39,346 nucleotides of DNA from Caldifarciminota bacterium (GCA_015490555.1 WFXO01000016.1:1-39346); one strand, 5' to 3'; shown: positions 1 through 39,346, counted from the first letter of the stretch. The notes: generated by a model not told the origin, from the letters alone. Program-made: numbers and translations.

Positions 1-1016
1 CTGCAGAAGGCCATGTCTTCCGGATCCGAGAGATTTACGGGTCCACGAACGGTGGATCCGTACAGGGTACAGGGCAAATTGTCTTTTATCGAACCCAAGC
101 AGACACGGTGAGTCTTTCCTTGCAATTGGAACGGTTTCCGCTGCGGCCTTCGCCCGAGATAGAGGCAGAAGTCACGGGACTCATCCGGGTTTCCGGGCCG
201 TTCCCGTCGGTTTTTGTCGTGGGAGATTTAAAAATTGACCAGGGGTATTTGAGTGTGCCCTTTGGGAAATCCCGGGTTCCAAGCCAGCCAGAGGCCCCTT
301 CCCCGATTCGCTATCGGATTACTTTGGAATCTCCCGGCCGACTGTATTTCATTAATGAGGTTGTTCAGGCAGAACTCAAAGCCGATCTGGTGATTACCAA
401 AGATCAGGAGGTCGGGAAAAGTATTTCCGGGACCCTCGAAATCTTGAACGGGACTTTCCTCTATTTGGACCGATCCTTTACGATCACCGAAGGTCGGATG
501 ATTTTCAACCAAGATGTAGAACTCAATCCTCAAATCCAGTTCCACGCAGAAAACCTTGTGCAGGACAGCATCTTAGTCACGTTGGTTGCGACCGGGACCC
601 TCCAAAGTCCAGAAGTCAACTTGATGTCGGATCCTCCGTTGGCCCTGGAAGATATCGTTTCCTTGTTGTCCTTTGGGCGGACCCTATCTCAGCTTTCGCC
701 GTCCTTAACGAGTTTGGAGTACATCCGTGAGCGTTCGTTGAACTTGGCCGAGGCGTTGGTCTCCAGAGAACTCAAACAAAAACTTCGACTGACAGAACTG
801 GAGATCGCGACGGGGTTGGCGGGTCGAGATCCTCACTTTACCGTGGGCTTTTATCTCTCTCCCAAAGTCCACATCCGGTACACGCACGATATCCTCAGTC
901 CGACCAAGGATATCTTTCTTTTGAACTATGCGTTGACCTCCCGGCTCGGTCTTTATATCGAACGGGATCGAGACGGTAGACTGGGGGGCGGCCTCAATTT
1001 CCGGGTTCGTTTTTGA
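1..1016 (+). CDS. TamB/DUF490-family translocation and assembly module protein, C-terminal part (5' truncated by window edge)
   Basis: Open frame runs from base 3 without a stop (AEGHVFRIREIYGSTNGGSVQGTGQIVFYRTQADTVSLSLQ...). C-terminal TamB-like pattern ISGTLEILNGTFLYLDRSFTITEGRMIFNQ...PEVNLMSDPPLALEDIVSLLSFG and barrel-like C-terminus ending RVRF. Confidence 0.8.
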   Translation, partial: AEGHVFRIREIYGSTNGGSVQGTGQIVFYRTQADTVSLSLQLERFPLRPSPEIEAEVTGLIRVSGPFPSVFVVGDLKIDQGYLSVPFGKSRVPSQPEAPSPIRYRITLESPGRLYFINEVVQAELKADLVITKDQEVGKSISGTLEILNGTFLYLDRSFTITEGRMIFNQDVELNPQIQFHAENLVQDSILVTLVATGTLQSPEVNLMSDPPLALEDIVSLLSFGRTLSQLSPSLTSLEYIRERSLNLAEALVSRELKQKLRLTELEIATGLAGRDPHFTVGFYLSPKVHIRYTHDILSPTKDIFLLNYALTSRLGLYIERDRDGRLGGGLNFRVRF

Positions 1017-1067
1017 ATTTCCCGACCCCCGTCCTTGAATACCGTTTTTCGAGTCTCCACAGCGTTC

Positions 1068-1394
1068 TTATTTCCAGTGTCCTGGGATCCACACCCACCC
1101 TCGTGGGGTCTTTTTCCAATGTCCTGGGACCCAGGTCTTCCCTCTGGGACGGAGTTCCCAATGCCCAGGGACCCAGACGTATCGGCGTCCGTTCCATTTC
1201 CAGTGCCCGGGAATCCAGACTGCATGAGGTGCTGGCTTCGGCGGTTTGACCTCGATTTTGACGGGAGGCGGGGGTTCAGGGACATAAACAACCCGCGGTG
1301 CACAGGCCAATACCGGGGCGACCCCAAAGAAAAGGAACAGCCACCATTTCCGGGGAGGCATAAGCCTTTGGACTGCTTGTCTCAAAACTCTCAT
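1068..1394 (-). CDS. YxWxxGHW-repeat putative lipoprotein
   Basis: Signal/lipobox-like LFFGVAPVLAC, then four degenerate repeats VWIPGHW / YVWVPGHW / TWVPGHW / VWIPGHW; SD-like GGAGGTGA upstream of the start. Confidence 0.75.
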   Translation of the reverse strand: MRVLRQAVQRLMPPRKWWLFLFFGVAPVLACAPRVVYVPEPPPPVKIEVKPPKPAPHAVWIPGHWKWNGRRYVWVPGHWELRPRGKTWVPGHWKKTPRGWVWIPGHWK

Positions 1395-1473
1395 AGGATC
1401 ACCTCCATCATGGTTTTACAAAATTAGACGCTGTTTCAACTCCTCAGGTTCCAGCACGCAAGGACCCGAGCAG

Positions 1474-1503
1474 TTGACCCATCTACACTATTGAAGTTAT
1501 ACT
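1474..1503 (+). promoter_or_regulatory. Sigma70-type promoter for the 1543 lipoprotein gene
   Basis: TTGACC (1474-1479) - 18 bp - TATACT (1498-1503), followed by AAAGGAGG SD and ATG at 1543. Confidence 0.6.
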
Positions 1504-1542
1504 TAGGTTCCCCCAAAACTACGTCCAAAGGAGGTTAACCAC

Positions 1543-2574
1543 ATGAAGAAGGCGTGGACACTGCTCATGGTCGGGATCATTGCTTTGGCGGGATGTAAAA
1601 AGTCTACAACCGGTCCAGGTGAGGGTGGTGAAGGTGGCGGTGGAGAGGGCCAGGCTTCAGGGGTATTTGCCCTCTCGGGAATGATCTCGGATATCGGGAC
1701 GGTGATTTATGTCCAAGACTCCCTGGGTCAACCCATTACGAACGCAACTGTCGAGATCAATAATGTGGTGATCCAGTATTTTGCTTTCATGCAAGCCTAT
1801 TTCGACAGCACTGTGAAGTTCCAGAACGGCGCGACCTACACGATCGACGTCGATGCGGGGACCTACGGATCGGCGCATGCAACTTTGACAGCCCCCACCA
1901 TCGATTCTGTCCGCATCACCAGTCCTCAAGAGGGAACTCAGGTCCCGGTCGGACAAGATCTCCCTGTAACCTGGCAGTACTTTGGAGGCTCGAATAACGG
2001 CTATGCAGCACTGAACTTCGCGTATGATAACGGGGACACCGCGTACGATGTGTGGGATATGAGCGGATCAACGACCAACCACACCGTTCCGGGCTCATGG
2101 CTGAATATGGAAGGACTCGCCGATGTGACGGTCTATGCTTACAGGTATGTGACCTTCCCCGACTTGTTGAATCCCCGCGGTGATGCCACCACTCCCTATG
2201 GGACCTCGGCCGTGGGGGTCGGAACTTTCCATAGCGTCCAGATTACCGTCGGCCAAGGCGGTGGCGGAACGGGGGAGAACTGGGGTGGAATGTTCCTCGG
2301 TGTGGTAGATGGAACCATCCCTGTCACGGGCAACTGGACATATGAAGGAGCCTCAGGCACATTTTCCGCAACCCTCACGGGCTTCCCTACTTACAACGAG
2401 CAGTTTCAGGCGACGTGGGGTACATTTCCATCCTCCCCATTTCAGGTCGTCGGAAACCTTGGCGATACGCTGACGTTGCTCATATCTTATCAAACAGGAG
2501 ACACCTTAGGTGGAACCTGGACACTAAATGGCATCCATAATGGTTCGGGAAGCTGGGGAGGGACTCGCCCCTAA
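1543..2574 (+). CDS. Secreted lipoprotein of unknown function
   Basis: MKKAWTLLMVGIIALAGCKKS lipobox (LAGC), Gly-rich linker, beta-rich sequence (IDSVRITSPQEGTQVPVGQDLPVTW); strong SD AAAGGAGG. Confidence 0.75.
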   Translation: MKKAWTLLMVGIIALAGCKKSTTGPGEGGEGGGGEGQASGVFALSGMISDIGTVIYVQDSLGQPITNATVEINNVVIQYFAFMQAYFDSTVKFQNGATYTIDVDAGTYGSAHATLTAPTIDSVRITSPQEGTQVPVGQDLPVTWQYFGGSNNGYAALNFAYDNGDTAYDVWDMSGSTTNHTVPGSWLNMEGLADVTVYAYRYVTFPDLLNPRGDATTPYGTSAVGVGTFHSVQITVGQGGGGTGENWGGMFLGVVDGTIPVTGNWTYEGASGTFSATLTGFPTYNEQFQATWGTFPSSPFQVVGNLGDTLTLLISYQTGDTLGGTWTLNGIHNGSGSWGGTRP

Positions 2575-2603
2575 GGATAGGAGGGTTTCTGTTTGATTAA
2601 TCT

Positions 2604-2639
2604 GTGGGGCTGTCCATATGGGCAGCCCCACTTCTTTTT
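2604..2639 (+). terminator. Rho-independent terminator downstream of the 1543 lipoprotein gene
   Basis: GTGGGGCTGTCC-atat-GGGCAGCCCCAC (one wobble pair) followed by TTCTTTTT. Confidence 0.85.
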
Positions 2640-2666
2640 GAACTCACGTAATGGACAGAGCCCTGT

Positions 2667-3335
2667 TCAAGAGGATGTCTTCTGGAGCACCATCCACATC
2701 CGGCCCCGTTCAGAACGGGCCCGGCGATAGGAGAAGAACCAGTTCGGGTGCTCAAATGTACAGTAGGGTGGCGGAAGGATCTCCCGGATCCCCGCCGTCT
2801 TGAACGTTTGTTCGACAATCCGGAAAAGATCGAGGAAGCGCTGGCCGTCTTGGTAGTGGAGGGTACTGGAGAAGAAATCCTCAAACTCCGGTCCCACGGG
2901 GTAATGGCATCCTCGGATGCCCGGGCCGGACACCACAACCAAGTCTTCTGGCCGAATGCCACGGTCCTGTGCGTGACGAAGAAGGGCCTCCAGGATCCCG
3001 CGCTTGATGCCCTTCCACCCAGCGTGTACCAGCCCGAAAGCCCGCCCACGTCGATCCAGAACCGCAATCGGAAGGCAATCTGCCACCTGGATGCCCACCC
3101 AGACACGGGGGACCTCCACCCACCACCCGTCGGCTTCCAGAGGGTGAGGAGGCAGATCTAAAGGGGTATGCACGGCAACCACCTTCGTACCGTGGATCTG
3201 ACGAAGGCGATACAGTGGACGGACATTCGGTGGGGATTCCGGCCAGGTCTTTGGATAGAACCGAAGGTCGAAAGGCAAGTCCGTCAGGAATCGGAGAATA
3301 GACCCTTTAGACGTCGAGATCCACGTCCATGACAT
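2667..3335 (-). CDS. pgeF: Laccase-domain/polyphenol oxidase family purine nucleosidase-like protein (YfiH/PgeF family)
   Basis: LRQIHGTKVV, DGWW, VGIQVADCLPIAVLDRRGRAFGLVHAGWKGIKRGI, GPGIRGCHYPVGPE. Start likely at internal ATG (3335, MSWTWIS...) overlapping the upstream gene; the longer ORF begins at 3422. Confidence 0.85.
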   Translation of the reverse strand: MSWTWISTSKGSILRFLTDLPFDLRFYPKTWPESPPNVRPLYRLRQIHGTKVVAVHTPLDLPPHPLEADGWWVEVPRVWVGIQVADCLPIAVLDRRGRAFGLVHAGWKGIKRGILEALLRHAQDRGIRPEDLVVVSGPGIRGCHYPVGPEFEDFFSSTLHYQDGQRFLDLFRIVEQTFKTAGIREILPPPYCTFEHPNWFFSYRRARSERGRMWMVLQKTSS

Positions 3336-4212
3336 AGGCTTGGAATTTCTGGATGGCTCTTCGTAAGGCGGAGTGCGAGATTCCAAAGTCGCGAGCCAGC
3401 CGGGAGAGGGGACGGGGTTCATCGTATTCGGTGAGAACCCAGTGAACGAGCGCCGCTGCCCAGACTTCGGGTTTTCGGATCCGCGGGTGGACCTCCATCG
3501 CGAAGGCGTTCCATAAACTCATGGCATGGTCTCGCCAGGGCTCCGGAAGACCAGCACCATCCAGATACCGTTCGATCAGATACAGGATCCGCAAAGAGAC
3601 GGCGTCGACATCGATGATTTCAAACTCTAAGTCTTCACGCATGACCTCTTGTATCAGTTCTCGGATAAACAGGATGGATTCTGCGTCCGGTTCAATCTTC
3701 AGGGCCTGATCTACAAGTCCCCGGGCGCGCAGAAGTTGACCCTCTTTTACGAAGCCCAGGGCGAGTTCCGCCAGAATGTAGGGATTCTCTGGCTCCAATT
3801 CCAGGGCTTGTTCAAGGGTCAAAATTGCCTGCCGTGTTTCTCCCATTAAGTTCAGAACATGTCCGAGCCCTCGAAGGTACTCCGGATTCTCCGGCTCCTG
3901 ATGCACTGCCCTTTGGAGATATGTGAGGGCTTCCTCGAGTCGGAATGTCCTCGCATAGGTGTGCCCTAAAAGAAAGAGATAGTAAGGATTGTCTGGATCG
4001 TGTCGGAGGAGTTGCTGGAGATAGACCTCGGCCTCTTCGTATTTGTTCAGGTCGAGGGCGAGATCGGTCAGGTGCAGCAGCAGGTCTTCTTTGGGGTCCC
4101 GGGGTCGCGTAGCACGGAGTGCACGCTTCAAAAGTTTGTAAGAGGCCTGTAGATTCCCCTCGAACTCTAAAGATTCTGCCCTTCTGGCTAATTCTTTGGC
4201 AATGTCGGACAT
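3307..4212 (-). CDS. TPR-repeat protein with a C-terminal helical/HTH-like domain
   Basis: Tandem TPR motifs (YYLFLLGHTYARTFRLEEALTYLQRAVHQEPENPEYLRGLGHVLNLMGETRQAILTLEQALELEPENPYILAELAL) and C-terminal LSRLARDFGISHSALRRAIQKF. ORF extends to 4290; MSDIAKEL at 4212 is the more natural start. Confidence 0.7.
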   Translation of the reverse strand: MSDIAKELARRAESLEFEGNLQASYKLLKRALRATRPRDPKEDLLLHLTDLALDLNKYEEAEVYLQQLLRHDPDNPYYLFLLGHTYARTFRLEEALTYLQRAVHQEPENPEYLRGLGHVLNLMGETRQAILTLEQALELEPENPYILAELALGFVKEGQLLRARGLVDQALKIEPDAESILFIRELIQEVMREDLEFEIIDVDAVSLRILYLIERYLDGAGLPEPWRDHAMSLWNAFAMEVHPRIRKPEVWAAALVHWVLTEYDEPRPLSRLARDFGISHSALRRAIQKFQAYVMDVDLDV

Positions 4213-4228
4213 GGGAACGCCTCCAAGA

Positions 4229-5062
4229 TCAAGATGGAGTTCGAAGAACCAGGACACGGTCAATCCACCCAAGGTCTTTCTCCATGGCAACCAGACGATA
4301 TCCGAATCGTTTTGCGGTGTGGATCACACGGTCCCGAACGGGTGGCGCGATTTCCATGAAAAGCCAGCCTCCGGGAACCAGGGCATCGAGCGCTTGCTGC
4401 AGGAGGGGACGGATGACAGAAAGGCCGTCAGGTCCGCCATCCAGCGCTTCCTTGGGTTCCTGTTGGACTTCGGGAGGGAGAGTCGGGAGGTGTGAGGTGG
4501 GAATGTACGGGGGGTTGGTGACGACGAGGTCGAGCGTGTGTGGACGGAATGCCTGGAGAAGGTCGCCTCGTAGAACCCAAACCCGGGACTCGAGGCGATA
4601 TCTGGCCGTATTTTCCCGTGCGGTCCTAACGGCCATCGGGGAGCGGTCAATCGCCCAGAGACGAGCCCTGGGGTAATGCAAAGCCAGAGCAATGGCGAGA
4701 CAGCCTGTACCAGTGCCGATATCCGCCACGCGTAGGACCCGGGTTCGCTTCGTTATGTAGGTCTGAACAGTGAGGATCAACGTCTCGGTGTCGACCCGTG
4801 GGATAAAAACGCCGGGCCGAACGCGGATCGGGATGCCGAGAAACTCAACCTCTCCGAGGACATAGGCCAGAGGCACCCGCTTCTGTCGCGCCTGGAGGGC
4901 GCCCCTCAACTGAGAAGTGTTGGGAGCGGGGCCCAGCGTCGGTGGCCAGGACCCGCCCAAGGAAGTCCAAAGGATCCGGGCCTCAGCCTCGGCTTCGGGA
5001 GAGATCCTTTGGAGATCCTGAAGAAAAGTCCTGTAAATCTTCCAGGCGTTTCCGGTCTTCAT
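4229..5062 (-). CDS. prmC: Peptide chain release factor N5-glutamine methyltransferase PrmC/HemK
   Basis: FIPRVDTETLI, VADIGTGTGCLAIALAL, DLVVTNPPYIP motif; adjacent to prfA. Confidence 0.93.
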   Translation of the reverse strand: MKTGNAWKIYRTFLQDLQRISPEAEAEARILWTSLGGSWPPTLGPAPNTSQLRGALQARQKRVPLAYVLGEVEFLGIPIRVRPGVFIPRVDTETLILTVQTYITKRTRVLRVADIGTGTGCLAIALALHYPRARLWAIDRSPMAVRTARENTARYRLESRVWVLRGDLLQAFRPHTLDLVVTNPPYIPTSHLPTLPPEVQQEPKEALDGGPDGLSVIRPLLQQALDALVPGGWLFMEIAPPVRDRVIHTAKRFGYRLVAMEKDLGWIDRVLVLRTPS

Positions 5063-6098
5063 GTTCCTTTAAGGCGTTGATAATGGGCTGAAGATTGCCC
5101 TCTAAAATCGATTCTAAAGCATATAAGGTCAGGCCAATGCGGTGGTCGGTTACGCGGTTTTGTGGAAAGTTATAGGTGCGGATTTTTTCGCTCCTGTCGC
5201 CGGTTCCGATGTATGCCTTGCGGATTTGTGAGGTCTTTTTCGCTTCCTCTTCCATCAAGCGATCCCGGAGGCGGGATCGCAGGATCCGCAGAGCCTTCTG
5301 TTTGTTTTTATGTTGAGATCGTTCGTCCTGGCAGGACACGGTGATGCCTGTAGGGAGATGGGTGATCCGAACTGCAGAGTCGGTGACATTCACATATTGT
5401 CCACCGGGGCCTCCTGCGCGGAAAGTTTCGATCTTCAAGTCTTCCGGCCGGATTTCAACTTCGATCTCGTCCGCCTCGGGCAAAACCACGACAGAGGCTG
5501 AGGAAGTGTGGATGCGGCCGCCCGATTCAGTGACAGGCACCCGTTGGACCCGATGGACGCCCGACTCGTACTTGAGGGCGCCGTATGCCCCCTTCCCTTC
5601 GACCAAGAAGGTCACTTCTCGGATCCCTCCCAATTCTGTCTCGTGAAGATCAGTAATCGAGACCCGCCATCCTCGATCTTCGGCATATCGCAGGTACATT
5701 TTGAACAGATCGCGTGCAAAAAGGGCAGCCTCTTCCCCTCCTGTGCCGGCACGGATCTCCACGACAGCATTCTTTTCGTCATTGGGGTCCGTGGGGAGGA
5801 GTTTGTGACGAAGTTCCCTCTCAATCTCTTGGAGTTCCCGTTGCAACTGGGTGATTTCTTCCTCAATGGCTGCACGTTCGGTGTCATCCTCCGTGGATTC
5901 CATGAGATCCTGGAATTCCTTTAACTCCTGGGATTTTTCTTCCCACGCATTGGCGAGGTCGACAATCCCTTTGACCCGCGCGTATTCCTGAGAGAGTCTG
6001 GCCAGGGTTTGAGGGTCCGAAGTTGTCTCTGGGTTCTGGAGTTCCTTCTCCAGTTCCTGGAGGCGTTTTCGAAATGGGGCAATCAGTTGCGGGTCCAT
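4983..6098 (-). CDS. prfA: Peptide chain release factor 1
   Basis: GGQ motif (FRAGGPGGQYVNVTDSAVRITHLPTGITVSCQDERSQHKNK), RVPVTESGGRIHTSSASVVVLPE. ORF to 6107; start at 6098 (MDPQL) or 6107 (MILMDPQL). Confidence 0.95.
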   Translation of the reverse strand: MDPQLIAPFRKRLQELEKELQNPETTSDPQTLARLSQEYARVKGIVDLANAWEEKSQELKEFQDLMESTEDDTERAAIEEEITQLQRELQEIERELRHKLLPTDPNDEKNAVVEIRAGTGGEEAALFARDLFKMYLRYAEDRGWRVSITDLHETELGGIREVTFLVEGKGAYGALKYESGVHRVQRVPVTESGGRIHTSSASVVVLPEADEIEVEIRPEDLKIETFRAGGPGGQYVNVTDSAVRITHLPTGITVSCQDERSQHKNKQKALRILRSRLRDRLMEEEAKKTSQIRKAYIGTGDRSEKIRTYNFPQNRVTDHRIGLTLYALESILEGNLQPIINALKEHEDRKRLEDLQDFSSGSPKDLSRSRG

Positions 6099-6112
6099 GA
6101 GAATCAAAGAAT

Positions 6113-6148
6113 GAAGGGGGAGACTTCAGGATGCAAGCCTCCCCCTTC
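6113..6148 (-). terminator. Hairpin between the S8 protease gene and prfA
   Basis: Perfect 10-bp arms GAAGGGGGAG...CTCCCCCTTC; on the minus strand followed by a T-rich ATTCTTTGATTCT. Confidence 0.6.
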
Positions 6149-6167
6149 GATGGTCACGATTTATGAA

Positions 6168-9041
6168 CTACTGCACCTTCAGGATGGGACGGACACGCAC
6201 GGCTTCTCCGGCTTTGATTCGGATAAAGTAGAGGCCTTCGGGATAGGAACTCAGGTCCAGGGTTTCACGGTGGATCCCAGGCTTCAACAGTCCTAAGGGA
6301 TAAGTGTGGAGTTGACGGCCGGTGACGTCGTATAGGCCAATTTGCACTTCGGTGGCATATGGGAGACCGAACTCAACGAGGGTCTGACCCCGGGTGGGAT
6401 TGGGGGCGAAACGGTAGACCGTGAAGGGCACGGGCAATGTTCCGTTCTCCTCTGTCTGGGTTGCATTGAACAGGCTGATTGCATTTTGTGCATTCTGGAG
6501 GAGGGCACTGAGAGAGGTCCCCCCGACCACGGCAAACGCCACCTGGAGGTCCTGACCCGCGGTGAGATTAAACGGACCCGCGGAAGCCATGACAGACCAA
6601 TCATCCGGAACGCTGGCCGTCGGGAAAGAATACGTGCCGTTCAAAAAGAGCCACTGTGTGTTGTCCGGCATTCCCTGGTTCGGATACACATACGTGGGGT
6701 TGTTAATGACGCTGAGGTTGGCAGGCGTGGGAGGATTGAGAAGGGTGACCCCGACATATGTAGTCCCGTAGTTCAAGTAAGCAGTCCGGGTTGTCGCGTC
6801 CGTACCTCCCATGTTTTGGTCATACGTCGTAGCACCAATGTCGAAGTCCATGAAGTAGCCCACATAAAGGTTGGAGACATCCTGGGTTGCGGTGATGGTG
6901 TAGAGAACGATTACGAAGTCGTCATAGGTCGGATCATCCCAGGCATAAGCTTCCATTTCCACCGTGATCCCCTGAGGATTTGGGTGGCCACTGTCCTCAA
7001 ACATGCCCCACACGCCTTCCGTGGCTCCGTTGGTGGGGGTGAAATAGTAGAGTTGGCCGTTGGGATTCGAAGTCGGCTGGAAGTCTTCGTCATCCAGGCC
7101 TCCACTTTCATACCACGCATCTGCGACATAACTTGAGGAATTCCCGATCGCAAATGTGCCATAGTACAGGGTGTTCTGACCATTGGCCGGGTAAACGAAC
7201 CCGGAGCCCTGGGCCTGGTCAGAGTGCATAAATCCGATTGCACCCCGGTCCGTAACTGTTAGGGTCGCATTCCCCGCATGAACATCTAAGTAATCTGCAC
7301 GGGGGACGCCGATGTACGTCGTAAAGTCTAAGTCTGTCGTGTAATCTCCGTTATTGGATACAAAGTGAACCGTAAACTGGATTTGTTCACCGGATGGTGC
7401 ATTGGCATCGACCTGCAGGGTAAAGGGTGAAGCCGCATTATCCACTGTATCGCCAGACGCGATGTCGCCAAAGGCATAAGTAGAATCTAAAAGGGTGATG
7501 TATGGGCTGTTGGTCCGAAGGGTTGCGGTGGCGCCATAGGCCGTGGAATCGGCTAAGTTCGTGAGGGTCACCACGATTTCGCCGCTCTCACCCGGATCCA
7601 GTTGGTCATCGCCACCGGCGGAAATCTGGTATCCCACCAGCGTAATGTACGGGAGGGTGGGCACTGGGACCATATTGAGGGCCGCCAAGAGATCCAGTCG
7701 GCCCCAGCCGTAGTTGTTATTCGGGAAGGTACCTCCTTGTGGCGGCTGGTAGGCCGATTCCGTGAGAATGTTGTAAATCGTCTCGAAGTCCATGAAGGGG
7801 TTTTTGGAAAGGAGGACGGCCACGGCACCGGTCACGTGAGGCGTGGCCATCGAGGTTCCTGACCAGAGGTAGCCTCCCTGATAGCCCCCACCGGGGACGG
7901 ACGAACGAATGTTGACCCCCGGCGCGCTGATGTCCGGTTTAATCAAGTTCCAATCCGGACGGGGCCAGTACTGGGGATCATTCCACGGACTCATGTTGGG
8001 TGCGGGTCCACGGGATGAGAAGGAGGCGATGTTATCGCCGGAATCCGTGGCCCCGACCCCGATCACGGTCGGGTAGTTCCCCGGCGTATTTGCGGATCCG
8101 CTCCCTGGTCCACTGTTCCCAATGGCAAAGACCGGGATGATGTCCAGGGCACGCCAGGTCAAGACGGCAGACCAGTAGGCGAGGCTGGAAGATGTGTTAC
8201 TCCCCCAGGAATTGTTGATGACCCGGACTGGAACCCCGGAATCCCCTACAAGAGAGGCATACCACTGGAATCCAGACATGATGTTGCAGGCATTCCCCGT
8301 GCCATCAAAAACCTTGACCGCCGTAAACTGGGCGCCTGGGGCCACACCGATGTCATTGACATCCGGGCCTAACCCATCGCCCCCCACCGCTGTACCCATG
8401 GTGTGGGTCCCGTGGGAATTGTCATCGTAGGGGGTCGGAACCCCATTGCAGAAGTCATGCCAGTAGCCCGCAAACCGGTTGTGAAACGCCGGATGGTTCG
8501 CAAATACCCCGGTATCCATCTGACCGATGATGATGCCAGATCCATCGTAGCCCAGAGCCCAGACCGTATCTGCGTTGACCCGACTGATGTTCCATTCAGG
8601 GGTGGGATTGGCGATCACTTCAGAAGCATCTGGATTGGCGGAAGCAACAAGAATCCGGACTTTCGGAACTTCTTCGATGTACAACACATCCGAACGCAAC
8701 GCAAGTTTTTCTAACATCGAAGCGGTAACCTCAGCAGAAATGACATTGGCGACCCAATAAGACTGATAGGAAATCACTTCATCCGACGGAGCCTGGGAAA
8801 GGAAATTCAAAATGGGTGCTTGCGTCCGCGCTGCCAGGTCTTTGAGGTAGTCGACCAGCATCTTTTTGGTGGAGAATTGATCTGCCAGGTGTGCGTAATC
8901 GGGTTGCTCCTGGGGAAGGATGTAGACCTGGAATCGGTCTGTCGGCTGGGCGGTTTGGAGTTTCTCCGCAAGGTCAGGTGCGAGAACCGCACCGGAAAGG
9001 TAGGACCCTGCGAGGAGAAACAGGACAACTTTTTTGAGCAT
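6168..9041 (-). CDS. Secreted S8 (subtilisin-like) serine protease with a C-terminal T9SS type A-like sorting domain
   Basis: Signal peptide; catalytic D (IIIGQMDTGV), H (SHGTHTMGTAVG), S (WSGTSMATPHVTGAVAVLLS); C-terminus FAPNPTRGQTLVEFGLPYATEVQIGLYDVTGRQL...YPEGLYFIRIKAGEAVRVRPILKVQ. Confidence 0.9.
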   Translation of the reverse strand: MLKKVVLFLLAGSYLSGAVLAPDLAEKLQTAQPTDRFQVYILPQEQPDYAHLADQFSTKKMLVDYLKDLAARTQAPILNFLSQAPSDEVISYQSYWVANVISAEVTASMLEKLALRSDVLYIEEVPKVRILVASANPDASEVIANPTPEWNISRVNADTVWALGYDGSGIIIGQMDTGVFANHPAFHNRFAGYWHDFCNGVPTPYDDNSHGTHTMGTAVGGDGLGPDVNDIGVAPGAQFTAVKVFDGTGNACNIMSGFQWYASLVGDSGVPVRVINNSWGSNTSSSLAYWSAVLTWRALDIIPVFAIGNSGPGSGSANTPGNYPTVIGVGATDSGDNIASFSSRGPAPNMSPWNDPQYWPRPDWNLIKPDISAPGVNIRSSVPGGGYQGGYLWSGTSMATPHVTGAVAVLLSKNPFMDFETIYNILTESAYQPPQGGTFPNNNYGWGRLDLLAALNMVPVPTLPYITLVGYQISAGGDDQLDPGESGEIVVTLTNLADSTAYGATATLRTNSPYITLLDSTYAFGDIASGDTVDNAASPFTLQVDANAPSGEQIQFTVHFVSNNGDYTTDLDFTTYIGVPRADYLDVHAGNATLTVTDRGAIGFMHSDQAQGSGFVYPANGQNTLYYGTFAIGNSSSYVADAWYESGGLDDEDFQPTSNPNGQLYYFTPTNGATEGVWGMFEDSGHPNPQGITVEMEAYAWDDPTYDDFVIVLYTITATQDVSNLYVGYFMDFDIGATTYDQNMGGTDATTRTAYLNYGTTYVGVTLLNPPTPANLSVINNPTYVYPNQGMPDNTQWLFLNGTYSFPTASVPDDWSVMASAGPFNLTAGQDLQVAFAVVGGTSLSALLQNAQNAISLFNATQTEENGTLPVPFTVYRFAPNPTRGQTLVEFGLPYATEVQIGLYDVTGRQLHTYPLGLLKPGIHRETLDLSSYPEGLYFIRIKAGEAVRVRPILKVQ

Positions 9042-9130
9042 ACAACACCTCCTCTATCGTCACATCAGGGACAGTGCCCCAACGAAATATGTTGTTTCTA
9101 AGTTGACCTGGAATTATAAGGCCTGATTCC

Positions 9131-9784
9131 TCAAGAGGAGGATTCCCCTGGGTCTGTCCAATGTTTTAAAAGCCGCACCGCTTCAAGGACAGCGGCTTTC
9201 TCCTTTCCCTGGAAGGAATGGTTGGCCCCCTCGATCCACAAAAGAACGGGTTTGACAGGAACCTCGGCCAGGATTGACTCTACAACCTCCGGAGGACCCA
9301 GAGGGTCTTCCGTTCCCTGGATCACCCCCAAGGGGGTCTGAAGACGGGAAAGATGGGATTGATCGATGGGGGTGCCATCGGCTTGCTGGAACGGATAGCC
9401 CAGGGCGACGATCCCTGCCACACCGGGTTTCAGGACTGCTCGATGCGTTGCCATGTAAGCCCCCAGAGACTTCCCGACCAGAAAAAGGGGACCCTCCGGA
9501 TGCTGCTGGCGAGCCCAGGCCTCTGCAGCCAGGATTTCACGATAGAGTTTGGGAAAGTCAATGCGATGCGTCTTGACAAAATCGAAGTTAAATCGGAGAA
9601 GACTCCAGCCCTCTGGAGCCAACACGTGAACCATTTGGACCAGGAGAGGATGATCCATGTCGTTGTTGGCACCGTGCATGAGGAGGACCAGGGGCTTGGA
9701 CGTCTCGCCCTCGACGAACCAACCTTCGAGGGCCCCTTCTTCCCACGGAATTTGGACTTTTCTTTCCGACGCCTTTAAAGCCAT
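9131..9784 (-). CDS. Alpha/beta hydrolase (KANL3/Tex30-like small hydrolase)
   Basis: LVLLMHGANNDMDHPL, GKSLGAYMA nucleophile-elbow-like motif, GTEDPLGPP, GANHSF. Confidence 0.75.
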   Translation of the reverse strand: MALKASERKVQIPWEEGALEGWFVEGETSKPLVLLMHGANNDMDHPLLVQMVHVLAPEGWSLLRFNFDFVKTHRIDFPKLYREILAAEAWARQQHPEGPLFLVGKSLGAYMATHRAVLKPGVAGIVALGYPFQQADGTPIDQSHLSRLQTPLGVIQGTEDPLGPPEVVESILAEVPVKPVLLWIEGANHSFQGKEKAAVLEAVRLLKHWTDPGESSS

Positions 9785-10758
9785 CGCACTCTCCCTTCCC
9801 CTTCGGTCAGGGTTCCTATGATGGTTCCCTCGCCCAGAGCCTTGAGGACCTCTTGGACATCCTCGGGAGCCACAACCAGAATGAACCCGATCCCCATATT
9901 AAAGACCCGCCACATTTCTTCTTCCGGGACATTCCCCGCTTCTTGAAGAATCCGGAATCCAGGAGGTGTGGCAATACTCGACCGGTCCATCACGGCATCC
10001 ACCCGAGAATTTAGAACCCGAGCGAGGTTCTCCGGGATCCCTCCCCCGGTGATGTGGGATGCAGCCTTGACTTTCCCAGTTGCGAACGCCCGGAGAACCG
10101 GCTGAACATAGAGGCGAGTGGGCGTGAGAAGCCAGTCTAAGAGGGTCGCGGAAGGGGTTACTTGTGTTTGTGCAAGGTTGGGGTGTATGTCCAGGATCTT
10201 TCGGATCAACGAGAATCCATTGGCGTGAGGGCCTGAGGAGGGCAGGCCGATGCAGAGGTCTTCCGGAGCCAGGTGTTCTGGGTCCGGGATCTTGGCTCGC
10301 TCCACGATGCCGACCCCAAAGCCAGCGATATCGAAGTCCTCAGCATGCGCAAAAAGGCCTGGCAACTCGGCCGTTTCCCCACCCAGGAGAGGACACTGGA
10401 TTTCTTCCAGAGCCCGGAGGAGCCCTTGGAGCAACACTGCATGGTGCTCCGGCTCCAGGCGTGCGACGGCAAAGTAGTCCAGGAAAAACAAAGGACGGGC
10501 CCCGAGGGTCACGAGGTCGTTACAAACCATCGCAACCAGGTCTTGTCCCAGGCCTTCCAGACGTCCGGCTTGCAGAGCGAGTCGGATCTTCGTCCCGATG
10601 CCATCCGTCGAGGCCACGAGCACTGGATCTTCATAATCCTGGAGGAGTGACGCCAAAGGGAACAGCCCTCCAAAAGATCGAAGGTCTACATGGTGTTTCA
10701 GGGTCTCGAGCAATCGTTCGGCTCGGTGGAAACTGACGCCCGCATCCTCGTACCGCAT
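9775..10758 (-). CDS. purM: Phosphoribosylformylglycinamidine cyclo-ligase
   Basis: MRYEDAGVSFHRAERLL, VASTDGIGTKIRLA, MVCNDLVTLGARPLFFLDYFA, GGETAELPG, SSGPHANGFSLIRK, HITGGGIPENLARVL. Confidence 0.95.
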   Translation of the reverse strand: MRYEDAGVSFHRAERLLETLKHHVDLRSFGGLFPLASLLQDYEDPVLVASTDGIGTKIRLALQAGRLEGLGQDLVAMVCNDLVTLGARPLFFLDYFAVARLEPEHHAVLLQGLLRALEEIQCPLLGGETAELPGLFAHAEDFDIAGFGVGIVERAKIPDPEHLAPEDLCIGLPSSGPHANGFSLIRKILDIHPNLAQTQVTPSATLLDWLLTPTRLYVQPVLRAFATGKVKAASHITGGGIPENLARVLNSRVDAVMDRSSIATPPGFRILQEAGNVPEEEMWRVFNMGIGFILVVAPEDVQEVLKALGEGTIIGTLTEGEGRVRWL

Positions 10759-10764
10759 GAAGGC

Positions 10765-10793
10765 ATTTTACAAACATTCCCAAGCCTTTGCAA
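10765..10793 (-). promoter_or_regulatory. Promoter of purM, predicted leaderless transcript
   Basis: Minus strand TTGCAA (10793-10788) - 17 bp - TAAAAT (10770-10765), then 6 nt, then ATG at 10758, so the predicted +1 coincides with the start codon. Confidence 0.65.
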
Positions 10794-10812
10794 GCCGACG
10801 TGTTTCCATTCG

Positions 10813-10841
10813 TTGTCACAGAATGGACTTCGCCTTAGAAT
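10813..10841 (+). promoter_or_regulatory. Promoter for the GT4/polyprenyl glycosylphosphotransferase genes
   Basis: TTGTCA (10813-10818) - 17 bp - TAGAAT (10836-10841); predicted leader about 146 nt to the TTG start at 10994. Confidence 0.55.
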
Positions 10842-10993
10842 AATTCGTACACGGGCAATCCGGCGAGAAAATCTGTGAAATTTAAAACAGGTCCTTTGCC
10901 CAACAAAAAAGGAGGAATCGCCGGGAAAACTCTTTAGAGTCTGCGGGTGCCTCTGCGCCACGCAAAACTCAAGCGGATGGAGGAACAACCTCG

Positions 10994-12145
10994 TTGAAGA
11001 CGGTTGTGGTTCATGAATGGTTGGTGAGCCCTGCAGGCTCTGAAGAGGTCGTGAAGGCGATCCTCCGACTCTACCCTTCGCCTCTTTATACTCTTTTTGC
11101 GTCTTCTGACCTCGTCCAACAGCCTCCCTTCAAGACCCTCGAAATCCACACGTCCTTTCTCCAAAAACTTCCGGGAATCCAGCGATACTACCGAAACTTC
11201 TTCCCGCTGTTCCCCCTGGCTGTGGAGTCCTTTGATCTCCGCGAATACGATGTGATCCTTTCGAGTTCCCATGCCTTTGCCAAGGGTGTTTTACGGCATG
11301 CGGACCAGGTCCACATCTGCTATTGCCATACCCCCATCCGCTACGCGTGGGACCTTTATCACGAGTATGTGTCCCCTTTACCGTGGCCAAAGCGTATTGC
11401 AAGTCGGTTCTTCCTTCACTACATCCGGATCTGGGACCTTTCCACGGTTTCTCGAGTGGATGCCTTTGTCGCGAATTCGAAATTTGTTGCCCGGCGAATC
11501 CAAAAACTTTATGGCCGAAAGGCCGATGTGGTTTATCCTCCGGTGAATGTAGAAGAATTCCCGGTGGTCACAGAAAAGGAAGACTACTTCGTGGCGGCTT
11601 CCCGATTTGTCCCGTATAAACGGATGGATTTGATTGTCCGGGCCTTTCGTGAATTGCCGGACCTGAAGTTGTTGGTCGTGGGTGATGGAGAGCGCTCCAA
11701 AGAAATCAAAAACCTCGCCCGAGGAGCGAAGAATATCGAATTCTTAGGATACCAACCGAGGGAGACGTTCAAGGAAATTCTGGCAAAGGCCCGAGCCTTT
11801 GTGTTTGCGGCCATTGAAGACTTTGGCATTCTTCCCGTCGAGGCACAGGCCTGTGGGACTCCGGTCATTGCCTACGGACGCGGGGGCGTGTTGGAGACCG
11901 TGGTGGACGGCACGACGGGCCTCTTCTTCCATGAACAAACCCCTGAGGCCCTCCGAGAGGCTGTGCTTCGGTTCCTCAAAATCGAGGACCGGTTTGATCC
12001 CCATGAGATCCGCCAGAACGCCGAAAAGTTCTCTGCAGAACGGTTTGATGAAAAGTACCGCCAGGTGGTAGAGCGAACCCTCGAACAACATCGTGCACAC
12101 CTCCAATCTTCGTCATCGACCATCAAGACTCAGGAGGTTCCCTGA
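10994..12145 (+). CDS. Glycosyltransferase family 4 protein
   Basis: CYCHTPIRYAWDLYHEY, VDAFVANSKFVARRIQKLYGRKADVVYPPV, GDGERSKEIKNLA, AIEDFGILPVEAQACGTPVIAYGRGGVLETV. TTG start preceded by GGAGG. Confidence 0.9.
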   Translation: MKTVVVHEWLVSPAGSEEVVKAILRLYPSPLYTLFASSDLVQQPPFKTLEIHTSFLQKLPGIQRYYRNFFPLFPLAVESFDLREYDVILSSSHAFAKGVLRHADQVHICYCHTPIRYAWDLYHEYVSPLPWPKRIASRFFLHYIRIWDLSTVSRVDAFVANSKFVARRIQKLYGRKADVVYPPVNVEEFPVVTEKEDYFVAASRFVPYKRMDLIVRAFRELPDLKLLVVGDGERSKEIKNLARGAKNIEFLGYQPRETFKEILAKARAFVFAAIEDFGILPVEAQACGTPVIAYGRGGVLETVVDGTTGLFFHEQTPEALREAVLRFLKIEDRFDPHEIRQNAEKFSAERFDEKYRQVVERTLEQHRAHLQSSSSTIKTQEVP

Positions 12146-13546
12146 ATGGAATTCCGTCGCCTCTTCCACGCAGCCGTTTTGATGGTCTTTGATTACCTCG
12201 CATTCTTCCTGAGTTTCAAAGTGGGGACCTGGCTGTTCACCCGATGGGTGACGGTGCCCCCCATCGATCACCGGGAGTATGTCATCTTCCCGCTGATCAT
12301 CTTCCTGTTTTTCCTGTTCAACGGTCTGTACACACGGAAACTGGGGCTTTGGGAAGAAATGCGTCGGCTTTACCGGGGGCTGATCGCCGCACATGTCATC
12401 ATCTTTCTGTTCTTCATGTTTACTGGATTCCCCATTGGGCTCTCTTTCATGCTGGCCGGGGTGTGCCTCGCCGCGACCCTGATCGTCTTCCCGGTGGAAC
12501 GAGACCTTGTTCAGCGGCTCCTTTATTTCACCGGGATCTGTCGAGAACGGGTGATCATTGTCGGGGAAAAGAAAGACGTCTTAGAAGTCTACCGGACCCT
12601 CAAAGGGGAGCCGCATTTATGCTTTGACATTGTGGGCTTTGTAATGATTGGGGACAACCCGTCGCGGGTCCTTGAAGGTGTCCCGGTCATCGGACATCTG
12701 GATCAACTGGAGAGAGCGGTCCAAGAAAAAGGGGTCAACACCGTCATTATCGCCACGCCTCCCTATTCCAGGGAGCGCATTTCGGCCCTGTACGCCGAAG
12801 TCAGCAAACTGGTCCGGAACATCCTGGTGGTTCCTCCGCTCCGGGGCTTTGCCATTTTGAATGCCCAACTCTACCCGCTCTTTTTCCGGAACTTTCTGCT
12901 GGTCCACCACCAAAACCGCTTAAAGGACCCCTTGAGCGTTTTCTTGAAAGAACTGGGCGACCGCATTTTTGCACTTCTGCTTTTGCCGGTCCTTTTGCCT
13001 ATTATGGCCATCATCTATGTCTTGATCAAATTGGACTCCCGTGGACCCGCAATTTATACCCATGAACGCGTCGGAAAACACGGCAAAATCTTCAAGGTCT
13101 ATAAGTTCCGGACCATGTACCCCAATGCCGATCAACTCCTCCAGGAGATTCTGGCGCGCGATCCCAAGGCTCGAGAAGAATGGAATCGCCATTATAAATT
13201 GAAAAACGATCCCCGCGTCACGCGGATCGGAAGGTTTTTGCGGAAGACCTCCCTCGATGAATTGCCACAGATTTTTAACATCTTGAAGGGGGAGATGTCT
13301 TTTGTGGGACCCAGGCCTGTGCTGGTGCAGGAACTGGAGGAGTACTACCGAGAAAACACCAAGTTCTACATCCAGGTCAAGCCCGGCATCACAGGCCTCT
13401 GGCAGGTGAGTGGCCGGAATAAGACCGATTACCCGACCCGGGTGTTTTTGGACAGTTGGTATGTCCTCAACTGGTCCCTTTGGCTGGATTTCATGATCAT
13501 CCTCAAGACCTTCAAGGTCATCCTCCTGATGGAGGGGGCGTACTGA
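12146..13546 (+). CDS. Undecaprenyl-phosphate sugar phosphotransferase (WcaJ/WbaP-type polyprenyl glycosylphosphotransferase)
   Basis: N-terminal TM segments; C-terminal bacterial sugar transferase domain: [87 protein letters not shown]. Confidence 0.92.
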   Translation: [466 protein letters not shown]

Positions 13547-13587
13547 GGTCGATCCGGATCCCCATCCCGTTATAATTGACAGAAGTG

Positions 13588-15666
13588 ATGCCGTACGTAA
13601 ACGTGGCCTTTCCCGGTCTCCGTCTTGATGCGTTGACCTATGAAGTTGTGGGGGACACGCCTATCCAACCCGGGACACCGGTGATCGCCCCCCTCCAGCA
13701 CCAGTGGCTCCTCGGGATCGTTGTGGAATCGAATGTGCGCCCCCCGTCCGGAGTAACCCTCCGGACGGCCTATCCCGTGGGCTTCCCGTTTCATATACCG
13801 CTGCCGCTCCTCAAACTGGCCCAGTGGATCACTCGATACTATGTTTGCCCTCTGGGGACCGCACTCCAACCGATCGTGCCGGAGTATGTTCAAAATCTGC
13901 GCTCCTATTGGCTTGTTTCCGAAAACCAAACGGGCCGCCCAAAAACCCTGGCATCCCTTTCTAAGGGACAAGCAGAACCTTTTTGGGAACAACTGGTCCG
14001 GGATTCTCAGACAGGCAGGATCCGGATCCGGTTCCCGGACCTCCGGTTGCCCTCCGTAGAAGCATTGCCGATTGAGATCCCGCAGGTGCCTACGGACGAA
14101 CAAGCCAAAGCGCTGGAGATCCTTTCGCCCACACTGGGAAGTGGCCACTATGCGCCGTTTCTCCTTCATGGTGTCACGGGGTCTGGCAAGACGATGCTCT
14201 ATTTGTGGCTGGCCCAGCGGGCCCTGAACCTCGGGCTTTCCACCTTGATCTTAGTTCCGGAGATCGCGTTGACCCCCCAACTCCTGAGCCTCTTCCGCAC
14301 CCTCATGGGGGATCGAGTGGTTCCCTACCACTCTCACCTGACGCCACGTGAAAGGCTGGGAGTCTGGGTCACGGTCCAGCACCGCCCCATGGTTGTGGTG
14401 GGGCCACGTTCCGCCCTGTTCCTGCCCTTCCAAAACTTGGGCCTCATCGTCGTTGACGAAGAACATGACCCGACCTACAAAAGTGAAAACGAGCCCATGT
14501 ACCATGCACGGGATACCGCTGTGTACCGTGCATATCTCGAACGCATCCCGATCGTGTTGGGAAGTGCCACCCCCAGCCTGGAATCCATGTACAACGCCCA
14601 ACGTGGGAAATACCGTCTGATTCGGATGACCAAACGGGTTCGTGGCTATTGGTTCCCTCGGATCACATTGATTGACCGTCGAGAAGAGACCAGCACCACC
14701 ATCCTATCCCTGACCCTCCTGGAGTACCTCAAGCAAACCCTCCATAAGCGGAAACAGGCGTTGCTTTATCTGAACCGGCGAGGGTACGCCCCGATGATGC
14801 TTTGTCGCACCTGCGGCTATATTGCGCAGTGTCCGGAGTGCGAGGTCTCCCTCACCTACCACCGAAAAGAGAATCTCCTTCGTTGTCATCTCTGTGGACA
14901 TGCAGAGAGTATCCCCGCCAGTTGTCCCCGTTGCGGATCGGACACGTGGAAGCCTTACCGGTACGGCACGCAACGTGTGGTCGCGGAACTCCGGGAGTAT
15001 TTCCCGCGGCTCCCGATTGCCCGGCTGGACGTAGATGTCCGTCGGCGGAAAGGGAAACTGGAAGAGATCTACCGTGAGATGCGTGCCGGGCGGATCCAGG
15101 TTTTGGTCGGCACTCAGATGATCGCTCAGGGCCTGGATTTCCCAAAGGTCGACCTTGTGGGGGTCCTGGACGCGGACCAGTACCTGGCTTTCCCGGATTT
15201 TCGTGCCTATGAGCGGACCTTACAGCGGCTGATCCAGGTCGCGGGCCGGGCACGCCGCGGCGGACTCGTCGTGGTCCAAACCTATCGGCCTGAAGAACCT
15301 CCCTTTCAGGCTTTGGCGTATGACAAAATGGAAGAGTTCTATCAGGTGGAATTGGAGCGTCGAAAAGCCCTTCAGTACCCGCCCTTCGTAAGACTGATCG
15401 CGATCGAATTCCGTGGCAAAAAAGAGGAAAAGGTACAGGAAGTGGCATCCTCTTGGGCCCAACGCCTTCGAGAACACCTGGACGCGACGGTTTTGGGACC
15501 CTCTCCGTGTCCGGTTGCCCGAGTCGCAGGAACTTACCGATACCGCATCCTGGTTAAGGCCACCCAGACTTATACCGTCCAAGACGCCCTCCGTTCCCTC
15601 CTCCAGACGGAAAGACAACGCTCTGTGCGGATCCGGGTGGATGTAGACCCCGTCGATTTGATGTGA
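13588..15666 (+). CDS. priA: Primosomal protein N' / replication restart helicase PriA
   Basis: HGVTGSGKTMLYLW (Walker A), VVDEEHDPTYKSE (DEEH), zinc-binding CRTCGYIAQCPECEVSLTYH...CHLCGH...CPRCGS, GTQMIAQGLDFPKVDLVGVLDAD. The ORF track begins at TTG 13576; GTG 13585 or ATG 13588 are likelier starts. Confidence 0.95.
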   Translation: MPYVNVAFPGLRLDALTYEVVGDTPIQPGTPVIAPLQHQWLLGIVVESNVRPPSGVTLRTAYPVGFPFHIPLPLLKLAQWITRYYVCPLGTALQPIVPEYVQNLRSYWLVSENQTGRPKTLASLSKGQAEPFWEQLVRDSQTGRIRIRFPDLRLPSVEALPIEIPQVPTDEQAKALEILSPTLGSGHYAPFLLHGVTGSGKTMLYLWLAQRALNLGLSTLILVPEIALTPQLLSLFRTLMGDRVVPYHSHLTPRERLGVWVTVQHRPMVVVGPRSALFLPFQNLGLIVVDEEHDPTYKSENEPMYHARDTAVYRAYLERIPIVLGSATPSLESMYNAQRGKYRLIRMTKRVRGYWFPRITLIDRREETSTTILSLTLLEYLKQTLHKRKQALLYLNRRGYAPMMLCRTCGYIAQCPECEVSLTYHRKENLLRCHLCGHAESIPASCPRCGSDTWKPYRYGTQRVVAELREYFPRLPIARLDVDVRRRKGKLEEIYREMRAGRIQVLVGTQMIAQGLDFPKVDLVGVLDADQYLAFPDFRAYERTLQRLIQVAGRARRGGLVVVQTYRPEEPPFQALAYDKMEEFYQVELERRKALQYPPFVRLIAIEFRGKKEEKVQEVASSWAQRLREHLDATVLGPSPCPVARVAGTYRYRILVKATQTYTVQDALRSLLQTERQRSVRIRVDVDPVDLM

Positions 15667-15670
15667 TCCC

Positions 15671-16567
15671 ATGAGGATGCAAAACACTCCAGGACCCTGG
15701 CGTGCAGAAGTGTTGGCCCTCTGGGCCGTCTTCTTTTGGTCTACCGTCGCCACGGCGTTTAAGTGGACCCTCCGTTGGATCGATCCCTTGGACATGCTTC
15801 TGGTTGCGTCCTGGACCTCACTCCTGATTTACACGGTCGCGATGATTCGTCAGCGTCTTTGGACGGTGTTCTTGAATCTCCCCGGGCGTGACCGATGGTT
15901 CCTCTTCCTGTTAGGCTCCCTCAATCCCACCCTGTACTACATCGTCTTGTTCAATGCGTATCATCGGCTTCCTGCTCAGATTGCGCAGCCCTTGAATTAC
16001 ACCTGGCCGATGGTTTTGAGTTTGCTGGCGATCCCTCTCCTCCGGCAGCGATTCCGACTCCTCGACTTCATAGGGCTTCTTTTGGGGTTCTTCGGGGTCT
16101 GGCTCGTTTCCTCACAGGGCAACCCGGGGCGGCTGGAGGTTTCTGATCCCCTGGGCGTGACGCTCGCCGTGGGGTCGAGTGTCCTATGGGCAACATATTG
16201 GCTGTTGAATGTGAGGATTCCTGCTCCGGAGATTGTCAAACTCTTCGGGAATTTCCTCTTTGGGGCGCCGTTCATCACACTCCTCTGGTTGGGACATCAC
16301 CCCCATCCCATGCCATTCAAAGGATTCGTCGGGGGAATTTATGTGGGCATCTTTGAGATGGGGTGGACCTTTTTGTTATGGATGAAGGCCTTGCGAAGGG
16401 CGACGGCCACGGCTCGGGTGGCCAATCTCGTATACCTTTCGCCCGTCGTATCCCTCTTTTTCATCTGGGGGATTCTGAAGGAGCCGATCTACTGGACCAC
16501 CCCGATGGGCCTGGCTTTAATCCTTGCAGGAATCTGGGTGCAGCGCCGCGGTCGCCCCACCCCTTAA
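15671..16567 (+). CDS. EamA/DMT-family transporter
   Basis: About 10 hydrophobic segments in two repeats; LWAVFFWSTVATAFKW, LGLLLGFFGVWLVSSQG, NLVYLSPVVSLFFIW. Confidence 0.85.
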   Translation: MRMQNTPGPWRAEVLALWAVFFWSTVATAFKWTLRWIDPLDMLLVASWTSLLIYTVAMIRQRLWTVFLNLPGRDRWFLFLLGSLNPTLYYIVLFNAYHRLPAQIAQPLNYTWPMVLSLLAIPLLRQRFRLLDFIGLLLGFFGVWLVSSQGNPGRLEVSDPLGVTLAVGSSVLWATYWLLNVRIPAPEIVKLFGNFLFGAPFITLLWLGHHPHPMPFKGFVGGIYVGIFEMGWTFLLWMKALRRATATARVANLVYLSPVVSLFFIWGILKEPIYWTTPMGLALILAGIWVQRRGRPTP

Positions 16568-18279
16568 GAGTGCTCGGAAGTCAACATGCCTTGTCGAATC
16601 AGTTCCTGAAGTTTCTGAATCCATAAGGACCACGGTTGGTCTTCCCGGAGAGGTCCAAGGACCTCCTGGAGGCGCTGGAAAACGGGGCGTGTCCCCTTGC
16701 CCAGTGCTGTGACATCGAGGGATTGTTGTTGAAGGCGGATCCGGAGCGCTTGGTACGCACAGAGGGCTTCGATCGCCAGGACGGCCTCGGTGTTTTGCAA
16801 AATTTGAAGGGTCTTTCGACCCGCAACCGGTGCCATGCTGACGTGGTCTTCCTGACCTGCACTGGTGGGGATGGAGTCCACGCTTGCAGGATGAGCTAGG
16901 GCCTTGTTTTCCGATGCCAGGGCTGCCGCCGTGTACTGAACCACCATCAACCCACTCTGTAGGCCGGGCTGCCCGCCTTCTGGATCAACCAGAAATGGCG
17001 GCAACCCACGGTTCAAGTACTCCGTGAGCAGTCGGTATGTGCGACGCTCCGAGAACGTGGAAAGCGTGCTGCCGGCCATGGCGAGGAGGTCGAGCACAAG
17101 TGCCAGGTATTGCGCATGGAAATTGCCCGTGGAAATCACCGGGTTGGGATACGGGGCCTCGGGAAACACCAAGGGGTTATCGGTGGCTGCATTGATCTCC
17201 CGCTCTAAGATGTCCCGGGTGAAAGCCAGAACCTCCCGGATGGGGCCATGGACCTGAGGGATACACCGGAGGGTGTAGGGATCTTGAATCCAACCGATGG
17301 TCTCCCGCGGATCTGAAGTGCCCTGCGTTTCCGACGGAGGATGGGCCAGGTGGCTTTTCTGAAGGGCGGCTTTCAGGTGTTGGGCACTTTCCCATTGGCC
17401 GGGATGGGGACGCGCCCGCATGGGCAGGTCATCCAGGGCCGCCAGGAGCCCTTCCAAAGCCTCAAAAGACAGGGCAGCGATGGTTTCTGCAGAGTCCAAA
17501 AGGGTCTGAAGGTGGTCCCAGGCCAACACCGTAAGCGCGGTACTCACCGTGGTCCCGTTAATCAGAGCCAACCCTTCCTTGGCTTCCAAGACGATGCGTG
17601 GGATCCCCGCCCACGCCATGGCTTCTAATCCCGTGACCCGACGCCACTGCCCTTGCCAAAAGATTTCTGCTTCTCCCGAGATCTGGAGGGCTTGCTCCCG
17701 TGCCGCGCCTTCCAAGGGTCTTCCCGGGGTCACTCTCTGCACCAGCCACGCCTCTTGTTTTTGGACCTCTGGTCGGGGGTCCTGGGTCATAACCCAGCCA
17801 ATGTGTGCCATCGGTGATAAGTCTCCGCTGGCTCCCACGGAACCCTGGCAGGGAACCACCGGCACCACGCCCTTGTTCAGCATGGCAAGCAGGGTTTCAA
17901 TGAGCACGGGCCGGACACCAGAGACGCCAAACGCAAGAGAGTTCGCCCGGATGAGCATGGCAGCACGGACCACCTCCCGTGGGTAGGGCGTCCCCACTTG
18001 GGTGGCATGGCTCAGAATCAGATTCCGCTGAACCCTTCGGATCTGATCCGGTGGGATCGCGCGGTTGGCCAGGGCCCCAAAACCGGTATTCACACCATAG
18101 ATGCGGAACCCCTGCTGGAGGACCCGATCTAAGGTCTCTCGAGAGCGCTGGACCCGTTGCCGGGCCTCGGACGAGAGAGAAACTTGGATACCCCCAGGGG
18201 GCGTCTTAGCAATCCGGATGATGTCTTCAAGGCGAAGATGATGACCGTCCAGGCAGATCTCGGTGTGGTCTGGGTCCAT
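16564..18279 (-). CDS. hutH: Histidine ammonia-lyase family (MIO-dependent)
   Basis: YGVNTGFGALANRAI, NLILSHATQVG, MIO motif GSVGASGDLSPMAHIG, SAGQEDHVSMAP. Confidence 0.9.
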   Translation of the reverse strand: MDPDHTEICLDGHHLRLEDIIRIAKTPPGGIQVSLSSEARQRVQRSRETLDRVLQQGFRIYGVNTGFGALANRAIPPDQIRRVQRNLILSHATQVGTPYPREVVRAAMLIRANSLAFGVSGVRPVLIETLLAMLNKGVVPVVPCQGSVGASGDLSPMAHIGWVMTQDPRPEVQKQEAWLVQRVTPGRPLEGAAREQALQISGEAEIFWQGQWRRVTGLEAMAWAGIPRIVLEAKEGLALINGTTVSTALTVLAWDHLQTLLDSAETIAALSFEALEGLLAALDDLPMRARPHPGQWESAQHLKAALQKSHLAHPPSETQGTSDPRETIGWIQDPYTLRCIPQVHGPIREVLAFTRDILEREINAATDNPLVFPEAPYPNPVISTGNFHAQYLALVLDLLAMAGSTLSTFSERRTYRLLTEYLNRGLPPFLVDPEGGQPGLQSGLMVVQYTAAALASENKALAHPASVDSIPTSAGQEDHVSMAPVAGRKTLQILQNTEAVLAIEALCAYQALRIRLQQQSLDVTALGKGTRPVFQRLQEVLGPLREDQPWSLWIQKLQELIRQGMLTSEHS

Positions 18280-18282
18280 AGT

Positions 18283-19608
18283 CTATTCCTTGCCCAGGAG
18301 TTTACGGATGTAAGGAATGAGGTTGGATTGGGGGAGCGTGGCTTGCTGGCCGGTCGGCATATGGCGAACGGTGGCAGACTGCGATTGGGCTTCGTCAGAC
18401 CCGATGAGGATTACCACCGGAATCCCACGGTCTTTCGCATATCCCAATTGGCCGCGGAGGTTCTTCTTGCCGGTGTAGAAGTCCGTGTTGAAGCCCGATT
18501 TCCGAAGCGTCTGGGTGATGTGGAGATACAGGGGGGTGAGTTCAGGATCGAACCGGACGACCAGAACCTCCGTTCGGGTCTCCGTTTGGATCGGCCAGGC
18601 ATCGAGTTCATCCATCACCGTGACCAACCGGTCCAGCCCGATGGATGTTCCGGTTGCAGGGATATCTTGGCCAGTAAAGATTCCAATGAGGCGATCGTAA
18701 CGACCGCCGCCCATGATGCTGCCGATCTTTGGTTGTTCCATGACCGTTTCAAAGACCGGGCCCGTGTAGTAATCCAGCCCCCGCACCAGACTCAGGTCCA
18801 GTTCATAGACGCCTGTGGGAACCTCTAACAGGTCCAAATATTCAAAGACCTGGCGCAGTTCCTGAAGGCCTTCTAAAGCGGCTTCAGAGGTTCCCAAGAC
18901 CTTTTCCGCCGCAGCGAAGACGGACTCATCAGAACCCCGAAGGGTCATGATATCGAGGATCCGCTCGATCACTGCCTTGTCAATCTGGCGTTGTTCCAAC
19001 TCTTTGCGGACCCCTTCAACACCGATCTTGTCGAGTTTGTCGATCGCACGAGCGATGTCCAACTCCTGTTCAATGGGGGCCCCGGCGACCTCGATCATGC
19101 CCCGAATCACTTTGCGGTTGTTGATCTTGATCTTGAATCCCTGGAGTCCCAGTTCGGTCAACGCGGCGTAAACAACCGCAATGATCTCCGCATCCGCAAG
19201 CATATCGGAAGAGCCGACGATGTCGACATCGCACTGTACAAACTCACGGAACCGTCCCTTTTGGGGTTTTTCTGCGCGCCAGACGGGTTGAATCTGGTAC
19301 CGCTTGAAGGGCTTGGGCAGGTGCGGATACATGGCTACGACACGGGCCAGGGGGACGGTCAGGTCATAGCGGAGTCCCAATTCCCGCCCCCCACGATCCT
19401 GAAACCGATAGATCAAGCGTTCTCCTTCTTCTCCATACTTCCCCGAAAGGGTCTCCCAGCGTTCGATCGCAGGGGTCTCCAGGGGATCGAATCCAAACCG
19501 CTCAAAGACTTTCCGGATCGTATCCACCAGGTAGGCACGTTTGACCATCTGAGACGGCAAAAAGTCTCGGGTGCCTTTGAGAATTGCTGGTTTCACCTTG
19601 GGTGCCAT
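18283..19608 (-). CDS. hisS: Histidyl-tRNA synthetase, archaeal/eukaryotic-like type
   Basis: GTRDFLPSQMVKR, LRYDLTVPLARVVAM, GRFREFVQCDVDIVGS, IDKLDKIGVEGVRKEL, LVRGLDYYTGPVFE, GGGRYDRLIG. Confidence 0.93.
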   Translation of the reverse strand: MAPKVKPAILKGTRDFLPSQMVKRAYLVDTIRKVFERFGFDPLETPAIERWETLSGKYGEEGERLIYRFQDRGGRELGLRYDLTVPLARVVAMYPHLPKPFKRYQIQPVWRAEKPQKGRFREFVQCDVDIVGSSDMLADAEIIAVVYAALTELGLQGFKIKINNRKVIRGMIEVAGAPIEQELDIARAIDKLDKIGVEGVRKELEQRQIDKAVIERILDIMTLRGSDESVFAAAEKVLGTSEAALEGLQELRQVFEYLDLLEVPTGVYELDLSLVRGLDYYTGPVFETVMEQPKIGSIMGGGRYDRLIGIFTGQDIPATGTSIGLDRLVTVMDELDAWPIQTETRTEVLVVRFDPELTPLYLHITQTLRKSGFNTDFYTGKKNLRGQLGYAKDRGIPVVILIGSDEAQSQSATVRHMPTGQQATLPQSNLIPYIRKLLGKE

Positions 19609-19640
19609 GAAGTGCCTCCTTTGGCTTGAAGTCTCGGCGT

Positions 19641-19669
19641 ATTATAGATTTCGCATCGAAGGAGGTCAA
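19641..19669 (-). promoter_or_regulatory. Sigma70-type promoter of hisS-hutH
   Basis: Minus strand TTGACC (19669-19664) - 17 bp - TATAAT (19646-19641); about 26-nt leader with AAAGGAGG SD before ATG 19608. Confidence 0.75.
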
Positions 19670-19760
19670 GGAAACACATTGGCTCCTTGGGAACGATAGG
19701 AGGATCAGATCCTCCCTGCGAAGAATTTACCCGGAAAGGCAGAAGTCAAAACGGCGCACC

Positions 19761-19790
19761 CTGCAGGAGCGGCTTCAGCCGCGACCTGAA
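19761..19790 (+). repeat. REP-like palindromic unit, copy 1 (GCAGGAGCGGCTTCAGCCGCGACCTGAA)
   Basis: Internal dyad GCGGCTTCAGCCGC; related copies at 19955-19980 (inverted) and 20040-20070. Confidence 0.7.
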
Positions 19791-19791
19791 T

Positions 19792-19814
19792 GTCCCCCTT
19801 TGGAAAAGGGGGAC
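19792..19814. repeat. Perfect hairpin GTCCCCCTTT-gga-AAAGGGGGAC inside an intergenic repeat
   Basis: 10-bp perfect arms, followed by TCAGGGGGATTTG, resembling widespread non-coding repeat families. Confidence 0.6.
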
Positions 19815-19858
19815 TCAGGGGGATTTGAAAAACCGGGTCACTCTCCCCAATCCCCTCC

Positions 19859-19950
19859 CTGACCAAGGAGGGTCTATGTGTTGTGGAGGTTCCTGGCCAG
19901 GGAGGGACTGTGTGTTGTGGGGATGGATCCTGACCAGGGTGGGCTGTGAA
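19859..19950 (+). repeat. Three tandem imperfect repeats, period about 34-37 bp
   Basis: CTGACCAAGGAGGGTCTATGTGTTGTGGAGGTTC / CTGGCCAGGGAGGGACTGTGTGTTGTGGGGATGGATC / CTGACCAGGGTGGGCTGTGAA. Confidence 0.65.
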
Positions 19951-19954
19951 TTCA

Positions 19955-19980
19955 TGAATCGCCGCTGAAGCGGCTCCTAC
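19955..19980 (-). repeat. REP-like palindromic unit, copy 2 (inverted)
   Basis: Reverse complement reads GTAGGAGCCGCTTCAGCGGCGATTCA. Confidence 0.7.
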
Positions 19981-20039
19981 AAAAAGATTCTACAAGAAAA
20001 CAGGGAAGGAAAGTTCCCACCAGGCAAACAAAGAGCGAG

Positions 20040-20070
20040 GTAGGAGCGGCTTTTGCTGCGACCTGAACTC
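20040..20070 (+). repeat. REP-like unit, copy 3 (degenerate dyad)
   Basis: GTAGGAGCGGCTTTTGCTGCGACCTGAACTC; same GTAGGAGCGGCTT start and GCGACCTGAA end as copy 1. Confidence 0.7.
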
Positions 20071-20180
20071 AGACAGATTTTTTCTCGAGGCAGCAGGGAA
20101 AAGCCAGGATATGTGAGACGTTGGGTCTGATGTCGGTGTAAAATTTCGGGGGTTCCTTTACGCCCAGAGGTGATAGACCG

Positions 20181-20936
20181 ATGGAATGGTGGGAAAGGTT
20201 TTTTACGGGGCTCTGGATCGAGGTCCAGAAGAGCCAATGGTCGGAGGAAACCACCCGGAAGCAGGTGGACTTCCTGATGGAGGTCTTAAGACTTCGGCCC
20301 GGCATGGAAATCCTGGATGTTCCCTGTGGGACCGGTCGGCACTCCATTGAACTGGCTCGAAGAGGGCTCCAGATGACCGCTGTCGATTTCTCAGAGGAAC
20401 TCATCCAGGAGGGGAAAACACGGGCCCGCCAGGAAAATCTTCCCATTGAGTGGCATGTCCGGGATATGCGAGATTTGCCTTGGTCTCAGCGGTTTGATGC
20501 CGCCTTCTGTTTCTGGGGGAGTTTTGGGTTTTTTGAAGAAGCGGGCAATCTCGACTTCCTGAAGGCGGTGTCCCAGGCCCTGAAGCCAGGCGGCCGATTC
20601 TTTATGGACATCCATACTGTAGAAACCCTCTTGCCCCGTCTTCTTGAGCGTTGGTGGTCAAAAAGCGGGGATGTGTACGTCCTCCAGGCCATGGAGTACA
20701 ATCCGGAAACCGGCCGTGTCCATACTCAGTGGACATTAATCAAAGGGTCTCAGGTTGAGGTCAAAGAGAGTGCCATCCGGATTTACACCTATCGCGAGAT
20801 TTTGGAGATGCTGCGGAAGGCCGGCTTTGAGTCGTGGGAGGCCTACGGCTCCATAGATCGGACGCCGTTTCGACTGGGGGCGACCAGGCTTTACCTCGTT
20901 GCCACCAAGTCCTCCTCGGGTTCGTCCTCCCCTTGA
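20181..20936 (+). CDS. Class I SAM-dependent methyltransferase
   Basis: MEILDVPCGTGRHSIELARRGLQMTAVDFSEELI motif I/II; FWGSFGFFEE; PGGRFFMDI. Confidence 0.85.
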   Translation: MEWWERFFTGLWIEVQKSQWSEETTRKQVDFLMEVLRLRPGMEILDVPCGTGRHSIELARRGLQMTAVDFSEELIQEGKTRARQENLPIEWHVRDMRDLPWSQRFDAAFCFWGSFGFFEEAGNLDFLKAVSQALKPGGRFFMDIHTVETLLPRLLERWWSKSGDVYVLQAMEYNPETGRVHTQWTLIKGSQVEVKESAIRIYTYREILEMLRKAGFESWEAYGSIDRTPFRLGATRLYLVATKSSSGSSSP

Positions 20937-22048
20937 TGGAGGATCCGTTGGATCTCTTTTTGGACTTGCGGATCCTGTTCCCGCCGAAGGGCCTTTTCTA
21001 ATATGGGTCTGGCGAGATGCCCCAGGACCTTCGCCAGGGCCCAGGCCGCGTGAGCCCGCACCACCGGACTTGGATCTTCGGTAAGAAGGCGCTGGATCTG
21101 ATCTCTATACCGAGCGTCTTTCCGGTTGCCAATGGCCACGAGGAAGTTTCGGATGAGTCCCTCGCGCTTTGCACGTTTGATCGCGGTCCCCTGGAAGAAA
21201 GCCCGAAAGGTCTCAGCATCTGCTTCGAGGATCTTCTCTGGCACTGGCAACGAGATCTCTCTTCCTACTTCGAGCGCCGTTCGATTCCAGGGGCAGACTT
21301 CTTGACAGATGTCGCAGCCAAAGACCCAGGTTCCTATCGGTTCCCGGAGTTCCCGGGGGATTATGCCCCGGTATTCAATGGTGAGGTAGGAGATGCACCG
21401 GGTGGCGTCGAGGACCCAGGGGGCAACCAGAGCGCCGGTTGGACAAGCCTCTATACAACGGGTGCAGGTTCCGCAGTGGTCGGTGGTCACCGGAGGGTCC
21501 AGGTCCAAATCCACGCTCAGAATCAACAGGCCCAGGACAAAATAGGACCCTTTTTTCCATGCGATCAAGTTTGTATTCTTGCCGATCCATCCCAGTCCGG
21601 CGAGCATGGCGAAGTCGCGCTCTAATACCGGGCCTGTGTCCACATAAATCCTGGCTTGGACGTCCGGCAGATGTTCTTGCACCACTCGGAGCAGTTTTCG
21701 TAGTTTTTTCCGGAGGGTGTTGTGGTAGTCGCGGCGTTGAGCGTATCGAGCAAAGAAATACCCGTCTGTTTCAAATCGCTGTGGGCTTCCATAGGCCTGG
21801 CCGACCACGACGACGGATTTGCCCCATGGGAGCCAGGTTTCCGGATGGACTCGTTTCTCGGGCTCCCGGGCCAGGTAGCCCATGTCGCCGTGGTAACCCT
21901 TTTCCAGCCACTTTTGAAACGCGGAGGCATGAGGAGGTGGTTGCCATCGGGCAACCCCAAAAAGGTCGATCCCTAAACGATGGGCTTCTTCCCGAAGGAG
22001 GCGTTTGAGGGCATCCCGCTGAGGTTTAGAGACCGATGTACTGGGCAT
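20891..22048 (-). CDS. queG: Epoxyqueuosine reductase QueG with C-terminal HEAT-like repeats
   Basis: Two 4Fe-4S clusters: CGTCTRCIEACPTGALVAPWVLDATRCISYLTIEYRGIIP and FGCDICQEVCPWN; ARIYVDTGPVLERDFAMLAGLGWIGKNTNLI. Confidence 0.93.
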   Translation of the reverse strand: MPSTSVSKPQRDALKRLLREEAHRLGIDLFGVARWQPPPHASAFQKWLEKGYHGDMGYLAREPEKRVHPETWLPWGKSVVVVGQAYGSPQRFETDGYFFARYAQRRDYHNTLRKKLRKLLRVVQEHLPDVQARIYVDTGPVLERDFAMLAGLGWIGKNTNLIAWKKGSYFVLGLLILSVDLDLDPPVTTDHCGTCTRCIEACPTGALVAPWVLDATRCISYLTIEYRGIIPRELREPIGTWVFGCDICQEVCPWNRTALEVGREISLPVPEKILEADAETFRAFFQGTAIKRAKREGLIRNFLVAIGNRKDARYRDQIQRLLTEDPSPVVRAHAAWALAKVLGHLARPILEKALRREQDPQVQKEIQRILHQGEDEPEEDLVATR

Positions 22049-23042
22049 AGAGGGCTCTGGCCCGTTCGACTGTGATCCCGGGGGCTTTGATCAAGGCTCG
22101 GCCATCCCGGAAGAGGGTGATCTCGACCACGCCGTCCCGGATCTTCAAAATGCCTCCCATTTCTTTGAGTTGAACACGGTTCCCCAATTGTTTTCGGATC
22201 TTCTGGAAGTCTAACCGAAGGCCCCTCCGGGGCGGTAAGATCTGGGCGGTGTCCTGGCCACAGAGGACCTCTGCATATCGGAACGCCCGTCCTTCTAAAT
22301 ATTCAAAGTCGTGATGGACACAGGTGGGACAATTCGGATTTCGTTGGACCCGTACTTTGTGGATGGCCCAGGTGGCCAGGTCGAGGGCATACAGGAATCC
22401 GGATGGCTTCCTGGCTTCGGTAATGGCATCGAATACCCATTCGGCCTGGAGTGCGGCCACCACGGTGGTGATCATGGGGGTCACCCCGACCGCCCAGCAA
22501 CTCTCTGTTTGGCTGGGGGGCTTGGGGAGCAAGCAACGGAGGCACGGCCCTTCTCCTGGAACGATTGGCATCACAATCCCTTCCCGGCGGATTGCGCCTC
22601 CGTAGACCCAAGGCGTCCCTGTTTTTACCGCATAGTCATTGATCAAAAAACGGGTTTCCAGGTTGTCTGTCCCATCCACAATAAAGTCCAGGTCGCTCAA
22701 GAGGTCCTCCACGGTCTCCGGGTTGAGATCCTGGGTTCGAGGGTCGACCTCGGTTTCTGGTGAAAGGGTCTGGATCCGTTGAGCCGCAGCCGTCGCCTTG
22801 GGTTTTCCAAGATCTTCCAGGGTAAACAGGTGTTGTCGTTGGAGGTTCGAGAGGTCCACGAGATCGCGGTCAATGATTCGCAGGAACCCGACGCCAGCGC
22901 GAGCTAGGAGTTCCAGGGCTGCACTCCCCAGGGCTCCCACGCCGACGATCCCGACCCTTGCCCTGGCCAGGGACGCTTGGCCTTGAGAGCCAATCAGGGG
23001 GATTTGCCGGCTAAATCGATCCATCGGGGTCGATCGGCTCAC
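22026..23042 (-). CDS. ThiF/MoeB/HesA-family E1-like adenylyltransferase
   Basis: RVGIVGVGALGSAALELLARAGVGFLRIIDRDLVDLSNLQRQHLF, DFIVDGTDNLETRFLINDYAV, CLRCLL and CPTCVH zinc-binding pairs. Confidence 0.88.
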   Translation of the reverse strand: MSRSTPMDRFSRQIPLIGSQGQASLARARVGIVGVGALGSAALELLARAGVGFLRIIDRDLVDLSNLQRQHLFTLEDLGKPKATAAAQRIQTLSPETEVDPRTQDLNPETVEDLLSDLDFIVDGTDNLETRFLINDYAVKTGTPWVYGGAIRREGIVMPIVPGEGPCLRCLLPKPPSQTESCWAVGVTPMITTVVAALQAEWVFDAITEARKPSGFLYALDLATWAIHKVRVQRNPNCPTCVHHDFEYLEGRAFRYAEVLCGQDTAQILPPRRGLRLDFQKIRKQLGNRVQLKEMGGILKIRDGVVEITLFRDGRALIKAPGITVERARALYAQYIGL

Positions 23043-23482
23043 TCACAAGATTCCAGGTCCTGGATGAGTCCAATGCGATAGGCATGGCGTCCCCCATCGA
23101 ACCCCGTCCGGAGGAAGAGGTCGACCAGTTGTTGGGCCTTTTCGGGTTCGATGAAGCCGCCAGGCAAACATAGAATATTGGCGTTGTTGTGGCGACGCGC
23201 GAGTTCTACGAGTTCGGGGGTCGTTGCCAGGGCCGCCCGGATTCCCGGGATCTTGTTGGCGGCGATCGACATCCCGATGCCCGTGTAGCAGATCAGCACG
23301 CCATACTCCGCCTCCCCGGATTTCACCTTCTCCGCAACAGCCTTTGCGTATAGCGGATAGTGCGTGGATTCCCCCGAGTCGGTTCCGACATCCAGAACCT
23401 CGATCCCCTGGCCAGAGAGATAGGCCTTCAGGGCCTCTTTGAGCCGATACCCGCGATGATCCGCTCCAATAGCAACCTTCAT
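23039..23482 (-). CDS. rpiB: Ribose-5-phosphate isomerase B (RpiB/LacAB family)
   Basis: MKVAIGADHRGYRLKEALKAYL, DYP-like THYPLYA, LICYTGIGMSIAANKIPGIRAAL, RRHNNANILCLPGGFI. Confidence 0.92.
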   Translation of the reverse strand: MKVAIGADHRGYRLKEALKAYLSGQGIEVLDVGTDSGESTHYPLYAKAVAEKVKSGEAEYGVLICYTGIGMSIAANKIPGIRAALATTPELVELARRHNNANILCLPGGFIEPEKAQQLVDLFLRTGFDGGRHAYRIGLIQDLESCE

Positions 23483-24315
23483 GCTTTTTGCTCCATCGGG
23501 ACCACCAGGATGTGGGTGGGTAGATGGTGGAGGACCGCCTCTGTGACGGTCCCGAAGAACAGTTGTTCCAGAACCCCGGGCTTCCGTAATGTCATGATCA
23601 AGACACCGATGTCATGTTCTTCCACGGCACGCACGATCCCAGACTTTGGGGAATCTTGTTCCACGATGACTTCATCCAGAACCGTTTGTCTGCGGATTTC
23701 CTTGAGGAACGCTTCAATTTCCTGGCGCTGCATCGCTTCAAACTGTTGGTCAACCTCTTCTAAGGAGTCTGCAAGGTTTAGAGAAGCAATGAAGTCTCGG
23801 CCTGGGACCGAATAGAATCGCAGCCCGAGCACTCGGCCCCCAAAGGCTTCCTTGAGATTTCGGGCCCAATCGAGAGCCAATTGGTCCCGAGGCTTCAACG
23901 CTAAGGGAACCCCAATGTTCTCTCCCGGGAACGGCTTTTCTGGATGGATGACCCATACGGGTTTGGGACTGCTCCGGATGACCTTCATGTGGCGTGTATC
24001 CGGGATGCCGAAGAACACCAGGATGTCGGCCTCGTATGCTTCTAACGCAATCAACACACGCTCCCGTAGGTCACCAACTTCGACCGCAATCTCCGCCCCT
24101 GGGGGCAAATGTACTTCGAATCGCTTCCTGGTTTCCTCGATCACCTGTTTTAAGTCCAGTGACAGGATCTTCTGGAGGTTTTCGTGCAAGACAATGAGGA
24201 AAGTCACCTCGGCTTGCCAAGCCTTCTGGAGGATCTTGACCGCCTCGAACCCGAGGTCTTTTTGGAACTCTCGGTCCAACACCACCAAAAGACGGTGGAC
24301 TGGTTTGCCTTTCAT
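23479..24315 (-). CDS. Universal stress protein (two-domain UspA-like)
   Basis: KPVHRLLVVLDREFQKDLGFEAVKILQ... and C-terminal DIGVLIMTLRKPGVLEQLFFGTVTEAVLHHLPTHILVVP. SD AAAGGAGG before ATG 24315; the longer ORF starts at 24363. Confidence 0.75.
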   Translation of the reverse strand: MKGKPVHRLLVVLDREFQKDLGFEAVKILQKAWQAEVTFLIVLHENLQKILSLDLKQVIEETRKRFEVHLPPGAEIAVEVGDLRERVLIALEAYEADILVFFGIPDTRHMKVIRSSPKPVWVIHPEKPFPGENIGVPLALKPRDQLALDWARNLKEAFGGRVLGLRFYSVPGRDFIASLNLADSLEEVDQQFEAMQRQEIEAFLKEIRRQTVLDEVIVEQDSPKSGIVRAVEEHDIGVLIMTLRKPGVLEQLFFGTVTEAVLHHLPTHILVVPMEQKA

Positions 24316-24363
24316 CACGCCTCCTTTGTGCTTTGTAGGGATCCTTGGCCCCTTGACCTCCAA

Positions 24364-24392
24364 ATTTTACCCGTGATGGCGAAGTCCTGCAA
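24364..24392 (-). promoter_or_regulatory. Promoter of the uspA-rpiB-thiF-queG operon
   Basis: Minus strand TTGCAG (24392-24387) - 17 bp - TAAAAT (24369-24364). Confidence 0.6.
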
Positions 24393-24418
24393 CTTTTCTG
24401 TCGTCTCACCCCACGCCC

Positions 24419-24424
24419 TATAAT
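24419..24424 (+). promoter_or_regulatory. -10 element (TATAAT) of the phoB-like gene, predicted leaderless
   Basis: TATAAT-7 nt-ATG (24432). Confidence 0.6.
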
Positions 24425-24431
24425 TCAAGGG

Positions 24432-25115
24432 ATGGCGGAATGGGTGTACATCGTGGACGACGAACCCGATATCCTGGAACTCGTCCAACTCCATTTAGAA
24501 CGCGCGGGCTTCCAAACCCGGACCTTTACCGAAGGATATTCCTTTTTGCATGCCCTCGAAGCACATCCGCCCTCTATTGTGATCCTCGATTTGATGTTGC
24601 CGGACCTGGACGGCCTGGAGATCTGTAAACGGATCCGAACCCATCCTCGCTATCACGACCTGCCGATCATTATGCTTACCGCACGTTCAGATGAGACCGA
24701 CCGGGTGGTCGGCCTGGAATTGGGGGCAGATGACTATGTGGTGAAGCCCTTTTCCCCCAAGGAACTGGTTGCACGCGTCAAGGCGGTTTTAAGACGACAT
24801 CAGAGGACACGGGACGAGACTCGACGGATTCGATTGGGCGACCTCTTAGAGATGGATGTGCAACGTTACGAGGTGTATGTCCGCGGCCAAAAAGTTCATT
24901 TGACGTCCACGGAGTTTCGTATTTTGCGTCTCCTGGCTGAACGACCGGGGTGGGTCTATTCCCGAAGTCAGATCTTAGACGCGGTTTGGGGACACGATAA
25001 AGAGGTGACCGAGCGGACGGTAGACGTCCATATTCGGCATCTCCGGGAAAAACTGGGGGAGGCCGGCAAGTTGATCCGGAATATCCGCGGGGTCGGCTAT
25101 AAGATTGAAGCATGA
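24432..25115 (+). CDS. phoB: OmpR/PhoB-family response regulator
   Basis: VDDEPDILELVQLHL, VILDLMLPDLDGLEICKRIR, MLTARSDETDRVVGLELGADDYVVKPFSPKEL; C-terminal winged helix VHLTSTEFRILRLLAE...VDVHIRHLREKLGEAGKLIRNIRGVGYKIE; next to a PhoR-like kinase and pst genes. Confidence 0.88.
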   Translation: MAEWVYIVDDEPDILELVQLHLERAGFQTRTFTEGYSFLHALEAHPPSIVILDLMLPDLDGLEICKRIRTHPRYHDLPIIMLTARSDETDRVVGLELGADDYVVKPFSPKELVARVKAVLRRHQRTRDETRRIRLGDLLEMDVQRYEVYVRGQKVHLTSTEFRILRLLAERPGWVYSRSQILDAVWGHDKEVTERTVDVHIRHLREKLGEAGKLIRNIRGVGYKIEA

Positions 25116-26485
25116 AGCGTTCGACGTTCATTAAGGCCTGGCTCACCCACCTCTTTGTTGTGCTTCTTGTGGCGATCCCGGGATGGGTCCTGATCCGTTC
25201 CCTTCAACGGACACAGTTGCCAGAGGCGGCCGGGCCATCGGTCCAGTCATTTCTTTGGTGGGTCTTTGGGGCTGTTGGCGTTGCGACACTTTTGGCTTGG
25301 TGGTTGGCAAAAGACATTAAACGGCCCATCCGGGAACTCCTTCGCCTGGTCCAGAACCTCAAACAGGGCCACACTCAGGCTCGCTTACTCTGGCACCGAG
25401 AAGACGAGTTTCAGCCGTTAGTCCAATCCTTCAATGACTTGGCCGCCGAGGTTCACCGACGGACGTCGCTGCTGGAAGAGCGGGCACGGTGGTTTGAGTC
25501 CCTGGTCTCCTCGATGACCGAGGGGATCGCAGTGATCCGGCAAGACGGTAGGATTCTCTTCGCCAACCCTGCGTTTCAGCAAATGCTCCAGGTGGATGCA
25601 TGGGAAGGACGGCCATATTGGGAGGTCATTCGCGTTCCGGGCTTTGAAGAAATCATGACAGCAGCACACCAGGACGAGAACGGGGTCCAACGAGAGATCC
25701 GGGTAGGGGATCGAGTGTATCAGTGCTGGGCCCGCAGAATTCGAAACGCCAACGAAGTCGTTGTGGCCTTCCACGATGTTACAGCCATTCGAGAAACGCA
25801 ACGCATGAAGCGGGACTTCGTGGCCAATGTTTCCCACGAACTCCGGACTCCGTTAACCGCCATTAAGGGTTTTTTAGAGACTTTAGCCGAAGAACAGGGG
25901 ACGCTGAATCCTCGCTATCTGGACATCATTCAGCGCCATACAGATCGCCTGATCCACATCGTAGAAGATCTTCTCACGCTCTCCCGTCTCGAAGACCCTC
26001 GACAAAGCCTTGAATTTGAACCCTTACACCTCCCGGAGATCGTTGCCGATATCGTCGAAGGGGTTCGGCCGCGCTTTGAGGAAAAGGGATTGGCTCTCCA
26101 ACTCCATGTCCACGATGAGATCCCCGCGATCCTGGGGGATCGGGTTCAGATCGAGCAGTTGCTTCTCAATCTCCTGGACAACGCCCTCCGTTACACGGAA
26201 CAGGGAAAAGTGGATGTGATCTTGCGGGCAGAAGACTCCTTTGTGGTGTTAGAGGTGGCAGACACGGGCATTGGGATTCCCAAAGAGCATTTGCCACGGA
26301 TCTTTGAGCGGTTTTATGTTGTGGATAAGGCCCGGTCACGTCGGACCGGCGGGACCGGACTTGGACTTTCGATTGTGAAGCATATTGTTTTGCTACATCG
26401 GGGTCGCATTGAGGTCCAGAGTACTGTCGGCAAAGGGAGTCGGTTCATTGTTCGGTTCCCGTCTGCGCCTTCGCAGCGGTCTTAG
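25112..26485 (+). CDS. phoR: PhoR-like sensor histidine kinase (TM, HAMP/PAS, HisKA, HATPase)
   Basis: KRDFVANVSHELRTPLTAIKGFLETL (H-box), LLNLLDNALRYTEQGKVDV (N-box), VADTGIGIPKEHLPRIFERFYVVDKARSRRTGGTGLGLSIVKHIV. Confidence 0.88.
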   Translation: MKRSTFIKAWLTHLFVVLLVAIPGWVLIRSLQRTQLPEAAGPSVQSFLWWVFGAVGVATLLAWWLAKDIKRPIRELLRLVQNLKQGHTQARLLWHREDEFQPLVQSFNDLAAEVHRRTSLLEERARWFESLVSSMTEGIAVIRQDGRILFANPAFQQMLQVDAWEGRPYWEVIRVPGFEEIMTAAHQDENGVQREIRVGDRVYQCWARRIRNANEVVVAFHDVTAIRETQRMKRDFVANVSHELRTPLTAIKGFLETLAEEQGTLNPRYLDIIQRHTDRLIHIVEDLLTLSRLEDPRQSLEFEPLHLPEIVADIVEGVRPRFEEKGLALQLHVHDEIPAILGDRVQIEQLLLNLLDNALRYTEQGKVDVILRAEDSFVVLEVADTGIGIPKEHLPRIFERFYVVDKARSRRTGGTGLGLSIVKHIVLLHRGRIEVQSTVGKGSRFIVRFPSAPSQRS

Positions 26486-27327
26486 AACTGGACCTTCCAG
26501 CGTCGGATGACCCATCGGGCCAACAAATTCAAGCCCAACACCATAGCAATCAACAGAACGGACGCGCCCCAGGCGATCCGATGCCAATCCGGATAAGGAC
26601 TCATGGCGTAGTTAAAAATCAGGAGGGGGAGGGCATCGACGGGTCTCAGGGGACTGAAATTCAGGAACGGGCTTCCGAATGCAGTGAACAGGAGCGGAGC
26701 TGTCTCTCCTGCAATACGGGCTACCCCCAACAAGATCCCGGTCATGATTCCGCTGAGACCTGCGGGAAGGACGACCTGGAGGATGGTGGTGTGGTAGGGG
26801 GCCCCCAGGGCCAACGCCGCCTCTTTTAGGGCACGGGGAATGCGCTTGAGCGTTTCTTCCGTGGCTTTGACGGTCATGGGTAACATCATGATGGCCAAGG
26901 CCACACCTCCCGAGAGCGCAGAGAAGTGGTGGAGTGGCATCACCACCCAGATGTACGCAATGATCCCGATCACGATGGAGGGGATGCCCTGTAAGATGTC
27001 GATGCACAAACTCATCCAGTAGGAAAGGCGCGTATGTTGATGTTCGGCAAGATAAATTCCCGCCAAGATACCAAGAGGGACGGAGAAGAGAAGGGCCAGG
27101 CTTACCAGCATGAGGGTGCCGACCAGAGCATGAAGGAGCCCGCCTCCGGTCTCCCCTACCGGCTTTGGGAGATGAGTCAGGAGTTCCCAATTCATGGCAC
27201 CGAGCCCGTTTTTGAGGACATAGCCGAGGATGAGGAAGAGGGGGAGGACCGTGAGAAGTGCCAGAAGAATGACCACGGCCTGGAACCCTCGGTCTAAAAA
27301 CTGGCGAATCCAGAGACGGTTTCTCAT
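26482..27327 (-). CDS. pstA: Phosphate ABC transporter permease PstA
   Basis: Multi-TM; GTLMLVSLALLFSVPLGILAGIYLAEH, DILQGIPSIVIGIIAYI, EAALALGAPYHTTILQVVLPAGLSGIMTGILLGVARIAGETAPLLFTAFG. Start MRNRLW at 27327 overlaps the pstC stop (ATGA). Confidence 0.92.
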   Translation of the reverse strand: MRNRLWIRQFLDRGFQAVVILLALLTVLPLFLILGYVLKNGLGAMNWELLTHLPKPVGETGGGLLHALVGTLMLVSLALLFSVPLGILAGIYLAEHQHTRLSYWMSLCIDILQGIPSIVIGIIAYIWVVMPLHHFSALSGGVALAIMMLPMTVKATEETLKRIPRALKEAALALGAPYHTTILQVVLPAGLSGIMTGILLGVARIAGETAPLLFTAFGSPFLNFSPLRPVDALPLLIFNYAMSPYPDWHRIAWGASVLLIAMVLGLNLLARWVIRRWKVQF

Positions 27328-28220
27328 GACTCTCCGGGGACTTGCATTCTTTGAATCACCCATTTCCCAAGGATGTGGAAGACGAGCGTGATGAGGAAGA
27401 GGAGGAGGCCGATCTCGATCAGGGCAGAGAGATAGAGTCGACCGGCGGCTTCTGTGAACTCATTGGCGATCACACTGGCCATTGTATTCCCGGGGTCAAA
27501 AAGGGTTTTAGGCAAAAGGTTTCGATTCCCGATCACCATGGTCACGGCCATGGTTTCGCCCAGGGCCCGGCCAAACGCGAGGAAAATTCCAGCTAAGATC
27601 CCAGACCGAGCGAAGGGGAGGATCACTTTTCGGATGACTTCAAAACGAGTGGCTCCCAGTGCATAGGCGCCCTCTTTGAGATGTTGGGGAACAAGGTCAA
27701 TGACGTCCCGAGCAATGGAGGCGGCATAGGGAATGATCATGACGGTCAGGATGAGGGAGGCCGTGAGGATGCCGACTCCATAGGGAGGAGCACCGATCCG
27801 GAGTTCCAGGGCTCGGATCCAGGGGACCAGAACAAAAAGCCCCCAGAAGCCGTAGATGACGGAAGGGATGCCGGCCAGGAGTTCGGTGAGGCTCTTGAAG
27901 AGGCCTGCGATGGGGCCGGTCCGGAAGTACTCACCCAGGAACAGTGCGATGGACAACGCGAAGGGGATTGCCAGGACCAGAGAGATCACGGAGGTCAAGA
28001 GCGTGCCGGCCACAAATGGTAACGCCCCAAACTGTCCGGATACCGGGTTCCAAGTCCGGCCGGTAAGGAAACGTGTCCCCAGACTCCGGATGGCCGGCCA
28101 CGATTGGTGAACCAGACTCACAAAGATGCCAATCGCCAGGAATATCATCGTGAGCCCGGCCCACCAAAGAAGACCTCGAAAGAGTCGGTCTTTCCACTGA
28201 TTCGAGCCCGATGCGGACAT
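27324..28220 (-). CDS. pstC: Phosphate ABC transporter permease PstC
   Basis: TLLTSVISLVLAIPFALSIALFLGEYFR, LLAGIPSVIYGFWGLFVLVPWI, EGAYALGATRFEVIRKVILPFARSGILAGIFLAFGRALGETMAVTMVIGN. Confidence 0.93.
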   Translation of the reverse strand: MSASGSNQWKDRLFRGLLWWAGLTMIFLAIGIFVSLVHQSWPAIRSLGTRFLTGRTWNPVSGQFGALPFVAGTLLTSVISLVLAIPFALSIALFLGEYFRTGPIAGLFKSLTELLAGIPSVIYGFWGLFVLVPWIRALELRIGAPPYGVGILTASLILTVMIIPYAASIARDVIDLVPQHLKEGAYALGATRFEVIRKVILPFARSGILAGIFLAFGRALGETMAVTMVIGNRNLLPKTLFDPGNTMASVIANEFTEAAGRLYLSALIEIGLLLFLITLVFHILGKWVIQRMQVPGES

Positions 28221-28232
28221 AGACCTCTTGCG

Positions 28233-29282
28233 TTATCCCGGTAACAGCGGTTGGCCCTGGTAAGTGAGGGAACGCAGGAGAGTTTCTGCAGCCTTGACCG
28301 CAGATTCAGGCAGCGGGGCGTAGTTCAGGGGTTGCGTATAGGATTGACCTTCGTGGATCATCCACCAGAGGAGTTGGGCCAGGGCTTCGGCCCGGGCCTT
28401 GGACCGACCCCCGTAACTCTGCTCCTGATAGACAATCACCCAGGTGAACCCACTGATCGGGTATCCGTCGGGGGCGTCCGTGTTGGTTAGAGAGACCCGC
28501 GTATCGGGTGGAATGGGAATCTCTGCGGCCTTGCTCACGGACTGAACACTTGGATGGATAAACTTTCCACTGGCATTCTGGACCGTAGCAAAGGGGATGC
28601 CCATCTGCAGAGCGTACGTGAGTTCGATGTAGCCAATGGCACCGGGGGTTTGCTGAATCAAGCCCGCAACGCCAGGATTCCCTTTGGCCCCTAATCCCAC
28701 CGGCCAATTCAAAGACTTCCCTCGCCCTACCCTTTTTGCCCATTCCGGGCTCACTTTGGAGAGGTAATCGCTGAAGATATACGTCGTCCCGCTTCCATCG
28801 GAACGGTGGATCACTGTGATTTCGAGATCCGGGAGAAAGATGCCGGGGTTCACTTCAGCAATGCGTGGGTCGCTCCAGTTCGTGATGTTCCCCAAGAAGA
28901 TGTCTGCAATGACCTCAGGGGTCAGGCGAAGAGGTGGGGCCTGAGGGAGGTTGTAACTGAGCACCACGGCCCCCAAACAAATGGGGATGTGCAGGATTGC
29001 CCCACCCGCTTGCTGGAGTTCCTCGTCCGACATGAAGGCATCCGTAGCGCCAAAGTCCACCGTATGATTGATCAATTGTCGAATACCACCTCCAGAGCCA
29101 ATGGCTTGATAGTTGACCTTGGTGCCGTGGGACGATTGGTATTCTGAAAACATCTTCGAAAACAGGGGATAGACAAAGGTAGAACCTGCCCCCAACAGGG
29201 TCGTCGTTTTCTGTGCCGAACTGCATGCTTGGACTACAAACATGGAGACCGTAAGGGCGAACCCGATCCATACCTTCTTCAT
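28233..29282 (-). CDS. pstS: Phosphate-binding lipoprotein PstS
   Basis: Lipobox VVQACSS, LLGAGSTFVYPLFSKMFSEY, QAIGSGGGIRQLINHTVDFGATDAFM, RSDGSGTTYIFSDYLSKV. SD AGGAGG before ATG 29282; the frame stays open to 29447. Confidence 0.92.
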   Translation of the reverse strand: MKKVWIGFALTVSMFVVQACSSAQKTTTLLGAGSTFVYPLFSKMFSEYQSSHGTKVNYQAIGSGGGIRQLINHTVDFGATDAFMSDEELQQAGGAILHIPICLGAVVLSYNLPQAPPLRLTPEVIADIFLGNITNWSDPRIAEVNPGIFLPDLEITVIHRSDGSGTTYIFSDYLSKVSPEWAKRVGRGKSLNWPVGLGAKGNPGVAGLIQQTPGAIGYIELTYALQMGIPFATVQNASGKFIHPSVQSVSKAAEIPIPPDTRVSLTNTDAPDGYPISGFTWVIVYQEQSYGGRSKARAEALAQLLWWMIHEGQSYTQPLNYAPLPESAVKAAETLLRSLTYQGQPLLPG

Positions 29283-29447
29283 GGCAAACCTCCTAATTTT
29301 TTTCTGTTCCACAGGGGGAGGGTTTGAACGCCCGCCCGTCTCTGAAAGCCACAGCGTTCCAGGGAATGAGGGCAAATGAATGGACCCCCAAACGAGTCGG
29401 TGGTCCTCCCGTTCCTTTCCTCTACCGGAATCGTTTTTCATGGCCAT

Positions 29448-29512
29448 AGGATACGAGATGGATGTTAATTTCGGATGAACGAAGCGTTAAGGTTTGGTTA
29501 AGGCACGATTAG
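29448..29512 (-). promoter_or_regulatory. Pho-box-like array plus -10 element upstream of pstS
   Basis: Minus-strand hexamers CTAATC, TTAACC, TTAACG, TTCATC, TTAACA, whose plus-strand starts are 29507, 29496, 29485, 29474, 29463 (exact 11-bp period), then 9 nt, then TATCCT (29453-29448). Confidence 0.6.
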
Positions 29513-30726
29513 GAGCGCCAGCGAATCCAGCGGAGGCCCGGGGGTAAGGGGATGCCGCCAAGGCGGAGGGTCTCTTTGGTTGCGGACCGAAGGAGTAAGA
29601 GAAGCACAAATCCCACCGACACGTAGGTTGCACCTCCCAGGAACACCCAGGTGAGTCCCAAGTGGTCGAAGAGGAGTCCCGAGAGGATCGGGCCCAGGAT
29701 CATCCCGATCCCGAAGGCAGATTGATTCACGCTCAGGACGGTTCCAGTGGAGTCGTTTCGGGCACCTTCAGACGCCGCCATCCCCAGCGCCGTGGGGGCA
29801 CTGAGAGCACTGGTTAACGCAAAAGCCACCCCGATGCCCAAATAGGCTTCAAATGAACGTAAGAAGGGGAGGATCAAGAGAGTGATTGCAGTGCCCACCA
29901 TGGTAGCATAGAGGATGAGAAACTTCCTCTCCACGCGATCTGCAAACCATCCTGCGGGAAACTGAAGGAAAGACATCAGGAGCATCTGAACGGAAATCAC
30001 AACCCCGACCTGAGTATTCGTAAGTCCCTGTGTTTTCCCCAAGATGGGGAAAAAGGAAAAGACCGTACTGCGTGCCATGGCAAAAACAACACGGTAAAGA
30101 ATCAGAGCCAGGACCACGGGATTTCTGAAAACTTCAGAGATGGGTATCGGTTTGGGACGTTCCTCTACGAGCTGACGCTTCGGGTGATCTAAACAGGCGG
30201 TAATGACCAGGAAGGCCACCACGGCGGTTGCTGCGAGGCTGAGGAAGGTATACCGAGCACCCCATGTATCCGCCATCCATCCGCCGATGGACGGACCCAC
30301 ACCGAAAGCAAAGAAAAACGCCGTACTGTAAGCACCCAAAAAAGTGGAGACTTTTCCTGGAGGGGCGAGACGCGCGACGGCTGAGCCTGCAACCGGAAAG
30401 ATAAAAGACATGGCGACTCCTTGGATCATCCGGGCCACAAAGAGGTGGGGATACCAGCGTGCATAGAAGAATGCAAAGGCCGAAAGGAAACTGATGAAAC
30501 TTCCGATTTGAAGAAGGAATCGCCCTTTGAGGGTTCGATCATAGATGCGGCCGATGACGGGTCCAAGGAAGACCCGCACCAGGTTCATCCCCGAGAAGAT
30601 CAAACCAATCCAGAGCCCTGTGGCCCCCAGTTCTTTGGCATACGGAGGAAGAATCGGGGAAATGATGCCCAGGGCCAGAGATAGAAAAAAAGAGGCAGTG
30701 ATAATGCCCCAGAATTCGCGTGTCAT
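29509..30726 (-). CDS. Major facilitator superfamily transporter
   Basis: 12-TM pattern; GLIFSGMNLVRVFLGPVIGRIYDRTLKGRFLL MFS signature; FPAGWFADRVERKFLI. Confidence 0.88.
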   Translation of the reverse strand: MTREFWGIITASFFLSLALGIISPILPPYAKELGATGLWIGLIFSGMNLVRVFLGPVIGRIYDRTLKGRFLLQIGSFISFLSAFAFFYARWYPHLFVARMIQGVAMSFIFPVAGSAVARLAPPGKVSTFLGAYSTAFFFAFGVGPSIGGWMADTWGARYTFLSLAATAVVAFLVITACLDHPKRQLVEERPKPIPISEVFRNPVVLALILYRVVFAMARSTVFSFFPILGKTQGLTNTQVGVVISVQMLLMSFLQFPAGWFADRVERKFLILYATMVGTAITLLILPFLRSFEAYLGIGVAFALTSALSAPTALGMAASEGARNDSTGTVLSVNQSAFGIGMILGPILSGLLFDHLGLTWVFLGGATYVSVGFVLLLLLRSATKETLRLGGIPLPPGLRWIRWRS

Positions 30727-30741
30727 AAATCGATCCTCATT

Positions 30742-30770
30742 GCAGGCCCAAATTATTCAACAGGGCCTGC
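30742..30770. repeat. Inverted repeat GCAGGCCC-N13-GGGCCTGC between the DJ-1/PfpI gene and the MFS gene
   Basis: Perfect 8-bp arms around AT-rich aaattattcaaca. Confidence 0.65.
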
Positions 30771-30821
30771 TCACTGGCAAGCGTTGAGGAGGTTTATGGA
30801 TTCCCGAAAATTTTAGAAGCC

Positions 30822-31400
30822 TTAGGGCTCGATCTTCGTGCCCAAGACCTCCAGGAACTTTTTCAGCCATTCCGGATGGGCCGGCCAGGCAGGCGCCGTC
30901 ACCAGATTGCCATCAACGACCGCCTGATCCACACGAACCTCCACATATTCGCCCCCTGCGGCCTTGACCTCCGGTCCCACCGCAGGATAAGCGGTGAGTT
31001 TCTTCCCCTTGACAACATCTGCAGCGGTTAAGACCTGGATGCCGTGGCAAATGGCTGCAATCGGCTTGTTGGCTTCCGCGAAATGCCGGACGATTTCAAG
31101 GACCCGGGGGTTCAAACGGATGTACTCCGGTGCCCGACCCCCGGAGATGACCAACGCATCGTATTCTTCCGGCTTGACGTTGTCGAAAGTGTAATTCAGG
31201 GTGAAGTTGTGCCCCCGTTTTTCACTGTAAGTCTGGTCTCCCTCAAAGTCATGGACTGCGGTACGGATGACCTCACCCGCCTTTTTGTCGGGGCACACCG
31301 CATGGACCGTATGGCTCACCATCTGAAGAGCCTGGAACGGCACCATGACCTCATAGTCCTCGGCATAATCGCCGACCAGCATCAGGATCTTTTTAGCCAT
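30822..31400 (-). CDS. DJ-1/PfpI family protein
   Basis: [69 protein letters not shown] (nucleophile Cys AICHG). Confidence 0.92.
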
Positions 31401-31435
31401 GGAACACCTCCTTGCTTTGTCCCGTTACCTTCCAT

Positions 31436-31464
31436 TCTATACGCCTGAGGAATCAGCAAGTCAA
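31436..31464 (-). promoter_or_regulatory. Sigma70-type promoter of the DJ-1/PfpI gene
   Basis: Minus strand TTGACT (31464-31459) - 17 bp - TATAGA (31441-31436); AAGGAGG SD before ATG. Confidence 0.7.
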
Positions 31465-31499
31465 CCTTCTCTACGAACATTGTCGATCACCTGCGTAGG

Positions 31500-31522
31500 G
31501 ATTCGACGAAATTCGTCGAATC
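31500..31522. promoter_or_regulatory. 23-bp perfect palindrome, candidate operator/enhancer
   Basis: GATTCGACGAA-A-TTCGTCGAATC, perfect 11-bp arms, in a divergent intergenic region. Confidence 0.7.
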
Positions 31523-31585
31523 GGTTGCGACAAGAACGTGCGGATCTTGTTGATTCCCAAAGACTTGAATGGTTTACGGTGCGTT

Positions 31586-31601
31586 TGGAAATGGGGTTGC
31601 A
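31586..31601 (+). promoter_or_regulatory. Candidate sigma-54 (-24/-12) promoter
   Basis: TGGAAATGGGGTTGCA: GG and GC dinucleotides 12 bp apart as in TGGCACG-N4-TTGCW; SD AAAGGAGG and ATG at 31649 downstream. Confidence 0.5.
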
Positions 31602-31648
31602 TTCTGATCCTGTAGCACATGAAACCCAGAAGAAAGGAGGTTTAAATC

Positions 31649-32494
31649 ATGAGCAGCATTACCAAAAGAAGCGCTGGAACCCTGACCGGACTCCTGGTGG
31701 TCTTCGGCTTACTCACGGCCCAAATGGGGCCGTACTACGACCCCAACACGGAAGTCCAAGTGAAGGGCAAAGTCGTTGAGGTGCGGGAGGTCCCCAGTCA
31801 TCATGGCATGGGGGCCATGGTCGAAGCAGAGATCCAGGCTGAAGATGGGACGACCTACACGGTCATCCTCGGCCCACGCTGGTATCTCAGTAACAAACTC
31901 AGTCTGAAACCCGGCGAGGAGATTGAAGTGGTCGGTTCCCGTCAGATGATGGGGATGCAGAATGTTCTGATGGCGAGGGAGATTGTAGACCTTCAGAACC
32001 AGGAGCGGCTCCGTCTTCGGGAAGCAAACGGGTTCCCCTGCTGGGTCGAGCCAGGCCCCTATCGATGGCGGATGACTTCGAAATATCAGAAGACGCTCGA
32101 AGGGAAGGTTATAGACCTAACAGTCACCGCGCCGCCTCGCGGTTTCTACCCGATGGTCACGGCGACCGTTGAGACCCCAGAGAAAGAAAAGGTCAAAGTC
32201 ATGCTGGGTCCATCGTGGTTCATTGGGGACCGCGTTCAGGTCGGCGATCCACTGGTCGTGACAGGCTTTGAAGCCACCTGGGATCACGAGAAGGTATTGA
32301 TGGCGAGCGAGGTTGAAAACCAGCGTCTCCAGGTTCGTCTCCAATTGAGGGATGCAGCCGGGATGCCGATGTGGTCGCATATGGGCATGATGCACGGGCG
32401 TGGCATGATGCCTCATATGGGTGGTGGGTACGGCCCACAAGGCCGCGGCGGGATGCACGGCTGGGGTGGTATGATGGGGAATCCAGGCCGCTAA
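31649..32494 (+). CDS. Secreted duplicated OB-fold-like domain protein with a Met/His/Gly-rich C-terminal tail
   Basis: Signal-like N-terminus; two homologous halves (VQVKGKVVEVREVPS..VEAEIQAEDGTTYTVILGPRWYLSNKLSLKPGEEIEVVGSRQMMGMQNVLMAREI...RLRLREANGFPCW and KTLEGKVIDLTVTAP..VTATVETPEKEKVKVMLGPSWFIGDRVQVGDPLVVTGFEATWDHEKVLMASEV...QLRDAAGMPMW); tail SHMGMMHGRGMMPHMGGGYGPQGRGGMHGWGGMMGNPGR. Confidence 0.75.
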   Translation: MSSITKRSAGTLTGLLVVFGLLTAQMGPYYDPNTEVQVKGKVVEVREVPSHHGMGAMVEAEIQAEDGTTYTVILGPRWYLSNKLSLKPGEEIEVVGSRQMMGMQNVLMAREIVDLQNQERLRLREANGFPCWVEPGPYRWRMTSKYQKTLEGKVIDLTVTAPPRGFYPMVTATVETPEKEKVKVMLGPSWFIGDRVQVGDPLVVTGFEATWDHEKVLMASEVENQRLQVRLQLRDAAGMPMWSHMGMMHGRGMMPHMGGGYGPQGRGGMHGWGGMMGNPGR

Positions 32495-32505
32495 TTCCAA
32501 TCGTT

Positions 32506-32539
32506 GGGGCCGGGAGCGATGAGGCTCCCGGCCCCTTTT
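32506..32539 (+). terminator. Strong hairpin with short T-run between the 31649 and 32560 genes
   Basis: GGGGCCGGGAGC-gatgag-GCTCCCGGCCCC-TTTT, perfect 12-bp stem. Confidence 0.85.
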
Positions 32540-32559
32540 CTATACAAGGAGAAACCCCC

Positions 32560-33615
32560 ATGAGCACATTGATTCTTGTTGCATCGCTATTCACCAGTCC
32601 TCACGGCTGGATCCGGGTCCAGGGGCTCCATACCACTAACCTTTGGGCAACCCCTGAGAACTCTCCCGCACTTGGTACCGCAGTAGAATGGAACGTCACC
32701 TGGGTCACACGATCGCGATGGTCTGCGTATCCCCAGGGGATCGGCTCGACCTATTTCCGCTCGGATACTACCCTATGGACGCTCCGTCCGGAAATCGGGC
32801 TTGAGTATCAAGACGAACAGTGGGGTGCAGGTGGACAAGTGATCCCCTCTTTTTACTCCGGGTCTTTCTCCCAGGCCCAGCACTGGGATCTGATCGGCTG
32901 GACAACTGGAAGATTCCCTTCCGTGGATGCGCATCTCCTCGTTCGTCACCGGCTCTATCCCAATCTCACGGGGATGGACTTCTGGGAAGCGGAATCCCGA
33001 CTCCAGCATCAACGCCTTCACCGGAACGTGATGCTCTTCTTTGCACCCCATGTGGGGATCCGGTGGTACCCGGGTACGACGGCGCCGCCTACGTTCCCAT
33101 CTCATGGACATCGTTTCATGCCATCCTTTGAGACAAGCCGGGATCGCCAAATTTTGAAGACAGGCCTCCAGGTCGGTCTTCAATGGACCCCGGACCCCTG
33201 GACGCAGGTCCTACTTCGACTTTCATTTTCTCGGGTTTTTGGGGATTCCCTCACCACTGGCTATCTGGCAGGCGCACTGGGCGATCTCGAACTCTTTGAC
33301 TCTCCTTACAGTCAGAATGTGTTGGGGCTCGATCTCTCCGGGACCTGGGAGTTACCTTGGCGGTCCCAACTCCGGATCCAGACCGGCCTTTTTCACAAAG
33401 AGTATCCCTGGACGCCGATCCTGGATGCCCCCGAAGTCCCGGCCTCGGATCACCGACGGGATCTCCAGTGGACCCTGGGTGTGACATGGGAACAGGGAGT
33501 GGTGGCATCGGGGACGTGGAGTGCGGACCTTCAGGTGATCCGGAACACATCCAATGATCCGCAGTGGACGTATACTTCGGTCCGATGGGGCTTGGGGATT
33601 CGTGGCTTCTTTTGA
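32560..33615 (+). CDS. Putative outer-membrane beta-barrel protein
   Basis: Alternating hydrophobic/aromatic strands throughout, C-terminal ...VRWGLGIRGFF ending in Phe. ATG 32560 has SD AAGGAG; the longer ORF from 32371 overlaps the previous gene. Confidence 0.6.
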   Translation: MSTLILVASLFTSPHGWIRVQGLHTTNLWATPENSPALGTAVEWNVTWVTRSRWSAYPQGIGSTYFRSDTTLWTLRPEIGLEYQDEQWGAGGQVIPSFYSGSFSQAQHWDLIGWTTGRFPSVDAHLLVRHRLYPNLTGMDFWEAESRLQHQRLHRNVMLFFAPHVGIRWYPGTTAPPTFPSHGHRFMPSFETSRDRQILKTGLQVGLQWTPDPWTQVLLRLSFSRVFGDSLTTGYLAGALGDLELFDSPYSQNVLGLDLSGTWELPWRSQLRIQTGLFHKEYPWTPILDAPEVPASDHRRDLQWTLGVTWEQGVVASGTWSADLQVIRNTSNDPQWTYTSVRWGLGIRGFF

Positions 33616-33621
33616 TCGGCG

Positions 33622-33627
33622 TATAAT
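33622..33627 (+). promoter_or_regulatory. -10 element (TATAAT) before the NtrB-type kinase gene, predicted leaderless
   Basis: TATAAT - 6 nt - GTG (33634) ATG (33637). Confidence 0.55.
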
Positions 33628-33633
33628 TCCAGA

Positions 33634-34881
33634 GTGATGCGGACACAACGAAGGTGGTCTCTTTTAGCTTGGGCGAGTGGGGCCCTCTTTCTGGGGTTCC
33701 TCGCGGTGACGTTGTGGAATCTTCGGACCCTGGAGCGGGAGGTCCAACGTCTGACAAAGGAAGAGATCCAAACTCGCGCCTTTTTGGTCTCGACCAGCCT
33801 CCTGGGGATTCCCGAGACCCTTCGAACCGCCTTCCTGGAGACCCTGGTTCGGAGTGAGACCGCGGTCTATCTCGCGATTTTGGATTCCACGGGCCAGGTC
33901 CAGACCTGGGCGTCCGCATTTGAGGGGTTTTTACCCCTCGATATCCCGGCCCCTCGGACCCCAGAGGGCTACCGGAAAATTGAGACCCCCTTCGGGCCCG
34001 TTTTAGAAACGCGGATCCCCCTGAACACCCGTGAGACCCTGGTTTTGGGGTATCCCTATTTTCTCACCGAACAATGGCTTCGCCGGATTTTTTCCCAATC
34101 CTTGAGTTTCTTGTTGATCCTTGGCGGCGTTCTCATCGCTGCCGTTCTCTTGATCGAGCGACTCCGGCAGGAGACATTCCGAAAGAGCCAGCGCATCCAG
34201 GCCCTGGAGGCCGAACAACGTCGCTACAAAGAACTGCATGAAATGGCCCAGGAAATCGCACATGAAATTAAGAATCCGTTGAATGTGTTGGCCTTAGCCC
34301 TCCAGCGTTTGGAGGAAGAGGAAGATCCTGAAAAGCAACGGTCATACATCCACACGCTCCTCCAGGAAATCCGGACCCTGGCCCGCCGAGTTGAAGGGTT
34401 TCTGGAAGCCAAGAACCCGGTGGCCATTCAACCCAGAGAAATCCAGCCAAAACAATTCTTGAAGGAACTCCAGACCTGGTGGTCCGCTGCATTCCGGGAG
34501 AAGGGGATTCTACTGGAGGTCCAGGCAGACGACGGGCTCCTCTGGGCAGACCCTGAATTGTTGAAACAAGCCCTCAACAACTTAATCCAGAACGCCCTGG
34601 AGGCGACCCAGGAGGGATGGGTCAAGGTCCGGGCCCAAGCCCAAAACAAGGGATGGGTCTTTGAAGTCGAGGATACCGGAGAAGGGATTCCAGAGAGCCG
34701 GCTCCACAAGATCTTTTGGCCCGGGTTCACCACCCGGAGATACGGAACCGGGCTGGGCTTGGTCTGGGTCAGGAAGATTGTGGAAGCCCACGGCGGTGCG
34801 GTAGAGGTTGAGAGTTCTCCCGGGAAAGGCACCCGGTTCCGTTTCTGGATTCCACGTCATCCCGGAGGTCTTTCCCCATGA
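33634..34881 (+). CDS. Membrane sensor histidine kinase (NtrB/ZraS-like)
   Basis: Two TM segments flanking an extracytoplasmic domain; EMAQEIAHEIKNPLNVLALALQRLEEE (H-box), ALNNLIQNALEATQEG, VEDTGEGIPESRLHKIFWPGFTTRRYGTGLGLVWVRKIVEAHGG. Confidence 0.88.
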   Translation: MMRTQRRWSLLAWASGALFLGFLAVTLWNLRTLEREVQRLTKEEIQTRAFLVSTSLLGIPETLRTAFLETLVRSETAVYLAILDSTGQVQTWASAFEGFLPLDIPAPRTPEGYRKIETPFGPVLETRIPLNTRETLVLGYPYFLTEQWLRRIFSQSLSFLLILGGVLIAAVLLIERLRQETFRKSQRIQALEAEQRRYKELHEMAQEIAHEIKNPLNVLALALQRLEEEEDPEKQRSYIHTLLQEIRTLARRVEGFLEAKNPVAIQPREIQPKQFLKELQTWWSAAFREKGILLEVQADDGLLWADPELLKQALNNLIQNALEATQEGWVKVRAQAQNKGWVFEVEDTGEGIPESRLHKIFWPGFTTRRYGTGLGLVWVRKIVEAHGGAVEVESSPGKGTRFRFWIPRHPGGLSP

Positions 34882-36260
34882 ATGTCCCCAGGATCTTGAT
34901 CGTGGAAGACGATCCCGTGCAGCGGTCGCTCCTCAAGGGATCCCTGGAGGGTCGGGGGTTCCAGGTGGTCACGGCTGCCTCCGGGGAAGAGGCGCTGGAG
35001 GTAATCGGCCGGGAACATCCAGATCTGATCCTTTTAGACCAACGACTTCCCGGGATTTCGGGATTTGAAGTCCTCCAGTGGGTTCGTCAGAACGCCCCCC
35101 TCATTCCCGTCTTGATGATCACGGCATTTGGCGAAATCCCATTGGCCGTCGAGGCGATCAAGCAAGGGGCGTTCCACTATCTGACAAAGCCCATTGATGT
35201 ACAAGAACTGGAGAGCCTCATTCGGAGGGCCTTAGAACACTACGCCTTAATTCGTGAGAATCAGGTTCTCAAAGAAACCCTGGCGTCCGTTACCCCGGAG
35301 ACCCCGGTCATTTATGCTTCCCGTGCCATGCAAGAGGTGATGTCTTTGGTCGCGAGGGTGGCGCCCACCGATGCGACCGTTTTGATCACCGGAGAAACAG
35401 GAACCGGGAAGGAGTTGGTTGCCCGTGTGATCCACCATCTGTCTCCCCGATCCGCAAACCCCTGGGTTGCCGTGAATGTTGCGGCCCTTCCAGAGACCCT
35501 GATCGAGTCCGAATTGTTTGGTCATGAAAAAGGGGCGTTTACCGGAGCCGACCGGGCCCGAATGGGTAAATTCGAAGCAGCCCACAGGGGGACGTTGTTC
35601 CTGGACGAAATCGGTGAACTGCCTGCCTCTGCCCAGGTCAAACTGCTCCGGTTCTTGCAAGAACGCGTCATTGAACGGTTGGGCTCCAATCGGCCGATCC
35701 CCTTGGACGTGCGCATCATCGCCGCGACGAACCGAGATTTGGAAAGCCTGGTCCGGGAAGGGAAGTTTCGGGAAGACCTCTATTACCGACTGAATGTCAT
35801 TCGAATCCATTTGCCTCCTTTACGCGAGCGACGAGAGGATATTTTGCCGGTGGCACAACACTTCTTAGAAACCTTTGCAAAAAAACACGGGAAAAGGGTC
35901 CGAGCATTCACAAAAGAGGCGACCGAAGCGCTGCTTCGCTATGATTATCCCGGCAACGTCCGGGAACTCCAAAATCTCATTGAACGGGCCGTCGTGCTCA
36001 GTCGGTCCGAATACATCACGGTTCAGGACCTATTCCCGGTCCAGGGATGGACACCCGAAGACGCCTCTCATGGGTCCCTGGATGAGCGACTTGAGGCCTT
36101 TGAACGCCAACTGATCTTAGATGCCTTAAAAAAAGCCGGAGGGGTCCAGACCAAGGCCGCCGAGTTGCTCGGTCTCTCAGAGAGGGCCTTGCGGTATCGC
36201 ATGCAAAAATTAGGCCTCAAACCCACACGACCCCTTGATTCTGAAAATCGCTCGGTATAG
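34878..36260 (+). CDS. Sigma-54-dependent response regulator (NtrC/ZraR-like)
   Basis: REC (LIVEDDPVQRSLLKGSLEG), AAA+ GETGTGKELVARVIHH, GHEKGAFTGADRARMGKFEAAHRGTLFLDEIGELP with GAFTGA, YDYPGNVRELQNLIERAVVL, C-terminal Fis-type HTH TKAAELLGLSERALRYRMQKLGL. Confidence 0.95.
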   Translation: MNVPRILIVEDDPVQRSLLKGSLEGRGFQVVTAASGEEALEVIGREHPDLILLDQRLPGISGFEVLQWVRQNAPLIPVLMITAFGEIPLAVEAIKQGAFHYLTKPIDVQELESLIRRALEHYALIRENQVLKETLASVTPETPVIYASRAMQEVMSLVARVAPTDATVLITGETGTGKELVARVIHHLSPRSANPWVAVNVAALPETLIESELFGHEKGAFTGADRARMGKFEAAHRGTLFLDEIGELPASAQVKLLRFLQERVIERLGSNRPIPLDVRIIAATNRDLESLVREGKFREDLYYRLNVIRIHLPPLRERREDILPVAQHFLETFAKKHGKRVRAFTKEATEALLRYDYPGNVRELQNLIERAVVLSRSEYITVQDLFPVQGWTPEDASHGSLDERLEAFERQLILDALKKAGGVQTKAAELLGLSERALRYRMQKLGLKPTRPLDSENRSV

Positions 36261-36295
36261 GCTTTGAATGTTCCCTACAACACCACGGGAGGTGC

Positions 36296-37945
36296 ATGAT
36301 GGTCGGGACATCCGCATGGATCTGGTGTGCTGTTTTGTTGGCAGCTCCTCCTCAGGAGAAAGGAACCTTCGTGCTGGAACAGAGCGGCAAGAAGGTCGGG
36401 GAAGAGCACTTTACCGTGACCTGGCAAGACAATCGTGGGGTCCTGGAAAGCGAAATCACCCTCACCCTTCCCTCCGCGACGATTTCGATGGAGATCCATC
36501 AAGAAGTAGACCCCTCTCTTCGCCCCCTTTCCTATAAACTCACAGCAGAAACCCCGGGAGGAACGCAGGTTGTGACGGTTGAGCCCACAGATTCCACACT
36601 TTATGAGGTGTTGGCTACGGTACGTGGAACGCATCAGTCCCGGGAATTTGAGGTTTCCGATCCGGTGATTCTGGACAACAACGTCCTGAGCCACTATGTC
36701 CTGATCGGCACCCTGTTAAAGGATCTGAAAGCCCAGGAAACGCGAACGGCCATCGTGCCTCAGGTGATGATGACCCTCCCCCTCAAACTCTATCCCGGGA
36801 AGGCTACAACGTTCCGGGCCGGTGAAAAGACCGTCGAGGGCAAGGTCTATCGGCTTTATCTCGGTGACATCGAGATCGAGTTATATGAGGTCGAAGGGAG
36901 GATTGTTGGGGGTCGGATCCCCAGCCAACAAGCAAAGTTTTACCGAACCGATCTCTATCCGAAGGGGATCGAGCCGATCCCGGCCGAGGGCCGCATCCGG
37001 AAACATCCACCTCCTGAGGTTGGAGAACGCGAAATCGCGTTTGTCAGCGCTGACGGGACCCGGCTTGCCGGGTCCTTTTCATTTCCACGGTCCGGACATC
37101 CCCCATACCCGGTGGTCATCATGATCCATGGCAGTGGAGGCCTGGATCGAGATGAGAATGCCCCCGGCTTCGAGACCAACATCTTCCGGGACCTGGCATG
37201 GGGGTTTGCTCAACACGGGATTGCCAGCCTACGATACGACAAACGAGGGACCGGCAGAAGCCAGGGGGACTGGCAAAAAGCCAGTCTGGAAGACCTGGTC
37301 CAGGACGCGCAAGCCGCGGTCCGCTTTGCACGCCGGTTACCAGAGACGGGCGCCATCTTCCTGTTAGGCCACAGCGAAGGGGGTGTGATTGCCCCGATGG
37401 TCGCACGCCGGGAATCTGTAGACGGGCTGATCCTTCTGGAAGCCCCTGCAACCCCGCTGGATCAGGTCATCCTCTACCAGATCCAGGTAGCCGCCCAGAA
37501 TCGCCGTCTCCCCGATTCCCTGGTGCAAGAGAAGTTGAAAGAGACCAAGGCCTTCTTCGCGTTTGTTCGTTCCTCTCACGGGGATTGGCAAGACTATCCG
37601 GATTCCGTTGTTCAGGCGTATCCGCATTCCTTTTCCCTACGATGGTGGCGAGAGCATCTGGCGCATGATCCCGTTGCAACCCTTCAAAAGGTCCATGTCC
37701 CCGTCCTGATCCTCCAGGGGGATCAAGACCCCCAGGTGCCGCCCGAACACGCCACCCTCCTCAAGCAGGCCTTGGAAGCAGGAGGCAACACAGACGTGGA
37801 ACTCCATGTCTTGGAAGGCATGAACCACCTTTTACGGAAGCAGGAGGGGCCCAAACAACTCCTTGCCCAGGGACTGGATCAACCCCTGGATGATCGGGTG
37901 CTCCCCATTTTGATCTCCTGGATTCAAAAGCATTTCCGTTCTTAA
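36296..37945 (+). CDS. Secreted alpha/beta hydrolase (S9-like esterase/peptidase) with N-terminal beta-rich domain
   Basis: Signal-like N-terminus; VVIMIHGSGGLDRDEN, LRYDKRGTGRSQGDW, FLLGHSEGGVIAPMVA, VPVLILQGDQDPQVPPEHATLL, EGMNHLLR. Confidence 0.85.
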   Translation: MMVGTSAWIWCAVLLAAPPQEKGTFVLEQSGKKVGEEHFTVTWQDNRGVLESEITLTLPSATISMEIHQEVDPSLRPLSYKLTAETPGGTQVVTVEPTDSTLYEVLATVRGTHQSREFEVSDPVILDNNVLSHYVLIGTLLKDLKAQETRTAIVPQVMMTLPLKLYPGKATTFRAGEKTVEGKVYRLYLGDIEIELYEVEGRIVGGRIPSQQAKFYRTDLYPKGIEPIPAEGRIRKHPPPEVGEREIAFVSADGTRLAGSFSFPRSGHPPYPVVIMIHGSGGLDRDENAPGFETNIFRDLAWGFAQHGIASLRYDKRGTGRSQGDWQKASLEDLVQDAQAAVRFARRLPETGAIFLLGHSEGGVIAPMVARRESVDGLILLEAPATPLDQVILYQIQVAAQNRRLPDSLVQEKLKETKAFFAFVRSSHGDWQDYPDSVVQAYPHSFSLRWWREHLAHDPVATLQKVHVPVLILQGDQDPQVPPEHATLLKQALEAGGNTDVELHVLEGMNHLLRKQEGPKQLLAQGLDQPLDDRVLPILISWIQKHFRS

Positions 37946-38015
37946 GAGAGTTCGTTCTCCTTCCCATCTGCCGTGTGTTTCGATGCCATCCAGGAGGAGA
38001 TTTCCGGGTACACGG

Positions 38016-38021
38016 TATAAT
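38016..38021 (+). promoter_or_regulatory. -10 element (TATAAT) of mutS, predicted leaderless
   Basis: TATAAT - 6 nt - ATG (38028). Confidence 0.6.
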
Positions 38022-38027
38022 TTAGCC

Positions 38028-39346
38028 ATGGACATCACGCCCCTCCTCAAGCAATACCAGGAGATCAAGTCCCAGCATCAAGACGAACTTTTGCTCTTCC
38101 GCATGGGGGACTTCTATGAGTTGTTTTTCGAGGACGCGGAGGTGGCGTCCAAGGTCCTGGGGATCGTGTTGACCTCCAAGCCGATGGGGAAAAATCATCG
38201 GGTGCCCATGGCAGGCGTCCCTGTGAAGGCCGCCGAGAGTTATATCGCCAAACTCTTGAAAGCCGGCTACCGGGTGGCCATCTGCGAACAGATCGGGGAA
38301 CCGAAACTTGGCAAAGGCCCGATGCGACGAGAAGTAGTCGAAGTCATTACCCCCGGGACCATCCTGGAACCCGCGTTGCTCCAAGAAAAAGAGTTCAACT
38401 ACCTTGCCAGCCTTTATCCGGGCTCCGATCGGGTGGGTGTGGCCCTTTTGGATCTGACCACAGGGGATTTTGCATTGTTTGAAGCAGATCCGACACGGGC
38501 CCGGGTTGAACTTGAAAAACGGAAGATCGCAGAGGTGATTTTGCCCGAAGATGTGGCGTTTGAAATGGACCAAAGTCCTCCGGTGTATTCCCTTCCATCC
38601 TGGCATTTTGATCCGGAAACCGCCCGCCGGGCCCTTTTAGAGTTCTTCGGCACGCAAACCCTGGACGCCTTTGAGGTCAACGATCTTCCTCGGGCCCTCG
38701 GGGCAGCCCATGCACTTCTCGAGTATGTCCGGGAACGGAAGCCCGGGATGCTGGAACACCTCAAGGGTCTCCGTCGACTCCCTCTCGAGGACCGGATGTA
38801 CCTGGATCGGGCGACCCTCAAGAATTTGGAAGTCCTGGAGCCCATCCATCCCGAAGGGACGGCCCTGGTCGATATCCTGGACGAGACCCTGACCGCGATG
38901 GGCGGCCGGTTCCTCCGGGAGGTCCTGGTGGCCCCCCTTCTCGATGTTGAACAAATCCGAACCCGGTTGATCCGGGTTCAATCCCTGGTTGAGGACCCAG
39001 TACTCCTGGAGTCCGTGAGAAAGGCGTTACAAGATATCCCAGATCTGGAGCGGACCATCGCCAGGGTCTCGGCACGGAAGAGTGGCCCTCGAGAAGTCCG
39101 AAAACTGGCGGAGGGCATCCGGAAGTTTGAGGAATTGCGAAGCCTCCTCCTGACGCATGGGGTTCTGGCCCCCCTGATCCAGGATGCCCCAGATCTCACC
39201 TCCCTTGCCGACGACATTGAACGTACCTTAGTGGACGATCCGCCGGTTTCCACCAGAGATGAGGTGTTCATCCGGTCAGAGGCCAGTCCCGAACTCCAGG
39301 AACTCCGTGACTTAGCACACAACAGCAAGAGCCACCTCCTCCAGTT
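38028..39346 (+). CDS. mutS: DNA mismatch repair protein MutS (3' truncated by window edge)
   Basis: Frame open to the window end, so absent from the ORF track: MDITPLLKQYQEIKSQHQDELLLFRMGDFYELFFEDAEVASKVLGIVLTSKPMGKNHRVPMAGVPVKAAESYIAKLLKAGYRVAICEQIGEPKLGKGPMRREVVEVITPGT. Confidence 0.95.
   Translation, partial: MDITPLLKQYQEIKSQHQDELLLFRMGDFYELFFEDAEVASKVLGIVLTSKPMGKNHRVPMAGVPVKAAESYIAKLLKAGYRVAICEQIGEPKLGKGPMRREVVEVITPGTILEPALLQEKEFNYLASLYPGSDRVGVALLDLTTGDFALFEADPTRARVELEKRKIAEVILPEDVAFEMDQSPPVYSLPSWHFDPETARRALLEFFGTQTLDAFEVNDLPRALGAAHALLEYVRERKPGMLEHLKGLRRLPLEDRMYLDRATLKNLEVLEPIHPEGTALVDILDETLTAMGGRFLREVLVAPLLDVEQIRTRLIRVQSLVEDPVLLESVRKALQDIPDLERTIARVSARKSGPREVRKLAEGIRKFEELRSLLLTHGVLAPLIQDAPDLTSLADDIERTLVDDPPVSTRDEVFIRSEASPELQELRDLAHNSKSHLLQ

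Follow-up and report, generated by a model that had tools for sequence, protein, structure and literature searches.

A candidate sigma-54 two-component envelope-response operon with an exported OB-fold protein in candidate division WOR-3

Four genes and their products

The window analyzed here, by which we mean the whole 39,346-nt stretch of DNA, belongs to a WOR-3 bacterium with a genome of 2.16 Mb (about 94% complete), in which genome-wide work consisted of pattern and profile searches. Four reading frames, all open and all on the plus strand, occupy positions 31649-32494, 32560-33615, 33634-34881 (GTG start) and 34878-36260, the last two, for the kinase and the regulator, sharing 4 bp. The first starts with an ATG at 31649, behind a ribosome-binding site (AAGGAGG, 31634-31640) that was rated good. 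The host genome carries rpoN and three further NtrC-type activators besides the one encoded here, and an Rfam search of positions 31000-37000 gave no match.

The first gene (31649-32494) encodes an exported protein that is predicted to form two OB folds, at about residues 35-122 and 148-232, followed by a disordered, Met/His/Gly-rich C-terminal tail. Block-mean pLDDT values are mostly > 90 and each domain of the predicted structure forms a five-stranded OB barrel, which gives a fold to the duplicated domain of the original prediction; PDB matches of the protein are OB-fold proteins, and a search of PDB sequences with the OB-fold profile returned nothing meaningful. The single Cys sits in the mature part of the protein, and no lipobox with Cys is present. 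No Pfam family fits the protein. PF01336 (OB) was matched by 2 of 12 relatives and, with a score under the curated cut-off, by one homologue with a single domain; the likeness to YgiW/BOF and CusF is that of exported OB-fold proteins, with no Pfam BOF or CusF match in the protein or its family. Models of ZraP, Spy and CpxP (Pfam, NCBIfam) were not matched either, in line with the expectation that the output would not be ZraP-like. To call it a new type of output protein, however, was too strong, since the family is MamS-like: the MamS model NF040991 was matched weakly by 10 of 12 members (best 1.5e-7). MamS is a magnetosome protein with a predicted OB fold, modelled on YgiW (PMC3905215); our protein shares the predicted fold but has two domains, and we rejected membership in MamS because it scores 23.5 bits against the equivalog cut-off of 200 bits for NF040991. 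We noticed no magnetosome gene among the clusters that were read.

The window protein does have a Met/His-rich tail (9 Met and 4 His among 39 residues), but tail composition varies between relatives. It is also Met/His-rich in L021, Met-rich in L023, and Cys/His-rich in family f30 and in several copies of f18; many others have tails that are basic or rich in Gly. Metal binding is therefore possible but is not a trait that the family conserves, and the metal reading offered earlier loses force because it depends on this tail. A Zra- or Cus-type operon dedicated to copper or zinc resistance would account for the Met/His-rich tail here and the Cys/His-rich tails of other WOR-3 families, for the zraP-zraSR-like layout, and for the OB fold, which is also the fold of CusF. 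We nonetheless consider such an operon unlikely, as the tail residues are not conserved, the CusF and ZraP models are unmatched and no recurring efflux pump or metal ATPase was noticed beside the cluster among the loci read.

The second gene (32560-33615) encodes a putative outer-membrane beta-barrel protein of 351 aa with a C-terminal Phe, and members of the same family occupy the same place in homologous operons. The family is conserved, with a hydrophobic or aromatic C-terminal residue; its subgroup profiles A5 and A6 are strongly related (prob 95.7, E 9e-9), A4 and A6, a comparison that involves the group of the window protein, moderately (prob 78, E 2e-5), and A4 and A5 not convincingly. 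A Pfam search gave no match, and the profile found just a weak designed-barrel match among PDB sequences (E 0.21). The earlier description as beta-barrel-like is plausible, but the fold is unconfirmed, the structure model having an unusable pLDDT of 35; among the elements of the original prediction, all of which we located, it is the sole one lacking confirmation.

The third gene (33634-34881) encodes a membrane histidine kinase with HisKA and HATPase domains by Pfam, an H-box near H210, and two transmembrane segments (residues 9-27 and 156-174) on either side of a periplasmic loop (about 28-155), as expected of the NtrB-like kinase proposed before. Loop length differs among lineages, at about 125 to 220 residues, and this suggests a difference in the signal, or in how it is sensed, alongside an unchanged output. 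The fourth gene (34878-36260) encodes an NtrC-type regulator in which Pfam found Response_reg, Sigma54_activat and HTH_8, i.e. a receiver/AAA+/Fis-HTH layout; together with the predicted GAFTGA motif, which is present, and with rpoN in the genome, these features are those of a sigma-54-dependent NtrC-type response regulator. Its recognition helix, LSERALRYRM, follows a pattern, SER-x-[LI]RY, that is common to the cluster regulators and absent from the three other NtrC-type activators of the genome.

Promoter, palindrome and hairpin

A stretch of approximately 300 bp preceding the first gene was scored with a sigma-54 matrix that is approximate, being drawn from general knowledge of the consensus. 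The -24/-12-like site that had been predicted is TGGAAATGGGGTTGCA (31586-31601, plus strand), the sole site with GG-N10-GC spacing close to the operon start, which differs from the sigma-54 consensus at three positions. It has a counterpart in all 29 homologous WOR-3 operons examined, where the top -24/-12-like site is 25-83 bp upstream of the start codon and in each case outscores at least 95% of random windows from its own locus. Many of these sites are close to the consensus (TGGCACG..TTGCA), and at L026-L028, L024 and L127 either the GC or the GG pair is short of one consensus base.

Upstream lies a putative enhancer (UAS) for the regulator at 31500-31522 (no strand assigned), a perfect 23-bp palindrome of the form GATTCGACGAA-A-TTCGTCGAATC with 11-nt arms, 100% complementarity and one central base, whose core, TTCGAC-N7-GTCGAA, lies within GATTCGACGAAATTCGTCGAATC and is repeated upstream of homologous operons. 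It scores 10.9, compared with a 95th percentile of 7.5 for the shuffled upstream region, and no second copy within 3 mismatches was found across the 2.16-Mb host genome. The GC at 31599-31600 places the predicted +1 near 31612 and hence the palindrome center 101 bp upstream of it, which agrees with the distance of about 100 bp given previously. A possible weak second site, CTCTACGAACATTGTCGAT (31469-31487, no strand assigned), matches the core at 9 of 12 bases and may be due to chance.

At least 10 of the 12 core bases of TTCGAC-N6/7-GTCGAA are matched upstream of the -24/-12 site in 25 of the 29 WOR-3 operons, while the other four (L022, L025, L026 and L127) have degenerate matches only. These enhancer-like palindromes are mostly centered 62-152 bp from the -12 GC, and several operons have an extra copy 17-18 bp from the first. 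The common form, CGACAAWWTTGTCG, was also searched for without reference to genes, with the reversed pattern as a control. It occurred as a single copy in 11 of the first 60 genomes, every time at the cluster (11/11), and in 23 of all 147 genomes, again one copy per genome, with 19 of the 23 located upstream of the secreted-protein gene family. The four copies away from the family (L137-L140) have no cluster gene adjoining and equal in number the four matches of the reversed control, for which reasons we treat them as chance. In the window the spacer is 7 bp and CGACGA stands in place of CGACAA, as it also does in L021; the regulators of these two loci read GLSERALRYRM at the recognition helix, compared with GISERVLRYKM in many other cluster regulators. 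That helix and palindrome sequence change together is suggestive only.

Solitary genes for the exported protein served as built-in controls. The two solitary genes of family f34 (L133/L134), which have no kinase, are without both the -24/-12 site and the palindrome, whereas the solitary second copy (L130) in G086, a genome that also has the cluster, has kept both. Could the palindrome instead serve another regulator, or the divergent DJ-1/PfpI gene at 31400, and be near the operon incidentally? The start of that gene is only 100 bp away, on the left side, but the palindrome tracks the cluster despite differing left neighbors and is essentially absent elsewhere, and the window holds no -24/-12 match directed toward the DJ-1 gene, which together make this explanation very improbable. 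We consider the operon, its promoter and an enhancer dedicated to this operon to be well supported by comparative sequence evidence. The original prediction had inferred that the regulator controls the upstream genes; the conservation of palindrome and -24/-12 site with the cluster bears this out. As a phylogenetic footprint that comes with its own controls, it makes regulation of the operon by the regulator encoded in it very likely.

Between the first and second genes, at 32506-32535 on the plus strand, lies a hairpin resembling an intrinsic terminator (12 bp followed by TTTT; -34.6 kcal/mol, z -4.6). It probably reduces expression of the barrel, kinase and regulator genes, and, as a strong terminator-like element placed behind the first gene, it suggests the OB-fold protein as the main product.

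Distribution and neighborhood of the cluster

Relatives were recovered by a contig scan with a 3-sequence alignment, the named ones being metagenome-assembled genomes of candidate division WOR-3. The secreted protein is encoded in 33 of 147 WOR-3 genomes, 31 of which have the cluster (secreted protein, barrel-like protein, membrane kinase and sigma-54 activator); the remaining two, of family f34, have the solitary gene, and G086 has both the cluster and a solitary second copy. Among 60 related genomes, the 19 with the secreted protein all have the cluster or its remnant at a contig end. The gene is also found in 82 of 142 Aminicenantia genomes, and in 20 sampled loci it adjoins a barrel homologue in 18, a kinase in 17 and a regulator in 16, with one locus stopping at the contig edge past the kinase. 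Homologous loci in which the two output families never co-occur with the kinase/regulator pair would have counted against the original prediction; instead, the secreted-protein gene lies in the cluster in 31 of 33 WOR-3 genomes and beside a kinase in 17 of 20 Aminicenantia loci. A -24/-12 site is present in 16 of the 20, and the three kinase-less loci (L176-L178) still have the promoter; repeats in this class include CCGACAAAATTGTCGG in L172 and the related TTCGCA-N-TGCGAA in several loci. Gene order may differ, as in L051 of the Aminicenantes (barrel, OB-fold gene, kinase, regulator), and in Cyanobacteria, Nitrospirae, Desulfobulbaceae and Goldbacteria the secreted-protein gene is present and the cluster absent. 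The four cluster proteins diverge in parallel (Mantel r 0.82-0.88), which fits co-inheritance but by itself is no proof of interaction, since vertical descent alone can produce it.

Versions with a single OB domain sit directly before the kinase gene, often overlapping it. This arrangement favors a variant of the same circuit in which the exported OB-fold protein is mainly an accessory sensor, i.e. a signal-binding partner of the kinase, with the barrel as the response, or in which the module serves ligand uptake instead of stress defense. QseG plays this role for QseE (PMC6075780), and a barrel plus a periplasmic protein is compatible with uptake. On the other hand, the solitary, kinase-less OB-fold gene with the same promoter (L130) and the position of the terminator after the OB-fold gene both fit a bulk product, and no recurring transporter or TonB gene was noticed beside the cluster among the loci read. 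We regard this variant as a real but lesser possibility, and prefer the OB-fold protein as part of the response.

Several companion genes were observed. Genes encoding DUF2202, which we take to be ferritin-like, and DUF4405 recur in some lineages of both phyla. DUF4405 represents a class of heme b cytochromes (PMC11334425). At one locus (L181) the DUF2202 gene is divergent from the cluster, with a -24/-12 site on each side and a TTCGCA..TGCGAA repeat between, and in WOR-3 there are small secreted first genes with RDEDGDGIPDS-like motifs. The DUF2202 and DUF4405 companions suggest an envelope chemistry that involves redox reactions or iron. The host genome (about 94% complete), however, yielded no DUF2202 gene, so this family is probably outside the local regulon.

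Proposed circuit and relation to known systems

We consider it highly probable that the four genes make up a self-contained sigma-54 two-component operon for envelope response that is under positive autoregulation, a confidence that covers the regulatory circuit and excludes the stimulus. In this circuit, the membrane kinase would sense the state of the periplasm via its extracytoplasmic loop and phosphorylate the NtrC-type regulator, which would then bind the palindromic enhancer, some 100 bp before +1, and activate sigma-54 RNA polymerase at the -24/-12 promoter. The resulting transcript would yield the two-OB-fold exported protein in quantity and, via read-through of the terminator, smaller amounts of the other three products. 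The response would consist of the exported protein together with the barrel, both of which probably also act back on the kinase from the periplasm, like ZraP and QseG. Phosphorylation, binding, attenuation and feedback are steps that we infer from the known relatives ZraR and QseF (PMC4987338, PMC6075780).

In enterobacteria, ZraP-ZraS-ZraR (HydHG) comprises a periplasmic protein, a kinase and a sigma-54 regulator that activates its own genes under envelope stress (PMC4987338). The Zra-like layout initially proposed is a fair analogy, as both systems combine a periplasmic protein, a membrane kinase and an NtrC-type sigma-54 regulator, and the kinase core and the regulator of the window match the ZraS and ZraR models, respectively. 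Here, however, a two-OB-fold exported protein replaces ZraP, a barrel gene is added, and one promoter serves one operon in place of the divergent promoters of Zra. Kinase and regulator also score far under the equivalog cut-offs (143.5 bits versus 479 for ZraS and 429.6 versus 760 for ZraR), and with these missed and no ZraP-family chaperone we rejected membership in the Zra system. In QseE-QseG-QseF (GlrK-QseG-GlrR), a kinase, a sigma-54 regulator and an envelope protein are likewise encoded together, and the UAS is an inverted repeat, TGTC-N10-GACA (PMC6075780, PMC4987338), as is the putative enhancer here. QseG is an outer-membrane lipoprotein, whereas the exported protein of the window has no lipobox, and with no QseG-like lipoprotein we rejected membership in this system as well; its targets, moreover, are glmY and rpoE, and transcriptional autoregulation of qseEGF is reported to be absent (PMC6075780).

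The stimulus is the least certain part of the reading; our best guess, held at a little under even confidence, is an envelope stress related to redox state or metals. A broader scheme, which we place on the unlikely side, would be a so far undescribed, phylum-spanning response to redox or metal stress in the envelope, in which MamS-like OB-fold proteins would be periplasmic partners of kinases. They would be induced along with an outer-membrane barrel of a new kind and, where a lineage has them, DUF4405 heme cytochromes and presumably ferritin-like DUF2202 proteins; magnetosome MamS might then be an offshoot of this envelope family.

The gene set looks like an undescribed envelope-sensing circuit, and among open-license papers we found none that treats WOR-3 and sigma-54 together, or two-component systems in Stahlbacteria. 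It connects an uncharacterized OB-fold family, the relatives of MamS, with envelope signaling. Uncultured phyla would thereby gain a complete circuit with a named promoter, enhancer, regulator and targets, which could be tested in E. coli, and since the enhancer normally occurs once per genome, it may offer a clean reporter for finding the signal.

Features within and downstream of the operon

At 32506-32535 of the window, inside the operon and 3' of the OB-fold gene, lies a terminator-like hairpin of very high predicted stability (-34.6 kcal/mol, z -4.6). Many of the other WOR-3 loci have too little room between the OB-fold gene and the next gene to accommodate such a structure. Starting 35 bp past the regulator gene, an EstD-like alpha/beta hydrolase of the S33 type with an extra N-terminal domain is encoded at 36296-37945, and could be the last gene of the operon. 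In the other loci that were read, no such hydrolase gene was noticed 3' of the regulator.

Companion genes in related clusters

DUF2202 (ferritin-like) and/or DUF4405-like (heme b cytochrome class) genes occur within clusters of both WOR-3 and Aminicenantia (L030, L031, L033, L036-L038, L163, L165), in some cases downstream of a sigma-54 promoter. At the Aminicenantia locus L181 (2168-3763), a DUF2202 gene diverges from the module, with a TTCGCA..TGCGAA repeat between them and a -24/-12 site in each direction. Four WOR-3 loci carry small exported first genes of one Arg/His-rich family with calcium-loop-like RDEDGDGIPDS-like motifs (L028, 9873-10283; L030, 4614-5138; L032, 4766-5338; L034, 8413-8964).

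Solitary OB-fold genes

Solitary single-OB homologues were found in Xenococcaceae (L045, L050), immediately 5' of subunit genes that look like those of bidirectional hydrogenase or NADH dehydrogenase. The WOR-3 genome G086 harbors a second, solitary OB-fold gene copy (L130, G086:C1:1648000-1658000, at 4175-5016), which lacks an adjoining kinase and is preceded by the same palindrome and -24/-12 site as the cluster, and is probably targeted in trans by the cluster that G086 carries at another locus (L131).
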